64,000 bases of DNA from Spirochaetota bacterium (GTDB lineage Bacteria > Spirochaetota > UBA4802 > JAFGJZ01), in the NCBI GenBank assembly GCA_029554345.1, contig JAKPJF010000113.1, positions 62,001-126,000 of the forward strand. The letters are read 5' to 3'. Below the pieces are notes generated by a model. The model was not told the DNA's origin and did not search any database. It saw only the letters and a list, made by a program, of their open reading frames with translations. Positions 1 to 64,000 of this stretch are shown here, piece by piece (the stretch's first letter is position 1; each line of letters starts with the position of its first letter). Position numbers and translations under genes: made by a program.

Positions 1-279
1 GTCAGCAGAAAGAATCATGAAGAGCGCATCTCGGTTTCAAAAGGAAAATTCGCGGTTCAGGTAGCCTCTTTTGATACTTTGTCAAAAGCCAAATCGGAAG
101 TTGCATATCTGAAATCTATTCATTTTGATGCTTATATTGATAAGACAAGTGTTGACGGACAGATGTTTTTTAGAGTCAAAATTGGACGTCTTGCGACTAA
201 ATCAGAAGCTTCTGATCTTCTTGATAAAGTTCAGGAAGAAAGCAGATATTCTGAATCGTTTATAGTTAAAGAAATATAA
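1..279 (+). CDS. SPOR-domain protein, C-terminal part
   Basis: The reading frame is open from the first base, so the start lies outside the window. The visible 92 residues form one SPOR domain: a first strand (KFAVQVASF), a helix rich in Lys and Ala, a second half with FFRVKIGRL followed by TKSEASDLLDKV, and a final strand. SPOR domains bind peptidoglycan stripped of stem peptides at division sites, so the protein is probably an envelope protein of the septal region. The TTG at position 79 is not the real start, because the conserved first SPOR strand lies upstream of it. A strong terminator follows 22 bases after the stop, so this is the last gene of its unit. Confidence 0.85.
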   Translation, partial: VSRKNHEERISVSKGKFAVQVASFDTLSKAKSEVAYLKSIHFDAYIDKTSVDGQMFFRVKIGRLATKSEASDLLDKVQEESRYSESFIVKEI

Positions 280-300
280 ATATATCAACAGCTGGATACG

Positions 301-330
301 AAGGCAGACTGAACAGGTCTGCCTTTTTTA
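301..330 (+). terminator. Rho-independent terminator after the SPOR gene
   Basis: A 9-bp perfect stem (AAGGCAGAC with GTCTGCCTT) and a 7-base loop are followed directly by a run of T. It sits just after the SPOR gene stop. Confidence 0.85.
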
Positions 331-424
331 TATAATCAGTGTTTTTCGGCGTAATGTAAAATATTTGACAGGTGAAAAATCTGAATAACACTTATGTAAT
401 ATCAATTTATTGCCGGAGTGTAAG

Positions 425-1834
425 ATGGTTTTAATTTCCCATAAGATCAAAATGTTTATATCGGTAACATTTTTCCTTATACCGCTATTCCTTCATCAGG
501 AGGCGGAATCATCAACCGCTGGACCTCTTTTTTTTCAGATTCATTTTACTTCAGTGATTTCAAATATATCTTATGAAAAGGCCGAACAGATTTTAGAAGG
601 CAAAATCAGCAATTTCAGGGATATCGGGGGAGAAAATATTCCGATAAAAATATTCGCTGAGAAAAAGATATCTTCATATCTGCGAAAAGAATATCCTCGT
701 CTTAGATTTTATGAATCTGATTTTTTTAAAGCGGTGGAGTATTCCGGTAAAGGTTTTCTCGGAATATGTTCTGTAGAAGCTTTGAGTCCATGCGCCAAAA
801 CGCTTTACATAGACGGTTTATTGCCATGGGGGGAAATTGACTCTGATTATGTTCTCAGTTCATCTTCAGGATATCCGCTCAGGCGCGATTATGTGCCCTC
901 CTGGAGTGATTCTGAACATGTCAGCGTGATTCAGACCGGTGTTACTGCTATGACGAGGGCATTTATTCCTGCAGTTGATAAGGGAGATGATGTCTGTGAA
1001 CCGGTAAAAGAAACCTGGCGTATAACTTCTTCCGCTGATATTTCTATGACTTCCAACGAAGTTTCATTTGATGAAAACTGCTCATATCCTTTTCCTAACC
1101 GCATGAAGTTCTGCTCTCCTTACCGCTACTTTGAGATATTGAAAAAATCGGGATTTAATATGATTGAACTTACCGGAAATCATAACAATGATTACGGCCG
1201 TGATGATAACACAAAGACGATTGAGCTATATAAAAAGAACGGAATAAATTACTTCGGCGGCGGGCTTAATGAAAAAGAAGCTTCTGAGATAAAATATATA
1301 AATGTGCGCGGTCGCAAATTCGCATTTATCGGATTCAATCAATGGGGGCCTGCTGAGGCATGGGCAAGCGCTGATCAGCCTGGAGCATGCAGATTGACTG
1401 AGACTAAGTATTTTGCGGCTGTAAGCGAAGCCGTCTCGAATGCTGATTTTGTTTTTGTTTCGGTTCAATGGGGCAATGAAAACGATCCTGTTCCATATCC
1501 CATTCAAAAAGAATATTTCAGAAAAGCGGCAGAAATGGGAGCAACCATAATGGTTTCTTCGTCCTCTCATCGCGCTATGGGCCTTGAATTTCACAGCGGA
1601 AAATTTATATCTTACGGGCTTGGTAATTTTTTATTCGATCAGATGCAGACTGTAAACCACCGCAGAGGAATGATTGCCCGGCATCATTTTTACGGAAAGA
1701 AGCATATATCGACTGAACTGATACCATACCTCATATATAATCATTCTCAGCCGAGACTGCAGAAGGGAAAAGATGCCCAGGAATTGATGCGAGAAGTTTA
1801 TAAATACAGTTTGGGATCGGTATTTGGAAAATAG
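425..1834 (+). CDS. Exported CapA-family metallophosphatase-like protein with N-terminal PBP-like domain
   Basis: The start is ATG 425, with GGAG six bases upstream; a TTG at 410 in the same frame has no such site. A hydrophobic signal segment (ISVTFFLIPLF) is followed by about 120 residues that resemble a PstS-type periplasmic binding domain (GKISNFRDIGGENIPI). The second half is a CapA domain: ELTGNHNNDYG, a QWGNEND segment and YGLGNFLFDQ are all in order. The metal sites look eroded: the usual GD motif reads SAD, HWG reads QWG, and the GHHPH motif reads SSSSHR. CapA proteins act in poly-gamma-glutamate or other envelope polymer synthesis, but this copy may be non-catalytic. It is monocistronic or followed by the sulfatase gene 53 bases downstream. 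Confidence 0.8.
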   Translation: MVLISHKIKMFISVTFFLIPLFLHQEAESSTAGPLFFQIHFTSVISNISYEKAEQILEGKISNFRDIGGENIPIKIFAEKKISSYLRKEYPRLRFYESDFFKAVEYSGKGFLGICSVEALSPCAKTLYIDGLLPWGEIDSDYVLSSSSGYPLRRDYVPSWSDSEHVSVIQTGVTAMTRAFIPAVDKGDDVCEPVKETWRITSSADISMTSNEVSFDENCSYPFPNRMKFCSPYRYFEILKKSGFNMIELTGNHNNDYGRDDNTKTIELYKKNGINYFGGGLNEKEASEIKYINVRGRKFAFIGFNQWGPAEAWASADQPGACRLTETKYFAAVSEAVSNADFVFVSVQWGNENDPVPYPIQKEYFRKAAEMGATIMVSSSSHRAMGLEFHSGKFISYGLGNFLFDQMQTVNHRRGMIARHHFYGKKHISTELIPYLIYNHSQPRLQKGKDAQELMREVYKYSLGSVFGK

Positions 1835-1887
1835 TAATAGACTGCAGTAAACGATATGTTATTTGAGGTCAATTGGAAGGATAAACC

Positions 1888-3810
1888 ATGAAAAAGTTTT
1901 TTATCTATAATAATCAGAAAAATTTATTTCTTAAAAGATTTTTATTAATGGTTATCATTTTTTCTATTGTTAAAACACCTGTCAATATATTATATATTCG
2001 TGATATTTTGAATACAAATATATCAATATTTTATCGGATTCATTCTGTTGTAGCAATAGTCTCTCATACACTAATAGAAATATCTCTGATTTTTGTTGGT
2101 ATTTTATTTGTTTATAAACTTTTTAAAAAATTACCTCCGCTTTCAGTTTTTGTCTGTGTTTTTACTCTTGATGTGCTGATTTCAGTTGTCGACGTGATAA
2201 TACTTTCCATATACGGATTCCACATAAATTCTTATATAATATCGGAGATTCTTCAGCCGAATTTTTTTTCAGCAAGTGGAATTTCTATTTTTTCATTTAT
2301 TGCTTATGTGTCTTTTCTTGTGTTATTTGGATTATTGTTTTACCTGACACTTGTTCGCATTCTTAAGAGAGTTAATAAGCCATTTGTACTTGCAGAAAAA
2401 AAAATATGGAAGCGTATTGCAATATTTGTATTACTTGTGCTCATAATAGAAAAAGTATTTCTCTCCATTAATCTTATTTATTCTCCGGCTTACACTTCTC
2501 AATTAAAAAGAAATATCCCGGTTTTTTATTTGAGCTATATTGTTAGAATACACGAAATATTAACTGAAAAATTAAAATTGGATATAAAAGATGAAAAAGA
2601 AAGTTATGATTTTTTACTTGATTCTACGTTAGATTCAATATATCCAATTGATAAAAATGTTATTTTAAAGCATAAATATAACGTTCTTCTCCTAATCTTG
2701 GAGTCAACCAGATCTGATTATTTTAATAGCGAAAACTTTCCTAACACAATGAAACTTGTTGAAGAAAAGGGATTCTCTTTCACAAAGAATTACTCGGCAT
2801 CAAATTCGACTCATATGGGAGTTTTCGGCATTATTTACTCGCTTAATCCCCATTATAGTGAAGAGGTGAAGACGAAAAGAAAGAAATCTTTTCCATTTGA
2901 AGTTTTTAAGAAGAATAATTATAATACATTGTTTTATGTATCAGGAGATTCGTCTTGGCATCATATGGATTATTTTTTAAAACAGAATTTTGATACAAAC
3001 AAAGATTATGCTTCTTTTTCTTCAAGCGGATGTGAAAGGGATAGTAGAATGGTGGAGGATTTGCTTTCTGAAATTTCATCAGTTAAAAATAATTTTCTAT
3101 ACGGATTATTTTTTGATTCAATGCATTATCCGTATACTTTTCCTAAAGAATTTCAGCATAATAAACCTTTTTTAGAAAAACCGTTGTCAACTAAAGATTA
3201 TTTATTTCTGGAAAAATTGCAACCGGAGTTAATTAATTCATATAAGAACAGCCTGCTTTATGCAGATAGTTTAATAAACAAAATAATTAATAAATTAGTG
3301 AGTACGGGTAAGGACAAAAATACTATTGTAATTATTACATCAGATCATGGCGAGGAGTTTGGAGATCAGGGAAACTATTTTCATGCAAGTTCGCTCAATA
3401 ATTTTCAGACAAAAGTTCCTCTTGCGATTATTGTACCGGATAAATTTAAAAATTTACAAAAACCGGATGTTGTTACTTCAAATATGGATATATTTCCGAC
3501 GCTATTTGATTTGATGGAGGCCGATTATAGTGATAATTTTCAAGGTAAATCAGTTTTTAGACGGACAACGTCATCTTTTGTTAGTGTTGCATATCAGGAT
3601 CGCAGGAGACCTAAAAAATTTGCGGTAATTGGAAATAATGCTAAATGCATAATAAATACAGAAAGTTCAAAAGTTGTAGAGTCGGTTCTTGATATTGCGG
3701 ATGATTCTGAGATAGGAAATTTTTCTTCACGTAATCATGTTAATTTTCTTTTTGATGAGTTATTTCAGTTCAAAGCTAAAGCCAGGCAGGTAAGTAAAAA
3801 TATAGAATGA
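1888..3810 (+). CDS. Membrane sulfatase-family phosphotransferase (LTA synthase / EptA / PbgA-like)
   Basis: This 640-residue protein has about five transmembrane helices in the first 200 residues, followed by a periplasmic sulfatase fold. The metal-binding start of the domain is visible as LLLILESTRSD (Glu near 272). The nucleophile Thr is in NSTHMGVF near 308, and the second metal site is TSDHGEEFGDQGNYFH near 485. This is the architecture of LTA synthases, phosphoethanolamine transferases and PbgA/YejM; which group transfer it performs cannot be read from the sequence. GGAAGGAT precedes the ATG. The gene is noticeably AT-rich (Lys, Asn and Ile rich) compared with its neighbours, which may indicate transfer. 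A strong bidirectional terminator follows. Confidence 0.85.
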   Translation: MKKFFIYNNQKNLFLKRFLLMVIIFSIVKTPVNILYIRDILNTNISIFYRIHSVVAIVSHTLIEISLIFVGILFVYKLFKKLPPLSVFVCVFTLDVLISVVDVIILSIYGFHINSYIISEILQPNFFSASGISIFSFIAYVSFLVLFGLLFYLTLVRILKRVNKPFVLAEKKIWKRIAIFVLLVLIIEKVFLSINLIYSPAYTSQLKRNIPVFYLSYIVRIHEILTEKLKLDIKDEKESYDFLLDSTLDSIYPIDKNVILKHKYNVLLLILESTRSDYFNSENFPNTMKLVEEKGFSFTKNYSASNSTHMGVFGIIYSLNPHYSEEVKTKRKKSFPFEVFKKNNYNTLFYVSGDSSWHHMDYFLKQNFDTNKDYASFSSSGCERDSRMVEDLLSEISSVKNNFLYGLFFDSMHYPYTFPKEFQHNKPFLEKPLSTKDYLFLEKLQPELINSYKNSLLYADSLINKIINKLVSTGKDKNTIVIITSDHGEEFGDQGNYFHASSLNNFQTKVPLAIIVPDKFKNLQKPDVVTSNMDIFPTLFDLMEADYSDNFQGKSVFRRTTSSFVSVAYQDRRRPKKFAVIGNNAKCIINTESSKVVESVLDIADDSEIGNFSSRNHVNFLFDELFQFKAKARQVSKNIE

Positions 3811-3893
3811 ATATTTCATGAATTGGGCAATAAATTATTTTTAAAAAAAGAAGTTATAATTATATTAACGAAAGTAAAACTTTTTTAGGCAAT

Positions 3894-3925
3894 AAAAAAC
3901 CTCTTCTGAAAAGAAGAGGTTTTTT
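3894..3925. terminator. Bidirectional terminator between the sulfatase gene and 5S rRNA
   Basis: An 8-bp perfect stem (CCTCTTCT with AGAAGAGG) has a GAAA loop and is flanked by six A and six T. It can stop the sulfatase transcript on the plus strand and the 5S transcript on the minus strand. Confidence 0.85.
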
Positions 3926-3944
3926 ATGAATTTATAATTCCGAG

Positions 3945-4060
<116 letters not shown>

Positions 4061-4065
4061 CATTT

Positions 4066-4096
4066 ACCATAGAAACCTATGGTGTTTTTTTGTCAA
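4066..4096 (-). promoter_or_regulatory. Predicted sigma-70 promoter of the 5S rRNA gene
   Basis: On the minus strand a perfect TTGACA (4096-4091) is followed after 19 bases by TATGGT (4071-4066). The expected start is at about 4060, exactly the 5' end of the 5S sequence. The -10 region lies inside a short inverted repeat (ACCATAG ... CTATGGT). An AT-rich stretch lies upstream of the -35 box, as in UP elements. The 19-base spacer is longer than ideal. Confidence 0.6.
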
Positions 4097-4116
4097 CAAA
4101 ATTCAGAAAAAAGAAA

Positions 4117-4680
4117 TTATTTTTCCGCGCCAGCAGCTTTTAGTATTTCTGCGACTTCAGTGTTATTCATTTTTTCAGCATAGAAAAGAGCTGTAGCTCC
4201 TGATTGTGTCTTTATATTAAGATCGGCTTTCGCAGTTATCAGAGCAGAAACGGTTTCTTTTTTACCAGTGTATGCTGCTGCCATTAGAGCTGTTACTTTT
4301 TTTGAAGACTGTGCATTGACATCAGCACCTTTAGCGATTAGCTGATTAACTAGTTTTATATTTCCTTTGTATGATGCTATCATGAGCGGTGTTACACCAT
4401 TTGTGTTTTTCTGGTTTACGTCGGCATTTGCCCCAAGAAGTTCGGAAGCAACTTCGTCATTCCCATAATAAGCGGTAATCATCAAAGAAGACCAGCCCTT
4501 TGAATTTTTTGCATTCGGATCAGCTCCTTCATCAAGAGCCTTTTTGGTCTGAGCTTTGTCCCCTTTTTCTGCCGCAGATACAAGATCAGGGTTTTTTTCC
4601 GCATTAATTTTTTTCTGTGAAGATTCGCATCCCGCAAAAACAAGAGTTAATATTGCGGAAAGAAGAACTAACTTTTTCAT
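4117..4680 (-). CDS. Ankyrin-repeat lipoprotein
   Basis: The 187-residue protein begins with a lipoprotein signal peptide ending in the lipobox LVFAGC. After a short linker it has about four to five ankyrin repeats, each with the G-x-TPLM-x-A pattern (for example NGVTPLMIASYKGN and KVTALMAAAYTGK) and the ADVN turn. Ankyrin repeats mediate protein binding; no catalytic domain is present. AAGGAG lies seven bases before the ATG. A good promoter lies upstream at 4711-4739. It is probably anchored to a membrane on the periplasmic or outer side; its partner is unknown. Confidence 0.85.
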   Translation of the reverse strand: MKKLVLLSAILTLVFAGCESSQKKINAEKNPDLVSAAEKGDKAQTKKALDEGADPNAKNSKGWSSLMITAYYGNDEVASELLGANADVNQKNTNGVTPLMIASYKGNIKLVNQLIAKGADVNAQSSKKVTALMAAAYTGKKETVSALITAKADLNIKTQSGATALFYAEKMNNTEVAEILKAAGAEK

Positions 4681-4710
4681 CTTTTTCTCCTTATTATTTG
4701 TAATAATAGC

Positions 4711-4739
4711 ATTAGACCCGGCTTTAGGGATGATGTCAA
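4711..4739 (-). promoter_or_regulatory. Predicted sigma-70 promoter of the ankyrin lipoprotein gene
   Basis: On the minus strand TTGACA (4739-4734) and TCTAAT (4716-4711) are separated by exactly 17 bases. The gene starts 31 bases downstream of the -10 box, with AAGGAG in between. Confidence 0.7.
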
Positions 4740-4970
4740 CATCCTTTTAAAGCTTTAAGCAGCAGAATTGACGAGTATTTAGAGCATAATGTGCATCAAA
4801 GTAATAATTAAGAAGCTTGGTGTGAATAAACTTTTAATGGAAGTTAATTATCCGGAAAGAGAATGTGTGGAATTCTGTATATACTTAACATAGTCATTAT
4901 CGAGATAAATTGTCGGGGTTGAGTCAAATTATACTTTCAAAATTTTATCAAAAATAGTATTTTGTTAGTA

Positions 4971-5915
4971 ATGAAAAATAATAACAAAATTGGTCTTGCA
5001 TTAGGCAGCGGCGGAGCAAAAGGAATTGCTCATATATCGATTATTGAGTTTATAGAAAAAAAAGGTCTTTCAATTGACTTCATTTCAGGATCAAGCGTAG
5101 GAGCTCTCATTGGTGCGATTTATTTGTGCGGAAATCTTAAAAAATTCAAAAGTGAAGTTATTTCTTTTACTAAGGCTGATCTTTTTTCGCTTATGTCTCC
5201 GGTAATTCCGGTATCGGGACTGATGAATCCCAGAAAAATGATGACTTGGCTTGGAAAATTTATACCGCCTGACATTTCAATTGAATCACTGCCTAAACCC
5301 TTGAGTATTATTGCTTCAGAATATCATTCGGGCGAACAGGTGATTTTTTCATCCGGAAATCTTTTGAGTGCAATACGGGCAAGTATATCCATTCCCGGAA
5401 TATTCGAGCCTGTCAGATACGAAAACAGAATTCTTATCGACGGCGGAGTTGTTAATCCTCTTCCGGTTGATGTCGTAAAGAAAATGGGAGCCGATAAAGT
5501 CATTGCGGTGAATCTTCATCCGGCATTGAAAACACATCATAATGAAGTGTCGGCTTCTTTTGCGGAGAGAAGTATGGCAGGTAGTACGAAGCCGCGGACT
5601 TTGGAAAAAATTTCTGAATTGAGCGAGAAAATTAATTATTCATGGCTTAAAAAATTTGCGTCTTACTTTATTGTGAAGTCTGACGAAAAAAAGGATGATA
5701 TGCCGAATGTTTTTGAAGTAATTTTTCAGACTATTGACATAATGGATTTAAAGAATACGGAGCTATTGTTAAAATATTCCAAACCCGATCTTCTTCTTGA
5801 GCCGAATCTTCTCTCTTTCGGATCTTTGGAGTTTTACCGTTCAATAGAAGCCCTTGTCGAGGGAGACCGTGTCTGCCGAGAGAAGGAAAAAGAGATAGAA
5901 GAACTGTTAAAATAA
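4971..5915 (+). CDS. Patatin-like phospholipase (RssA/YchK type)
   Basis: The protein is about 314 residues and opens with the patatin oxyanion motif GLALGSGGAKG, followed by the nucleophile elbow GSSVG (G-x-S-x-G) and, near residue 155, the catalytic Asp in DGGVVNP. This Ser-Asp dyad is complete, so it is predicted to be an active lipid acyl hydrolase. There is no signal peptide, so it acts in the cytoplasm. The C-terminal 100 residues are less conserved and may bind a membrane. Start choice is uncertain: ATG 4971 is preferred over TTG 4962, but neither has a clear ribosome-binding site. About 290 bases upstream hold no recognised gene. Confidence 0.88.
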   Translation: MKNNNKIGLALGSGGAKGIAHISIIEFIEKKGLSIDFISGSSVGALIGAIYLCGNLKKFKSEVISFTKADLFSLMSPVIPVSGLMNPRKMMTWLGKFIPPDISIESLPKPLSIIASEYHSGEQVIFSSGNLLSAIRASISIPGIFEPVRYENRILIDGGVVNPLPVDVVKKMGADKVIAVNLHPALKTHHNEVSASFAERSMAGSTKPRTLEKISELSEKINYSWLKKFASYFIVKSDEKKDDMPNVFEVIFQTIDIMDLKNTELLLKYSKPDLLLEPNLLSFGSLEFYRSIEALVEGDRVCREKEKEIEELLK

Positions 5916-5956
5916 TTGCAAAAAACAGATGTCTTTGCTAAGCTTGGTATGGATTG

Positions 5957-6029
<73 letters not shown>

Positions 6030-6086
6030 ATTATTTTTCTCCGAACTTCCTATCAGCCTGGGTTTACCAATTTTTGCGGGGCTGTT

Positions 6087-7898
6087 ATGAAATGGAGTAA
6101 CTTTTCAAAATCAAGATATATTCGTATATTAAGGTTTGCTGTTTGCGCGGCATCCTTAATCTTCATTATTTTCCGTCATGATCTGCTGAACAAATCACTT
6201 TTCGAGAAAAGCATCAAACTTAACGCCGTTCATTCGGTATATTCCGCCGATGACGGATTTTTTGTTATCGATAACGGCGTTAACGGTTTCAAGCGGCTAA
6301 TTAAAATTAATGAATCAGGAAAACGTCTTTATGAGATGAAGGGCGGAAGCCGCGATAGTACTTCTATCTATAATTTCTACAAGATGGCCGTAGATAATGC
6401 GGGAAATATTTATATAAATAATGTCGTTTATTCTGCGGATGACGGTGAAACTGAAATTTCAGAAATTCAGGTTTACTCTCCGGATTTTAAATATCTTCGG
6501 ACGATCGTCAGGAATGTTTATGATTCTTACATGAGAAAAAAAATAACCGAAGATTATATTTATTCTGCTGCAATGATTCCTTCAATTGAGATATCGAAGG
6601 AGATATCAGGTGAATATCTCTATTATTATCATTTTGACGAACATAACATGCTCTCTCTTTATAAGACAGATCTTTTCGGTTCTGAAAAAAATAAAATATT
6701 TACGACGCAAATAGAATATCCCATCAATAATATATGCGGCACGGTTCCCGGAAAAATATATTACTCGAATTCGCGCGGTGACGTAATCCGTATTAATGAA
6801 AAAATGGAGCCGGAACTTGTAAAAATTGATGAAAGTCTTGGAGTAGTGTTTCCGTATTCTCTTATGTATGATAATGAATATGGATTAATATTCAATGAGC
6901 TTTATTCTCAGCGATTAATATCCGTTAAAGAAGGAAAGACAAGTATACTTTTTGATTTCAAAGAACTCTATAAAAGCGGTTATGCCGGAAATATTTTAAT
7001 GACTAATTTTGTTTTTTCAAAAGGGAAAATTCTCACATCGGATAAATACCGCGGAAATCTTCTGGAGATCAGGAAATCTACAAGTGATATCCGGGATATT
7101 TATGAAGCGGATTATTTCGTTTATGAAAAAATTCTGAAGGTGTCATATATTATTTCTATAATTCTTTTTGCTGTTCTTTTTATTTATTATATTAAAATAC
7201 ATGTTTATCCCTTGTTTTCCGGAAAAATGCCGACTATACTAAAAAGGGCGTTTCTGTTTGCGTTGTTTTTTTTCGTCTATAATTTTGTTTCATTTATATT
7301 TTTTCACCACTATATGCAAAAGCAGATAGATTATGAAAGAGATCAGAAATTTCTTTATTTGGCGAAAACTGCATCGCGGATAATTGATGCCGGTTTGGTC
7401 GATGATATTAAATCACCGAAAGATATTACTTCTGATTCATTTTTAAAACTTTCTGAGCAGATGAAAAAAATATTGGGAACCGATGAGTCTGATCAGAACA
7501 TGGGAGTATCCGTTTATATTTATAAAAAACTGAAGAATGTTTACTGTGTAATAGATGCAGATGCTTATGATTTTCTTTATCCGTATTCTATGAATTCCGG
7601 GTATTATGAGACCTTAAATGAGGGTGCCGTAAAAGTTACAAAATATGTCGATGAAAACGGAAAGTGGCTTGCAGCTACGGCGCCTCTTCGCGGAAAAAAT
7701 GGTGAAGTTTCCGCACTTGTTGAAATTTCTCAGCCGATTGAATTTATTGAAGAAAGTGAATTGGAAATTAAAAGCTTTCTTTTCAGGACATCTTTGGTTT
7801 TCACGGGTGTTTTCGTAATAATAATTGTTGCATTGTCGTATTCTGTTGGTTATTTCCGTAAAAAAATAAGCAAAACTCATCATGGAAAGCATAGATGA
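6087..7898 (+). CDS. Membrane sensor-like protein: beta-propeller plus periplasmic domain, no output domain
   Basis: The start is ATG 6087; an earlier in-frame start would overlap tRNA-Ala. A first transmembrane helix (residues 10-25) is followed by about 320 residues with repeated strand patterns such as MAVDNAGNIYINN, typical of NHL/SMP-30-like propellers. Two transmembrane helices follow (around residues 352-372 and 384-405). Then comes an extracytoplasmic segment with a predicted alpha-beta sensor shape, and a final helix ending about ten residues before the C-terminus. This looks like the input half of a sensor whose HAMP/phosphatase/kinase half is missing. It overlaps the next gene by four bases, so the two are co-translated. 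The function is unknown. Confidence 0.65.
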   Translation: MKWSNFSKSRYIRILRFAVCAASLIFIIFRHDLLNKSLFEKSIKLNAVHSVYSADDGFFVIDNGVNGFKRLIKINESGKRLYEMKGGSRDSTSIYNFYKMAVDNAGNIYINNVVYSADDGETEISEIQVYSPDFKYLRTIVRNVYDSYMRKKITEDYIYSAAMIPSIEISKEISGEYLYYYHFDEHNMLSLYKTDLFGSEKNKIFTTQIEYPINNICGTVPGKIYYSNSRGDVIRINEKMEPELVKIDESLGVVFPYSLMYDNEYGLIFNELYSQRLISVKEGKTSILFDFKELYKSGYAGNILMTNFVFSKGKILTSDKYRGNLLEIRKSTSDIRDIYEADYFVYEKILKVSYIISIILFAVLFIYYIKIHVYPLFSGKMPTILKRAFLFALFFFVYNFVSFIFFHHYMQKQIDYERDQKFLYLAKTASRIIDAGLVDDIKSPKDITSDSFLKLSEQMKKILGTDESDQNMGVSVYIYKKLKNVYCVIDADAYDFLYPYSMNSGYYETLNEGAVKVTKYVDENGKWLAATAPLRGKNGEVSALVEISQPIEFIEESELEIKSFLFRTSLVFTGVFVIIIVALSYSVGYFRKKISKTHHGKHR

Positions 7899-8722
7899 AT
7901 GATGTTCACATACATTGTTTTCAGGACAGAGCAGTTAATTTCAGAGAAGACTATTTTTCTGATGATTTTTTCAGATTGCTCTACCAAAGCAATAAAGCGA
8001 GTATTGCCGGTTCAGATTACGTAAAAGATTATCTTATCAATTCTAAAACGGAAAAAGCGGTTATACTTTCTTTTCCCTGGATGAAAGATGAATTTCTTAT
8101 TGAACAAAATGAATATTTTGCAAGCGTCCGCGATCAATTCGCTGAAGGTATCCATTTTTTCGGTAATATCAGTTTTAATTCACGGGATATTGAAAGAGAT
8201 ATCGAAAGTTTGATTAATTTAGGTTTTTCCGGCATCGGGGAAATTGCTTTTTATGACGGAAATGTGAGATATGATTATCTCGATGAAATTCTTTATTTTG
8301 CAGGTCAGGAAAATCTGCCTGTAAATATTCATTTAAATGAAACAGTAGGTCATAACTATCCGGGTAAGTACTTTACGGATTTTCAGAAGCTTTCAGATGT
8401 TCTCGGCCGAAATGTTAAAACAAATGTAATTCTTTCGCATCTTGGCGGGGGTTTTTTGTTTTATTTTTTAATGCCTGAAATCAGAAATTCTCTGACAAAT
8501 GTCTATTTTGATATTTCTGCATCGCCGTTTTTATATTTAGATGATGTTTACAGGACGGCACTTCTTTGTGCGCCGGGTAAGATATTGTTCGGTACGGATT
8601 TTCCTCTTATAGGAAAAGACCGTTATATGAAAACCATTTCCGGGGATTGTGCCCGGGATATAGATTTATCAACTAATTACTTTTTTGATCATGTTTTAAC
8701 GGGCAGAATGAAGGAGTCTTAA
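7895..8722 (+). CDS. Amidohydrolase-family metal-dependent hydrolase (amidohydrolase 2 / TatD-like)
   Basis: The protein (275 residues) has the TIM-barrel metallohydrolase marks in order: N-terminal VHIHCF (metal-binding HxH), GIGEIAFYDG, NIHLNET near residue 148, ILSHLGG near 183, and FGTDFPL near 231 (the last metal Asp). These match the COG2159 amidohydrolases that hydrolyse or decarboxylate small substrates. The substrate cannot be predicted. It is coupled to the sensor-like gene by an ATGA overlap. Its 3' end overlaps the convergent STAS gene by 27 bases. Confidence 0.75.
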   Translation: MNDVHIHCFQDRAVNFREDYFSDDFFRLLYQSNKASIAGSDYVKDYLINSKTEKAVILSFPWMKDEFLIEQNEYFASVRDQFAEGIHFFGNISFNSRDIERDIESLINLGFSGIGEIAFYDGNVRYDYLDEILYFAGQENLPVNIHLNETVGHNYPGKYFTDFQKLSDVLGRNVKTNVILSHLGGGFLFYFLMPEIRNSLTNVYFDISASPFLYLDDVYRTALLCAPGKILFGTDFPLIGKDRYMKTISGDCARDIDLSTNYFFDHVLTGRMKES

Positions 8723-9064
8723 AAGTTCTTCTTTACTCATAACAGGCGGTGCAATTTCGTAAAGACCAATTATCTGGAATATTGTATTGAAGTACTCGTT
8801 CGGCAGATATATGACGGTTTTTTTGCCTGAATTTGAAACTTTTTTGAAGAGTTTCAGAAGATCCACTATTCCGGAGCTGTTTATATAAAAAGATTCTCTG
8901 AATTCAATTGCAATGACAGAGCAGTCTGAATCAAGAGCCTGATCGAAATACCGAGTCAGAATTTCCTCAGAATCAGAAGTAATATCACCGCTTGTGACTA
9001 TTACGGGAATTTGTTCCAAATATTCGAACGAGCATGTAAGAGGTTTTAGTGAAAATTTATCCAT
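8696..9064 (-). CDS. STAS-domain protein (anti-sigma-factor antagonist-like)
   Basis: This 122-residue protein is a single STAS domain: strands VIVTSGDI and SVIAIEFRES, then the phosphorylatable loop INSSGIVDLL (Ser63/Ser64), and GKKTVIYLPN. In SpoIIAA-type antagonists the Ser next to Gly (here Ser64) is the phosphorylation site, so partner switching with a kinase and a SpoIIE-type phosphatase is likely. No kinase or phosphatase is encoded nearby. It is convergent with the amidohydrolase gene and shares 27 bases with it at the 3' end. Confidence 0.8.
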   Translation of the reverse strand: MDKFSLKPLTCSFEYLEQIPVIVTSGDITSDSEEILTRYFDQALDSDCSVIAIEFRESFYINSSGIVDLLKLFKKVSNSGKKTVIYLPNEYFNTIFQIIGLYEIAPPVMSKEELLRLLHSAR

Positions 9065-9125
9065 ACCTCAGAAATTAACTGCATATAATAATATCAACTA
9101 TAATATTTTGCAATTTTTTGGTTAA

Positions 9126-10148
9126 TCAGTTGAAGGAAACGGATTTATTCTCTGTGATACTTCGGATTATCAGTTCAACAGTATGTATATTTCTTACTGA
9201 TTCATCTAAAGAAACAAGAGGTTTTGATTTGCCTTTCATGACGTCCAGGAAATTTTCTAACTGAAGCATGAATGAATTTGCTTCCTCAATCTCGTAACGG
9301 TCGGTCATTATATATCCCCATTTCTCTTTGCGGTGGAGGACGTTTATGAATATGTCGCCGCAAATTCCCCACGCTACCGGAAGTTGAATGATGCCGTTCG
9401 CGCAGCTGATGTGAAGCATTTGAGTAAAATTAGCGTGCTTGCTGCTTTCAATGAATGCGGCGATTCCGTTTTCATATGATATCTGAGAAAAAACGCGGTC
9501 TATTACATCATAGTCTTTGTTGTGATTGCCGGATGCGAATATTGTCAAAGGTTCGCTTCCGCTGAAATAGTTGGCTGCATTAACGCAATAGCTCATCCAG
9601 TCATGAGTTACACCGCCGCCGCATTCTTTTCTGTAGCGCCAGTCCTGTGAGTTCAGTTTGTCTTTATGAGCTTCGGGTTCATAGTTGCTGAATGAAGCAC
9701 GTATTGAATCAATTTTTCCCAAACCGGAAGAAAACGCAAGTTCTTCAACTTTTCTGATAGCCGGATGATGGCGGAACATGCAGCCTTCCATGAGAAAAGC
9801 ACCGCAGCTGTTGACAAGATTGCGAATTTCATACGCATCTTTTGATGTTATGGTCAGAGATTTCTCGCAGAGGATGTTTCTTGTTCCGGACGTAAGGCAT
9901 TCTTTTATCTGTTCGAGATGCTGGTTCGGCCATGTGCAAAGAATAACCGCGTCGGGTTTCTCGGAGCTTATCATCTCTGTTATATTTGTGTAAGGACGGC
10001 ATTTATATTTTTCTGCCCAGATTTTTGCGCGGGAAGAATCAATATCGCAGCATGATGTAATAGTCACTTCAGGAAATGCCGCCGCTGCGTTTGCGTGAAG
10101 ATGCGAATGTGCTCCGCAGCCAACAATTGAGATATTTATTTTTTCCAT
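9126..10148 (-). CDS. Gfo/Idh/MocA-family NAD(P)-dependent oxidoreductase
   Basis: The 340-residue protein has an N-terminal Rossmann fold (SIVGCGAHSHLHANA), the family motif LCEKSLT at about residue 95 (EKP in most members; here the Pro is Ser), and a C-terminal alpha-beta domain with the GGGVTHDWMSYC segment carrying the catalytic-type His. Members oxidise or reduce sugars, inositols and related compounds; the substrate here is unknown. It stands alone on the minus strand, downstream of the tRNA terminator. Confidence 0.88.
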   Translation of the reverse strand: MEKINISIVGCGAHSHLHANAAAAFPEVTITSCCDIDSSRAKIWAEKYKCRPYTNITEMISSEKPDAVILCTWPNQHLEQIKECLTSGTRNILCEKSLTITSKDAYEIRNLVNSCGAFLMEGCMFRHHPAIRKVEELAFSSGLGKIDSIRASFSNYEPEAHKDKLNSQDWRYRKECGGGVTHDWMSYCVNAANYFSGSEPLTIFASGNHNKDYDVIDRVFSQISYENGIAAFIESSKHANFTQMLHISCANGIIQLPVAWGICGDIFINVLHRKEKWGYIMTDRYEIEEANSFMLQLENFLDVMKGKSKPLVSLDESVRNIHTVELIIRSITENKSVSFN

Positions 10149-10160
10149 ATAAATTTCTCT

Positions 10161-10194
10161 AAAAAAAAAGGAGTTTCTTTCGAAACTCCTTTTT
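10161..10194 (-). terminator. Terminator of the tRNA-Lys/tRNA-Glu unit
   Basis: A 9-bp perfect stem (AGGAGTTTC with GAAACTCCT) and a 4-base loop are flanked by A and T runs. On the minus strand it gives eight T after the stem, directly after tRNA-Glu. Confidence 0.85.
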
Positions 10195-10198
10195 GATG

Positions 10199-10271
10199 CA
10201 CCCTCGAGGGGGTTCGAACCCCTGTTCCCGAGATGAAAACCCGGTGTCCTAGACCACTGAACGACGAGGGC
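10199..10271 (-). tRNA. tRNA-Glu (anticodon TTC)
   Basis: On the minus strand the acceptor GCCCTCG pairs with CGAGGGT (one G-T at the end). The anticodon stem CCGGG/CTCGG holds the loop TTTTCAT with anticodon TTC, and the T arm is GGGG-TTCGAA-CCCC. The discriminator is G. CCA is not encoded. Confidence 0.93.
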
Positions 10272-10274
10272 ATT

Positions 10275-10347
10275 TGAGACGCCCGGGAATCGAACCCGGT
10301 ACCCACTGCTTAAAAGGCAGTTGCTCTACCGAATGAGCTAGCGTCTC
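10275..10347 (-). tRNA. tRNA-Lys (anticodon TTT)
   Basis: On the minus strand the acceptor GAGACGC pairs perfectly with GCGTCTC. The anticodon stem ACTGC/GCAGT encloses CTTTTAA with anticodon TTT, and the T arm is perfect (CCGGG...CCCGG). The discriminator is A. Only three bases separate it from tRNA-Glu, so the two must be cut from one precursor. CCA is not encoded. Confidence 0.95.
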
Positions 10348-10359
10348 AGCGTGAATAAC

Positions 10360-10388
10360 CAAATACTAAAGCGGTCATTATGTGTCAA
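10360..10388 (-). promoter_or_regulatory. Predicted promoter of the tRNA-Lys/tRNA-Glu unit
   Basis: TTGACA (10388-10383) and TATTTG (10365-10360) lie on the minus strand with a 17-base spacer. The -10 box ends 12 bases before the 5' end of tRNA-Lys. Confidence 0.65.
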
Positions 10389-10626
10389 ACAAAATAATTG
10401 CAGAAAACAGGAAATAAGTATTCACGCAAAATTGTTTCAACGCTTGAAGCAATTTAAAAAAAGGCATGGAATCGTCAAGTAAATTAAGTTATATTATGAT
10501 ATAAAGATGAAAAAATATTAGATGAAGATTAAATTTATTAATAAAATCTCATTTCGTATCACTTTCTATAAACCACTTGACAGTATATTGCCGATAATGA
10601 AATAGATGTAATTTGAGGAGATTTTG

Positions 10627-11640
10627 ATGCGGCTTAACCCGTTCAGGGAAACAAATTTTAATGATCTTCAGCAGAATCTGAATTATCTTCTTGCGGAGCG
10701 TAAAGACTCAGTAAAGAAGCGTTTTTCTGATTGGCTTGCTGCTGTCCGCAAAAAGGGAAATGAAAGAATCACCCTCATGTTTATCCCTCATTCTGAGAAA
10801 AAAATTGTTAATTTTCATATATCGATGTATACCGTTACGATAGTTTTGTCTTTATTTGCGGTTATTATTGTCGTAACTTCTCTTACTATCCTCAATCATA
10901 CTTCAACGGTTAAGGAAGTGGACAAGCTGGAGCTTTATGAAAGCGACTATGCTAACCAGATAGAAATGTACAAAGAGGAAATTAACAGGCTTTATTCTGT
11001 TTTTAAGAAATTTGACGATCAGGCAGATCCTCTTTTCCGTTTTACTCCGGAAGGATCATCTTTTTCATCAGGAAAGGGCGGCGGATCTGAACAGCCTCCG
11101 TCAGATTCACCTTCTCCTTCAATAGAGTCTTTAACCATTGAAGAAATCGAACAGGAATTTAAAGCTTCAAAGGACAAGCTTCTCGTCATTAAAAGATTTA
11201 TGGAAAGCAGGGCAAAAGTCATAGAGAATACGCCTTCGCTTTGGCCTGTTAACGGAAATATAATCACAGCATTCGGTGATTCGAAGTCATCTTCTCTTTC
11301 CGGCAGCGGAGAGAGGGCTCTGGGTGTTGATATCGCAGCATATCCGGGATCTGAAATAAAAGTATCTGCTCCTGGAACGGTTGAATCGATAGTTTGGGAT
11401 TCTGTTTACGGCTTGAGAATAACTGTTTCTCATAAATACGGGTATTCAACGATTTACTCGTATTGTCAGAGGGTTACGGTTGATGTCGGGCAGAAACTCA
11501 GCAAAGGTGAAATCATCGGATATGTAGGTAAAACAGGCAGAGCTGCGAGGTACATGCTTCATTATCAGATAAGAATAGGCACAAATTATGCCGATCCTCT
11601 TCCTTATTTAAATAAAATTTCCCTTGATTCGAAGATCTGA
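10627..11640 (+). CDS. Membrane-anchored LytM/M23-like protein with degenerate active site
   Basis: The start is ATG 10627, with GAGGAG six bases upstream. The order is: a basic cytoplasmic N-terminus of about 60 residues, one transmembrane helix (YTVTIVLSLFAVIIVVTSL), a coiled-coil region, a Ser/Pro/Gly-rich linker, a second short helix, and a C-terminal M23 domain. The fold marks are clear (GVDIAAYPGSEIKVSAPGTV; GQKLSKGEIIGYVGKTG), but the zinc ligands are mostly gone. The first His of HxGxD is absent (ERALGVD), and HLHYE reads MLHYQ. Such inactive LytM factors (EnvC/NlpD-like) activate cell-wall amidases, so a role in septal or envelope hydrolase control is inferred. It overlaps tsaD by 33 bases at the 3' ends. 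Confidence 0.8.
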   Translation: MRLNPFRETNFNDLQQNLNYLLAERKDSVKKRFSDWLAAVRKKGNERITLMFIPHSEKKIVNFHISMYTVTIVLSLFAVIIVVTSLTILNHTSTVKEVDKLELYESDYANQIEMYKEEINRLYSVFKKFDDQADPLFRFTPEGSSFSSGKGGGSEQPPSDSPSPSIESLTIEEIEQEFKASKDKLLVIKRFMESRAKVIENTPSLWPVNGNIITAFGDSKSSSLSGSGERALGVDIAAYPGSEIKVSAPGTVESIVWDSVYGLRITVSHKYGYSTIYSYCQRVTVDVGQKLSKGEIIGYVGKTGRAARYMLHYQIRIGTNYADPLPYLNKISLDSKI

Positions 11641-12618
11641 ATCTTTGGCATAAACTTCACAAGTTAAATCCGAAAACAATTTTTTAGAGTAGTAGTGATA
11701 ACCCAGACCTGCAACCATAGCCGCGTTGTCCGTACACAGAACAGGTTCAGGAATGAAAACATTAATATCATGTAATTCAGAAAGCCTTTCTCTAAGTCTG
11801 GAATTTGCAGCAACACCGCCTGCAACAACGACATTTTTTATTCCGAATTTTTCTGAAGCCAAAACAAGACGTGATATGAGAATTTCGACCGCGCTTTCCT
11901 GAAAGGCGTAAACAATTTCTTCTTTATCCGCATCGGGATTGTTTGATATATAGTTTACAACTGCAGTTTTAAGACCTGAATAAGAAAAATCAAACGGATC
12001 ATTCTTCATGTTCACGCGTTTAGGGAAAGAAATATCTTTGCGGATTGCCGATTTAGCCAGCCTGTCAATTATCGGGCCGCCCGGATAACCGAGATTCAGG
12101 AATTTTGAAACTTTATCATATGCTTCACCGACTGCATCATCGGTTGTTCTTCCTATCAGTGTTAAATCAGAAATTCCCTTTACGAGATACAGAGCTGTAT
12201 TTCCTCCGGAAATAAGCAGTCCGATAAATGGGAATTGCAGTTCGGGATTTGAAAGAAATGCCGCATAAAGATGAGATTCTATATGGCTGACCGTAATAAG
12301 CGGAATATTAAGAGTGTATGATATTGTCTTGGCGCTTTGTAGTGAAATCATCAGTGAGCCGATAAGACCGGGTCTGTTTGCACAGGAAACGAAGTCAAGA
12401 TCGGAAAAGCTTATATCTGCATCATTCAGTGCATTCTGAATAACCCCGTTTATAAGCTCCAAATGGGCTCTGGACGCAATTTCGGGAACAACTCCGAAGT
12501 ATTCGCTGTGAAGATCAATCTGACTTGAAATTATATTAGAGCGTATGACCATGCCGTCTTCAACAACTGAGGCTGAAGTTTCATCGCATGAGCTTTCGAG
12601 TCCCAGACCAATAGCCAT
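11608..12618 (-). CDS. tsaD: tRNA N6-adenosine threonylcarbamoyltransferase TsaD
   Basis: The 336-residue length matches the family. The N-terminus GLGLESSCDETSASVV and the segment VPEIASRAHLELI are diagnostic. The metal-binding HxxxH is present as SHIESHLYAAF, followed by LLISGGNTALY and VVAGGVAANSRLR. TsaD transfers the threonylcarbamoyl group to A37 of tRNAs that read ANN codons, working with TsaB and TsaE (not encoded here). It abuts the upstream protease gene with no spacing, so the two are probably co-transcribed. Confidence 0.97.
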   Translation of the reverse strand: MAIGLGLESSCDETSASVVEDGMVIRSNIISSQIDLHSEYFGVVPEIASRAHLELINGVIQNALNDADISFSDLDFVSCANRPGLIGSLMISLQSAKTISYTLNIPLITVSHIESHLYAAFLSNPELQFPFIGLLISGGNTALYLVKGISDLTLIGRTTDDAVGEAYDKVSKFLNLGYPGGPIIDRLAKSAIRKDISFPKRVNMKNDPFDFSYSGLKTAVVNYISNNPDADKEEIVYAFQESAVEILISRLVLASEKFGIKNVVVAGGVAANSRLRERLSELHDINVFIPEPVLCTDNAAMVAGLGYHYYSKKLFSDLTCEVYAKDSDLRIKGNFI

Positions 12619-13974
12619 TTATTTCGCTCCTGCAAGCGCTATTGCTTTATTAAGCTCAGAATCAAATTCAAGATCATAAAGCGGCGAAGGTTCTGTTTTA
12701 TTGATTTCTTTTTTTAAATAATAAAGCGCAATTGAAGGCGAAACTTTCAAGTTTTTCGATTCAAGAAGTGAAAGAAATTCCTGAGCGGTATCTTTGGTAT
12801 ATGCTTTTTTTGATTTAGCGAAATTTTCAAGAATTCCATCATTGAATACACGAGAAAGATTTTTCTTGTCATCGTCACTGTATTTCGGAAGTTCTACGGC
12901 AAAATCCGGTTCAATTCCTTTTTTGTGAATCATCGTACCGTTAGGAGTATAGTATTTTCTCATGGTAATTGTGAATCCGGAGGTGTTTTCTTCAATATCA
13001 ACTATCCTCTGAACAAGCGCCTTTCCAAAAGTTTTTTGTCCGATAAGCTTTGCTCTATTGTTGTCTTTAAGAGCTCCGGAAAAAACTTCCGAAGATGATG
13101 CGCTTCCTGAGTTCACCAGAAGAAGAACTTCTCCGGAATAGAGAGGATCTTTCAAAGATTTAAATTCCTCTCCAACGCCGGTTCCTTCTTTTCCGCGTGT
13201 TGTAGTAATTACCTTACCTTTTGGTAGAAGCATATCTGCCATTGAAATTGAAGTTTCAAAATCTCCTCCGGGATTATCTCTCAGGTCGATTATAATTTTT
13301 TTCGCAGTAGAGAGACTTTTGAGAGCTTTTTCAAATTCAACTCCTGTTTCGGCGTAAAAATGTGTTATTCTGATATATCCGATTCCGGGATGTTCTTTTA
13401 AAAATCCCGATTTTATACTTTTTATTTTTATTGGAGCTTTATCGATTTTAAATTCAATAGGCTCGTCGAACCCTTCCCGTTTGATTAATATTGAAACCTG
13501 GGAATTTTTATCTCTGATATCTTTTATCAAATCCTGATAATTATCACTTTTTACCTGTGTGCCGTTTAGCTGTAATATAGTGTCTCCTGAGCGGATTCCC
13601 GACTTATGTGCAGGAGAATCTTCGATGGGAGATATTACAACAACAGAGTCATTTTTAATGGTAAGTTCGACGCCTATGCCGGTAAAGCGTCCGGTAACGC
13701 CGCCCTTGAAATCTGCATAATCAGTTTCGTCAAGAAACCGCGAATAAGGGTCGTTAAGAGATTGAAGCATTCCGCGCATAGCTCCGCGAAACAAAGTTTT
13801 GGGGCTCACGTTTTCAACGTATTCCGATTGAATTACCCTGTAAAGAAAGTGAAATTGATCGAGATACTTGAATGAGTTTTCCTGCTGGCTTTTAAGTAGG
13901 GAGAAAGTCATTCCGAACAAAAAACCAGAGATGAAAATTATGATGCCGAAATGCAGAAATCTTTTTTTATTCAT
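12619..13974 (-). CDS. ctpA: Carboxyl-terminal processing protease, S41A (CtpA-type)
   Basis: The protein (451 residues) has an N-terminal membrane anchor (residues 8-28), the SLNDPYSRFL entry, a PDZ domain (about 95-175; GIGVELTIKN, SPAHKSGIRSGD) and the S41 core. The catalytic Ser is in NSGSASSSE (Ser293), and the Lys is in TFGKALVQ (Lys318), 25 residues later as expected. It cleaves C-terminal tails of periplasmic proteins. The stop meets the tsaD start exactly, and the small lipoprotein gene upstream ends two bases before its ATG, so the three form one operon. Confidence 0.95.
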   Translation of the reverse strand: MNKKRFLHFGIIIFISGFLFGMTFSLLKSQQENSFKYLDQFHFLYRVIQSEYVENVSPKTLFRGAMRGMLQSLNDPYSRFLDETDYADFKGGVTGRFTGIGVELTIKNDSVVVISPIEDSPAHKSGIRSGDTILQLNGTQVKSDNYQDLIKDIRDKNSQVSILIKREGFDEPIEFKIDKAPIKIKSIKSGFLKEHPGIGYIRITHFYAETGVEFEKALKSLSTAKKIIIDLRDNPGGDFETSISMADMLLPKGKVITTTRGKEGTGVGEEFKSLKDPLYSGEVLLLVNSGSASSSEVFSGALKDNNRAKLIGQKTFGKALVQRIVDIEENTSGFTITMRKYYTPNGTMIHKKGIEPDFAVELPKYSDDDKKNLSRVFNDGILENFAKSKKAYTKDTAQEFLSLLESKNLKVSPSIALYYLKKEINKTEPSPLYDLEFDSELNKAIALAGAK

Positions 13975-13976
13975 GC

Positions 13977-14255
13977 TTACTTCTCGAATATATATTTGTA
14001 ATCATCTGAGTGTTTATTCTGCATGTAGTTACAAAATAAATCAAAATCAATTTTATATTTTTTGAGATCATCTGCCAATATTGTTTTTTTCTCAGTTGAA
14101 GTTAATTTGTGATCTATTCCATTAACTGCAATTTTTTCAAATATCTGTTCTCTTAAAATAGTATAACTTTCTTCATCCATTTGCGCTTTTGAACATGCTG
14201 TAAATGCCGCAGCGGCAATAAATATAATCATGATTATTTTTTTCACATTAGCCAT
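13977..14255 (-). CDS. Small lipoprotein of unknown function
   Basis: This 92-residue protein has a lipoprotein signal peptide ending in AFTAC, followed by a short helical, charged domain with no motif I recognise. The start is uncertain: ATG 14255, or GTG 14246 with AAGGA eight bases upstream, which gives a more typical signal peptide. It is the first gene of the unit with ctpA and tsaD. A role as a partner or adaptor of the protease is possible from position alone. Confidence 0.65.
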   Translation of the reverse strand: MANVKKIIMIIFIAAAAFTACSKAQMDEESYTILREQIFEKIAVNGIDHKLTSTEKKTILADDLKKYKIDFDLFCNYMQNKHSDDYKYIFEK

Positions 14256-14387
14256 CCTTTTTTGATAATACGTGACCCTTATATAAAATCACAGTTAATA
14301 TTTCAATATAAATATTCTCTGTCATATTGCGAAGGTTTTGCTTGACAGAGAGTTTGACGGCGAAAAAATAATTTAACGGCGGTGGTT

Positions 14388-16187
14388 ATGGATTTAATTA
14401 GCAGATCACAGGTGAAAGATTCCGATAAATGGAATGTCGAACTTCTTTATTCATCTTTAGAAAATTGGGAAAAGGATTTTTCAACGGCTAAAGAAGAGAT
14501 TGAAAAATATGCCTTTTTAAAAGGTAAAACCGGAAATTCTGCTGAAGATATGAAGCAGATAATCGAGTTTGATCTCAGTGTATCAAGGCTTGTTGACAAA
14601 CTTTACACTTATGCTCATTTAAAAAGCGACGAGGATAAGACAAATAGTGTTTATCTTTCGCTTGTAGAAAGAGCGATGTCTCTTTATACAAAAGCAGGTG
14701 AACTTTCAAGTTTCATTCCTGTCGAGATTCAGGAAATTTCTGATGATAAAATTGCGGAATTTAAAAAATCTGAAGCATTAAAAGACTATATTTTCTACAT
14801 TGATAAAATAATCCGGTATAAGCCTTACACTAGAAGTGCTGAAATAGAAGAGCTTCTTTCTGCTTCCGGTGATTTTTCGGATTCTGCCGCCGACATTTTC
14901 GGTCAGCTTGATAATGCGGATTTTACATTCGGTAAAATAAAGGATGAGACAGGAAAAGAAGTTGAACTGACTCACGGAAATTTTATAAGATTTTTGATGA
15001 ATAAATCTCTTGAAGTAAGAAAAAATTCATTTAAACAGTATTATTCTGTTTATGATGCTCACAAACATGCCTTAAGTTCAGCTTTTTATTCAAACTGCAA
15101 AAAAGATAAATTTTATTCTAAAGTGCGCGGTTACGAGTCATGTCTTGATTCCGCATTGTTTTCTGATGATGTAAAAAAGGAAGTGTATTTTTCACTTATC
15201 GAATCAGTGAAGAAAAATATTTCTCCTCTTTCTAAGTATGTAAATTTCAGAAAAGAATACCTGTCTCTTGATAAAATTCATTTCTATGACACATATGTTC
15301 CGCTTGTTGGAAAAATAGATTTTTCCATGGAATATGAAGAGGCGGTTGATACTTGCGTGAAGGCTCTTTCAATTCTCGGTGAACAATATACTTCTGTTTT
15401 AAGAGATGGACTTTTAAACGGCTGGGTTGACCGGTATGAAAATAAAGGGAAAAGAAGCGGCGCTTATTCTTCCGGTTGTTTTGATTCTCCTCCTTATATT
15501 CTTATGAATTATGATAAAAATAATATTAACTCACTGTATACATTGATTCATGAAGCCGGTCATTCAATGCATTCGTATTTATCGGCTAAGAATCAGCCTT
15601 ATCATTATCACAGGTATACAATATTTGCCGCGGAGGTTGCATCGACTTTTAACGAGACTCTCTTAAGCGACTATCTTCTTAAGAAGTATTCGGATAATGA
15701 CGAAATGCGGGCTTATATATTAAACCGCGAGATTGACGATATAAGAGGCACTCTTTACAGGCAGACAATGTTTGCGGAATTCGAAATGATCATGCATCAG
15801 ATGACGGAAAAAGATATTCCTCTTACGATAGATATTATCAGATCAGAATATCGAAAGCTTCTTGAGGCTTATTTCGGAGGTACAATCGAGATTGATCCGG
15901 AACTTGAACTGGAAGCTTTGAGGATACCTCATTTTTATAACTCATTCTATGTTTATAAATATGCAACAGGGATATCTGCGGCGATCAGTCTTGCTGAAGA
16001 TGTTTTAGATAAAGGTTCGCCTGCTGTTGAGAGATATATGAATTTTCTTTCAGCCGGAGGAAGAATGTTTCCTTTGGAGGCATTGAAGAGTGCAGGAGTT
16101 GACATGTCAAAACCTGAAACAGTAAATTCTGCACTAATTCATTTTTCAGAAAAAGTTGATGAATTTATTAGGGTGATGAAAAAATAG
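14388..16187 (+). CDS. pepF: Oligoendopeptidase F (M3 family)
   Basis: The protein is about 599 residues, normal for PepF. The zinc site is HEAGH near residue 388 in the context LIHEAGHSMHSYL, and the third ligand lies in FAAEVASTFNE downstream. The N-terminal half carries the family region YTYAHLKSDED, and RRQTMF-type residues (YRQTMFAEFE) follow the zinc site. It cuts short oligopeptides in the cytoplasm. ATG 14388 is chosen over GTG 14382. TTGACA at 14343 and an AT-rich -10 region about 17 bases later may be the promoter. Confidence 0.96.
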   Translation: MDLISRSQVKDSDKWNVELLYSSLENWEKDFSTAKEEIEKYAFLKGKTGNSAEDMKQIIEFDLSVSRLVDKLYTYAHLKSDEDKTNSVYLSLVERAMSLYTKAGELSSFIPVEIQEISDDKIAEFKKSEALKDYIFYIDKIIRYKPYTRSAEIEELLSASGDFSDSAADIFGQLDNADFTFGKIKDETGKEVELTHGNFIRFLMNKSLEVRKNSFKQYYSVYDAHKHALSSAFYSNCKKDKFYSKVRGYESCLDSALFSDDVKKEVYFSLIESVKKNISPLSKYVNFRKEYLSLDKIHFYDTYVPLVGKIDFSMEYEEAVDTCVKALSILGEQYTSVLRDGLLNGWVDRYENKGKRSGAYSSGCFDSPPYILMNYDKNNINSLYTLIHEAGHSMHSYLSAKNQPYHYHRYTIFAAEVASTFNETLLSDYLLKKYSDNDEMRAYILNREIDDIRGTLYRQTMFAEFEMIMHQMTEKDIPLTIDIIRSEYRKLLEAYFGGTIEIDPELELEALRIPHFYNSFYVYKYATGISAAISLAEDVLDKGSPAVERYMNFLSAGGRMFPLEALKSAGVDMSKPETVNSALIHFSEKVDEFIRVMKK

Positions 16188-16189
16188 AT

Positions 16190-16217
16190 AATAGCGGCGG
16201 ATTATTCTGCCGCTATT
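16190..16217. terminator. Hairpin between convergent genes
   Basis: A 9-bp perfect stem (AATAGCGGC with GCCGCTATT) lies between pepF and the Cache gene and slightly overlaps the end of the latter. The T run is weak on the plus strand and better on the minus strand (six T after a short gap). Confidence 0.5.
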
Positions 16218-16653
16218 TAAAAACACCGCAGCAGAAAATGAGACCTTTGTGGTTTTGGAAGTATGTAGTTTTACTTTCAACTTTTCCTGTCTCAGGATTT
16301 TTGTATTTATAATCAACCCAGCCTGAGCCCTTTACTTTTGCATCTTCTACGATATTTTTGCGGAAATATTTTCCGTCAGCGTCAGGGACATTAAAAAGAT
16401 TTCTTCCTATGAGCTTTTTGTTTTCAGGATGTGCCAGCATAACTGCGCTGTAGTCATAAATGAAAACGTAAATTCTGCCCTCCATGAATTTCCCGGCAGT
16501 AACGGCATTCAATGTTTCGTCTTTTCCGTTTTTGTCATAAAAGTTTATCGCTTTTTTAACCAATGAAACCGCTTTATCATATTCAGATTCCTTTGAAGTA
16601 GAAGCCGAAAAAAAGAGAAGGGAGACAGAAACAAACAAACAAATTGTTTTCAT
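16213..16653 (-). CDS. Exported single-Cache-domain protein
   Basis: The start is the ATG at 16653, with GGAG five bases upstream; the GTG two codons earlier overlaps that site. A signal peptide is followed by one Cache domain of about 120 residues: helix DKAVSLVKKAINFYDKNGKDETL, then GRIYVFIYDYSAVMLAHPENKKLIGRNLF, and GSGWVDYKYKNPETGKVESKTTYFQ, the typical sCache_2 pattern. There is no signalling domain, so it is a soluble periplasmic small-molecule binder that may serve a separate receptor. It converges on pepF. Confidence 0.85.
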   Translation of the reverse strand: MKTICLFVSVSLLFFSASTSKESEYDKAVSLVKKAINFYDKNGKDETLNAVTAGKFMEGRIYVFIYDYSAVMLAHPENKKLIGRNLFNVPDADGKYFRKNIVEDAKVKGSGWVDYKYKNPETGKVESKTTYFQNHKGLIFCCGVFK

Positions 16654-16798
16654 ATACACTCCATAAGATTTGGCAAATTATATTTGTCTGCTGTAATAAA
16701 TCAAGTCAAAAGTTAAATTTGTAATTGTAAAAAGGGGCTGTTGTATATTAAGTGATTCTTAAACCATTTTTGTTAAACATTTAAAAGGGGAGAAGGTA

Positions 16799-17071
16799 AT
16801 GAGTATTTTTGAAATGGGAATGATGATCGCATTCGGTTTTGCCTGGCCGTTTTCTATTTATAAAAGTTATAAATCTAAATCGACAAAAGGAAAATCGATA
16901 CATTTTCTATTGATTGTTGTTTTCGGATATGTTTGCGGATTGATTCATAAAGTACTGTATAATCCGGACATTGTTATAATATTCTATGCTTTGAATGCGT
17001 TGATGGTAGCGGTTGATTCTTTTCTTTATCTGAAAAATGCAATAAACGAAAAGAAAGCAAAAGCAGACTGA
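16799..17071 (+). CDS. SemiSWEET/PQ-loop-like small membrane protein
   Basis: This 90-residue protein has three hydrophobic helices (about 5-20, 35-52 and 57-78). After the first helix it has the segment WPFSIYKSYKSKSTKGKS, which resembles the PQ-loop turn of SemiSWEET proteins (P-x-x-x-x-x-x-K-S-K-S). SemiSWEETs dimerise to carry sugars or other small solutes. The Pro is present but the exact PQ pair is not, so the assignment is to the superfamily only. GGGAGAAGG precedes the ATG. Confidence 0.65.
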   Translation: MSIFEMGMMIAFGFAWPFSIYKSYKSKSTKGKSIHFLLIVVFGYVCGLIHKVLYNPDIVIIFYALNALMVAVDSFLYLKNAINEKKAKAD

Positions 17072-17084
17072 GAAATCTGCCTTT
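17057..17084 (+). terminator. Weak terminator after the SemiSWEET-like gene
   Basis: A short stem (AAAGCAGA with TCTGCCTTT, one bulge) spans the stop codon and is followed by only a few T. Confidence 0.4.
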
Positions 17085-17091
17085 GCTATAA

Positions 17092-17154
17092 AATAACTTT
17101 ATTAACTTTATTAACTTTATTAACTTTATTAACTTTATTAACTTTATTAACTTT
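17092..17154. repeat. 9-bp tandem repeat, six perfect copies plus one variant
   Basis: The unit ATTAACTTT is repeated six times without error from 17101 to 17154, preceded by a variant copy, AATAACTTT. The array holds the stop codon of the ClpX-like gene (17147-17149) and extends past it. Nine is a multiple of three, so the array could change the C-terminus by in-frame or point changes, but in the present frame it gives immediate stops. Confidence 0.95.
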
Positions 17155-18628
17155 GATAGCTTTTTCTAATATATTCCTCTATAAAGCTTTGAGGTGATTC
17201 CGCAGCCTGAACGGTTATTCTGAATTCTTCAAGTTTCATAAGTTTTATGGCGTAAGGAAAATCATGAAACAGGTCTTCGCAGATGCGTTTCATGCTTTTT
17301 TTGCTGTCTTTTGCTTTTTTTTCAATTACCGTTACTGCTTCATCATCGAAACTCAGATGTATTCCGTGAGATGCGAGAAAATCACGCTGGTATCCGCGAA
17401 TGCTGTCAGTGCGCATTATTTCAGAAAGAACACCTTCGGGATCATTGATGAGTTTGTCGTCAACCGTCAGCTTTTTGATTTCAAGTGAAGGCAGAACTTT
17501 TTCATAATTTATAAGAAGGCGTTCAACAACAGTCATCAGTGCGCGTGCGCCTGTTTTTTGCTTAGATGCTTCCTTTGCGAAGAATTTCAGAGCTTCATCC
17601 TCAAATTCGACATCGATTCCATAAGATTTGAAATCGAGTTTTTTGCTGTTGATAACGGCGCTGTAAGGGTTCTGAAGAATTTTATACAGTTTGTCTTCAT
17701 CGACTTCATTAAGCGTTACTATTATAGGAAGACGGCCTACAAATTCTGATTCGAAGCCGAAATCAACAAGATCCTGAGTTGTAACTGTTTTAAAAAGTTC
17801 GGTTAATGAATAGTCTGTTTTTTTATTTTCCGTTCCGTCAAATCCGATTGTTTTATAGTCAAGACGTTTCTTTATAATCTTGTCGAGATTGCTGAACGCG
17901 CCGGAAACAATGAACAGGATGTTCTTTGTGTTAATCTTTTTTCTGGAAACTTTTCCCGTACGCTGTGCTTCCATGGCCGCTTCAACCTGACTAGCAAGGT
18001 CATGAGGTGTTTTGAGATCGACTTCAGATTCCTCCATCAGTTTCAAAAGATTACGCTGAACTCCTCCCCGCGAAACATCCGGACCGTTGCTGTTTCCGCC
18101 TGAAGCTATCTTGTCTATTTCATCAAGATATATTATTCCATACTCTGCTTTTGCGATATCGCCCTCGGCTTCATGAACCAGTTCGCGGACAAGATCTTCA
18201 ACGTCACCGCCGACATATCCTGTTTCGCTGAACTTTGTTGCATCGGCTTTTATGAAAGGAACGCCGAGTTTTTTTGCGATCAGTTTTATGATGTACGTTT
18301 TACCGATTCCTGTAGGGCCGATAAGCAGAATGTTGCTTTTGATATTTCCGACAATTCTTTCATCTTCAGGTATTGAAAGTTCGAGTTTCATTCTGTTGAA
18401 GTGGGTGCAGACTTTTGTGGAAATGACACCGATCGCTTCTTCCTGCCCAACGACATATTTATTAAGAAAGCTTTCGAGTTCTTCCGGTTTCATATCAAAA
18501 CGAATTTCGCTTCTATGTGTGCGGTCGCCTTCTTTCGATCCTACCGGATTAGGTTTTTCCGGAACTGATTCAATCTCTTTGAAAAGTTCCTTTAGCTCTT
18601 CGTTTGCGTCAAATACCGGTTTTGGCAT
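17147..18628 (-). CDS. ClpX-like AAA+ unfoldase without zinc-binding domain
   Basis: The 493-residue protein has a ClpX-type AAA+ module: Walker A GPTGIGKT (104-111), pore loop GYVG (137-140), Walker B IIYLDE (165-170), and the IGF tripeptide (261-263) that in ClpX docks on ClpP. The N-terminal zinc domain of true ClpX is absent, replaced by about 45 charged residues. The C-terminus continues about 80 residues beyond the usual end of ClpX, with a helical domain (DDEAVTVIEKKAKDSKKSMKRI). It is therefore a ClpX paralogue rather than the main ClpX or HslU. No protease gene is adjacent. AGAGGA precedes the ATG. It may unfold a special set of substrates. Confidence 0.88.
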   Translation of the reverse strand: MPKPVFDANEELKELFKEIESVPEKPNPVGSKEGDRTHRSEIRFDMKPEELESFLNKYVVGQEEAIGVISTKVCTHFNRMKLELSIPEDERIVGNIKSNILLIGPTGIGKTYIIKLIAKKLGVPFIKADATKFSETGYVGGDVEDLVRELVHEAEGDIAKAEYGIIYLDEIDKIASGGNSNGPDVSRGGVQRNLLKLMEESEVDLKTPHDLASQVEAAMEAQRTGKVSRKKINTKNILFIVSGAFSNLDKIIKKRLDYKTIGFDGTENKKTDYSLTELFKTVTTQDLVDFGFESEFVGRLPIIVTLNEVDEDKLYKILQNPYSAVINSKKLDFKSYGIDVEFEDEALKFFAKEASKQKTGARALMTVVERLLINYEKVLPSLEIKKLTVDDKLINDPEGVLSEIMRTDSIRGYQRDFLASHGIHLSFDDEAVTVIEKKAKDSKKSMKRICEDLFHDFPYAIKLMKLEEFRITVQAAESPQSFIEEYIRKSYQS

Positions 18629-18754
18629 GATTAATCCTCTTAATATTTTATATCCACAATACCAGAATAATATAATAACGGGCTTTCTTCAATACTCTTT
18701 TGGCAGTTTTGCTAAAATAATTTATTTTTCTTCAAAAGAAGAGAAATTGTCATA

Positions 18755-18820
18755 ATGGAAACTGAAGAAAAAGCCATTGAGCTTCCGGTTGCGAGCGGAT
18801 ACAGAAGTCCGTATACCTAA
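18755..18820 (+). other. Tiny ORF, possible 5' remnant of a broken gene
   Basis: A 21-codon frame starts with ATG after an A/G-rich site and encodes METEEKAIELPVASGYRSPYT. A +1 or -1 shift at its end joins a second open frame that begins SFETIAENAQNRYSL and runs into sequence antisense to the copZ-like gene. This looks like a decayed N-terminus, but there is no known family to support it. Confidence 0.25.
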
Positions 18821-18911
18821 AGATGTCTTTCGAGACAATTGCAGAAAATGCTCAGAACAGATATAGTCTGATTCTATTTATTAAAGTAGAAGAAAGATTT
18901 ATTACATTCTC

Positions 18912-19130
18912 TCATCTTTTTAATACTTCCTTAAAAACATATCCTGCAGATTCAACTGCAGTTTTGAATTCATTATCAGATATATCTTTGTCGGACAGAA
19001 TTTCTGCTGATTTATCCTTTGCCGAAGCCTTAATTTTCATTTTCGGATCAAGACTCGACAATGTATTTTCTATGTGATTTTCGCAATGTGAACAGCTCAT
19101 TCCTTCTATTACGACTATGTATTTTTTCAT
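18912..19130 (-). CDS. copZ: CopZ-like heavy-metal-associated (HMA) protein
   Basis: This 72-residue protein is a single HMA ferredoxin-like domain with the metal motif GMSCSHC (Cys13, Cys16) and the usual second half ending in SAGYVFKEV. It would bind Cu(I) and pass it to a partner. It follows the CsoR-type regulator by one base, so the two are co-transcribed. No copper P-type ATPase is encoded in this window, so the recipient of the metal lies elsewhere. Confidence 0.88.
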   Translation of the reverse strand: MKKYIVVIEGMSCSHCENHIENTLSSLDPKMKIKASAKDKSAEILSDKDISDNEFKTAVESAGYVFKEVLKR

Positions 19131-19131
19131 T

Positions 19132-19428
19132 TTATTTTGTTAACCTCTTTATGGTTTTTATTACTTCGGAAATTACATCTGTTTTACCGTTTCTAATCTG
19201 ATTAGAAACGCATTGTCTGACGTGATGCTCCAGAAGATATAGGGCAGTTCCGTTTAGAGCAGATTGGGCTGAAGCAATTTGATTAAGGACATCATCGCAG
19301 TAAGTATCTTCTTCAATCATTTTGCGGATTCCGCGAACTTGCCCTTCAATTCGTTTTAGCCGGGATTGAAGCTTTTTTTTTACATCTTCACTGTGATGTG
19401 CCTTATTGTGATGATTACAGCCGGACAT
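19132..19428 (-). CDS. csoR: CsoR-family copper-sensing repressor
   Basis: The 98-residue all-helical protein matches the CsoR/RcnR family (KLQSRLKRIEGQVRGIRKMIEED). The copper triad Cys44-His69-Cys73 has the spacing of Cu(I) CsoR proteins (25 and 4). The N-terminus is rich in His and Cys (CNHHNKAHH), a likely extra metal site. It should release its operator on binding Cu(I) and so control itself and copZ. The region before the start is unusually C-rich and may be the operator. Confidence 0.9.
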   Translation of the reverse strand: MSGCNHHNKAHHSEDVKKKLQSRLKRIEGQVRGIRKMIEEDTYCDDVLNQIASAQSALNGTALYLLEHHVRQCVSNQIRNGKTDVISEVIKTIKRLTK

Positions 19429-19446
19429 ACCCCCACCCCCTATATC
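19426..19446 (-). promoter_or_regulatory. G-tract before csoR: ribosome-binding site and possible CsoR operator
   Basis: On the minus strand the bases just before the csoR ATG read AGGGGGTGGGGGT, flanked by TAT and ATG. It contains the ribosome-binding site and resembles the G-tracts of CsoR operators, which would fit autoregulation. No second half-site was confirmed. Confidence 0.4.
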
Positions 19447-19518
19447 TAATATATATCATTAATTCTATTCGTCAATTATTGCTTGCAAAAATTATGTTTT
19501 CAGAACATATCAGGATAA

Positions 19519-20283
19519 ATGAAAGTCAGACGGATTGATATATCAAATGCTTCTCTACAGGATTTGTTGAAGAATGTATGGATTCTGGAAGACAGTTCTT
19601 CCTCCGCCGGTCATATTCTTCTTCCGGTAAAGGAAATTGATTTGATGATTAATCTGTCCGGAAAAATACATCATTCAGCAGTGGATTCTGTTATTGATAC
19701 AGGACAAATGTTTTCAAACATGATAAGAAATACTTCGGTTGAAATATCTCATAGAGGAGAACTCGCAGTTCTGGGTATGTCGTTTAATTCTTATTCTTTT
19801 CCTGTTTGGAGTGAATTTTCTCTTGGAAAAATCAGAGAAAGATTTTATGAGTTAAGAACAGAGAATTCGGAATACAAAGATGATGCAGTTTTGCTGATGA
19901 ATCTTATCGCTGAGGAAATTGATGATGATTGGATTCCTGAAAAAAGAAATGTAAATATTATCAGATATTTTGAATCCGACTGCGGAATGTCAAAGCTTGA
20001 AGATATATGCAGCCGGTTAGGGATAAGCTCTAGGACTGCCGAGCGTATTTTTGCTACATATGTTCAGATGCCTCCAAAAAAATATATGAGACTTTTGCGG
20101 TTTCGTTATTCTTTGAGAAAAATTATTTCTGAACATAAAGAAAATCTGACAGCCGCAGCTTATGATTGCAGTTATTATGATCAGAGTCATTTTTGTGAAG
20201 AATTTAAATCATATACAGGCACAACCCCGGTTAATTTTTTAAAAAGAAAAGTTTCTGTGACCCAGAATATTGAATTTATATAA
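19519..20283 (+). CDS. AraC-family transcriptional regulator
   Basis: The protein (254 residues) has an N-terminal domain similar to the DUF6597 group and a C-terminal double HTH: LEDICSRLGISSRTAERIFATYVQMPPKKYMRLLRFRYSL and then AAYDCSYYDQSHFCEEFKSYTGTTPVNFL, the AraC signature. The ligand is unknown. It starts 90 bases from csoR on the opposite strand and is followed by the ABM-like gene 78 bases later, its likely partner. AGGA precedes the ATG. Confidence 0.88.
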   Translation: MKVRRIDISNASLQDLLKNVWILEDSSSSAGHILLPVKEIDLMINLSGKIHHSAVDSVIDTGQMFSNMIRNTSVEISHRGELAVLGMSFNSYSFPVWSEFSLGKIRERFYELRTENSEYKDDAVLLMNLIAEEIDDDWIPEKRNVNIIRYFESDCGMSKLEDICSRLGISSRTAERIFATYVQMPPKKYMRLLRFRYSLRKIISEHKENLTAAAYDCSYYDQSHFCEEFKSYTGTTPVNFLKRKVSVTQNIEFI

Positions 20284-20361
20284 TTATTTAATAAATGTCG
20301 CGTTTTTCCTATTACAACAGTATTATTTTCAGTATTTCTTCCTTACCTTAAGGGAGGTTAT

Positions 20362-20679
20362 ATGAATAATATTTTTTCAGAAATTGTGGAATTCGTGATA
20401 TCGGATAATTTATCACAGTCAGAATTTATTGAAATTGTCGATCTTCTTGAAAAAGAATTTCATTCGAAGATGAAAGGTTTTCGTGATACGGAACTTTTGA
20501 AAGGCAAAAAAGACAATGAATGGATAATGATTCAGCACTGGGATTCTTTTGATGATTGTAAAGCCGCAGTTCAGGCGATGATGAAATTAGAAAGTACCGA
20601 AAAATTCAGGGAAGCAATTATTCCGCAAAGCGTTAAAATGACAATACTTGAAAGATGCGGTTACTGGAAAGTTAATTAG
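20362..20679 (+). CDS. Antibiotic-biosynthesis-monooxygenase (ABM)-like dimeric alpha-beta barrel protein
   Basis: The 105-residue protein has the ferredoxin-like pattern of ABM proteins: strand, helix (QSEFIEIVDLLEKEF), strand GFRDTELLKGKKDNEWIMIQHWDSFDDCKAA, helix, and final strand. The W-x-S/F-D-D turn is typical. Members are small oxygenases or simple binders. AAGGGAGG precedes the ATG. It shares four bases at its 3' end with the convergent Cdd1 gene. Confidence 0.7.
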   Translation: MNNIFSEIVEFVISDNLSQSEFIEIVDLLEKEFHSKMKGFRDTELLKGKKDNEWIMIQHWDSFDDCKAAVQAMMKLESTEKFREAIIPQSVKMTILERCGYWKVN

Positions 20680-20936
20680 TCTTTCCAGTTCCACCATTTT
20701 AATTTTTCAGGGTCATGATTTGTTTCTTTTGCGAAATATACTGCGCATCGGAAAACATATAGTACGCATCTGTCAAGTTTTGAAGCATAGAATCCGGAAA
20801 GTTCTTCGTAAAGTTTTTCCGGATTCTTATTCTTTAAATCCGATACTTGAAAAATTCCTAAACGGTTTAAATCTTTCACTGTTGCTTTTCCGACTCCGGG
20901 AATTATTAAAAGTTCGGATTTCTCATAATTTTTCAT
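20676..20936 (-). CDS. Cdd1-type helix-hairpin-helix protein
   Basis: The protein (86 residues) has an HhH motif (LLIIPGVGKATVKDLNRLGI) followed by the Cdd1 family C-terminus DRCVLYVFRCAVYFA and KLKWWNWKD. Cdd1/mitomycin-resistance-type proteins are small and poorly characterised, presumed to bind nucleic acid through the HhH. It overlaps the VOC gene upstream by four bases, so they are translated together. Confidence 0.8.
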   Translation of the reverse strand: MKNYEKSELLIIPGVGKATVKDLNRLGIFQVSDLKNKNPEKLYEELSGFYASKLDRCVLYVFRCAVYFAKETNHDPEKLKWWNWKD

Positions 20937-21406
20937 CTGTTAATTACCGCTTTAATAAATTCAACCGGCATAAAAGTCTTAGTTGAAATTTCTTCAGACG
21001 AAAAACCTTCTTTGTTGAGACGCATGATTACATCATCCATGTTTTCGCCCACTTCAACGATAAAACCGTCGGGATCATTGATTCTGAAAACTCTTTGCTG
21101 CCATGGCTGAATAATAACCGGATGAATTATTTTGACGCCGGATTTCTCTATGCGTTCAAAGGCTTCTTCGATATTGCTTGTTTCGAGATAAATTTCTATA
21201 TCATCGCTTTTACTTTCGGGTTTAAGTTTTCCGAAAATATTATTCTGTGCGTATTTTTTATCCCAAAGTGCGAGACCGCCTTTGAAAGATATGTTGATTT
21301 CACCAATTTCAAGAACAACTTCTTGGCCGAGTATGTTCTGATAAAAATCCTTGGACTTTATGACGTTATTTGTAAAAAGTACAAAACCAGTTAAAGTAAA
21401 TTTCAT
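20933..21406 (-). CDS. VOC-family (glyoxalase/bleomycin resistance fold) protein with C-terminal extension
   Basis: This 157-residue protein has a full VOC domain: LTGFVLFTNNVIKSKDFYQNILG, and the C-terminal strand QQRVFRINDPDGFIVEVGE with the metal-type Glu. After it come about 35 extra residues (VIMRLNKEGFSSEEISTKT) that resemble a small helical tail found in some VOC proteins. Its substrate is unknown. It lies in a unit with the Cdd1 gene and the second VOC gene. Confidence 0.8.
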   Translation of the reverse strand: MKFTLTGFVLFTNNVIKSKDFYQNILGQEVVLEIGEINISFKGGLALWDKKYAQNNIFGKLKPESKSDDIEIYLETSNIEEAFERIEKSGVKIIHPVIIQPWQQRVFRINDPDGFIVEVGENMDDVIMRLNKEGFSSEEISTKTFMPVEFIKAVINR

Positions 21407-21417
21407 AATATTTCCTT

Positions 21418-21786
21418 TTATGAAGCAAAAGTAAAAATGAATCCGTCCGGATCTGTTGCCGAAAATTCTTTTCTGCCGTATGGCGTCACGTGTATGTGAT
21501 GAATTATGCTGACATTTTGTTTTATTTTATCGTATAAAGCTTCCGAATCTTCAACAACCGTATAAAAAGTAAGAGCGCCTGATTTTTTTTCTTTTAGAAA
21601 AGGATATTCCTCTTCGATTGATTCCTTCTGCTGAAGCATTATTTCGGCATTACCGTTTTTCAGCATAACCCAGACAGGGTTAACGTCCGGTACTTTCATA
21701 ATAATTTCAAATCCTAGAATTATTTCATAAAACTTTAGGGAATTTGCAATATCAGCAACTTTTAAGTTCGGGGTGATGCTTTTCAT
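21418..21786 (-). CDS. VOC-family protein (glyoxalase-like)
   Basis: The 122-residue VOC domain includes LKVADIANSLKFYEIILGFE and GRKEFSATDPDGFIFTFAS. The last strand has Thr/Ala where many enzymes have the metal Glu, so it may bind rather than catalyse. The start has AGGAG-type bases upstream (CGGAGG). It precedes the other VOC gene by 11 bases. Confidence 0.8.
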   Translation of the reverse strand: MKSITPNLKVADIANSLKFYEIILGFEIIMKVPDVNPVWVMLKNGNAEIMLQQKESIEEEYPFLKEKKSGALTFYTVVEDSEALYDKIKQNVSIIHHIHVTPYGRKEFSATDPDGFIFTFAS

Positions 21787-21861
21787 ATTTCCTCCGTATC
21801 ATAATATTCATAGTAACACAGGATGAAAATAATTATTGTAAAAAAAGGACAAAATAGAGAT

Positions 21862-22623
21862 TTATGAAATGCTTTTTAAAAAATCGCCGGGAGTCATTCC
21901 TGAGCATCGTTTGAAATCTCTAATGAAGTGCGGCTGGTCATAATATCCTTCCGGCAGAATAGTGCCGTAGTTAATGATCTGTCGAAGACTGTTTTGAAAT
22001 CTTAATACGGATGATATTTTCTTACGGGTCAATCCGAAATATTTGACGAAATATCTGTCTATGGTTTTGTCTGAAATGAGAAGATCTTTAGATCCGTTTT
22101 CTGCAAGCGAATTGAATATATTGAGCGAATAAATGAATTTGCTCTCGCGTATTTCTATTCTATGAAAGACTGTAGATAAATAAGAGTCAAAAAAAGCTTT
22201 TATCTGACGGCTTGTTTTATCGATGATATTATCCGCGATGAATTCGCAGTTAATTTGCGGATAGTTGAGTGCGGAAACAGAAGTGTTGGAAAGAGAATCT
22301 ATTCCCTCGCGGATCAGATGATATGTTATTCCGGGTTTAAGCCGTATTCCGCAGGCGTTGATTCCGCTTCCTGGAATATAAAACTTTTCTGAAAATGTTC
22401 CGGTTATTTCCGAGAAATCTGCTATATCATGCGCATTGAGATTAAAAATAATATCAGCACAGCAGTCGGGATTAACCAGAATGTCGCCGGATAATTCAGC
22501 TGTATTAAAAAACCAGTAGCACATTACAAATTCTTTTAGTGCATCTGACGGCGGCAATTCCGCATATCCGCTTGATTCTCTTATCCTGCCTACGTTTACA
22601 ATCTGAATAGGAATGTAATTCAT
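21862..22623 (-). CDS. AraC-family regulator with DUF6597-like N-terminal domain
   Basis: The protein (253 residues) begins with the Cys/Trp-rich DUF6597-type domain (VMCYWFFNT, VNPDCCADIIFNL, GIRLKPG) and ends with an AraC DNA-binding domain (ISDKTIDRYFVKYFGLTRKKISSVLRFQNSL and YYDQPHFIRDFKRCSGMTPGDFL). It shares one base with the YitT gene upstream and lies 75 bases before the VOC genes, so it may control those VOC genes. Confidence 0.87.
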   Translation of the reverse strand: MNYIPIQIVNVGRIRESSGYAELPPSDALKEFVMCYWFFNTAELSGDILVNPDCCADIIFNLNAHDIADFSEITGTFSEKFYIPGSGINACGIRLKPGITYHLIREGIDSLSNTSVSALNYPQINCEFIADNIIDKTSRQIKAFFDSYLSTVFHRIEIRESKFIYSLNIFNSLAENGSKDLLISDKTIDRYFVKYFGLTRKKISSVLRFQNSLRQIINYGTILPEGYYDQPHFIRDFKRCSGMTPGDFLKSIS

Positions 22624-23477
22624 CAGAATCTTTCTTTTCGTGCCTTGATTAATCCGCCGAATGTATTGTCGATGAGATGTGTAATGACGAATGCTTTTGA
22701 ATCGAGTTCCTTGGAAATTTTAATTATCTTAGGGACTTCAAATCTTGTAACAACGCAGAAAAGAATATCCTGATCGGTCATTGCTAATCCGCGTTTGCCT
22801 TTGTAGATTGTCATCCCGATTGCGAATTCTTTCATTATGAATTGTTTTATTTTTTCACTTTCGGAAGATATTATCGTGACTGCGGTGTATTCTTCAATTC
22901 CGTTTAAGATAAAATCTATGCTCTTTGATGCCACCACATATGTAAGAATGGAATACATTGCTCTTTCGACACCTAAAACCACCCCGTCAACGGAAAACAA
23001 AAACACATTGAAGATGAAAATGATACTTCCAACAGTCAGTCCCATCTTTTTGCTGAGAATCAATGATGCTATTTCCGTTCCGTCAAGAACCGATCCGCTT
23101 CTTACCGCGAAACCGATTCCGGCTCCGAGAAGCGCTCCTCCGAAAACTGCCGAAAGAATTTTGTCATCAGTTATTGTCGGATACTTGAAAATGAAAAGAC
23201 AGAGAGAAAGAAGACTTATCGTTAAAACGCTCTTAATTATCGAGACCTTGTTTAAAGTTCTGAATCCGATAGCTATGAAAGGAAGATTGATTATGATTAT
23301 AAAAACTGATAGAGGTATTTTGGTGACTTCAGAGAAAAGCATGGACATTCCTGTTACCCCTCCGTCAAGGAAGCCGTTAGGAATAAGAAAACTTTCAAGT
23401 CCGATTGCGGCGCAGAAAACAGCCAGAGCGATGCCGAATGCATCTGAAAAGATTTTATAATATATAGTATTTCTCAT
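22623..23477 (-). CDS. YitT-family membrane protein (DUF161 + DUF2179)
   Basis: The protein (284 residues) has five to six transmembrane helices with the family start FLIPNGFLDGGVTGMSML and the loop RSGSVLDGTEIASL, followed by a C-terminal cytoplasmic DUF2179 domain (about 200-280; YTAVTIISSESEKIKQFI, KRGLAMTDQDILFCVV). YitT proteins are inner-membrane proteins of unknown transport role. The stop overlaps the AraC start. Confidence 0.9.
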   Translation of the reverse strand: MRNTIYYKIFSDAFGIALAVFCAAIGLESFLIPNGFLDGGVTGMSMLFSEVTKIPLSVFIIIINLPFIAIGFRTLNKVSIIKSVLTISLLSLCLFIFKYPTITDDKILSAVFGGALLGAGIGFAVRSGSVLDGTEIASLILSKKMGLTVGSIIFIFNVFLFSVDGVVLGVERAMYSILTYVVASKSIDFILNGIEEYTAVTIISSESEKIKQFIMKEFAIGMTIYKGKRGLAMTDQDILFCVVTRFEVPKIIKISKELDSKAFVITHLIDNTFGGLIKARKERF

Positions 23478-23554
23478 TTCACCAATTCTAATTCCGGGGA
23501 CGGCTTTGCAAGAAAAAATTAAATCATCTCGGTGTTTATTTATACAAATAAAAC

Positions 23555-23582
23555 TTGACTGCCGGTATTTTTTTTATATGGT
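23555..23582 (+). promoter_or_regulatory. Predicted promoter of the cytidylate-kinase-like gene
   Basis: TTGACT (23555-23560) and TATGGT (23577-23582) are separated by 16 bases, 19 bases before the ATG at 23601. The same -10 sequence is predicted for the 5S gene. Confidence 0.5.
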
Positions 23583-23600
23583 TAGCTAAGGCAGGCCTTT

Positions 23601-24317
23601 ATGAAAACCATTTTTTCGGATTATATATCTTCAAAAGTTCAGGATACTCTTCAGTCGGATTTTGACAGCAAGAACGCAAAATATGTTCCATTTATTACAT
23701 TTTCACGCGAATACGGCTGCGGAGGCGATCACATTACTCAGAAAATATGTTCTGTTTTGTCTTCGTGCTCTGATTCTGACGGCAAGGTTTGCGAATGGAA
23801 GAGAATAAATCATGAAGTTATTGCCGAGGCTGCGGCTGAGATCGGCGTTCCGGCTGAAATTGTGAAAGAGATGACTTACCAGAAAATAGATGATTACTTT
23901 GTAAGTTCATTTTTTAATTTTTCATTTTCTAAATATTCAAAGCCTTCGGTTGATACAGTAAGAAATGCCATTGCAAGAGTTATTGCGAAATTTGCACAGG
24001 AGGGAAGGGTTATTATTCTCGGAAGGGGAGGCGCATCTATTACCCGTCATTATGAGAATTCCCTTCATATCAGACTGCATGCTCCGATTGAATGGAGAGT
24101 AAAGCAGGTTGCAGAAAGAGAAAAGATTTCTATTGAGAAGGCGAAAGTTCTTACTAAGAAAATTGATTCCGAAAGATATGCTCTCAGAAATTATTTTGAA
24201 GGTGCAGCCTCTGACAAAACGATATTTGACGTCATTTACAACTCTATGACTCTGTCCGAAGACGAAATCATAGAGTCAATACTTGCCATCGCAAGAAAAA
24301 AAGGATTTATTTCTTAA
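23601..24317 (+). CDS. Cytidylate-kinase-like P-loop protein
   Basis: This 238-residue protein belongs to the cytidylate-kinase-like family: SREYGCGGDHITQKI replaces a classic Walker A, followed by WKRINHEVIAEAA, VIILGRGGASITRHYENSLHIRLHAP and the lid region WRVKQVAEREKISIEKA. Family members are nucleotide-binding but their substrate is rarely known; the main CMP kinase is a different protein. Its stop overlaps that of atpC on the other strand in the shared palindrome TTAA. Confidence 0.85.
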   Translation: MKTIFSDYISSKVQDTLQSDFDSKNAKYVPFITFSREYGCGGDHITQKICSVLSSCSDSDGKVCEWKRINHEVIAEAAAEIGVPAEIVKEMTYQKIDDYFVSSFFNFSFSKYSKPSVDTVRNAIARVIAKFAQEGRVIILGRGGASITRHYENSLHIRLHAPIEWRVKQVAEREKISIEKAKVLTKKIDSERYALRNYFEGAASDKTIFDVIYNSMTLSEDEIIESILAIARKKGFIS

Positions 24318-24567
24318 TCATCCGTTTCTACAAGAGCAGTAATGCTGTTGGCGTAGACTTGGACAAATCCCCCGGTAATTTTAAATTCACGTTTTCCGGT
24401 TTTTATTCCAGGAATTTCAAGAGAAATAATTCCGTCTTTAAGCGCACTGCAGAAAGGAACATGGTTCCGTAAAATGCCGAAGCTTCCTTCCGTTCCGGGA
24501 GCGGAAAAGAAAAGAACTTTTCCGCTGAACAAAATGCCTTCGGGAGAAATTATCTCAGCTGTCAGCA

Positions 24568-24568
<1 letters not shown>
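24314..24568 (-). CDS. atpC: ATP synthase epsilon subunit (short form)
   Basis: This 84-residue protein contains only the N-terminal beta-sandwich of epsilon: TAEIISPEGILFSGKVLF, GSFGILRNHVPFCSALKDG and FKITGGFVQVYANSITALVE. The C-terminal helical hairpin found in most bacterial epsilon subunits (about 130 residues) is missing, and the frame closes normally. That hairpin inhibits ATP hydrolysis in other species, so control of this enzyme may differ. It is the last gene of the atp operon; its start overlaps the atpD stop. Confidence 0.93.
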
Positions 24569-26852
<2,284 letters not shown>

Positions 26853-26853
26853 T

Positions 26854-28509
26854 TTATATTTTGGAAGCTACAGAGCTTTCCTTTACCTCTATTTCTTCAT
26901 TCAGATTCATATTCTTGAAATCGGGCATTATCTTTTCTTTTCCTTCACTGCCTCCGACTCTCACTTTTCCGCCTTTTGCTTTGCTTGCCTGTATCTGTTT
27001 TTCGATAGTAAAGCTGTCGGAAAAAGTTTTTACGGCAGAATGTATTTTCTCTTTCAAAAAATCAGAAATTTCTTTTCTATCACGGATCTCATCAAGAATA
27101 TACTGATGATTGTTTTTTATGAATGAAAGAAGATCTGTTTCGTATTTAGAAATTGCCATAACATCGATTTCATCAAGATATCCGTTTGTGGCGGCAAAAA
27201 ATATCATAATCTGTTCTTCAAACTGCATCGGTGAATATTGAGACTGTTTGAGTATTTCGATTAGACGTTCTCCGCGTTTGAGCTGAGCCTGAGTAGCCGC
27301 GTCGAGATCGGAGCCGAATTTAGCGAAAGCCTCAACGTCGCGGTACTGAGCCAGGTCAATCTTAAGTGATCCCACAACCTGTTTCATCGCCTTAATCTGC
27401 GCCGCACCTCCGACACGTGAAACCGAATAACCTACGTCGATTGCAGGACGGAGTCCCGAGTTGAAAAGATTCGCTTCAAGAAACATCTGTCCGTCGGTAA
27501 TAGATATTACGTTTGTCGGAATAAAAGCAGAAATGTCTCCCGCCTGTGTTTCTATAATAGGAAGGGCTGTAAGAGAGCCTCCGCCGAGTTCGTCATTAAG
27601 TTTAGCCGCACGTTCGAGAAGGCGTGAGTGAAGATAAAAGACGTCACCCGGATAGGCTTCTCTTCCCGGAGGTCTGCGAAGAAGAAGCGACATCTGTCTG
27701 TATGACCAAGCCTGTTTTGTTAAATCATCATAAACGATAAGAGCATGCATTCCGTTGTCGCGGAAGAATTCGCCCATAGCGCATCCGGAATAAGGCGCTA
27801 GAAACTGCAGAGGCGCCGGATCGGATGCAGTGGATGCAACGACAATGGTATATTCCATCGCGCCGAATTCTTCAAGCCTTGCCACAATATTCGCGACAGT
27901 TGAAGCTTTCTGACCGATTGCGACATAGACACAGAAAACATCTTTACCCTTCTGATTGATTATAGCGTCGATACAAACAGCGGTTTTGCCGGTTTTTTTA
28001 TCTCCGATGATAAGTTCGCGCTGACCGCGTCCGATTGGAATCAATCCATCGATTGCCTTGATTCCGGTTGCAAGCGGCTCGGTTACGGATTTTCTGGTAA
28101 GAACGCCTGTAGCTTTTCTTTCGATGGGATACTTCTGCGATGAGGCTATTGGACCTTTTCCGTCAATGGGTTCACCGAGAGGATTTACGACACGGCCGAG
28201 AAGTTCTTTTCCTACAGGGACTTCTGCGACTTTTCCTGTACGTTTTACAGTATCTCCCTGTTTGATGAGGTTTTCGCCTGTGAAGAGTACAGCTCCGACA
28301 TTGTCTTCTTCGAGGTTAAGCGCCATTCCGGTTACGTCATTCGGAAAAACGAGAAGTTCTCCGTTCATGACTTTGTCAAGCCCGGAAACGCGCGCAATGC
28401 CGTCGCCTACAAGAATAACTTCTCCGGTTTCTTCTACTCCGCCCTTGGACGAATAATTTTCTATCTGCTGTTTCAGAACCTGTGCAATTTCATTTGATTT
28501 GATCTGCAT
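26854..28509 (-). CDS. atpA: ATP synthase alpha subunit (C-terminally extended)
   Basis: The 551-residue protein has the P-loop GDKKTGKTA, the arginine finger region [19 protein letters not shown] and the family end region [17 protein letters not shown]. Typical alpha subunits have about 500-510 residues; here about 45 charged residues follow, with the Gly/Lys-rich [15 protein letters not shown]. The extension has no recognised fold. It starts 12 bases from the end of atpH. Confidence 0.98.
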
Positions 28510-28520
28510 GTTACCGCCCG

Positions 28521-29066
28521 TTATACCGATGAATTCATTATATGGTTTTTCATCCGGTTCAAAGATCCGGATACGCTGTAGTCATAAATGACATTATCGA
28601 TTTTAAGTATAAACCCTCCTAAAATGGAAGGGTCTGTTTCGTTTTTTATTTCATATTCGCAGTCTGGGAATAATTTCCGGATGAAATTCATAATCTGACT
28701 GTTGTTTTTTTCTGATAATTCTGATGAAGTTGTTATTTCTACAGGAACAATCTTTCTATGTCTTTTTTCATAAATATTCCACTCAAAGCAGAATTTTTCA
28801 AAAAGAGAAAATCTCCCATTGTCAATCATAATGTTGAAGCAGTTGCTTAAAAGAGTGCTGAGATTTTCGCGGTTGTCTTCGATAAAATCTTTTTTTGCTG
28901 AAGGCGAAACTGAAGAAGACAACAGAAAATTCATTATTTTCTGATCGGCTAAAAACTTCTCGGTGAAAAAAAGCATTCCTCTGGAAACTTCATCAAGCTT
29001 GCCGAGCTTGACGGAAGTTTCGCAGAGAGCCTTCGCGTATCTTTTAGAAATCAGTGATTTATCCAT
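28521..29066 (-). CDS. atpH: ATP synthase delta subunit
   Basis: This 181-residue protein has the OSCP/delta pattern: [20 protein letters not shown] at the N-terminus and [32 protein letters not shown] at the C-terminus. It links alpha-beta to the peripheral stalk. Its start overlaps the atpF stop by one base. Confidence 0.95.
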
Positions 29067-29548
29067 CAGTTGATTAGCCTGTCTACGGTTTCAGAAATTA
29101 TTCTGTCATTTTCTTCAGGAGTTAATGTCCGCATCAGAATTTTCTGTGAAGCCAGTATTGTAAGCCCTGCAATATCCTTTCTTAAATCTTCTATGATGCG
29201 GCCTCTTTCAATTTCAACCTGATCGCGTGCCTGCTGAAGAATCATCTGCGTTTCGAGTTTTGCCGTTTCAATTATGTCCGCGCGGATTCTCTCCGCGTTT
29301 CTTTTTGATTCGAGCATTATACGTTCGGCTTCTTTTTTTGTGTTAAGAAGAATTTCTTCGCTTTCGCGTATATTCTTCTCGGAATCAATGTTAGCTTTTT
29401 TAGAGCTTTCGATTTCAGTCTGGATCATCTCTTCGCGTTCGCGTATAGTACGCAGAATCGGTTTCCAGAAAAATTTTGCAAAAATCACATAAGTTATCAG
29501 AAAACTGACTACGATTAATATTGATAATCCGAGATTAAGAGAAACCAT
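29066..29548 (-). CDS. atpF: ATP synthase b subunit
   Basis: The protein (160 residues) has one N-terminal transmembrane helix (about 6-25), the FAKFFWKPI turn and then a long charged coiled coil rich in Glu, Lys and Arg, ending in LTPEENDRIISETVDRL. It forms the peripheral stalk. There is a single b gene and no b' copy. Position and size are normal. Confidence 0.95.
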   Translation of the reverse strand: MVSLNLGLSILIVVSFLITYVIFAKFFWKPILRTIREREEMIQTEIESSKKANIDSEKNIRESEEILLNTKKEAERIMLESKRNAERIRADIIETAKLETQMILQQARDQVEIERGRIIEDLRKDIAGLTILASQKILMRTLTPEENDRIISETVDRLIN

Positions 29549-29559
29549 ATCTGCCTCGA

Positions 29560-29793
29560 TTATTTTCCATTATAAATAAGAAACGCGATAAGCGCGCAGA
29601 AGAAGGCAACACCTTCGACAAGCGCTGCACCGAGAATCATCAGTGTCTGAATTTTTGATGCTGATTCCGGCTGACGCGCAACGCTTTCCATCGCTGATGA
29701 TGCGATTTTTCCTATACCAAGACCAGCGCCGAGTGCTACAATTCCTGCTCCGATTCCTGCTCCGAAGAGCGCTAAACCTGTTCCAAGTTCCAT
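29560..29793 (-). CDS. atpE: ATP synthase c subunit (proton type)
   Basis: The 77-residue hairpin has helix 1 GAGIGAGIVALGAGLGIG, the loop ESVARQPE and helix 2 with the ion-binding Glu in ALVEGVAFF. The Gln in helix 1 and the Ser right after the Glu that mark sodium-binding rings are absent (Ile and Gly instead), so proton coupling is predicted. AAGGAG precedes the ATG. It lies between atpB and atpF. Confidence 0.97.
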   Translation of the reverse strand: MELGTGLALFGAGIGAGIVALGAGLGIGKIASSAMESVARQPESASKIQTLMILGAALVEGVAFFCALIAFLIYNGK

Positions 29794-29808
29794 AAAAGTC
29801 TCCTTATA

Positions 29809-30732
29809 TTAATGTGATTCATTCAGCGAATTTCCGATGAACATCGCCGAAAGAAGTGTGAATACATAGGCTTGTAAAAATGCCACGAGTATTTCTAAAA
29901 CATATATGAATACTGCTCCGAACACGCCGGGGATGATGACTCCGATATTCCAGCTGAGATTAACACTGTTCCATCCGAGAAGAAGAAAAGTTAGGATTAC
30001 CGCATGTCCCGCAACCATATTCGCGAAAAGGCGGATTGAAAGAGCAAAAGGTTTTGTGAGTATCTGCATGAATTCTAGCGGAAACAGAAATATATTCATT
30101 CCGATTACGGCAGGCGTTGCCATGTCTCCCTTTTTAATCGGCATGAAAGTTTTAAGATAACCGAAAAAACCGTGTTTGCTTATTGCCGCAATCTGCCATA
30201 CAATCAAAACAATAAAGGCGAATGCGGAGGTTATTGATAAATTCTTTGTTGCCTGACTCATAAAAGGGAAAAGCCCGATGATATCCTGAAGGAGCAGAAA
30301 GAAAAAAAGAGTCAGGAAGAAAGGAAGATACTTGTTATAGTCATGCGGCATTGCCGGTTTAACGATATCGTCACGGACAAAAAGAACAATTGCTTCTATC
30401 ATCTGTCCCAGAAATCCGGTCTGTACAAGTTTTTTCTTTTTAAAGCGTCTGAGAATGAGAATTAGAACAATAAAACCTATCCAGTAGAAGATAAAATGAT
30501 TCGTTAAGGAGAAATCAAAGCTGAAAGATCCTATTTGAACCGGTTTGAATTGAGGAAGCTCTATTTTAATTCCGGGAAATTCAATATAACCGTGATCCGA
30601 GAGATGATGCATCAGCGGATCCTGTTCGTGAGCGGGTTCAGTGGGTGTGCGGTAGGGCACCGCGGACAGATTTGCAGAAACAAGCAAAGCCGCTATCAGA
30701 AACAGAATTTTTATGCTCTGTCTTGATTTCAT
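29809..30732 (-). CDS. atpB: ATP synthase a subunit
   Basis: The protein (307 residues) has a cleavable-looking hydrophobic N-terminus, a periplasmic loop, and five to six helices. The essential Arg is in ALSIRLFANMVAGH, and the last helix carries VAFLQAYVFTLLSAMFI. GGGGA precedes the ATG. It forms the ion half-channels. The gene follows atpZ, as usual. Confidence 0.97.
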   Translation of the reverse strand: MKSRQSIKILFLIAALLVSANLSAVPYRTPTEPAHEQDPLMHHLSDHGYIEFPGIKIELPQFKPVQIGSFSFDFSLTNHFIFYWIGFIVLILILRRFKKKKLVQTGFLGQMIEAIVLFVRDDIVKPAMPHDYNKYLPFFLTLFFFLLLQDIIGLFPFMSQATKNLSITSAFAFIVLIVWQIAAISKHGFFGYLKTFMPIKKGDMATPAVIGMNIFLFPLEFMQILTKPFALSIRLFANMVAGHAVILTFLLLGWNSVNLSWNIGVIIPGVFGAVFIYVLEILVAFLQAYVFTLLSAMFIGNSLNESH

Positions 30733-30744
30733 AATTCCCCTTTT

Positions 30745-31008
30745 CTAAAGTTTATCTTTTTTTAACATTATATAAAGATAAACCATTGAAGCAGAAAAAC
30801 CCCATGCCGCGAAAATTATAGTGAAAAGATGCTGGAATCCGAATTTTTTATCAACCCATCTTCCGGCAAGTATCAAACCGAAAACCGCGAAGCATATCGT
30901 AAAAGCCAAGCCGATTACCCTGTCAAAGATCCTTGCGGATTCATGACTTGAAGAAATCGTTTTCTTGACCTCTTTCTGCATAAGTAACCATAGTGTAGAA
31001 CGAAGCAT
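30745..31008 (-). CDS. atpZ: AtpZ/AtpI-family F0F1 assembly or gate protein
   Basis: This 87-residue protein has two transmembrane helices with the AtpZ family marks IGLAFTICFAVFGLILAGRWVDKKFG and ASMVYLYIMLKK. AtpI/AtpZ proteins help c-ring assembly or act as a cation channel beside ATP synthase. It is the first gene of the operon. The start is uncertain: ATG 31008 has no clear ribosome-binding site, and an in-frame ATG nine codons later is possible. Confidence 0.8.
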   Translation of the reverse strand: MLRSTLWLLMQKEVKKTISSSHESARIFDRVIGLAFTICFAVFGLILAGRWVDKKFGFQHLFTIIFAAWGFSASMVYLYIMLKKDKL

Positions 31009-31132
31009 AAAGACAAGATTAATTTTAATAAATTTTGATAATTAACGGGGATGTTACAGAAAAGAGAACATTTGAAAACATAATTTAATTCAAAATTAAA
31101 AAAAGTTTAGTCTGGGTGAATTTGTTAAATAT

Positions 31133-31204
31133 CGCTCTCCCCGGGAATCGAACCCGGGCACCCGGCTCCGGAGGCCGGTGCTCTATCCACTGAGCTAGGA
31201 GAGC
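31133..31204 (-). tRNA. tRNA-Arg (anticodon CCG)
   Basis: On the minus strand the acceptor GCTCTCC pairs with GGAGAGC. The anticodon stem CCGGC/GCCGG encloses CTCCGGA with anticodon CCG, and the T arm CCGGG-TTCGATT-CCCGG is perfect. The discriminator is G. CCA is not encoded. Confidence 0.95.
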
Positions 31205-31255
31205 CGATTGTTGAAGGTCTCTTTGAGTCTTTGCTGCGTCAAGGAGATTTTATTA

Positions 31256-32143
31256 TCAATTAATTGCTTTAGCGGGGCACACCGTACTGCATATTCCGCA
31301 TAAAATGCATTCGGTTGATGTCACGGGTTTGCCTTCCTTGATATAACTCATGACATCCACATCCATCGGACATGATGATGAGCATTTTCCGCATTCTATG
31401 CATTTATTTCCTGAAGGGTATTTCTTTATGCGCGCTAAACGCGACGGAAATTTCATTACAAGGGAAACGGGACACAGAATCTTGCAAAAAGCACGTTTTT
31501 TGCCGAATGCAAAAGCGAGTATTACGGCGGCGGCATAATAAATAGCGTTTCCGCAGAGAAAAAGAATCAGCTGGTCGAATTTTGCTGTCTGAAAAAGAGT
31601 AAGGTCTGATCCGATAATATGACCCTGCATATAGTCGTAACCTGATTTGATGAATAGAAACGGAATAAGAAGTGATGCCGCAAAAACGGGAATTCTAAAA
31701 AAAGTATACTTAGACGGGATTTTGCAGTTTGTTTTTATCGGAAGCCATTCGAGTATAGCAGCAGTCCAGCAAGCCCATCCGCAGAAACCGCGGCCCCAGA
31801 TGAGAGGCCCTAAAACTTTTGCGATGGCATAGTGAATGAGAACTCTTGCGAATATTCCGGCTGAAAGGAAATATGCAAAATAGAAAACCGTTTCTTCCAA
31901 CTGCATGTTTTCTCTCTGTATTAATCCGAAAAAGACAATGAAAAGAGGACAGATCATTAAAATTGCAATGCGCCTTCCGATGTCAGTGATTTTAAATTTT
32001 GCTTCTAAAATCTGACCAAGACTGATGCAGAAGCCGATGTATGAAAAAATAAAAAAGAAAATCTTCCAGACTGTAAATCCGAGGATTGTTGAAAGAGTCA
32101 GTCCTATCAGAAAAGGAATGAAATATGAGAATCTGATTTTCAC
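31256..32143 (-). CDS. NapH/CcoG-like membrane ferredoxin (two 4Fe-4S clusters)
   Basis: The 295-residue protein has about six membrane helices, the NapH-type motifs GRGFCGWACW and CKILCPV, and a C-terminal domain with two 4Fe-4S motifs: CIECGKCSSSCPMD and CILCGICSTVCPAK. Proteins of this group pass electrons from quinol or flavin sites to periplasmic or cytoplasmic partners. No reductase gene is adjacent, so its partner is unknown. It lies downstream of tRNA-Arg on the same strand. Confidence 0.88.
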   Translation of the reverse strand: MKIRFSYFIPFLIGLTLSTILGFTVWKIFFFIFSYIGFCISLGQILEAKFKITDIGRRIAILMICPLFIVFFGLIQRENMQLEETVFYFAYFLSAGIFARVLIHYAIAKVLGPLIWGRGFCGWACWTAAILEWLPIKTNCKIPSKYTFFRIPVFAASLLIPFLFIKSGYDYMQGHIIGSDLTLFQTAKFDQLILFLCGNAIYYAAAVILAFAFGKKRAFCKILCPVSLVMKFPSRLARIKKYPSGNKCIECGKCSSSCPMDVDVMSYIKEGKPVTSTECILCGICSTVCPAKAIN

Positions 32144-32234
32144 CTTAACACCGCCGTATATCCGTTAGATTAATCAGAAAGTGCTTTGGTATATCACTTC
32201 CCAAATGTTTATATGGTGAAGTTTTTAATATTAT

Positions 32235-33512
32235 TTAATCGAAGAGGCAAGAAAATTTTGTAAAAATTTCAACATCAGTTTTGAGCTTTCTTTTCAAAGC
32301 CGGGAGTGTCATGTCGTCGAGAAATATTCCGTCAAAATTGAGACATGTGTCAGGAAGAATGATTTTGTCAGCTTGAAAGTTCGATTGCTTTACCGCATGA
32401 ATTATATCGTTTCCGCAAAGGAGCCCTGACACTGTTACACTGCTTCCGAAAAGGCGGTTTTCCGCAGCGATTATTTTTGCTGAAAGGTTCTGTATTTTCT
32501 CAAGTTCGGGAAGAAGATGTTTGATGAGAACCGGATAGAAAGATTTTCCCGTAACGATGAGAAGATTGCGTTTTTCTTTCATTGCTTTCGGAAATGTTTT
32601 TTTTGCCCGCTTTAATTCATCCAGAAAGATTCGGCTCATGCCGACGCCGTTTTCGTATTGCGAAAAATTTTCGTAATAATTTTTACTCGGAATTTTAAAG
32701 CCGGCTTTCAGATAGAATTCGTCAGCTGCAAAAACAAAACGGGTATCTGACTTTTCAAGAAAAACTTTTTGAAGAGATTCAATCTGCTTTATGACTACGG
32801 CTGATGTTGTTTCTGTAAAAGAATCAATGCTGAAAAGCTTATCCCGGTGACAGGTTTTGCCGACGGGAACCACTGCTACTGATAAAACGTACGGATGATG
32901 GGAATGCAGAAATTTTACCGTATCGTCAAGAACCTTGCCGTCATTGACGCCCGGACATAGAACGATCTGCGTATGCAGTTCGATTTTATTCCGTGTGAGG
33001 AAGCTCAGTTTTCTTTTGAAACCGTCATCATAATTGATACCGAGAAGTTTCATGCGTACTTTTTTTTGAGCCGCGTGAACGGAAATATAAAGAGGAGAGA
33101 GATGCTGCTGTTTTATTCTTTTTAGATCTTCATCCCGGATGTTTGAGAGCGTAAAGTAGCTTCCGTAAAGAAATGAATATCTGAAATCTTCATCCTTTAG
33201 GTATAATCCTTTTCGGAGGCCGGTTGGATTCTGATCTACAAAGCAGAAGATGCATTTGTTTCCGCAATGTTTGATTTTCATGTCTTCGACATCAATGCCT
33301 TTGTCGTATGCGTCTTCTTCTTCGTCAAAGATGAGAGAATATGTTTCGCCGTTACGTCTGATGATATATTCGAGAGGGAAGTCTGTGGAATATAATTTAT
33401 AGTCGAGATAATCCCTGACTTCCATGCCGTTAATGCTGATTATTTCATCGCCTGCAAGAAGACCTTGTCTATCGGCAGGTGACTTTTTCTTTATGTTAAT
33501 TATTTTGATCAC
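32235..33512 (-). CDS. DUF512 radical-SAM protein with N-terminal PDZ domain
   Basis: The 425-residue protein has a PDZ-like N-terminus (residues 1-60; SPADRQGLLAGDEIISINGMEV), then a variant radical-SAM motif C-x3-C-x2-C (Cys83, Cys87, Cys90 in HCGNKCIFCFVDQ), and the DUF512 C-terminus (FAADEFYLKAG, QYENGVGM, LLIVTGKSFYPVL, VSGLLCGNDI). The family is widespread in anaerobes but its reaction is unknown. Divergently transcribed from the MFS gene. Confidence 0.92.
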   Translation of the reverse strand: MIKIINIKKKSPADRQGLLAGDEIISINGMEVRDYLDYKLYSTDFPLEYIIRRNGETYSLIFDEEEDAYDKGIDVEDMKIKHCGNKCIFCFVDQNPTGLRKGLYLKDEDFRYSFLYGSYFTLSNIRDEDLKRIKQQHLSPLYISVHAAQKKVRMKLLGINYDDGFKRKLSFLTRNKIELHTQIVLCPGVNDGKVLDDTVKFLHSHHPYVLSVAVVPVGKTCHRDKLFSIDSFTETTSAVVIKQIESLQKVFLEKSDTRFVFAADEFYLKAGFKIPSKNYYENFSQYENGVGMSRIFLDELKRAKKTFPKAMKEKRNLLIVTGKSFYPVLIKHLLPELEKIQNLSAKIIAAENRLFGSSVTVSGLLCGNDIIHAVKQSNFQADKIILPDTCLNFDGIFLDDMTLPALKRKLKTDVEIFTKFSCLFD

Positions 33513-33593
33513 CTGATAAGGCTAAAACTGGCGTGTTTTATGTCAATCAATTGAAGATTATATATAGAAAAGATTATTTCCTTTACATGGACG

Positions 33594-34772
33594 TTGAAAA
33601 ATATATTCCGTCATAGCATGAACAGAAACATATACCTTCTCTATAATTTTAAATTTTTCAGGGACTTTCTTCTGATTGCTCCGGTAATTATTCCCTTTTA
33701 TAAGGATAATAATCTTTCCGCATTTCAGATACTCTTGGTTCAGGCAGTTTTTTCGGCTTCTATGCTTTTGTTCGAAATTCCGTCGGGTTATTTTTCTGAC
33801 AGATGCGGCCGGAAAAGAACGCTTGTTGCAGGCGGAATAGCTGTCTGCATCGGGCTTCTCATTTACTGTTTTTCATCATCCCTTATTTTGTTTATGCTAT
33901 GTGAAGTGTTTCTCGGTTTTGGTTTCAGCATGTGCTCGGGAACAGAATCAGCCCTTTTATATGATACTCTCCATGCAGAAGGAAAAGCTTCTGAGTACCG
34001 GAAAAAAGAAAGTCATGCGGAATTTTTCGCACGTGTGGGTGCGGCACTTTCTTCGGTTGCCGGGGGTTTTCTCGGTTCAATTTCACTCAGGCTTCCTTTT
34101 TTCTGTAATGCGGCGACTGCAGTTATGATTCCGCTTTCGGCGGCGTTTATGCGCGATGTAAAAAGAACAGAATCACGCCGTTCGGGTGTGATGAAAGAAA
34201 TTATCGATGCGGTATTTTTCAGCATACGCCATCCCGTTATTTTGAGCGCGGGTTTTGTTTCCGGAGCCGTTCTTACATGCGGAATAATTTCCATATGGGG
34301 ATATTTTCTGATTTTACCTGAACTTAAAATTCCGCTTTCGGCTTACGGATTATTGTTTTTCTTTTTTCAGACATCATCTGCTCTGGGTGCGCGTTTCTCT
34401 CATTCTATTTCAACAATAATCGGCAAAAAGAAAACTCTTGCTTTGCTGCTCGTCATCCCGCTTGTCTATGCCTCGGTTGCGTTTTTTAAATACGCTGTGA
34501 TTCTTGCATTTGTTCAGTCTTTTTTGTGGGGTGTCGCGACTCCGTTTTTTCTGGATATAATAAATTCGAAAGCGGAAAGTCACATAAGAGCGACAGTTCT
34601 TTCGACGGTAAGCATGGGATCGAGAATTTTATATGTTGCTATCGGACCGGTATTCGGACTGGTTGCTGATGCTTTCGGCGCGCCGAAAGGGTTCCTTTTT
34701 CTTTCGGGGATATTTATTTTATGCGCCACTGCTGGTTTTTTAATATATCTTAAAGGCAGAGAGAAAAACTGA
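33594..34772 (+). CDS. MFS transporter
   Basis: The protein (about 385-392 residues) has about twelve transmembrane helices and the MFS loop motif GYFSDRCGRKRTL between helices 2 and 3. Similar proteins are annotated as drug or sugar exporters; the substrate is unknown. The start is uncertain: TTG 33594 or ATG 33618; neither has a clear ribosome-binding site. It is 80 bases from the divergent DUF512 gene. Confidence 0.88.
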   Translation: MKNIFRHSMNRNIYLLYNFKFFRDFLLIAPVIIPFYKDNNLSAFQILLVQAVFSASMLLFEIPSGYFSDRCGRKRTLVAGGIAVCIGLLIYCFSSSLILFMLCEVFLGFGFSMCSGTESALLYDTLHAEGKASEYRKKESHAEFFARVGAALSSVAGGFLGSISLRLPFFCNAATAVMIPLSAAFMRDVKRTESRRSGVMKEIIDAVFFSIRHPVILSAGFVSGAVLTCGIISIWGYFLILPELKIPLSAYGLLFFFFQTSSALGARFSHSISTIIGKKKTLALLLVIPLVYASVAFFKYAVILAFVQSFLWGVATPFFLDIINSKAESHIRATVLSTVSMGSRILYVAIGPVFGLVADAFGAPKGFLFLSGIFILCATAGFLIYLKGREKN

Positions 34773-34856
34773 CTTTTGTAATTTTGTAAGGTTTAGTATT
34801 AATAATGGTTGAAAAGAAAATTGAGCAGGTTTAATATCATTCAACCGGGAGGCATT

Positions 34857-35630
34857 ATGAATTTGCGCCGAATAATAACAGTTGTTGTTTTTTTATCATC
34901 AGGCGCGCTTTATTCTGCCGACAGATCAGTTTTCGAAGATCTTGATAAACCGCCTGAAGGAGCATATGCGGGGCAGATATTTGCAGGTGCTTCGCTCGGG
35001 ATGGGTCTAGTTTCAGGTTCAATTATCAAAGCTGAAAAAGATTTTGTAAGCGGTACAACTTATAGTTTTGAGGATTCGGAAGTTACAAAGAAGGTCGAAC
35101 TTCAGCATTATTCATTTGCTTTTTCGATGTTCGGTGAATACATGCCGCTTGATCATTTCGGTGTGAAGGGAAAGCTCGCGAGGGCGATGGTAGCGCAAAA
35201 ATCGACATTCGGCGCGGACTATCCGAACGAGCAGGGTTTTCTTCTTAAAACATGGAATATTACATTTGCTCCGGTATATCATGTTACCGTGAGGCGCGAG
35301 TGGGACGTAACGATTGCGCCTTTTCTCGGTTATTCAATAGGTACATTTAACGCGATTCCTGTAGCAAAAGGTCTATTCGATTCAATAGATTCCAAAACCA
35401 GCCAGAGTAATAATTCATTTATCTTCGGTATAGAAGTTTCAGGTGTTCTTTATTTCAGCGGAGGATTTTTTCTTTCTCTCGGAGCCGAGTGGACTAGATA
35501 TAATATTTCAATAGACAATGACATCAATCGGACAAGCCCGAGTGCGCTCACATATAATAACGGATCTAAATCAGGGAATATTGATACTTTTATTATCCAG
35601 GTTTCGGCAGGGTATGCTTTCAGGAACTGA
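34857..35630 (+). CDS. Outer-membrane beta-barrel-like protein
   Basis: The start is ATG 34857, with GGGAGG five bases upstream. A signal peptide (IITVVVFLSSGALYSA) is followed by about 240 residues of alternating strands with aromatic girdles, ending in FIIQVSAGYAFRN, an aromatic C-terminal strand typical of outer-membrane barrels. Eight strands are likely, as in OmpW/OmpX-type proteins. No family assignment beyond that. Inverted repeats follow the gene. Confidence 0.7.
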   Translation: MNLRRIITVVVFLSSGALYSADRSVFEDLDKPPEGAYAGQIFAGASLGMGLVSGSIIKAEKDFVSGTTYSFEDSEVTKKVELQHYSFAFSMFGEYMPLDHFGVKGKLARAMVAQKSTFGADYPNEQGFLLKTWNITFAPVYHVTVRREWDVTIAPFLGYSIGTFNAIPVAKGLFDSIDSKTSQSNNSFIFGIEVSGVLYFSGGFFLSLGAEWTRYNISIDNDINRTSPSALTYNNGSKSGNIDTFIIQVSAGYAFRN

Positions 35631-35635
35631 TATTT

Positions 35636-35745
35636 TGCCCATTAGCCGGGCGAATTTCTCGTACGCCTTAGTATTCGGCTTCGCCGAATAGTCTAGGACT
35701 TTTTCTCTCATTCATCTTTCGCTGAAGTGCTTTGCGCACTTTCAT
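35636..35745. repeat. Cluster of short perfect palindromes after the barrel gene
   Basis: Two clear hairpins lie here: ATTCGGC-TTC-GCCGAAT (35673-35689) and AAGTGC-TTTGC-GCACTT (35725-35741). A GCCC/GGGC pair lies just after the stop at 35638-35652. No T run follows, so these are not standard terminators. The region resembles intergenic REP-like or structured RNA sequence. Confidence 0.6.
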
Positions 35746-35820
35746 GATTAAGTTTTATAATGAAAAAAAATATTGCAGAAAATCGAGCGGAATATTAGAT
35801 TTTTATCATGGGGAGTTAAT

Positions 35821-36039
35821 ATGATCAATATTTCCATTACAACAGAGCAGTTTACATCTATTTTCCGTCAGCTTCCTGAGAAAGAAAAAAATGAAATTTT
35901 GAATGAGCTTGTTATAGATACATGGCTCAATTCATCTGATGCCGCCAAGCTTAAAAAAGAAAGAGAAAAACAGTTCAAAGAAGGTAAAACCATGACTTCA
36001 AAAGAACTAAGAGAAAAAATTATAAATCGTGGATACTAA
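35821..36039 (+). CDS. Antitoxin of a ParDE/RelBE-type module
   Basis: The start is ATG 35821, with GGGAG five bases upstream. The 72-residue protein is charged and helical: a first part with the STEQF-type ISITTEQFTSIFRQLPEKEKNEIL and a Lys/Glu-rich tail (LKKEREKQFKEGK) that should wrap the toxin. It overlaps the toxin gene by 11 bases, the classic antitoxin-first arrangement. The antitoxin should bind their shared promoter. Confidence 0.78.
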   Translation: MINISITTEQFTSIFRQLPEKEKNEILNELVIDTWLNSSDAAKLKKEREKQFKEGKTMTSKELREKIINRGY

Positions 36040-36307
36040 TCATAAAACATTCACGGTTATTTATTCGGAAGGTTTTTTTGATGACCTTGAAAATATTCCG
36101 GTAAAAAACGCACTTTCCATATTGGACGGCATAGACCGTCTTGAATGTTTCCCTGAAATGGGGAAAGAGACCATAAACCCGAAATGGAAAGGGTACAGAT
36201 ACCTTATAATAAAAGATTTTGTAATCTTTTATACTATAGATTTCATTCGTAAAACAGTTAATGTGGAATTTGCCAAACACGGCAAAATGGAAATGTTCAA
36301 TCAGTAA
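36029..36307 (+). CDS. ParE/RelE-superfamily toxin
   Basis: This 92-residue protein has the ParE/RelE pattern: FTVIYSEGFFDDLENIP, the turn LECFPEMGKETINPKWKGYRYLIIKDFVIFYTID, and a final strand KTVNVEFAKHG. The start is GTG 36029. The Arg in GYRYLIIKD and the Tyr/Asp in FYTID are at the usual places. Whether it acts on gyrase or cuts mRNA cannot be told. It overlaps the antitoxin gene. Confidence 0.83.
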   Translation: MDTNHKTFTVIYSEGFFDDLENIPVKNALSILDGIDRLECFPEMGKETINPKWKGYRYLIIKDFVIFYTIDFIRKTVNVEFAKHGKMEMFNQ

Positions 36308-36341
36308 AATCTCTTATAGCAGGGTTTTATTCTAAAGTATC

Positions 36342-36860
36342 CTACCTGAAATATTTTTTACTAATACCCATTATTTCTACAGGAAGAAGTCTTTTCGGTT
36401 TTCTGGAATTTATCATTATCATTGTCTCTTTGAAATTGATAGGCATTTTTTCATAAGCTGATTGATGATAAGCCGAAATTCCGTAAAATTCTTTTCCTCT
36501 ATATAAATACTTAAAATAAAAATATCGACAATCCTTGCTTAGATAGTGACCAGTCTCAAGCAGTTCTGCTGTTAAATATTGCCGGTTTTTTATTATATGT
36601 ATCATTATTATCAACTTATACAATACGACTAGACCCAGCAGAGAAAATATTGCTAAAGAAGAAAACAAAAACATTCCCAAATCTTTTGTCGTTATATAAT
36701 CATTATAATGCCTTCCAAACGGAAATTTTTTAAAAATAAGAACCATTAAAATAAAAAATGCATATAAGATAAGACTTATCTTAACAAATATAAAAAACAT
36801 CCAAACAACGGCATCTTTTCGAACGATATGGAATGCGTCTAAAATATTAGAATTGCACAT
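36342..36860 (-). CDS. Two-helix membrane protein, DUF3592-like
   Basis: The protein (172 residues) has two or three hydrophobic segments in its first 90 residues, then a small soluble domain with a conserved-looking strand (FYFKYLYRGKEFYGISAYHQ). The pattern resembles DUF3592-type membrane proteins, but weakly. It is AT-rich and the last of a run of seven small minus-strand genes. It follows the DUF2251-like lipoprotein by four bases. Confidence 0.6.
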   Translation of the reverse strand: MCNSNILDAFHIVRKDAVVWMFFIFVKISLILYAFFILMVLIFKKFPFGRHYNDYITTKDLGMFLFSSLAIFSLLGLVVLYKLIIMIHIIKNRQYLTAELLETGHYLSKDCRYFYFKYLYRGKEFYGISAYHQSAYEKMPINFKETMIMINSRKPKRLLPVEIMGISKKYFR

Positions 36861-36864
36861 CGTT

Positions 36865-37368
36865 TTATTTCCCGTTTGTTTTAAAAGTTTTCATCAACTG
36901 TTCATATTTTATATCATTCCACTTGTGTCCTTCGGGGGACCAATCCATTCCGGCTTGCAGCGGAGGCAGACCTGATTTGCAGAATCCGTATTTATCATTG
37001 AAATTAATAACTGCTTGAGGCTGATTGTTTAAATAAACTACAACGCTCAGCCCGTTATTTAACCAGCAGAATGAAAGATCGACAGGTTTTCCGGTATCGG
37101 GATTATTTTTTATTTCATAAGTGATTAGCATGTCGCGCAAAGGCATTGAGCTATGAGACTTATCGGTAACCCACAATTCGCCGCTATTTCCGTTATCCAA
37201 AAACGTAATCCAGTAATCCGGATATCGCGGTGAGTTTGAATCTATTGTTTTATTCTCTCCGATAATTATAGTAGCGGTTTTAGAGAATGTACTTTCTGAT
37301 GATATTTTTCTGCGCGTTCCTCCGGTGCATGAAACGAGCAGCAGCAGAAGAATGTAAAATAATTTCAT
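36865..37368 (-). CDS. Small lipoprotein, DUF2251-like
   Basis: This 167-residue protein has a lipobox (LLVSC) and a soluble domain with FCWLNNGLSVVVYLNNQPQAVINFNDKYGFCKSG and a C-terminal WSPEGHKWN, which I associate with DUF2251. The function is unknown; similar small proteins occur in arrays of immunity genes. AGGTG precedes the ATG. Part of the minus-strand run. Confidence 0.6.
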   Translation of the reverse strand: MKLFYILLLLLVSCTGGTRRKISSESTFSKTATIIIGENKTIDSNSPRYPDYWITFLDNGNSGELWVTDKSHSSMPLRDMLITYEIKNNPDTGKPVDLSFCWLNNGLSVVVYLNNQPQAVINFNDKYGFCKSGLPPLQAGMDWSPEGHKWNDIKYEQLMKTFKTNGK

Positions 37369-37471
37369 TTTTCTTCACCTCGGGATTTATTTCTCTATAT
37401 CGGAATTATTGAGTTCAAATGGGGTTTGTTGTTATTCAATATCTCTTCCGCGCATTCGAACGCGCTTGAAT

Positions 37472-37966
37472 TCATGAGCCGATGGTTCCGATCAGCGCAT
37501 AATCATTCTCAAACCATTTGCATTTCAAATGTATTATCATGTGCTGTGGATATTTGAATTTACCACCTATCTGCTTTTCCTTGTCATCTACTATGCTTAT
37601 CTGGAGTACTTCCCAGGTCTTTCCGTCTTCTGATAAGAACATTACATTATGATCAACCTTATATTTGTATTCTATCCTCGTGCCAGATATAGATATTGTT
37701 GGAGAATCTATATTAGAATCTGAAACAATAATTCTATCTTGAGCCCAAATAATTTTTCCATTTTTAATCGATTTATTATTCGCAATTTTATTCTTTGTTA
37801 TAATATTGTTAGACACTCCCATTTCGCTCATATCTAATTGCGTTGGATCGATATAGGCCGCTTTGCCGTCAATAAAAACAACTCCCCATTTCGTTTCTTC
37901 CTTAGCGGAAGCAATGCAGAAAATAATTATGAAAGCAAATAAGATCAGAATCGTTTTTAATTTCAT
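37472..37966 (-). CDS. Exported protein of unknown function
   Basis: This 164-residue protein has a signal peptide (ILILFAFIIIFCIASA) and a beta-rich body (WGVVFIDGKAAYI, VDHNVMFLSEDGKTWEVLQISI). No known family is recognised. GGAGG precedes the ATG. It is AT-rich and part of the small-gene run. Confidence 0.65.
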   Translation of the reverse strand: MKLKTILILFAFIIIFCIASAKEETKWGVVFIDGKAAYIDPTQLDMSEMGVSNNIITKNKIANNKSIKNGKIIWAQDRIIVSDSNIDSPTISISGTRIEYKYKVDHNVMFLSEDGKTWEVLQISIVDDKEKQIGGKFKYPQHMIIHLKCKWFENDYALIGTIGS

Positions 37967-37987
37967 TTTGTCCTCCTTAATTGATTT

Positions 37988-38287
37988 TTATTTATAATAG
38001 AATTCGTCTTTGATGATCATAATCAAAACAAATGTTAAAAAAATGAAAAGGAATAGTCCAGTTAGGCCATGTTTGAAATCGTTATTTAATATATCTTTCT
38101 TATCTTTTCCAATAATATATGAAATAATGAAATTAACTGCTAAAGGAATTACAATAATCCAGGTCCAAACAAGATTGACAATTTTAGGCTTTTGCGGATA
38201 CAGTATAAAAATACTAATCGCACTTCCGATAATTGAGAAGTAAATAATAAACCATGCTATGCCTAATATTTTCTTGCTGGTTTTCAT
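37988..38287 (-). CDS. Small three-helix membrane protein
   Basis: The 99-residue protein has three hydrophobic segments separated by short charged turns (IIGKDKKDILNNDF). There is no recognised family. It lies seven bases upstream of nothing known; its ATG has no clear ribosome-binding site. Immunity proteins to pore-forming or membrane toxins often look like this, but this is only context. Confidence 0.5.
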   Translation of the reverse strand: MKTSKKILGIAWFIIYFSIIGSAISIFILYPQKPKIVNLVWTWIIVIPLAVNFIISYIIGKDKKDILNNDFKHGLTGLFLFIFLTFVLIMIIKDEFYYK

Positions 38288-38293
38288 TTTTTA

Positions 38294-38671
38294 CTAAAAC
38301 TTCTTCTGAATAATTTTATATATTTTCGAAACTTCCCATATCGGCAAATGTTTATCATCAAGAAAAGGTCCGGAGGTATTAATTGCAACATGTTCATAAG
38401 GAACACCTTTTGATTCTTCGGGCGTTTCTATGCAAATCAGTAATTTCTTTTTGTAAATACCATATAAGGAAACATTTACCCAGGAAAATCCTTGATGAAG
38501 AATCCGTTCAAACTTTTTATGAAATTCTGATATTGCCGTAAAATAAATTTCAGATATTTCTTTTTTATCTTTATCTATGAAATTATATTCTATGATCAGA
38601 TAATCATCGTATTCCGGAATAGATTCAAAAGAGCCGGTAATTCCTTTTATGATCAATTCAAGTTTTGTCAT
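38294..38671 (-). CDS. Small soluble protein, immunity-like by context
   Basis: The start is ATG 38671, with GGTG eight bases upstream; codons before it are unlikely to be translated. The 125-residue acidic protein alternates strands and helices (LELIIKGITGSFESI, FERILHQGFSWVNVSLYGIYKKKLLICIETPE). I do not recognise a family. Its size, AT richness and neighbours are those of orphan immunity genes. Confidence 0.55.
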   Translation of the reverse strand: MTKLELIIKGITGSFESIPEYDDYLIIEYNFIDKDKKEISEIYFTAISEFHKKFERILHQGFSWVNVSLYGIYKKKLLICIETPEESKGVPYEHVAINTSGPFLDDKHLPIWEVSKIYKIIQKKF

Positions 38672-38727
38672 TATTATCACCAAAACAAATAACTTTAAAA
38701 CTTCCTATAGAATATGTCAAAGAAGAA

Positions 38728-38940
38728 TTATTCTATAAATATGATATTGTTTTCGACCGGTACGCTCGGGTTATTGCACTCATAAATTGAGTATGTTATG
38801 AAAAGAACATAGAAGATAATAGCAAACCATTTAATGACATTCAAAGAATCTTTTAATCCGTTGCCGTGTAGTATATTTTGTAAAAAAATAAGAGGTAAAA
38901 CAATAAAAGTGAAACCTAGAAGCGTGTATAATGTTTCCAT
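38728..38940 (-). CDS. Small two-helix membrane protein
   Basis: The 70-residue protein has two hydrophobic helices (about 5-22 and 38-56) and a short polar tail. No family recognised. It is part of the AT-rich run of small minus-strand genes. Confidence 0.45.
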   Translation of the reverse strand: METLYTLLGFTFIVLPLIFLQNILHGNGLKDSLNVIKWFAIIFYVLFITYSIYECNNPSVPVENNIIFIE

Positions 38941-38987
38941 TTAATCCTTCTTTATTCATCAGATTAAGGTCATACTCTCATTAATAA

Positions 38988-39656
38988 TTATTGATTAAGT
39001 AAATCTTTTAAATTAATTATTTCATCAAATAAGTCTTTCATGTTTTCGTTGTAATGTGTAGGTATAATAACTATGCATTTATTTTCCTTTAGAAATTCCA
39101 AAATGGATTTCAGCCATAGATTCTTGTACATCATGATTACTTCAGGCTTTATCCAATATGAAGAAAATACTTTTTTGTTATTCATGTAGCCGATAGCAGC
39201 ACTAAGACGCCATTTCTCTCCGCTATACGTTGAATAATTTCTCGACATTCTCTCTGTTGTTAAACAGAAAATATTTATCAATTCATCAATGCTTGAAATT
39301 GTTTTAGAAGCCTTTAAACTATCATTTATAATATAAAAAACGCTTTTCTGAGGGAGTCTTATTCCGAGCAAATATTTCTCATAACCAGTAAAGCCTATAG
39401 TGCAACCTATCTTTTTTAATTCAGAATCTGAGATGTGATTATCGTCTAAAAAAATATTACCTTTATCTGATTTAATTTTTCCAGTTAGTATCCAGCTAAT
39501 ACCCCAACAATCATCTTCCAATAAAGTATCTAGGCAGTATATTTTACCAAATTGTAAGTTAGTAGAAAAATTATTTATTTCTTGATAAGTCTTGCCGGAC
39601 GTAAAATGCTTGATAATTCCATTATATGAAATGTTTTGCAATGATATAGATTTCAT
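38988..39656 (-). CDS. ABC-ATPase-like protein lacking Walker A
   Basis: About 222 residues follow the layout of an ABC ATPase: SISLQNISYNGIIKHF, an entry at GKIYCLDTLLEDD, GNIFLDDNHISDSELKKIGCTIGFT, a signature-like YSGEKWRLSAAIGYM and an H-loop-like VIIPTHYNE. The Walker A (GxxGxGK) is gone: the segment where it should be reads LDTLLEDDCWGI. The Walker B Asp-Glu is also missing (KPEVIMM). It cannot hydrolyse ATP by the usual route. ATG 39656 with GGAAG upstream is preferred over ATG 39668. No permease is adjacent. It may be a structural paralogue serving a defence or immunity role. Confidence 0.65.
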   Translation of the reverse strand: MKSISLQNISYNGIIKHFTSGKTYQEINNFSTNLQFGKIYCLDTLLEDDCWGISWILTGKIKSDKGNIFLDDNHISDSELKKIGCTIGFTGYEKYLLGIRLPQKSVFYIINDSLKASKTISSIDELINIFCLTTERMSRNYSTYSGEKWRLSAAIGYMNNKKVFSSYWIKPEVIMMYKNLWLKSILEFLKENKCIVIIPTHYNENMKDLFDEIINLKDLLNQ

Positions 39657-39782
39657 ATTTTCTTCCATTCATCAGTTTTCTAAAAAATCAGCTTGGTTAT
39701 TAGATTGTTCCAACTGTTCGGTCTTTAAAATAATCTTTTAGTATAAATCAATATTTAATTGCTGAAAAAGTTTTGCCTTTAT

Positions 39783-40727
39783 TCACATCGAAAACAACCG
39801 GTATGCGTTCAGCGTGCACCACTTGTCGGGTTTGCCTTTTTTTATGCCGAGCAGTGAATGTACCGTTCCGTGAGTGTCGGCTTCGAGTTGAAACTTGCCG
39901 GATAAGTTTTGTTTAGAAACTATTTTATTGAAGTAAGGAATTATTCCGTCGTTGAGCTGGTTTTCTTCGGCAAGAAGTTTAAGTATAGAAAGTAAATCCG
40001 TCTGTGACAAAACCGGATATATTATTTTTGAGAAATCATCATTGCAGTAAATTCCCTTGTGTTCATTTTTTAGAGTGAAAACTGCGTTTTTCAGGAATTT
40101 GATTCCTTTTTTAATTTCCAGATGATATTTATTGTAGATGTTCTTGTAAGGAGCAAGCGCTCCTAATACGCATGCTGTAGCGATTATGCTTGATGAAAAC
40201 TTTTCGTTTTCTTCGTGCAAAAGTCCCCTGCCGGTTTTTCCGGTAAAATAAAGTTTGATGCTGTCTTTGAATCCCGCAACAGGTGAGTAGATCCATCCTC
40301 CGTCATGGCGCTGAATTGATAATAGCCAGTCCGCGCATGTGTGGATTTCATCACCGGTGTAACCGCTTTTTATGAGTGATCTTAATATTGAACCCGTCCA
40401 TCCCGCGCATGGAGTCAGCGGTTTCCATTCGGGTGAAAATCCTTTTCCTTCAACAAATGATTTTTCAATTATTCTTTTGATTAGCGGCTGAATGAAGCTT
40501 TCTTCGGCGCGCATTGCGCTTTCTGCGGCAAAAGTAAAATATAGAATATAAGAATTCAGAGACTTGAAGGATTTGCTGTTGAAAGTTTTTTCGAAATATG
40601 CTGCCGCTTCTTCGTAAGAAACGGAATAATCTTCGTGAAATATTTCTGTGACGGTGAGGTTTCTGATTATAGGATCATTTCTTTCTAGCAGCCAGTCGAT
40701 GACGGGCTGCTTAAAATAAGGATTCAT
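39783..40727 (-). CDS. Terpenoid-cyclase/prenyltransferase-fold (alpha/alpha toroid) protein
   Basis: This 314-residue helical protein has repeats like those of squalene-hopene cyclases and prenyltransferases: GYTGDEIHTCADWLLSIQRHDGGWIYSP matches the QW-type repeat (Q-x3-G-G-W). The DxDD catalytic motif is absent, and the length is half that of a cyclase, so a non-cyclase role is likely. There is no signal peptide. It overlaps the upstream TPR gene by four bases. Confidence 0.65.
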   Translation of the reverse strand: MNPYFKQPVIDWLLERNDPIIRNLTVTEIFHEDYSVSYEEAAAYFEKTFNSKSFKSLNSYILYFTFAAESAMRAEESFIQPLIKRIIEKSFVEGKGFSPEWKPLTPCAGWTGSILRSLIKSGYTGDEIHTCADWLLSIQRHDGGWIYSPVAGFKDSIKLYFTGKTGRGLLHEENEKFSSSIIATACVLGALAPYKNIYNKYHLEIKKGIKFLKNAVFTLKNEHKGIYCNDDFSKIIYPVLSQTDLLSILKLLAEENQLNDGIIPYFNKIVSKQNLSGKFQLEADTHGTVHSLLGIKKGKPDKWCTLNAYRLFSM

Positions 40728-41443
40728 TTCGCTGTAAATTTTCCGAGATTTGCCTGAATCGCCGGATTTGTTTTATCGGCTTCGGCAGCTTTCTTTATCA
40801 TTTCTGCAGCTTTGTCTTTTTTGCCCTGCGCAAAATAGCTTGCAGCAAAGTTATTCATAATTTCCGGAGAAGAAGGGTTTACTGAATAAGCTGTTGCGAA
40901 CGCGATTTCCGCTTCGGGATATTTTTTAAGCATCATGAATGTTTTTCCAAGTTCATTCCACGCCGCGTACATTTCAAAATCGGCAGAAGTCGCTTTTTCA
41001 AAAAGTTCCTTTGCGCCCCAGAAGTTTCCGAGACCGTAACGGGCTTTTCCTATTATAAAATAAGCCATGGCATTGTTTTTTTCTTTCTCGGCGATTTTCT
41101 GACCGACTCTTACAGCATCGTTATATTTTTTCATTTCAAGATAAACGAGACAGACGTCAATCATCGCGTTTGTGTCATTCGGTCTTATCTGAAGGCATCT
41201 TCCGAGATGAGAGAGCGCGTTTTCGTATCTTTTCATTTTCCAGTGATTATGACCTGCAAGAAAACGGAGTTTGTAGTTGGGAGAATCTGCAGTCATGTCT
41301 TTGGCGGCATCAAGTTCTTCTGCAATTACCTTTAAAGAGTCATCGTATTTGCCTTCCGTAAAAAGCTTGAGAGCGGAATTGTAGTCTGCAAATAAAGGAA
41401 AAGCCGTGATGCAGAAAATTACCGGAAAAATGATCTTTTTCAT
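40724..41443 (-). CDS. Exported TPR-repeat protein
   Basis: The start is ATG 41443, with GGGG upstream. A signal peptide (IIFPVIFCITAFPLFA) is followed by about six TPRs, for example DTNAMIDVCLVYLEMKKYNDAV and AWNELGKTFMMLKKYPEAEIAF. It is a periplasmic adaptor. Its end overlaps the toroid gene; the two are co-translated. Confidence 0.85.
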   Translation of the reverse strand: MKKIIFPVIFCITAFPLFADYNSALKLFTEGKYDDSLKVIAEELDAAKDMTADSPNYKLRFLAGHNHWKMKRYENALSHLGRCLQIRPNDTNAMIDVCLVYLEMKKYNDAVRVGQKIAEKEKNNAMAYFIIGKARYGLGNFWGAKELFEKATSADFEMYAAWNELGKTFMMLKKYPEAEIAFATAYSVNPSSPEIMNNFAASYFAQGKKDKAAEMIKKAAEADKTNPAIQANLGKFTAK

Positions 41444-41566
41444 TATAATACCCCTTGAACATGAAAAGCATCGGCTTTTGGCGGTCAAAGCGTCAAGAAA
41501 TTTTTGGTTTGACCTGAGCTCATCTCAATTTTTGAATAAGACAGGCATTGCCGTTAGAGGGTCATT

Positions 41567-42379
41567 ATGAAATTTAAATTTTGTCTGATTGCTTTATCTT
41601 TTTGTTTTATTTCTTCGGTTGTTTATTCCGTACAGAAAAGCCCCCATAATCTAAATGCTGAACCTGTTGAGGGAACTCAGGGCCGTTATTTTCCGGCTAT
41701 AAAGTTTAAATCGATAGACAGCGTTTCTGTAAGCACAATGCTTCCTGCTGAATCTCTCGGTAGAAAGCGTGAGACGATTATACTGCCGCGTAATCAATGG
41801 ATTTACGATGATAAAACAGGTTTGATAGAAGTTAAGAGAAAAATTGATAATTCCGCATATATTGTGAGGGCGGAAGGAAAGTTTGAGACGCCGCTATGCG
41901 TAATGGTTACAGGCGGTGAAAAAGCTTCTAATATTAGATTTGTTTGTAACGGAAAAATCGGAAAGGCGGGTACAGATTATTCATATGATGAGAAAAAGAA
42001 TGAGATAAAACTGATTTTGTGCGTTAAAGGTGATGAAAAATACATGCTTCAGTATTCAACATCGAAAGGCGCCTGCAGTATCGGGTCTATGAGCTCTGCT
42101 GATATGACAAGAGAAATCCGCGCATATTTTGAATGGCCGTTAGACGGAAATGCTACCGCAATTGATGATTCCTGCCGTAAATTCAGTTCCAAAAATGTTT
42201 CATTCAAAGGTGTATGGCTTGTTCAGCTTCTTCCTAAAAATAACGGCTATTTCGGAAAAGATATAATAAATGACTTCAAGTGGGATGCTGTCTCAAATGT
42301 TTTGATACTTTCTGAGCCCGTTGACACCGATAAATATGATGTTTATATTTTCGGAGAAGAGAAAAGTCAGGATAATTAA
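41567..42379 (+). CDS. Exported protein of unknown function
   Basis: This 270-residue protein has a clear signal peptide and a beta-rich body of two similar segments: RETIILPRNQWIYDDKTGLIEV and later FGKDIINDFKWDAVSNVLILSEPVDTDKYDVYIFGEE, each with an Asp-x-x-x-Gly turn and the W-x-Y/x-D pattern. No family recognised. GAGGG precedes the ATG. It stands before the redox genes but is 46 bases away. Confidence 0.7.
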   Translation: MKFKFCLIALSFCFISSVVYSVQKSPHNLNAEPVEGTQGRYFPAIKFKSIDSVSVSTMLPAESLGRKRETIILPRNQWIYDDKTGLIEVKRKIDNSAYIVRAEGKFETPLCVMVTGGEKASNIRFVCNGKIGKAGTDYSYDEKKNEIKLILCVKGDEKYMLQYSTSKGACSIGSMSSADMTREIRAYFEWPLDGNATAIDDSCRKFSSKNVSFKGVWLVQLLPKNNGYFGKDIINDFKWDAVSNVLILSEPVDTDKYDVYIFGEEKSQDN

Positions 42380-42424
42380 TTTGCCAATAAATGAATTTTG
42401 TGCGATAATATATGAGAGGTTGCG

Positions 42425-42706
42425 ATGAATACGATTAAAGTTGAAGGAACTGATAAGGGACATGTGCTTCTTCTCGGTTTGAGTACCTGCATCTGGTGCA
42501 AAAAGACCAAGGAATTTCTTGAGTCCAATAATGTTCAGTTTGAATATGTTTTTGTGGATCTTCTCGAATCCGAAGAAAAAGATAAAGTTAAGGAAACACT
42601 CAAGAAATGGAATCCGGCATGTTCGTATCCAACTCTTGTTCTTAATAATTCCTCGTGCGTAGTCGGATTTGACGAAGAGAAAATCAAGCTGGAGCTTTTA
42701 ATATGA
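42425..42706 (+). CDS. Glutaredoxin-like protein
   Basis: The 93-residue thioredoxin fold has the redox motif CIWC (Cys22, Cys25) and the cis-Pro in SYPTLVLN. The motif differs from the glutaredoxin CPYC and is more like the partner proteins of ferredoxin:disulfide reductases. It overlaps the FTR gene by four bases, which makes a functional pair very likely: the FTR-like enzyme reduces this disulfide. Confidence 0.88.
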   Translation: MNTIKVEGTDKGHVLLLGLSTCIWCKKTKEFLESNNVQFEYVFVDLLESEEKDKVKETLKKWNPACSYPTLVLNNSSCVVGFDEEKIKLELLI

Positions 42707-43200
42707 GTTCAGAAGTTTCGGAAAAAGAAATAGAGGATCTTTATAAAAAGATCAAATCCGCGGCTGATTCAGGTGGTTATATTCTTAATCCCGATAATTC
42801 ATTCACGCTTGCCCTGATCGAAGGGCTCATCGTAAACGAAAAACGTTACGGATATCAAGCTTGCCCGTGCCGTTTGGCTTCGGGAACAAAAAATGAAGAC
42901 CTTGACATAATATGCCCATGCGACTACAGAGATCAGGATATCAATGAGTTCGGAGCCTGTTACTGCGCTTTATATGTGAACAAGGCTGTTGCTGAAGGAA
43001 AGCAGAAGCTTAAGCCTGTTCCGGAAAGGAGAAGTGCGGAAAGAAAGGATTCATCTGCGGAAACGGTTTCAACAGCGAATTTAAAATATCCCGTTTGGCG
43101 TTGTACTGTATGCGGATATATTTGCGCGAGAACCAATCCGCCGGAAATATGTCCTATTTGCAAGGTTCCGAAGGAAAGATTTGAAATATTTATGAAATAA
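42703..43200 (+). CDS. Ferredoxin:thioredoxin-reductase-like protein fused to rubredoxin
   Basis: The 165-residue protein has the FTR catalytic set CPC (54-56), CPC (71-73) and CYC (86-88) that holds a 4Fe-4S cluster beside the active disulfide. A linker of about 40 residues, rich in Arg, Glu and Ser, leads to a rubredoxin-like domain with WRCTVCGY (Cys134, Cys137) and CPICKVPKERFE (Cys150, Cys153). The rubredoxin takes the place of a separate ferredoxin as electron donor or relay. The reaction is electron transfer from a carrier to the disulfide of a thioredoxin-fold partner, here most likely the adjacent glutaredoxin-like protein. Confidence 0.9.
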   Translation: MSSEVSEKEIEDLYKKIKSAADSGGYILNPDNSFTLALIEGLIVNEKRYGYQACPCRLASGTKNEDLDIICPCDYRDQDINEFGACYCALYVNKAVAEGKQKLKPVPERRSAERKDSSAETVSTANLKYPVWRCTVCGYICARTNPPEICPICKVPKERFEIFMK

Positions 43201-43209
43201 GGAAGAAAC

Positions 43210-44037
43210 ATGAAAAAAGTCATTGCTTTATGTCTTGTGATGCTTGCTCTTGAATGCACAGCAAAAAAAATCGATTATAAGGATACTATGTACGCAGAAA
43301 TTGTCACAAACCACGGAAAAATCAAACTCGAGCTCTGGCACTCGAAAACACCTATTACGGTAGAAAATTTTGTCGGACTTGCTTCAGGAACAAAAGAGTG
43401 GACTCATCCTGTTTCGGGTGAAAAACTCAAGAAGAAGTATTATGACGGTCTCATTTTCCACAGAGTTATAAAGGATTTTATGATTCAGGGCGGATGTCCT
43501 CTCGGAAAAGGAACCAGCGGTCCCGGCTACAACTTCGAAGACGAATGTTTTGATAAAAGCAAGGCAACAGAAATTAAGGGGAATTTTACGACTGATGAAG
43601 AGGCGATGCTTGTTTTCAATCAGATTCTTCTTCCTTACTTTCAGGCAAACGGAGCCAATGCGGATAAAGAGCTTCTTGCCATTGTAAACGAATGCCAGCA
43701 GAAACAGTCTGCAAAACCGCTTACAAAACATCCGGTTGAATTTTATAAGGAAAAAACAAAGATAAACGCTGCCGTAATGACGGGCGGAGAACTTATCGCG
43801 AAAATTGAATACGGAACAATATGCATGGCTAATGCCGGACCTAACACAAACGGTTCGCAGTTTTTTATCGTTACCAAAAAAGACGGTTGTGACTGGCTGA
43901 ACGGAAAGCATACTGTTTTCGGAAAAGTTATCGAAGGAATGGATGTTGTCGAGAAAATTCAGTCTCTCAAAACAGCTCCTGGAGATAAGCCTGTTGAAGA
44001 TGCTGTTATAGAAGAAATTAATATTCTGGATAAGTAA
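43210..44037 (+). CDS. Peptidyl-prolyl cis-trans isomerase (cyclophilin) with large insertion, exported
   Basis: The protein (275 residues) has an N-terminal signal-like segment, possibly a lipobox (ALEC). The cyclophilin core is split: the first part has YYDGLIFHRVIKDFMIQGGCPLGKGTSGPGYNFEDE; the second has GTICMANAGPNTNGSQFFIVTK and WLNGKHTVFGKV. Between them lie about 80 residues (roughly 120-200) that are Lys/Asn-rich and helical, where the ordinary fold has a short loop. The active-site Arg, Phe and Gln are kept. AAGGAAG precedes the ATG. Confidence 0.9.
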   Translation: MKKVIALCLVMLALECTAKKIDYKDTMYAEIVTNHGKIKLELWHSKTPITVENFVGLASGTKEWTHPVSGEKLKKKYYDGLIFHRVIKDFMIQGGCPLGKGTSGPGYNFEDECFDKSKATEIKGNFTTDEEAMLVFNQILLPYFQANGANADKELLAIVNECQQKQSAKPLTKHPVEFYKEKTKINAAVMTGGELIAKIEYGTICMANAGPNTNGSQFFIVTKKDGCDWLNGKHTVFGKVIEGMDVVEKIQSLKTAPGDKPVEDAVIEEINILDK

Positions 44038-44056
44038 TTCGGCGGCAGGATAAATT

Positions 44057-45142
44057 ATGGATGGATTGACTCCGAACGAAGAATTCATTGAGATGATGAG
44101 GTCGGAAAAAATCGCCGACCAGACCATCATTGATGCATTGGATAAAAAAGTCTATGATATGAGAAATCTGATCGAGGTTGGAGCAAGTTTATCCTCCAAT
44201 CTCGAATTCAATTCTCTTGTTGATTCCATCCTTTACAGCTGTATCGGTCAGATGTTCATAGAGAAAATCGCTATCATGCTTGAAATAGATATCGACAATC
44301 CGAATTTTATGATCGTGAATAAAAAGGGTTATCCGGCAGACAGCATTTCGCCGGCGCTTCTTCTTCCGGGTGATTCACCTCTTTCAATTTATCTTACAGA
44401 CAATCCATTTCCTGTTGAATTTGAGTCGTTGTATGAACATGCCGAACTGGTCAGAGACTTGAATATCCTGAAATCGCTTGAGCCGAATCTTCTTGTTCCG
44501 ATGAAATCCAAAAATTCCCTCAATGGAATTGTTATAATCGGAAACAAAATTCAGGGCGGACTTTTTTCTGCCGATGAGCGCGAATTTCTTCGCGGTCTGG
44601 GACGCTTTGCGTCAATTGCCGTTGAAAATTCACGCCTTTATCAGATGGCAACGATGGATAGAATGACAAAGCTTTATATCCATCATTATTTTCAGCAGAA
44701 ACTGCTCGATGAAATTAAAAATGCAAACAGATACAAGACGCCATTGAGCGTATTTATTTCTGATATAGATCACTTCAAAAAATTCAATGATACCTACGGC
44801 CATCAGCAGGGTGACATTGTCCTGAAAGAGGTTGCTGTTATATTTAAAGAAGCTTTCAGAAAGCTTGATGTTCCTGCAAGATACGGCGGTGAGGAATTTG
44901 CAGTAATTCTGCCTGATACCGATATAGAAAAAGCCGTGATGATCGCTTCACGTTACAGAAAAAGGGTTGAGGCTTATGAATTTACGGGACAGAAGGAGCC
45001 TCTGCACGTAACTGTCAGTATCGGCGTCGCGCAGTATGATCCCAATAGGGATTTTGAAAAAAGAGATATAATCGAACGTGCCGACAAGGCTTTATATAAG
45101 GCAAAAGAATCCGGAAGAAACAGGGTGGCGGCTTCAAAATGA
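44057..45142 (+). CDS. GAF-GGDEF diguanylate cyclase
   Basis: This 361-residue cytoplasmic protein has a GAF domain (about 45-195) and a GGDEF domain with FISDIDHFKKFNDTYGHQQGD and the active motif GGEEF. The inhibitory I-site RKLD lies five residues before it, so the enzyme should be feedback-inhibited by c-di-GMP. It makes c-di-GMP from GTP under control of a ligand or redox signal at the GAF domain. It overlaps the TPR gene that follows by four bases. Upstream is the cyclophilin gene. Confidence 0.95.
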   Translation: MDGLTPNEEFIEMMRSEKIADQTIIDALDKKVYDMRNLIEVGASLSSNLEFNSLVDSILYSCIGQMFIEKIAIMLEIDIDNPNFMIVNKKGYPADSISPALLLPGDSPLSIYLTDNPFPVEFESLYEHAELVRDLNILKSLEPNLLVPMKSKNSLNGIVIIGNKIQGGLFSADEREFLRGLGRFASIAVENSRLYQMATMDRMTKLYIHHYFQQKLLDEIKNANRYKTPLSVFISDIDHFKKFNDTYGHQQGDIVLKEVAVIFKEAFRKLDVPARYGGEEFAVILPDTDIEKAVMIASRYRKRVEAYEFTGQKEPLHVTVSIGVAQYDPNRDFEKRDIIERADKALYKAKESGRNRVAASK

Positions 45143-45978
45143 TCTCGGATAATTTCAATTCAAAAAGCAAATTCGAGCAGGCATATTATTTTGAAATGCA
45201 GGGCAAAACCGAGGAAGCTATTCATCACTATGCGGGAATCGGAAAGGATGAACCGAGACATAGAGAAGCTTTGCTTTCAATGGCTGCTCTTTATTCAAAA
45301 TTAAACAGAACGATTGATTCTCTCTTTTGTTTTGAAAAGGCCGTTTCAATAGAACCCGACTATCTTTCCATTTTCAATATAGGAAATATTTACTATAAAC
45401 TGGCGGATTATAAAAAAGCTGTGCTGTTTTTTGACAGGGCGCGCGGAATGAAAGAAAGCTTCATGCCTGCGAAGCTGATGCTTGGTCTTGCTTTCAGCAG
45501 AATGAATAATTTTACAGCCGCAGAATCCTGCTTTCATGAAGTTCTTACAGTCTCGCCTGCAAACGAAGTCGCACTTATCGCGCTTTCAATGCTGAAATAC
45601 GAACGCGGCGATTTTGAAAGTTCGGAAGAACTTTCAAACAGAATTCTTTTGATCAATCCGTCAAATGTCACTGCAAAAAAGCTCCGCTACAAGGTTCTTC
45701 TTAATCTTGGGCGTATCGAAGAATCAAAAGAAGAAGTTCTGGAATTGTCTAAATCAGATAAAAAATATACCGATTATTCAGCTTATCTTTCCGCGCTTCC
45801 TCTCGAAACATTTTCGGATAAATATGGAACAATGGATTCGAAGATTGAGACGCTTGAAAAAAAAGCCGAAGAAACTCATGATGCGAAGACGATGGTTTCG
45901 CTGAGTTTGTGTTATCTTCTGCGTGGAGATTCGGATTCGGCGATCGAATTTCTGTATAAAGCCAGAGAAGTTTCTTAG
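45139..45978 (+). CDS. Cytoplasmic TPR protein
   Basis: The 279-residue protein contains about seven TPR-like helical pairs (AYYFEMQGKTEEAIHHY, YLSIFNIGNIYYKLADYKKAVLFFDRA, EVALIALSMLKYERGDFESSEELS). It has no signal peptide. The start overlaps the stop of the diguanylate cyclase gene (ATGA), so it may be an adaptor for that enzyme or for c-di-GMP signalling. Confidence 0.85.
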   Translation: MISDNFNSKSKFEQAYYFEMQGKTEEAIHHYAGIGKDEPRHREALLSMAALYSKLNRTIDSLFCFEKAVSIEPDYLSIFNIGNIYYKLADYKKAVLFFDRARGMKESFMPAKLMLGLAFSRMNNFTAAESCFHEVLTVSPANEVALIALSMLKYERGDFESSEELSNRILLINPSNVTAKKLRYKVLLNLGRIEESKEEVLELSKSDKKYTDYSAYLSALPLETFSDKYGTMDSKIETLEKKAEETHDAKTMVSLSLCYLLRGDSDSAIEFLYKAREVS

Positions 45979-46009
45979 TCCACAAAAAGAACTTGATTTT
46001 TGACTGTAC

Positions 46010-46044
46010 AAGATGGTTTTATTTATTATGAATAAAACCATCTT
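46010..46044 (+). promoter_or_regulatory. 14-bp perfect inverted repeat with the next gene's ATG in its loop
   Basis: AAGATGGTTTTATT (46010-46023) and its exact complement (46031-46044) enclose a 7-base loop, TATTATG, that holds the start codon of the following lipoprotein gene. In RNA this stem would hide the ribosome-binding region. No T run follows either arm directly, so a terminator is less likely. Confidence 0.6.
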
Positions 46045-46372
46045 AATATTATGTATTTTGTTTTTTTTCTCTTCCTGTGATTATTCAGATGATCCCGAAG
46101 AAGATCTTGAAACCAGTTTAAAAAAAATTAAAATTATCAATAATACTGATAAAACTATTGCTGTATACCGCATAAGGGAGAAGGACGGTGTTCCTGAACA
46201 GCGAATGAATACTATTGCTCAGGGAAACTTCTTTTATATAACTATTCAATACAGGATTCATATCGACGGGCAGTTTTCAATTATATATGATGGTTCGGTG
46301 CGCGGTTATGATGTTGATATCTCATCCGGCGATCAACAAACGATAACGATTGAAACGGGGGATTTTCCATGA
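46028..46372 (+). CDS. Small lipoprotein of unknown function
   Basis: The start is ATG 46028, inside a hairpin loop; an earlier start at 46013 would lie in the stem. The 114-residue protein has the lipobox FFFSSC, followed by a beta-rich body with DKTIAVYRIREKDG, where the start is similar in layout to the next gene (TVNNDSDRIIRVYY). The two may be diverged copies. They overlap by four bases. Confidence 0.7.
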   Translation: MNKTILILCILFFFSSCDYSDDPEEDLETSLKKIKIINNTDKTIAVYRIREKDGVPEQRMNTIAQGNFFYITIQYRIHIDGQFSIIYDGSVRGYDVDISSGDQQTITIETGDFP

Positions 46373-46743
46373 TAAGAATGCGCTTAATATTGTTTTTGTT
46401 TATTGTATCAGGTGTTGTTTCCTGTAGCGGCGCAGATAACGGTGAACTCACTGTAAATAATGATTCTGACAGAATAATCCGCGTATATTACGATCAGGAA
46501 GTTGAAGTTTCTGATGAAAATGAAGAAGATGGAACAGAGGTTGTTGATGAATATAAAATCGCAGAAATATCTCCGGGAGAAAGCGAAACTCTTGAGATAA
46601 AAAGCAGTATAACGTTCGACGGTTATATTAAGTCATCATATTGCGGCATCCTTATGCGTTTTGATATCGATTTCAATATATTTGATCAAGCTGATATCAC
46701 TATACGGAAACAGGATTTTATAGATGATGTTCTTTCTAGGTAA
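46369..46743 (+). CDS. Small lipoprotein, related in layout to the gene before it
   Basis: This 124-residue protein has the lipobox VVSC followed by NNDSDRIIRVYYDQEVEV and an acidic stretch (DENEEDGTE). Both this and the preceding protein have an N-terminal D-K/R-x-I-x-V-Y strand pair and a C-terminal D-x-x-I-x-I-x-x-x-D/Q ending. Function unknown. Co-translated with the previous gene. Confidence 0.65.
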   Translation: MIRMRLILFLFIVSGVVSCSGADNGELTVNNDSDRIIRVYYDQEVEVSDENEEDGTEVVDEYKIAEISPGESETLEIKSSITFDGYIKSSYCGILMRFDIDFNIFDQADITIRKQDFIDDVLSR

Positions 46744-46852
46744 TTCGCTGAGTACTTAGAGGAGAATGGTTAGATCATGAGTTTCAAAAGTAATGATTCA
46801 ATCGAATATTTAGGCAGTAAATTGATTATGAAATGACGTAATTTTCTGATAA

Positions 46853-47655
46853 CCTTGTCGTGAAACGCTGTACGATGAGGCTGCGATAGTGGATAAGACA
46901 GAGTTTCGGTTTACCTCGAAGGAGATGGACGCGGAGACAGGACTCTATTATTACGGTGCGCGGTACTATGACGCGAAGCTCTGTAAGTGGATAAGTACTG
47001 ATCCACTGCTTGCGACTGGGGAGTATTTGCCGGTTGCACCAATAAGCAAGGAAGCTGAACAGCATAATGAAAATCTTCCTGGAAGGGGTGTCTTTAATAC
47101 AGTAAATTTAGATGCATACCATAATGGTGAAAATAATCCAATTATCTTTTTAGATCTAGATGGTCTGCCGATATCATTTTTATAGATAAAGACAGAAATA
47201 AAAATGATGCTATATTGTGCAAACAGGCTATTATACTTCAATCACCAAAAAATACATTTACAGTTGTAGGACATGGTTCACCAGAGGGGATGCAAAAAGA
47301 ATATTATATTTCTAGATTTACTCCAAAAGAATTAACAAAAGTAAATGTTAATCATGAAAATTTTAAATCTGGAATGATTGTAAAACTAATAAGCTGTAGA
47401 ACTCGTGTAAAATCGGATGTTGATGCTAAAAATTTTGCACAAGAAGTAGCACAAGAAATGGCTAATTTAAGTGGTAAAGAAGCGAAAGTTGAAGCACCAA
47501 ATAATATTTGCTGACTACCTTGGGGTGGTGAACCATATGTAGTACCTAGAGATAAAGAAAAACCTATCAAGTCAGATTTTGAAAGTGAAGTTAAATTTGT
47601 TTTTTTACAGCGAAACCAGAAAACAGAAAAGAGGAAAATAATAAATGAAAATTAA
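46853..47655 (+). pseudogene. Rhs core fragment with caspase-fold-like toxin tip, frameshifted
   Basis: The first part (46853-47185) encodes the end of an Rhs core: ETGLYYYGARYYDAKLCKWISTDPLL and, later, the DLDGL junction after which toxins vary. It has no upstream Rhs repeats: a stop in the same frame lies at 46850. A one-base shift near 47162-47180 joins it to a second frame that runs to 47655. That frame encodes ADIIFIDKDRN, VVGHGSPEGMQ, LISCRT and FAQEVAQEMANL, the pattern of clan CD (caspase/C80-like) peptidases with the His of HG and the Cys of SC. A TGA at 47512 interrupts it before GGEPYVVPRD. At least two lesions make it a pseudogene. Its end overlaps the Sel1 gene by 11 bases. Confidence 0.7.
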
Positions 47656-48067
47656 ATACACAAATATGACAATTTTACTTATCTTATTCTTTGGTAGTTT
47701 ATTAAATATTTTAGCCTCTGAGGCTAAAATGGAAGATAAAAAAGCTATTATGATAAATGAAAGTTTTAATATTAGCAAAGAGGATTTAATTAAAATTAAA
47801 AAAGAGGCATTGTTAGGTTCAAGTGAGGCTGCATTTAAGTTATTTAATTATTATGAATTATATTTATATGATGTTGAACAAATGATGTATTGGTTAACAA
47901 TTGCTGCTGAAAATGGACATGTATATGCTCAATATCATTTGGCATTTTTCTTAAATAAAATTTCTACACCTGAAAGTAAATTTAGGGCTAAATTCTGGGC
48001 TAAAAAAGCACAAAAAAATGGGGTAAAAGAAGCAAAAGAATTATTACAAGAATTAGAAAAAGAATAA
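47645..48067 (+). CDS. Exported Sel1-repeat protein, likely immunity protein
   Basis: The 140-residue protein has a signal peptide and two to three Sel1-type repeats (SEAAFKLFNYYELYLYDVEQMMYWLTIAAENGHVYAQYHLAFFL; AKKAQKNGVKEAKEL). Sel1 proteins are common immunity partners of polymorphic toxins. Its start overlaps the end of the broken toxin frame, as in toxin-immunity pairs. It is strongly AT-rich, like the toxin tip. Confidence 0.7.
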   Translation: MKIKYTNMTILLILFFGSLLNILASEAKMEDKKAIMINESFNISKEDLIKIKKEALLGSSEAAFKLFNYYELYLYDVEQMMYWLTIAAENGHVYAQYHLAFFLNKISTPESKFRAKFWAKKAQKNGVKEAKELLQELEKE

Positions 48068-48389
48068 CACCCTTACTATGGTCTTTTTAGAAAAATGAGT
48101 TTCGTCTAACGTTGCTTATGGATTTTGCCCTGCCAGAATCAAGGCAAAACCAAACTGAGTTAAGCAAGATTCTGGACGTTCAGATGATTTACGTGATAGA
48201 GCTTTTCTTTGAACAAATTAAACTCCCAACCGGCTTACGGATAAGCGGCCTTATGTCGTCATTGAAATCAATGGGGCATAAGGATCCGATTGTCAGAAGC
48301 CGGGGCAAGAGATGAGTGATAACGAACGAATGCAAACGCAAAATGTAAATGAACAGAAAAAGAACCTAATCTATCAGCTGAAGGCTGAT

Positions 48390-48563
48390 ACAATATAAGC
48401 GGAGCTTTCGCAATCCGCTGAAAGCGGTGCGAAAATCGAAGCGAAAAAAAGCCAGGAGTGGGATCTCAAAGGGATGAGGAGCGGCGACTGAGCTCCTCGT
48501 CCCTTTGAATATTATCGCATGATCCATGCGAACAAGGAATCTCAAAGGCGAAGCCTTTGGAAG
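48390..48563. repeat. Series of hairpins in the gene-free stretch 48.07-48.65 kb
   Basis: A 17-bp stem with one G-T pair (48466-48482 with 48492-48508; TCAAAGGG...CCCTTTGA at its ends), a 6-bp stem CGCATG-ATC-CATGCG (48516-48530) and CAAAGGC-GAA-GCCTTTG (48543-48559) occur in tandem. A GCGG/CCGC pair lies before them. This 580-base interval holds no convincing gene. The last hairpins share the GGC-NNN-GCC core seen at 35.67 kb. Confidence 0.65.
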
Positions 48564-48564
48564 T

Positions 48565-48588
48565 ATGCCCGTTTCTCGGGCATTTTTT
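48565..48588 (+). terminator. Strong Rho-independent terminator
   Basis: ATGCCCG (48565-48571) pairs with CGGGCAT (48577-48583), loop TTTCT, followed by six T. It isolates the downstream efflux operon from the Rhs region. Confidence 0.88.
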
Positions 48589-48645
48589 AAAAAAGTTGGA
48601 ACCTTTTCCGCGAAAATGTGATTTATTAGATAAGAAGAGGAAGAT

Positions 48646-49122
48646 ATGAAAAAAATAAAAATCGCATTTGTGCTGATGGGAAGCGCTATTCTGGTTCTTT
48701 CAGCATTTATTATATTTTCATTGGTAACTGGTTTCAATCCGGATATGCGAAGACCGCTTGATTTTGAAAAAATGATTTCAAGAATGAAATCCGATCTGGA
48801 TCTGACTGATGAGCAGATTTTAAAATTTCGTACGCTTCACGAGCCGTTTAATGCAAAGCTTGGAGAAAATAGAAAAAAAATTGAAGAGAAGCGTGATAAA
48901 CTTTTCACGCTGACTTCAGCTTCTGAGTTCAATGAAAATGAAATAACCAAAGTGCTTGAAGAAATTGATTCGATAGAAAGAGATAATAAGATAAGCTTTA
49001 TGAGACTGCGGTTTGAAGGTGAAAAAATTCTCACAGATGAACAGAAAAAGATTTTCAGAGAAAAAATGTGCCGTCATATGAAATTCAGAAACCGCGGACC
49101 GGAACGACATGACGGAAAATGA
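48646..49122 (+). CDS. CnrX/Spy-like periplasmic sensor (Metal_resist family)
   Basis: The 158-residue protein has an N-terminal membrane anchor (residues 5-28) and a four-helix Spy/CnrX-type domain: DLDLTDEQILKFRTLHEPFNAKLGENRKKI, then LEEIDSIERDNKISFMRLRFEGEKILTDEQKKIFREKMCRHMK. Members sense metals or misfolded protein in the periplasm. The LTDEQ pair is the family hallmark. AAGAGGAAG precedes the ATG. Its 3' end overlaps the sigma-factor gene by 14 bases, so they are translationally coupled. Confidence 0.85.
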   Translation: MKKIKIAFVLMGSAILVLSAFIIFSLVTGFNPDMRRPLDFEKMISRMKSDLDLTDEQILKFRTLHEPFNAKLGENRKKIEEKRDKLFTLTSASEFNENEITKVLEEIDSIERDNKISFMRLRFEGEKILTDEQKKIFREKMCRHMKFRNRGPERHDGK

Positions 49123-49627
49123 ATTTGCAGAATTGTTCCGTGAAACTAAGAAAATAGTTCTTTCTGCAGTCGGAAGACATTTTTCGCGGCAGTATACTCA
49201 TTATATAGATGACGTTGTTCAGGAAACATATATACGTTTTGTACGAAATGCAGATAAAAAGGTTTTTCCTGATATTAGAAGCAGAAACAATTATCTATAT
49301 ACGATTGCCAAGAATGAATCTTTAAGAGCTTCCGAGAAGCTGAGACGCGAAGAGATTAAAGCACATAAAGCAATTAAAGCTGATCTTGTAAAAGAAAGCC
49401 GTGATGAAAAACCTTATGATGAAGACTATGAATTTCTGCGTGAATATATTTCGAAGCTTCCGGCCAAGTACAGAGATGTTCTTTCATTGATGGCTGACGG
49501 CAGAAGCGAGAAAGAAATTTCTGAAAAGCTTGATATAAAATGCGGCACGGTGAAATCTAGAAGTCACCGTGCCAGGGCAATGCTGAAAGAACTGATGAAG
49601 GAGGATGACTATGAATTCACGAGTTAA
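49109..49627 (+). CDS. ECF sigma factor
   Basis: The 172-residue protein has sigma-70 region 2 (DDVVQETYIRFVRNADKK, with NNYLYTIAKNESLR) and region 4 (LPAKYRDVLSLMADGRSEKEISEKLDIKCGTVKSRSHRARAML). There is no region 3, as in ECF factors. It overlaps the sensor gene upstream and the small membrane protein downstream (16 bases), so all three are co-expressed. It probably transcribes this operon. Confidence 0.93.
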   Translation: MTENEFAELFRETKKIVLSAVGRHFSRQYTHYIDDVVQETYIRFVRNADKKVFPDIRSRNNYLYTIAKNESLRASEKLRREEIKAHKAIKADLVKESRDEKPYDEDYEFLREYISKLPAKYRDVLSLMADGRSEKEISEKLDIKCGTVKSRSHRARAMLKELMKEDDYEFTS

Positions 49628-49919
49628 AAAAGATTCATTCACTCGCGCGATTGAATTCAGAATGGAAAGCGCAAAGTGGGAAAAGAACATGATCCAATTA
49701 ATAGTTTCTAGTCCTTTATTCCGTGACGTAAATCAGCAGAATGCATCACTGCAGAATTATTATTTTAAGGCAGCCGCTTTTCTTCTGGCTGTTGCCGTTT
49801 CGGTGATGCTTTTCAGCAAAGTGCTTGGTGAAAAAGATGAAACCTATGCAGCCTATCTTATAAGTGAAGAAACTTCGGCTAATAATTTTTCTTACGATTT
49901 TTCAGGCGGTGATTTCTGA
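49611..49919 (+). CDS. Putative CnrY-like membrane anti-sigma factor
   Basis: The start is ATG 49611, with GGAGG seven bases upstream. The 102-residue protein has about 48 cytoplasmic residues (MNSRVKKDSFTRAIEFRMES and following), one transmembrane helix (residues 49-66) and a short periplasmic tail. This is the layout of CnrY-type anti-sigma factors, in which a short cytosolic peptide holds the sigma factor. The identification rests on size, topology and position between an ECF sigma gene and the exporter, not on sequence similarity. Confidence 0.6.
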   Translation: MNSRVKKDSFTRAIEFRMESAKWEKNMIQLIVSSPLFRDVNQQNASLQNYYFKAAAFLLAVAVSVMLFSKVLGEKDETYAAYLISEETSANNFSYDFSGGDF

Positions 49920-50704
49920 TGAGTATGAAGAAGAAAGTTGTTATTGTAGTATCGCTGATTGTTGCCGTTCTGCTTGCTGTTTTTTATTTGAAGAAGAATG
50001 GTCAGTTTGTTCCGGTAAAAACCGGCAAGGTAGTCGATGCTGTTTATGCTCTCGGAACTGTTAAGCCGCTTATTTATTATAATTTGAGGATGGGAAATAA
50101 CAGTGCCATCTCACGCATATATGTTGTTGAAGGTTCGTCGGTCAATAAGGGAGATCCGTTGCTTTCTACAAGCGACATGATCACAATGCGATCTCCGATA
50201 AGCGGAACAGTCACATCTGTTAATTTTAAGGAAAATGAGCTGGTTTCCACCAATGCTAATGTGCTTTCTGTGATTGATATGAAAAAACTTTACGTGCAGA
50301 TATCTCTTGATCAGGAATCAGTATTAAGAATAAAAAAGAATCAGACAGCTGAGGTTTCTTTTGAAATGCTGCGCGATAAAAAAGTTAACGGAAGAGTGTC
50401 TGCGGTGTTTCCTTCTGACGGGGAATTTCTTGTGAATATAGCTCTTGATTCTGTTCCTGAAGAAATCCTTCCGGAGATGACCTGCGATGTTGCTGTAAAA
50501 ATTGCCGTGAGAGATAATGCCATGATGATACCGTCATCTGCCGTGACCAATGAAGGAGTTGTTGTTCTTCGCGGCGGGAAAAAAATTCCATTAAAACCGA
50601 AAACGCAAATGATAGACGCGGAATGGGTTGAAGTAACCGACGGCAGTATTCTTCCGAATGATAAAGTTTTAAACGTATCCAAGTCTGTTAAGAAGAGGAA
50701 ATAA
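49919..50704 (+). CDS. MacA-type periplasmic adaptor (HlyD/MFP family)
   Basis: This 261-residue membrane-fusion protein has an N-terminal helix (VVIVVSLIVAVLLAVFYL), a lipoyl-like domain (RIYVVEGSSVNKGDPL, RSPISGTVTSVNFKENELV) and a beta-barrel domain (LYVQISLDQESVLRIKKNQTAEVSF). The long alpha-hairpin of MacA is very short or missing. It connects the inner-membrane ABC transporter to outer parts. It follows the anti-sigma gene with a one-base overlap. Confidence 0.9.
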   Translation: MSMKKKVVIVVSLIVAVLLAVFYLKKNGQFVPVKTGKVVDAVYALGTVKPLIYYNLRMGNNSAISRIYVVEGSSVNKGDPLLSTSDMITMRSPISGTVTSVNFKENELVSTNANVLSVIDMKKLYVQISLDQESVLRIKKNQTAEVSFEMLRDKKVNGRVSAVFPSDGEFLVNIALDSVPEEILPEMTCDVAVKIAVRDNAMMIPSSAVTNEGVVVLRGGKKIPLKPKTQMIDAEWVEVTDGSILPNDKVLNVSKSVKKRK

Positions 50705-50710
50705 GAAAGT

Positions 50711-51943
50711 ATGTGGTTTCTTGCTCTAAAACATATTTTCACGCGGAGGAGTCAGACTCTTTTGACTTTTACGGCAATTGTAATGGGTTCCGGGGGGTTC
50801 ATTGTTTTTTCGGCAATGCAGCTCGGATTCAAAGAATACATGATTTCCAATCTTATAGAAAGAGACGGACATATCAGAATTTCTCCCAGAAACGAAACGA
50901 TTTCTGAAGAAAACGTCAAAGGACTGTTTTATGAAGGATCAAATGTGAAATGGCTTAATACTCCGACGGGACGCAGGTCAAATGCTAATCTGACAAGCGC
51001 TGTGAAATGGTTTGCGAAACTTGATTCGATGGCTGAAGTTAAGAATTATGCTCCCATTGCTTCTGAGACATTCATTGTTACAAAAGGCAATTTTTCGAAA
51101 TCTGTTTCATTAACAGGAATATATCCGGAAAAGCACAGGAATGCAACGAATCTTTTTGAATATGTTGTGGAAGGGGATCTTAATGAGGTGACAAACGGTC
51201 TTTCTCTTGTATTTGCCGGCAAACGCTTCCTTGAAGACTTCGGACTCAAGAAGGATGATACTGTTATAGTTGCGTCTCCTGACGGTTCGATATTTCCGAT
51301 GAGAATAATCGGCACATTCGACACTGGAGATTTCCGAACAGACGGGCAGACGCTATATACATCAATTTCAACAGTTCAGAAAATGATCGGCAAGCCGGGT
51401 TATATCAATAAAATTATAGTGAAGATTGAAGATGTTTCCAAAGCTGCTGAAACTGCAACAAGGTGGCAGAGCGGCTCTGTCGATGATGTGGAAAGCTGGG
51501 ATCAGGCGAATGAAAATTTCCTGTCAATGACAAAGACTCAGGATACGGTTCGCGACGTTACTACGATAACCTTTATAGTAGTAGTTGCATTCGGTATTTA
51601 TAATATTCTTAATATGGTTGTAAATCATAAGCAGAAGGAAATTGCAATACTGCGTTCAATCGGTTATACTGAAAATGACACGGTATTTCTTTTTCTGATT
51701 CAGGGTGCTCTTATCGGTATCGCTGGAGTAGCTGCAGGTGAAGCAATTGCATTTTTCTTCTGTAAATATCTTGAAACTCTCAAAATTCCGATGGGAAGAG
51801 GTCACATGAGAATTTCCTGGGATATTATGATTTATGTTAAGAGCTTTGTTCTGGTATTCGGTTCGGCTCTTGTGGCGAGTTATTTTCCTGCGCGTTCAGC
51901 CGGAAAACTTTCGCCGATTGAAATTATTAAGGGCACAAGTTGA
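50711..51943 (+). CDS. ABC exporter permease (MacB/FtsX/LolC-like)
   Basis: The 410-residue protein has an N-terminal helix, a large periplasmic MacB-PCD domain (about 45-275; FRTDGQTLYTSISTVQKMIG), and three C-terminal helices with the FtsX signature TFIVVVAFGIYNILNMVVNHKQKEIAILRSIGYTENDTVFLFLIQG. The ATPase is a separate gene, as in LolCDE. It overlaps the ATPase start by one base. Together they should export a lipid-like, peptide or toxic substrate. Confidence 0.92.
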   Translation: MWFLALKHIFTRRSQTLLTFTAIVMGSGGFIVFSAMQLGFKEYMISNLIERDGHIRISPRNETISEENVKGLFYEGSNVKWLNTPTGRRSNANLTSAVKWFAKLDSMAEVKNYAPIASETFIVTKGNFSKSVSLTGIYPEKHRNATNLFEYVVEGDLNEVTNGLSLVFAGKRFLEDFGLKKDDTVIVASPDGSIFPMRIIGTFDTGDFRTDGQTLYTSISTVQKMIGKPGYINKIIVKIEDVSKAAETATRWQSGSVDDVESWDQANENFLSMTKTQDTVRDVTTITFIVVVAFGIYNILNMVVNHKQKEIAILRSIGYTENDTVFLFLIQGALIGIAGVAAGEAIAFFFCKYLETLKIPMGRGHMRISWDIMIYVKSFVLVFGSALVASYFPARSAGKLSPIEIIKGTS

Positions 51944-52638
51944 TGAAAATAATTGAATGTAAAGATATGGTGAAAAGCTTCGGGCATCCGCCGGTGACGA
52001 TACTCAAGAGCTTAAACTTTACTGTAGATGAAGGCGAATTTCTTTCTGTGACAGGACGTTCCGGTTCTGGGAAATCGACTCTGCTTTATACAGTAAGCGG
52101 TCTTGATCCTCTCACGTCAGGCAGTGTTTTTGTTCTTGGTGAAGAGGTGCACCGTATGCCGAGCAGAGAAACACATGAATTTAGAAATCAAAAGATAGGA
52201 TTTGTTTTTCAGTTTCATTATCTTTTGCCGGAGCTTACCGCATTTGAAAATATCCTGATGCCCGCACGTAAAATAAAAATGGAAAAGCAAAAGGCTTCAT
52301 ATGCTGTTGAACTGATGCATGAATTTGAAATTGAAAAATGCAAGGATAAGATTCCTGCACAGATGTCGGGCGGAGAGCTCCAGCGTACTTCGATAGCCCG
52401 TTCGCTTATTATGGAACCGCGTATTCTTTTTGCTGATGAACCGACCGGAAATCTTGATTCTGAAAACGGTGAAAGAGTTATGCATATTTTTGAAAAGATT
52501 AACAAAAACCTTTCAACCACGATAATTATGGTAACTCATGAACCTGATTTTGCCAAGCGTGCCCGGCGAACAATACATCTCACGGATGGCGTCATAGAAT
52601 CTGATGTATTCAATTCTGTGCCAAAACGCAAAAAATGA
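51943..52638 (+). CDS. ABC exporter ATPase (MacB/LolD-like)
   Basis: The start is ATG 51943, overlapping the permease stop (TGATG). The 231-residue protein has Walker A GRSGSGKST, signature MSGGELQRTSIARSL, Walker B ILFADEPTGNLD and H-loop VTHEPDFAKRA. All catalytic residues are present. It is the last gene of the efflux operon; a terminator follows 30 bases later. Confidence 0.95.
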   Translation: MKIIECKDMVKSFGHPPVTILKSLNFTVDEGEFLSVTGRSGSGKSTLLYTVSGLDPLTSGSVFVLGEEVHRMPSRETHEFRNQKIGFVFQFHYLLPELTAFENILMPARKIKMEKQKASYAVELMHEFEIEKCKDKIPAQMSGGELQRTSIARSLIMEPRILFADEPTGNLDSENGERVMHIFEKINKNLSTTIIMVTHEPDFAKRARRTIHLTDGVIESDVFNSVPKRKK

Positions 52639-52667
52639 TATTATTCTAACAATTTCATTCTCCTCTA

Positions 52668-52712
52668 CCCTGCTTCCGCTTATGAATGCGGCGGATGCAG
52701 GGAATCTTTTTA
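52668..52712 (+). terminator. Terminator of the efflux operon
   Basis: CCCTGC pairs with GCAGGG, and TCCGC with GCGGA inside it, followed by a run of five T. It lies 30 bases after the ATPase gene. Confidence 0.8.
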
Positions 52713-52738
52713 AAAAAAATATGATAAATATATAAGAA

Positions 52739-52759
52739 CTTCCGTATTAATTACGGAGG
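52739..52759 (+). promoter_or_regulatory. Hairpin that contains the ribosome-binding site of the next gene
   Basis: TCCGTA and TACGGA pair over a 5-base loop (TTAAT). The second arm runs into GGAGG, the ribosome-binding site for ATG 52765, so the site is partly hidden in the stem. Confidence 0.5.
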
Positions 52760-52764
52760 ACTAT

Positions 52765-53238
52765 ATGAGGCTTAGAAGCAGTATTAATATTGAATTAGTG
52801 TCTTACTTTCTGCTCGTTCGGGCTAGTAAAGCCTATAAAACTTCTGTGTCGAAATTGATTACAATGATTCTAAAAGATGCTGTTTTAAAATACGATATAA
52901 AGAAGAAGATTGTTCTCTGCCGTACCGTTAAGTATCAACCTAAAGGTTTAGTGTATAAGATAGTTCATTTTTATCTGGAAAGTGAAGAGTATGAGAGCTG
53001 TATTGATTTCAGGAAATTTGGTAAGGTTTCGGTTTCAAGTGTATTGAACGCTTGGATAAAGAAATATTTCGGGAATGACTTTAAAGAAAAAAGCAATGAG
53101 GATTTTAATACATTTTGTTTGAAATTGGATAACTATGCTCTTCAGTATAAAATTGATATTAATAGAAATGATAGAAATAACGGACTTGTGATTACTATCA
53201 AGAGGATCTGGCTGGAATTAGGAAAAATACAACAATAA
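52765..53238 (+). CDS. Protein of unknown function, possible ribbon-helix-helix-like N-terminus
   Basis: The 157-residue basic protein starts with RLRSSINIELVSYFLLVRASKAYKTSVSKLITMILKDAV, where a strand-helix-helix arrangement like DNA-binding RHH/Arc-type or DUF1564-type proteins is possible. The rest has a few charged helices and a final strand (GLVITIKRIWLELGK). No family is securely recognised. Its ribosome-binding site lies in a small hairpin, so self-regulation of translation is possible. AT-rich and alone, it may be recently gained. Confidence 0.5.
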   Translation: MRLRSSINIELVSYFLLVRASKAYKTSVSKLITMILKDAVLKYDIKKKIVLCRTVKYQPKGLVYKIVHFYLESEEYESCIDFRKFGKVSVSSVLNAWIKKYFGNDFKEKSNEDFNTFCLKLDNYALQYKIDINRNDRNNGLVITIKRIWLELGKIQQ

Positions 53239-53323
53239 CAACCAAATAATTTGAACTTTAATCTCACATAAATTATTTACAAAATAACGTATTGAATGTA
53301 TTATTCCACTTTCAGGCGGTGTT

Positions 53324-53926
53324 ATGCTTTATCCATTAGATTTATTCGGAACATGTATTTTTGCTGTTACCGGAGCTTTTTTAGGTGTTCAGAAAAAACT
53401 CGATATTTTTGGCGTTCTTGTTGTCGGGTTTGTTACTGCTGTCGGCGGGGGAACAATCAGGGATGTGCTTCTAGGTCATTCTCCGGTTTTCTGGCTAAAA
53501 GATTTCAACTATTTCATAGCTGTAATATGCGGAGTTCTTGCGGCTCTGATTATGGGGAGAAGAGTGTTGAGAATTAAACTATTTTTATCTCTTTCGGATG
53601 CTGTAGGGCTGGGAGTCTTTACAATAATCGGGATAAAGAAAGCGCTTGATGCGGATCTTCTTCCTGTTTTTTGTGTAATGATGGGAGTAACTACTTCTGT
53701 TGCAGGAGGCATGATCCGGGACATTCTTTGTACTGAAAGCCCCATGGTTTTAAGCCGTGAGATATACGCAACAGCATGTATTGCTGGTGGTTTTGCTTAT
53801 TTTATAATGAGATTCTTTTCTCTTGCTGATAACGCCGCTGTAATTTCTTCGATACTGCTAATAATAATAATTAGAATAATTTCGATAAAAATGAAACTAT
53901 CGCTCCCGAAGAGAAAAAATGCCTAA
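53324..53926 (+). CDS. TRIC-type (UPF0126) cation channel protein
   Basis: The 200-residue protein has six to seven transmembrane helices as two repeats, each with the family loop: VGFVTAVGGGTIRDVLLGHSPVFWL and VTTSVAGGMIRDILCTESPMVL. These are bacterial TRIC homologues, which form trimeric channels for monovalent cations. AGGCGG precedes the ATG. It overlaps the acetyltransferase gene by eight bases. Confidence 0.93.
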   Translation: MLYPLDLFGTCIFAVTGAFLGVQKKLDIFGVLVVGFVTAVGGGTIRDVLLGHSPVFWLKDFNYFIAVICGVLAALIMGRRVLRIKLFLSLSDAVGLGVFTIIGIKKALDADLLPVFCVMMGVTTSVAGGMIRDILCTESPMVLSREIYATACIAGGFAYFIMRFFSLADNAAVISSILLIIIIRIISIKMKLSLPKRKNA

Positions 53927-54401
53927 AGTCAGAATTATCCATTTATCATCATCTATGAAGTCTGTTGACATTATGGCAAAATGGGCGCATGAGAAATGGT
54001 TTGCCCCCCATAATATTTCATACAATGCGGTCTTGAAAGATTACCGCAAAAGATGTAATGTAAATTCTCTTCCATCTGCGTTTGTAGCAAAAGATGAAAT
54101 CAGAACTTGCGGTATGGTCTCTCTTAAACAATTCGACCTTCTTTCGCGTAAGGATTTATCTCCATGGCTTTCTTCTTTATATGTTCTTCCGGAATACAGA
54201 AATAAAGGAGTTGGATCAGCGCTCGTGAGAGTCTGCGAAAAAGAGGCTGGAAGGCTTGGGTTTAGTGAAATGTTTTTATTTGTTGATTATCGGGATTCCG
54301 CTCATCTCGAAAAATACTATTCATCATTGGGATGGATAGGGTATTCGGATGAAGTTGACAGTTTTGGTCATTCAGTAAAAGTTATGCGTAAAAAGCTCTA
54401 A
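53919..54401 (+). CDS. GNAT-family N-acetyltransferase
   Basis: The protein (160 residues) has the GNAT core: SSLYVLPEYRNKGVGSALVRVCEKEAGRLGFSEMFLFVD, with the CoA-binding R-x-x-G-x-G/A and the Tyr in EKYYSSLGW. The N-terminus (WAHEKWFAPHNIS) suggests the acetyltransferase_1 group. Substrate unknown. Co-translated with the TRIC gene. Confidence 0.9.
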   Translation: MPKVRIIHLSSSMKSVDIMAKWAHEKWFAPHNISYNAVLKDYRKRCNVNSLPSAFVAKDEIRTCGMVSLKQFDLLSRKDLSPWLSSLYVLPEYRNKGVGSALVRVCEKEAGRLGFSEMFLFVDYRDSAHLEKYYSSLGWIGYSDEVDSFGHSVKVMRKKL

Positions 54402-54458
54402 AATATGCTTGAATCATTCTCTTTAGGCTTTAAAATGCGCTAATCAAGGGTGGAATAA

Positions 54459-57242
54459 ATGGAAAAAGATGTAGCGGATAGGTCCGTTAATAAATGGCAG
54501 AAACCGTCGCGTAAAAAGCGTATATTTAAAATCTTGATCATTGCCCCGTTTTCAATTGCGGCTTTTATATTTGTTGTATTGACTATAGCCGTGCTCTTTT
54601 TGTCTGATAAACGGGTTGAGCGTTTAGCCGAAAAATATTACCCGGAATATATGAATGGGCGGCTTGAACTCGATGTCAAACATTTCAATCTTATTTCCGG
54701 CTTTGATATAAAGGATATTGTTATTTATAATCCGGAACCTTTCAAAGGAGAAATGATCCGTATTGACAGGTTAGTTTTTGATTATTCGCTCTTTCAGATT
54801 CTTACAGGAAATATCCGCTTTAACGAAATAGGAATATACTCCCCTAAAATAAATCTCATCCAGGAAAAAGGTGTTTGGAATTTCGAAAAACTTGCTAAAG
54901 CGTCAGAAAAAAAAGAAGAACCGGTTGAAGAAAAATCAGGAGAGCCTTCTAAAGAAATTAATCTTCCGATAAGTATTGAATTTTTTCTTAGATTTATTCT
55001 CAAAGATTTATCCATTGATGTTGATGCTGATGAATTTAAAACATCACTTAGTGATTTCAGTTTTACGACGGATATTTATGTTCCCCCGGTAAAAAAAATT
55101 CCGCTTGGAATTTCTGCTGTTAAACTTGTTGAAACCTTATCCGTAAATATTAATCCTGCAGAAAAACTGAATCTGAGTTTCTCGTCAAAAGAGGCAGAGG
55201 TAAAACCGCCTCTGATTTTATTTCTTGAACTTAATCTAGTTAACAAAGACGGGGAGAAAGCTTTTGAATCTCGTTTTAAAGCAGGAACTTATAATTCTCC
55301 TGTGCGCTTTCAGCGTTCTCATCTCGGACCTTTGGATTTTCTGATAAGCTATGATGTATTCCTTGATCCGATAAATGATTTTCTGCGACTCAATTCCTTT
55401 GATGTCAAGTTCAAAGATGATAAGTGGATTTCTCTAGGCGGAACAGTTTCGAGCATGTCAAAGAATCAGAATATCGATATCCGTATGAAAGAAAGCAGAA
55501 TTGATCTATCAAAACTTTACCCCTACTACGTAACTTTAACAAAGGACAGTTCAATTAAATTCGGCGGCAGACTCTCATTGTTTCCGCTTTATGTTGCCGG
55601 TAATGCTTCAAATGTAAGATTAAACGGTAATTTTAGATTCAACGATTTTCTTTTTCGTCAAACTGCACTGGAGCTTAAAGCGGATTCTCTGGACATTGCC
55701 TATGATGTCCGCAAAAAGGGAAGTGAGGCTGATATTTCATTAGAAGTAAATCTTTTTCCGTTTTTTTTCCGTCTTGATAAAAGTTGGTCATCCAGAAATT
55801 CTTTTCAGCTTGCGGCGGACATCAGCACCTATTCTGATTTTTCCCGTTTCATAATTAACAATTTTTCTGCGAAATATTCATCTTCACCCAAATCTGCAAA
55901 TGCTCTATTCCTTTCAGCTAAAGGAAAAGCCTCTATTGCTTCCGGGACAGAAGCTGATATTGAAATTCAACCGCTTGAACTTAATGTACCTGAGCTTGCA
56001 GCTCTTCTTCCTATGTCGATTTCTGAATCTTTAAATTCTGTTCCGCTGAAAAAAAGTGTGAAAGCAGATCTCACCATATCATTTTCTCAGAAAGATAAAA
56101 TATCAGCTGCACTTAAGTCTCTTTTTGTAATTCCTGATTATGAAGTAAAAGATCTTGCCCTTGATGTATCACTGACTCAAGACGCCAGAAAGAATCGTAT
56201 TGACCTTCACCGGTTTTCGATTGGAAGCCGTGAGTTCGGTGTACTTCTTAAAGCAGACGGGATGTTGGAGCAGAAAAATTCACCTTTATCTGATTCGGAT
56301 ATTAAGATTTCACTTACTGCTGAAAGCGGAAAGAAAAAAGTTAAAAAGGACAATATGTCTCTATGGGGTTCCCTTTATCTTAATGCGAGGATGAAAGGAG
56401 GGCTTGAAAATGGAAAGGCTTCCGGTGAGATCAAAATAAAGAATTTCAATTTTGAGGATTCTTTAAGTCAGCTTTCCGTAAATTCTCTAAACCTTGATTT
56501 TCCTTTCGATTATGATCTCAAATCCAAATATGACGGTACTTCAAGAATTGCTGTTGATAAGAGCAGGCTCCTTGATAACACCGGCTTTAAAGAAAAAGAT
56601 AATTTCAAAATCGGCTCCTTAAAAATAAAGCATCCTTCCCGCCCCGAACAGTTTGAATTGATTAAGGATTTATCTGCCTCCATGCGTTTTAAAGAAAATG
56701 TGTTCAGCATTACTTCTTTGAAGGCTTTTCTTATGAATGGCATAATTTCATCTGATGAAATTATGTTTTATCTTGCTGACATGCAGACAAAAAATATGGA
56801 ATATCGTGTTTCGCTGAATGCAAACAATATTGATATTTCACAGCTGGATAGAATCTCTTCATCTCGAAATACAAAAGCAGAAATTTCTCTTAATGCTGAT
56901 ATTTCAGGACGTGGTGTTGATTTCTCGGGAGATCTTCCTGAGATAAACGGTTTTATGAACATTTATAAGATTCAGGATAAATTTGCAAACAGACTGATGA
57001 AAGGTCTCTCTGAAGAGAAGGGTGAATCAAAACTTGGAGTTACGCAGAAAGTTGTTGATCATCTTAATCTTCCTTCAGGTTTCTATTTTAATATCGACAG
57101 CGGCAATGTTTATGCAACCGTTACATTAAAGCGAAAAGCTCTAGGTTATTTCACTTTTCATATTGAAGACGACAAAATTCAATATGACAGAATTCCGATA
57201 AAAGAATATCTCGGAAAAATCAGAAAGGATGAGGTTAATTAA
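54459..57242 (+). CDS. AsmA/YdbH-type protein
   Basis: This 927-residue protein has one N-terminal transmembrane helix (about 23-50) and then a very long beta-rich periplasmic body with the AsmA start LELDVKHFNLISGFDIKDIVIYNP and IRFNEIGIYSPKINLIQEKG, typical of the AsmA/TamB/YdbH family of proteins that bridge the two membranes for phospholipid transport. The C-terminus (YFTFHIEDDKIQYDRIPIKEYLG) resembles the YdbH end. It is followed without gap by a YnbE/YdbL-like lipoprotein gene, the partner set of E. coli YdbH. Confidence 0.8.
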   Translation: MEKDVADRSVNKWQKPSRKKRIFKILIIAPFSIAAFIFVVLTIAVLFLSDKRVERLAEKYYPEYMNGRLELDVKHFNLISGFDIKDIVIYNPEPFKGEMIRIDRLVFDYSLFQILTGNIRFNEIGIYSPKINLIQEKGVWNFEKLAKASEKKEEPVEEKSGEPSKEINLPISIEFFLRFILKDLSIDVDADEFKTSLSDFSFTTDIYVPPVKKIPLGISAVKLVETLSVNINPAEKLNLSFSSKEAEVKPPLILFLELNLVNKDGEKAFESRFKAGTYNSPVRFQRSHLGPLDFLISYDVFLDPINDFLRLNSFDVKFKDDKWISLGGTVSSMSKNQNIDIRMKESRIDLSKLYPYYVTLTKDSSIKFGGRLSLFPLYVAGNASNVRLNGNFRFNDFLFRQTALELKADSLDIAYDVRKKGSEADISLEVNLFPFFFRLDKSWSSRNSFQLAADISTYSDFSRFIINNFSAKYSSSPKSANALFLSAKGKASIASGTEADIEIQPLELNVPELAALLPMSISESLNSVPLKKSVKADLTISFSQKDKISAALKSLFVIPDYEVKDLALDVSLTQDARKNRIDLHRFSIGSREFGVLLKADGMLEQKNSPLSDSDIKISLTAESGKKKVKKDNMSLWGSLYLNARMKGGLENGKASGEIKIKNFNFEDSLSQLSVNSLNLDFPFDYDLKSKYDGTSRIAVDKSRLLDNTGFKEKDNFKIGSLKIKHPSRPEQFELIKDLSASMRFKENVFSITSLKAFLMNGIISSDEIMFYLADMQTKNMEYRVSLNANNIDISQLDRISSSRNTKAEISLNADISGRGVDFSGDLPEINGFMNIYKIQDKFANRLMKGLSEEKGESKLGVTQKVVDHLNLPSGFYFNIDSGNVYATVTLKRKALGYFTFHIEDDKIQYDRIPIKEYLGKIRKDEVN

Positions 57243-57779
57243 ATGAAATATTTATTTATAACGATTATGTTTGCATGTTCGTGCGTGATTATTCCTCCGA
57301 AGATTGAGCTTACCGGAGAAAAAACAATGATAGAGCGTCAGATAGCCGGAGATTATCGTGAACTTGAAGATGATGCTTGGGTAGTTTCGAGTGCGCGTAC
57401 GAATGTTCAGAAGGAAAAAAGCGGAACCGCTGTTTCTTTTTCTGATGAAGAGATTTTGTCGGCGCAGAATATCCGGAGCATGAATGAAGAAAGAATAAGA
57501 AGATACAAGGATGAATCGGCAATAGGTGAAGGCCGTGATGGGAATCTGAAGTATAGAACAATAAGTGTTTACGAGAAAGATTCACGGAAGAAGACGGAAC
57601 TTCTTTCAATTATTGAAACAGAGAATAATGCCAGAAAAAAAATAATTCTGTATTATGCAGCTAAATCAAAAAAAAGTGAAAATGAAGAGCGCATTAGTTT
57701 TGCGGCTGAACAGAGAGATAAAGCTAGAAAAGGTGATGTGATTGAAACTGCTGACGGGAAATGGGTAACAAAAAAATGA
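57243..57779 (+). CDS. YnbE/YdbL-like lipoprotein (DUF1318-type)
   Basis: This 178-residue protein begins with a lipoprotein-like signal (LFITIMFACSC), then PPKIELTGEKTMIERQI, similar to the start of YnbE lipoproteins. The C-terminal part (ENNARKKIIL ... QRDKARKGDVIETADGKWVTKK) resembles the DUF1318/YdbL ending. It may thus combine the roles of YnbE and YdbL, the partners of YdbH. The assignment is by motif memory, not by search. It lies between the AsmA gene and the giant gene, overlapping the latter by four bases. Confidence 0.65.
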   Translation: MKYLFITIMFACSCVIIPPKIELTGEKTMIERQIAGDYRELEDDAWVVSSARTNVQKEKSGTAVSFSDEEILSAQNIRSMNEERIRRYKDESAIGEGRDGNLKYRTISVYEKDSRKKTELLSIIETENNARKKIILYYAAKSKKSENEERISFAAEQRDKARKGDVIETADGKWVTKK

Positions 57780-60700
57780 AAAATGTTTTTTATTTTCTGA
57801 TTGCTTTCGTAATTGCCGTGCAGAGTCTCTATTCGGCTGAAAAAAAAGAAGTAGCTCTCAAATATAATCTGATGCTTAAGGATGCCTTTGACGAAAAAGG
57901 TTCCGGACGTGTTATTCCTCTTGCTTTTGAAAAATCAGTTGAGACAGACGGAAGCCTTTCTGCGGATGGAAATTTTCTTGTTTATTCGTCCGATAAAGAG
58001 AACGGAAATTATGATATTTATCTCCGTTCGATGACTGGTATTTCTACCGTCCGGTTGACCACACATGCTTCAAAAGATTTTTCATGCAGTCTTTCTCCTG
58101 ATTCGCGATCTATAGTTTTTGTGTCTGATCGTGAAGATCCGGCTGGCGATATATTTTATGCTTCGCTGGATCTTAATTCAGTCATGAATTCCTCTTCGAC
58201 AGGGATTCTTGATAGAAATATAATTAATCTGACATCAATGGCAGATCAAAACAAAATTCTCCGAATGATTAAGGATTCAGATCCGGTATGGTCTCCTGAC
58301 TCAAAAACAATCGCTTTTTCCTCAGCCCGTGACGGTGAAGAAAATATTTATTTAATGAATCCCCGTGACGGTTCTATTAAGAAAATGACTGATAAGGGAG
58401 GAATTTATCCTTCTTTTTCATCCGATGGCAAAAAATTAACATTTGTTTCTTACCGCGAAAATCGTATGGGTGATATATATATACTTGATTTAACAACAGG
58501 GAAAGAAGTCCCGCTTGTAAAAGGAAATGATATCAAGCTGTATCCTGTATTTGCTTCAAACAACAAGGATATTATTTATACCTCAATATCTTCTGATACA
58601 AACGGCGATAAACAAATTAATTTAAAAGATAAATCAGATATATATTATAGAGATGTTTTATTAGATAAATCTTTTCGAATGACTTATTCTAAGGGATCTT
58701 CTTTTAAAGCTAGATTTTTCCCTTCATATACTCTTAAATATTTCAGCAGCGAAGAAAAAGTGTTTAACGGAGTTATTGTTTATTCGGAACAGAATGGATC
58801 AAATATTAATATCAATATGCTTCCGGAATTCGGTGAAATACCAAGAAGGAGAAATGCAAAGGATCAGTATGATCTTGCCTTGACATATTCAGACGATACT
58901 GACGGTGAATTTTACTTTGATTATCTGATGAGAGTATACTTTTTTCATTTTAATTCTACTGGCGAAAAGAATAAACCTTTTATAATTAGATCTCTCGCTG
59001 CTGCAATGCGTTATGCCGCTGAAGAAAAACTACCTCATTCGTCTGATGCGGAAGTCATTATGAAAAAAATATCACAGAATGACAAGTATGCAGAACTTCT
59101 TCTTATTTTGCTTTCAGGAAAACCTGACACTGCAGTTCAAAGAGTTTCAGAGGCAGGAGAAAGTTCTTCGATGCTTTTGGAAGATATAGCTGATTATTAT
59201 TCTTCGATGGATCCTCGTAAGGCTATGTATTATTATAAAAAAATAATCAGCGATGAGCCTAAGTATCAGACAATATCTGCTGTTTATTATAAGTATTCTC
59301 TCAGTTTACGTAAAGCTGAACCAGTTATCACCGATATTCCTTCTGAACTAGAGTACGTATTTATTGAGGGGTCTTCCTCGCTACAGGAAAAAGCATCTGA
59401 ACTTTTAACTTCTTTTTATACTGCGGATTATGAGAAAAGTGCAGCTAATCTGACACGATTAATTGAATCTTATAAAAATGCGATTGAGTCAAAAAAATAT
59501 GACGGCAGAAAATTGAATGGGGCAAAAATTCTTTTGTCGTCTTTATATTATGCGCGGGGTTTTGTTTATTATAGTCAAAAAAAAGAAAAAGAATCAGCCG
59601 ATGATCTGAAAATGGCTATGGAAGGTATTCGAAAGACTTTTTCCTTATATTATAAGTGCAATATTCTACTTTCTCGTATAAATTCCGCTAATCCTGAAAA
59701 TGAAGAAAAATATATTCATTCCGCATTGTCTAATTATCTGCCTCGTTGGAAAATTCAGGATGTTAACGATACTGCGGAGAAGCTTCTTTCTTATTATGAG
59801 AAGATAGGTTTTGATTATGAGAATCATGGAAAATATAATTCTGCAGCGGATATTTATTTTAAATCAATTTCATTAATTTCTTATTTGTATCAGCGCGGAA
59901 AATTTAATGATCTTTACGACAAATATGCTCCAAGAGCGCATGTTCTTTATATTGATGCAAAAAGTGCGGATAAGACATCATCAAAATCAGCTTTGAGTGA
60001 TCTTGAAAAAGATTATCTGAAGAATCTTAACATTGCAAGAATGGACTTTGATAAAGCATACATATATGCGCTTGCTTACGTATACAGCAAAAAAGCGCTT
60101 GGGGATTCATCCGACAGTGTTAAATCCAATCCGGAGATATTTGCAGAAAATTTTAAAAAGGCTATTGAGCAGACGGATTGGGCTCTTTTTATGGATGATA
60201 CGTTTTCAGATGCGTATCTTTTGAAGGGATGGATTTTTCAATACATAGATCTTCTTCGGGCAGATGAATCTGATGGAAATTTTAATGCAGTAAAAACAGC
60301 GGATAAATATTTCGATAAATATCTTTTTGAAAAAGCAAGAGCTCTCTATCTAAAAGCTATCAGTGTTAACAACGAAAAGATTAATCCCGATAAAGAAGGC
60401 AATCTTTATCTTAATTTGGGCAATGTGAATTTTCTGTTGATGAACTACTCGGAAGCACTTTCTTCATATAAATCTGCTCAGATTTATAAAAAAAATTACG
60501 GTTCGAAGATTGAAGAAGCGGTATTTCTGTTTCATTTGAGTTATTGCTACTGGCAGAATGGGGATTTCGTCAAAGCTAAAGACGAAATGAACAAAGTATA
60601 TTCTATTTATAGAAGTCTTATTACATCAAGAAATAGAAAAGATTATGCTTTTCAGTTATACCATATCTATAAGTATTTTGCCTTGTTTGAGCGGATGGAT

Positions 60701-63700
60701 GGAAATTATTCAGAAGCAGAAAAATGGTATTTGCGAATGGCAGATCACTCTCGTAAATACGGAATAAAAAGTGATGAGGTCCGGTTGTATCAGGAAATAG
60801 CATACTGCCGTGAGTCACTAGGAGATTATGACGGTGCGATTTCATACCTGAAAAAAACCGAAGACATTATTTCGGACGATGAAGATTCTGAGAAAAAATA
60901 TTATCTGAAACTTAAGGCATTTTATATATTCGGGCCGTTTCCTGTTTGGAATCTCGGCGGGGATACTGCAGTAATTGGTTCAGCGAGAATATCAGGTGAA
61001 TTAAATAAAAAACAAAAAAGCCTTCTCAATTTATCTATGATTGAAAATATTAATTATAAATCAGGTGATTTGGAAAAAGCTGCTGAATATTTAAAGAAGA
61101 AAATAGAAGTAGCCGAGAAAGAGAAATCAGTTTTTTATAACAATGTTGTATTTTCATCATATAACAATCTGGGTGAAATATATTTTAAACTTAAAAAATA
61201 TTCTGATTCTGAAAAGTATTTCAGCCTCGCATGGAGTGAAGGCGAGAAAAAAGAAAATTCTGAAGTGGTTTTTTCTGCCGTCAAAAATCTGACTGAACTA
61301 TATTGTTTTCTCGCTGAAAAGAACATGAAAAAGCCGGAGGAAATAGACTCGCTTTTAGTAAAAATATTAGAATACCGATCACTCTATGAATCGAATCGTT
61401 TTGCTTCAGAATATGAAACTCTTGAAAAAAATGCCGAACGTGACAACCGAAAGATAAGCAAGCAGGAAGTTGAAGTTCTTAAAACTAAAATTGCACAGGA
61501 AGCCAAAACTGTTTATTTGGAAATCGATATTTCCTCTGCTTTGTTGAACATGGCAAAACAAGAGATGCTTTTATCACGCGGAGAAGCTGTTGATAGAAGC
61601 ATTTATCAGAAAGCTTCAGCTCTTATGGAAACCCGTCTATTGGATCAGAATGTATCAAAATCATTACGGGCTCGATTGCTTATAAATCTTTCTATTTGTT
61701 ATGACCGGATAGATCTTCCGGTAAAGGCATATTCTACTCTTGGAAGTGCTCAGGCAGTTATCGAATCAGAACTCCTTTATAAACTTATTCCTTCTTTTCA
61801 TTTATCTCTATCTTCGTTTTTGAAGCGAAGACATGATTCTGTTCATCTTCCTGCGTCTTCTTATCTTGATGCATCAAAATCCGGGATAATGCTTATCGAA
61901 AAATTTCCACAGCTTTTTGCTTCATATTCGGAAAAAGTGGAAGATCTATACCGGAATTATGCCTGCGATCTTGCTGATGCAGGTTTGATTAATGATTCAT
62001 TTGGCGTTCTTGAAAGACTTGCTTCTTTCAAAAAAACTGCTAGAGTTTTCAATTATTCTCCTGAATTTTCTGATGATAAATATAATTCAAAACTTAATTA
62101 TATCAAAAACTGTTATGTCGATTATAATAAATGTGTTTCTCGTATAGGTCTTGATCCGGTAGTGAACAAGGAGCTTCTAAAAAAAGCTTCAGAAATATCC
62201 GAAAAAGCAGGTAGAACAGCGCAGTCTGACCCGGATATATCTCAATATTTTGCTGTTGAAAAGTATTCTGCTAAAAAAATAAAAAAACCTTTTTACATTT
62301 ATATGAAAGATAATGGAAAAATGCGGTCTTGGCGGATAGAGGATGGAAAAATATCAACAGCTGTTTCGGATGAGTCTAATTTTACAATAGATATTTCAGA
62401 TTCATATGTTATGATAAATGACGAATCGCTTTCTTTGAATTTACCTGAAGCTGTTTATGTTTCTTCATTTTCTGATATACTCCGATTGCCGGATTATAAT
62501 GATTATAATTCGATTAATCCATCAAGAAAGAAATCTCTTTTGTTGGAAGACGGCAATTTACTGAAAATCAGCCGTAATCTTTTTTCAGAAAAATATTTTC
62601 CTGTTAAAATAAAAGTTAAATCAGATTCTTTAACATCCGATGAGATTTTGCTTCTTGCTGATTCTATGATATATGCCGGAGTATCAGAATCTGTTGTTTC
62701 TTCAAATAGATTATCATATCTTATTGGAAAAAATAGGGAAAAGATATCCACAGGCAGTATTTTCTCAAGTGAATTATTTGAAAAAACAATTGATTCAGGT
62801 GACTTGCGTAGCGCAAAAAAGATAGCTAATTCATTTATAAAAAGTTTTGAAGCGAAAGATTATTATATAAAGTATTTAAATTCTAGAATTATGGAATATG
62901 ATGGATACTATAAGAAGGCGCTTGATGAATTTCCTTTTAATGAAATTTCAGAATACGGAAGAGACGGACGTATCGTATCTTTTGGATTATTCCTTCTTCT
63001 TAAAAACGGTGATATTAAAAGGGCATCTGATTACTTGAAGCTCAATGCTGAACTTCTTCAGCAAAAGGGTGATTATGCAGTATATAGCGGAATAATTTCC
63101 GATTCTTTAAATATTCCTTCTGCAAAGGATTATTTTGTAAATGAAGCTAAGCTTTATTCTCTTTTGAATTCATTTTTGATAATGAACAACCGTAAAACCC
63201 TTCCTATTAAATCAATTACTGCTCTTGGCTATAAGGACCAAGCAATTAATACAGCTTCAGTTGATGGACAAAAAGAGCGTATCGATAAATACGGTGAAGC
63301 TGTATGGTATTTTGTAAAATTGAAGAATGAACTGGGATCGGGGACCAAATCTGATTTGTCTGCATTGCTCGGAAAAATTAAAACTGCAAAATTTATATCT
63401 GATGAGAGTATAGATGTCAATGTCTGCTGTTTCACTGCCGGTAATGCTGCAGAATTGATCGGAGAATACGGTATTGCTGCGGATATTTACTCTAAAATTC
63501 GTTTGCCATTTATTGCGGAAAAAGAAAGAGCTCTTGTGAAAAGAGCTGCTCTTCTGACATATCTCGGAAAATATAATGAATCTGAAAGCATAATAAAGTC
63601 ATTTCCGGAGATGAAGCCTGAAATTAAAATTATTTCTGCTGAAAATGCGGTTTTTGCAGGATTGAATAATTCTGATGCCGTAATTGAAGAAGCAAGGATT

Positions 63701-64000
63701 TCTGCCGATACGGATTCGGCCCGATATAATATTCAGCTCTTGAAAGCGCATTCTATCCGTAAAAAAATATTGAGTAGAGACAAGAATGTTTCTTTAAAAG
63801 ACTATGAGAATGAATTTCTTTCTGCTCTTTCAATCGCGCAAAACAATCTTCCGATGATTCGCAGAGTCCGTCAGGATCTTTTTGTCAAAGGAATAGATTT
63901 TATCATAATGCTTAATTTCAGCGAGAAAAAATATGCTGAAGCCTTAAAATATGCAGAAATTAAGCAGCAATTAATGCTTTCTGCATTTGTGTCGCCTTCA
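57776..64000 (+). CDS. Giant exported protein: TolB-like propeller, TPR-like helices, degenerate CHAT-like segment (5' part)
   Basis: The frame starts at ATG 57776 (four-base overlap with the lipoprotein gene) and stays open to the last base, about 2075 residues. A signal peptide (VFYFLIAFVIAVQSLYSA) comes first. About five TolB/PD40 blades follow (residues 40-300), for example DPVWSPDSKTIAFSSARDGEENIYLMN. From about 350 the chain is helical with TPR-like pairs such as NLYLNLGNVNFLLMNYSEALSSYKSA and NNLGEIYFKLKKYSDSEKYFSLAW. Residues 1505-1655 (KPFYIYMKDNGKMRSWRIEDG; SDEILLLADSMIYAGVSESVVSS) recall a CHAT domain without the catalytic His and Cys. More TPR-like sequence follows. The function is unknown; the propeller suggests binding of a lipoprotein partner at the outer membrane. 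Confidence 0.85.
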   Translation, partial: MKNVFYFLIAFVIAVQSLYSAEKKEVALKYNLMLKDAFDEKGSGRVIPLAFEKSVETDGSLSADGNFLVYSSDKENGNYDIYLRSMTGISTVRLTTHASKDFSCSLSPDSRSIVFVSDREDPAGDIFYASLDLNSVMNSSSTGILDRNIINLTSMADQNKILRMIKDSDPVWSPDSKTIAFSSARDGEENIYLMNPRDGSIKKMTDKGGIYPSFSSDGKKLTFVSYRENRMGDIYILDLTTGKEVPLVKGNDIKLYPVFASNNKDIIYTSISSDTNGDKQINLKDKSDIYYRDVLLDKSFRMTYSKGSSFKARFFPSYTLKYFSSEEKVFNGVIVYSEQNGSNININMLPEFGEIPRRRNAKDQYDLALTYSDDTDGEFYFDYLMRVYFFHFNSTGEKNKPFIIRSLAAAMRYAAEEKLPHSSDAEVIMKKISQNDKYAELLLILLSGKPDTAVQRVSEAGESSSMLLEDIADYYSSMDPRKAMYYYKKIISDEPKYQTISAVYYKYSLSLRKAEPVITDIPSELEYVFIEGSSSLQEKASELLTSFYTADYEKSAANLTRLIESYKNAIESKKYDGRKLNGAKILLSSLYYARGFVYYSQKKEKESADDLKMAMEGIRKTFSLYYKCNILLSRINSANPENEEKYIHSALSNYLPRWKIQDVNDTAEKLLSYYEKIGFDYENHGKYNSAADIYFKSISLISYLYQRGKFNDLYDKYAPRAHVLYIDAKSADKTSSKSALSDLEKDYLKNLNIARMDFDKAYIYALAYVYSKKALGDSSDSVKSNPEIFAENFKKAIEQTDWALFMDDTFSDAYLLKGWIFQYIDLLRADESDGNFNAVKTADKYFDKYLFEKARALYLKAISVNNEKINPDKEGNLYLNLGNVNFLLMNYSEALSSYKSAQIYKKNYGSKIEEAVFLFHLSYCYWQNGDFVKAKDEMNKVYSIYRSLITSRNRKDYAFQLYHIYKYFALFERMDGNYSEAEKWYLRMADHSRKYGIKSDEVRLYQEIAYCRESLGDYDGAISYLKKTEDIISDDEDSEKKYYLKLKAFYIFGPFPVWNLGGDTAVIGSARISGELNKKQKSLLNLSMIENINYKSGDLEKAAEYLKKKIEVAEKEKSVFYNNVVFSSYNNLGEIYFKLKKYSDSEKYFSLAWSEGEKKENSEVVFSAVKNLTELYCFLAEKNMKKPEEIDSLLVKILEYRSLYESNRFASEYETLEKNAERDNRKISKQEVEVLKTKIAQEAKTVYLEIDISSALLNMAKQEMLLSRGEAVDRSIYQKASALMETRLLDQNVSKSLRARLLINLSICYDRIDLPVKAYSTLGSAQAVIESELLYKLIPSFHLSLSSFLKRRHDSVHLPASSYLDASKSGIMLIEKFPQLFASYSEKVEDLYRNYACDLADAGLINDSFGVLERLASFKKTARVFNYSPEFSDDKYNSKLNYIKNCYVDYNKCVSRIGLDPVVNKELLKKASEISEKAGRTAQSDPDISQYFAVEKYSAKKIKKPFYIYMKDNGKMRSWRIEDGKISTAVSDESNFTIDISDSYVMINDESLSLNLPEAVYVSSFSDILRLPDYNDYNSINPSRKKSLLLEDGNLLKISRNLFSEKYFPVKIKVKSDSLTSDEILLLADSMIYAGVSESVVSSNRLSYLIGKNREKISTGSIFSSELFEKTIDSGDLRSAKKIANSFIKSFEAKDYYIKYLNSRIMEYDGYYKKALDEFPFNEISEYGRDGRIVSFGLFLLLKNGDIKRASDYLKLNAELLQQKGDYAVYSGIISDSLNIPSAKDYFVNEAKLYSLLNSFLIMNNRKTLPIKSITALGYKDQAINTASVDGQKERIDKYGEAVWYFVKLKNELGSGTKSDLSALLGKIKTAKFISDESIDVNVCCFTAGNAAELIGEYGIAADIYSKIRLPFIAEKERALVKRAALLTYLGKYNESESIIKSFPEMKPEIKIISAENAVFAGLNNSDAVIEEARISADTDSARYNIQLLKAHSIRKKILSRDKNVSLKDYENEFLSALSIAQNNLPMIRRVRQDLFVKGIDFIIMLNFSEKKYAEALKYAEIKQQLMLSAFVSPS

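Follow-up and report, generated by a model that had tools for sequence, protein, structure and literature searches.

A giant exported propeller-TPR protein with two CHAT-like domains is coupled to a DUF1318 lipoprotein and an AsmA-superfamily protein in Spirochaetota

In Spirochaetota, a giant protein predicted to be exported is encoded and inherited together with a DUF1318 (YdbL-like) lipoprotein and an AsmA-superfamily protein, and this coupling is well supported. The giant is a previously undescribed periplasmic protein in which a beta-propeller is combined with a long arm of helical repeats and two protease-like domains that are dead; a search of the literature found no paper describing such a protein. 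Since it is co-inherited with the lipoprotein and the AsmA protein almost without exception, the giant probably has a structural or regulatory place in the machinery for lipid transport to the outer membrane. We propose, at a probability of roughly 0.6, that it is a dedicated scaffold or regulator subunit of an AsmA/DUF1318 lipid bridge, docked on the DUF1318 lipoprotein.

The window, that is, the whole stretch of 64,000 nt that was analysed, comes from a Spirochaetota bacterium (contig JAKPJF010000113.1, forward strand, 62,001 to 126,000). The named close relatives are all Spirochaetes MAGs. The features discussed below are as follows.

54459..57242, + strand: AsmA-superfamily protein, 927 aa (Pfam AsmA, E 2.1e-12)
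57243..57779, + strand: DUF1318 (YdbL-like) lipoprotein, 178 aa (Pfam DUF1318, E 5.2e-11)
57776..64000, + strand: giant propeller-TPR-CHAT protein, open frame, window part (residue 2395 lies outside the window)
57776..57838, + strand: predicted signal peptide of the giant, type I like, without a lipobox Cys, read from the sequence
57893..58855, + strand: TolB-like beta-propeller, residues about 45-365 (PD40 and TolB matches)
58913..62260, + strand: first TPR array, residues about 385-1500, approximate borders (TPR_12, TPR_2, TPR_1, TPR_8)
62279..62773, + strand: CHAT-A, degenerate CHAT-like domain lacking the catalytic dyad, residues 1507-1671 (fold of the L054 homologue, model residues 103-331)
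62828..64000, + strand: second TPR array, residues about 1690-2110 (helices of the model), followed outside the window by CHAT-B
Outside the window, + strand: CHAT-B, residues 2135-2395 (sequence and fold)
L002:7945-10156: response-regulator/SpoIIE-PP2C and FecR-domain genes, overlapping or following the giant gene

The first-pass annotation had described a frame of more than 2070 residues without a stop, and 2080 codons are indeed open in the window (57761, or 57776, to 64000). The contig runs past the window, which allowed the rest of the gene to be recovered: it ends at L002:7948, and the complete gene (L002:761-7948) encodes 2395 aa from the in-frame ATG at 57761, a possible start, or 2390 aa from the preferred ATG at 57776. 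The latter shares the sequence ATGA with the stop codon of the lipoprotein gene (57777-57779), which is the four-base overlap reported earlier. The lipoprotein gene in turn directly abuts the AsmA gene with zero gap. Upstream of this operon, at 49919-52638, genes that were read from the sequence as a membrane-fusion protein, an FtsX-type permease and a LolD-like ATPase stand in a row and may encode an envelope ABC exporter of the lipoprotein release or MacB type.

Profile searches with DUF1318, AsmA and the giant were carried out over 247 Spirochaetota genomes. Both DUF1318 and the giant were found in 102 genomes, DUF1318 only in 2, the giant only in 4, and neither in 139. The finding set beforehand as one that would speak against the coupling was a giant standing without its partners in most relatives; instead, 102 of the 108 genomes that have either gene have both, and the two are lost jointly. 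The co-occurrence gives a Fisher p of 9e-62, a value that is descriptive only and overstates independence because the genomes share kinship. Within the order of the window genome, 36 genomes have both genes, none has a single one, and 10 have neither; in the same ten genomes the AsmA gene is absent or represented by weak paralogues only. These ten belong to about five genera and may reflect as few as four losses. As to the exceptions, G175 had first been counted as DUF1318-only and its giant was found on re-search, whereas G120 gave a weak match to the giant profile (5.9e-17) and a search with a distant giant as query did not find a giant there. All four genomes with the giant only are fragmented assemblies, of 54-91% completeness.

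Gene order is as regular as gene content. In the 59 genomes in which the two genes are linked, the giant always lies immediately downstream of DUF1318, and their stop and start overlap in 20/20 loci measured. Wherever an order-level relative had sufficient flanking DNA, the order was AsmA, DUF1318, giant. In a further 43 genomes both genes are present without linkage, either distant or on separate contigs, a few through contig breaks only. In five genomes of family f11 (G072, G116, G132, G193 and G221) the system is duplicated, with two copies each of the DUF1318 gene and the giant, of which one pair is unlinked. An apparent giant variant of 11,060 aa (G041:C81, L080:11180-21142) was rejected: the assembly has only a stretch of N there, translated as X.

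The lipoprotein had been called YnbE/YdbL-like, and the two halves of this name fared differently. Its family has a lipobox, a conserved PPxIxLTGEKTxIERQIxGxY segment and a C-terminal DUF1318 domain in the alignment; Pfam DUF1318 matched 25/25 homologues, and hhalign aligned the family with E. coli YdbL at 94.5% (E 7e-8). The YnbE identity, on the other hand, was not upheld: Pfam gave no YnbE match up to E 10, and hhalign aligned the signal peptide only. The AsmA protein matches the NCBIfam LIC_11026 family of hypothetical AsmA-like proteins (NF047499) with E 8.7e-92 and 308.6 bits, below the cut-off of 325; literature on LIC11026-11030 was found to consist of lists only. Its AlphaFold2 model (pLDDT 81) has a transmembrane helix at residues 20-47 and about 45 strands forming a long beta-groove, so that Pfam match, helix and modelled groove are those of an AsmA-superfamily bridge protein with an inner-membrane anchor. 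The sole PDB match of the model below E 0.001 was the eukaryotic LPD-3 bridge-like lipid-transfer complex (E 2e-4, low TM-score), and the model thus makes the protein a candidate for bridge-like lipid transfer.

In E. coli, YdbH-YnbE-YdbL is described as a lipid bridge between the two membranes (PMC8593681; Kumar et al. 2024 via PMC11784454). Like that system, the spirochaete operon combines an AsmA-superfamily inner-membrane protein, a lipoprotein and DUF1318 (YdbL). Unlike in E. coli, the lipobox and DUF1318 are here within one polypeptide, an extra propeller-TPR-CHAT subunit of 2400 aa is present that has no counterpart at the E. coli locus, and YdbH and YnbE have no detectable sequence match. 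Because YdbL aligns and YnbE and YdbH do not, we speak of likeness to the YdbH system, short of strict membership; by analogy, and with one defining gene (DUF1318/YdbL) common to both, the spirochaete system may work like it. Hhalign of the AsmA family (A4) with E. coli YdbH gave 0.1%, in a single-sequence comparison between members of a shared fold family. This failure, the failed match of the lipoprotein family to YnbE and the low TM-score of the AsmA fold match count against a bridge role.

The TolB-like blades and TPR-like repeats that had been read from the letters were borne out by Pfam (PD40, E 4.5e-24; TPR_12, E 8.9e-20). Solved TolB chains were the best PDB sequence matches of the giant family profile (E 1.5e-22) and TolB the nearest NCBIfam family, at 98.7 bits and hence far from the full-length equivalog cut-off of 343.15. 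Like TolB, the giant has a PD40 propeller in an exported protein; it has 2000 further residues. Four natural short forms were observed, three of 1784-1794 aa that end after CHAT-A (L058, L061, L081) and one of 1452 aa that ends before it (L071). Since these forms lack CHAT-B or both CHAT domains, such domains are dispensable in some lineages, and the propeller and first TPR array form the core of the giant. Two Geodermatophilus loci (L083, L084) were set aside as short PD40 propeller proteins.

A catalytically empty CHAT-like segment had been proposed near residues 1505-1655, with a failure of the match by structure named as the result that would speak against it. An AlphaFold2 model was obtained for residues 1450-2628 of the homologue L054 rather than of the window protein (mean pLDDT 85.6). 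It contains not one but two alpha/beta domains with the same strand and helix order, separated by TPR-like helices, which map onto the window giant (P0001) at 1507-1671 and 2135-2388. The predicted fold is therefore present; a Pfam or profile match for the first domain is not. Compared as a profile (segment 1455-1760) with the LCP-89 CHAT domain and with CHAT-B, CHAT-A scored 0.05-0.1% only, and as there is no sequence-profile match, it is recognised by its predicted fold only. CHAT-B is recognised by both sequence and fold: hhalign aligned residues 2080-2395 with the LCP-89 CHAT domain over its whole length (98.6%), and the domain lies above the curated Pfam CHAT cut-off in relatives (L054, 2.2e-7; L056, 1.7e-9; L049, 1.9e-11). 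On the window giant itself, Pfam scored neither CHAT-A nor CHAT-B. In giants from LCP-89 the C-terminal domain is a canonical CHAT (Pfam E 3e-66). The His/Cys dyad is kept in the LCP-89 giants L082 and L085; in the alignment, both residues are replaced in the window giant and in every Spirochaetota giant inspected.

A Foldseek search of the C-terminal model against the PDB returned DdvA, separase and Csx29 among TPR proteins, all three being CHAT-fold proteins with helical arms; TM-scores were low, as expected because of the long flexible repeats. The giant resembles these proteins in having a TPR arm and then a CHAT fold, and differs from CHAT proteases and DdvA in being exported, in its N-terminal propeller, in its two CHAT-like domains and in the dyad lost in Spirochaetota. 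The combination of TPR, propeller and CHAT would be equally compatible with a sensor or a conflict protein. Bacterial conflict systems, whose genes are typically scattered, commonly contain TPR-CHAT proteins, and the likeness to Csx29 and separase could mean that the giant is an unrelated envelope or conflict protein that has only its operon and regulation in common with the bridge genes. We regard this as highly improbable, given the near-perfect co-occurrence even where the genes are unlinked, the joint loss, the signal peptide or lipobox on the giants, and a conserved gene content without the scatter of conflict genes.

A sensor would agree with what follows the giant. The next gene, again joined by an ATGA overlap, encodes a response regulator of 400 aa that includes a SpoIIE phosphatase domain (RR/PP2C), and after it comes an exported FecR-domain protein. 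Both genes are kept in many relatives, not all, and are a possible output of the system. The giant might thus sense the state of the outer membrane or of the bridge and signal envelope stress to the RR/PP2C and FecR proteins, with no role in assembly; the best PDB fold match, DdvA, is an anti-sigma factor that spans the membrane and carries a CHAT domain (no paper on its structure was found in the open literature). However, the RR/PP2C and FecR genes are absent beside the giant in L057, L058, L061 and L073, whereas DUF1318 is never absent where linked, and the window giant has no transmembrane segment to pass a signal to the cytoplasm. A purely sensory function is accordingly rather unlikely in our judgement.

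Outside the phylum, L082 (LCP-89, FCB group) and L085 encode DUF1318 and a giant of 2811-2833 aa beside a folD-like gene, with no AsmA gene adjoining the pair. L086 has three consecutive genes, encoding a DUF748-like protein of 1070 aa (by a match of E 0.0077 only), a protein with DUF1318 and a propeller-TPR protein of 1618 aa. The link of the giant to the DUF1318 lipoprotein thus appears closer still than that to AsmA, and the DUF1318-giant pair, which in L082 and L085 stands without an adjacent AsmA gene, seems to be the older unit and the tighter one. Such an arrangement, together with the intact CHAT dyad of LCP-89, would suit a chaperone or pseudo-protease for assembly or quality control of the DUF1318 lipoprotein, with AsmA linked only indirectly. 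We hold this to be decidedly improbable: the AsmA genes follow the same phyletic pattern in Spirochaetota, and the LCP-89 genomes concerned have weak AsmA matches of about 1080-1090 aa elsewhere. A more speculative idea, which we consider quite unlikely, is that the giants form a family of separase-like proteins of the periplasm, each with CHAT domains in tandem, in which the ancestral active CHAT (LCP-89) would cut the DUF1318 lipoprotein or AsmA and so open or dismantle the bridge, and the Spirochaetota pseudo-protease would clamp it.

Export of the giant, also proposed earlier, is predicted from a signal peptide at its N-terminus. A lipobox-like Cys follows the signal sequence in 24/31 giants inspected and is absent in the window species, so the giant is predicted to be a lipoprotein in most relatives. 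Of the 24 lipobox giants, 11 (including L054, L059, L062, L076 and L078) have an acidic +2 residue; none of the DUF1318 lipoproteins does. In E. coli an acidic +2 residue favours inner-membrane retention, and spirochaete sorting rules differ; judging by these residues, the giant and the DUF1318 lipoprotein may possibly sit in opposite membranes.

Returning to the scaffold or regulator reading, we infer for the giant a physical contact with its partners, an outer-membrane location and a part in lipid transport. In the proposed mechanism, the AsmA protein, with its anchor in the inner membrane, would form a beta-groove conduit spanning the periplasm, and the DUF1318 lipoprotein would close or cap it at the outer membrane, as YnbE/YdbL do in E. 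coli for YdbH. The exported and mostly lipid-anchored giant would use its propeller and TPR arm to dock on the lipoprotein, and would hold, position or gate the bridge. Both CHAT domains would be pseudo-proteases retained as binding modules and derived from a CHAT domain still intact in LCP-89 bacteria. Possible precedents for such a role are DdvA, as a TPR-CHAT signalling protein, and PG1058, a propeller-TPR lipoprotein of the outer membrane for which a scaffold role in the type IX secretion system has been proposed (PMC5053529). PG1058 likewise joins TPR and a TolB-like propeller in a periplasm-facing lipoprotein, as the giant does in most relatives; it has the opposite domain order, is much smaller, carries an OmpA-like C-terminus and no CHAT, and belongs to a different machine.

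It is still an open question how AsmA-type bridges are controlled, positioned and ended where they reach the outer membrane, and further factors of the bridge complexes have been stated as unknown (PMC12977461). Being retained or lost jointly with the DUF1318 lipoprotein throughout a phylum, and present with it in a further group, the giant protein offers a concrete candidate for one of these factors, and it makes the question testable in bacteria with outer membranes different from the E. coli one.
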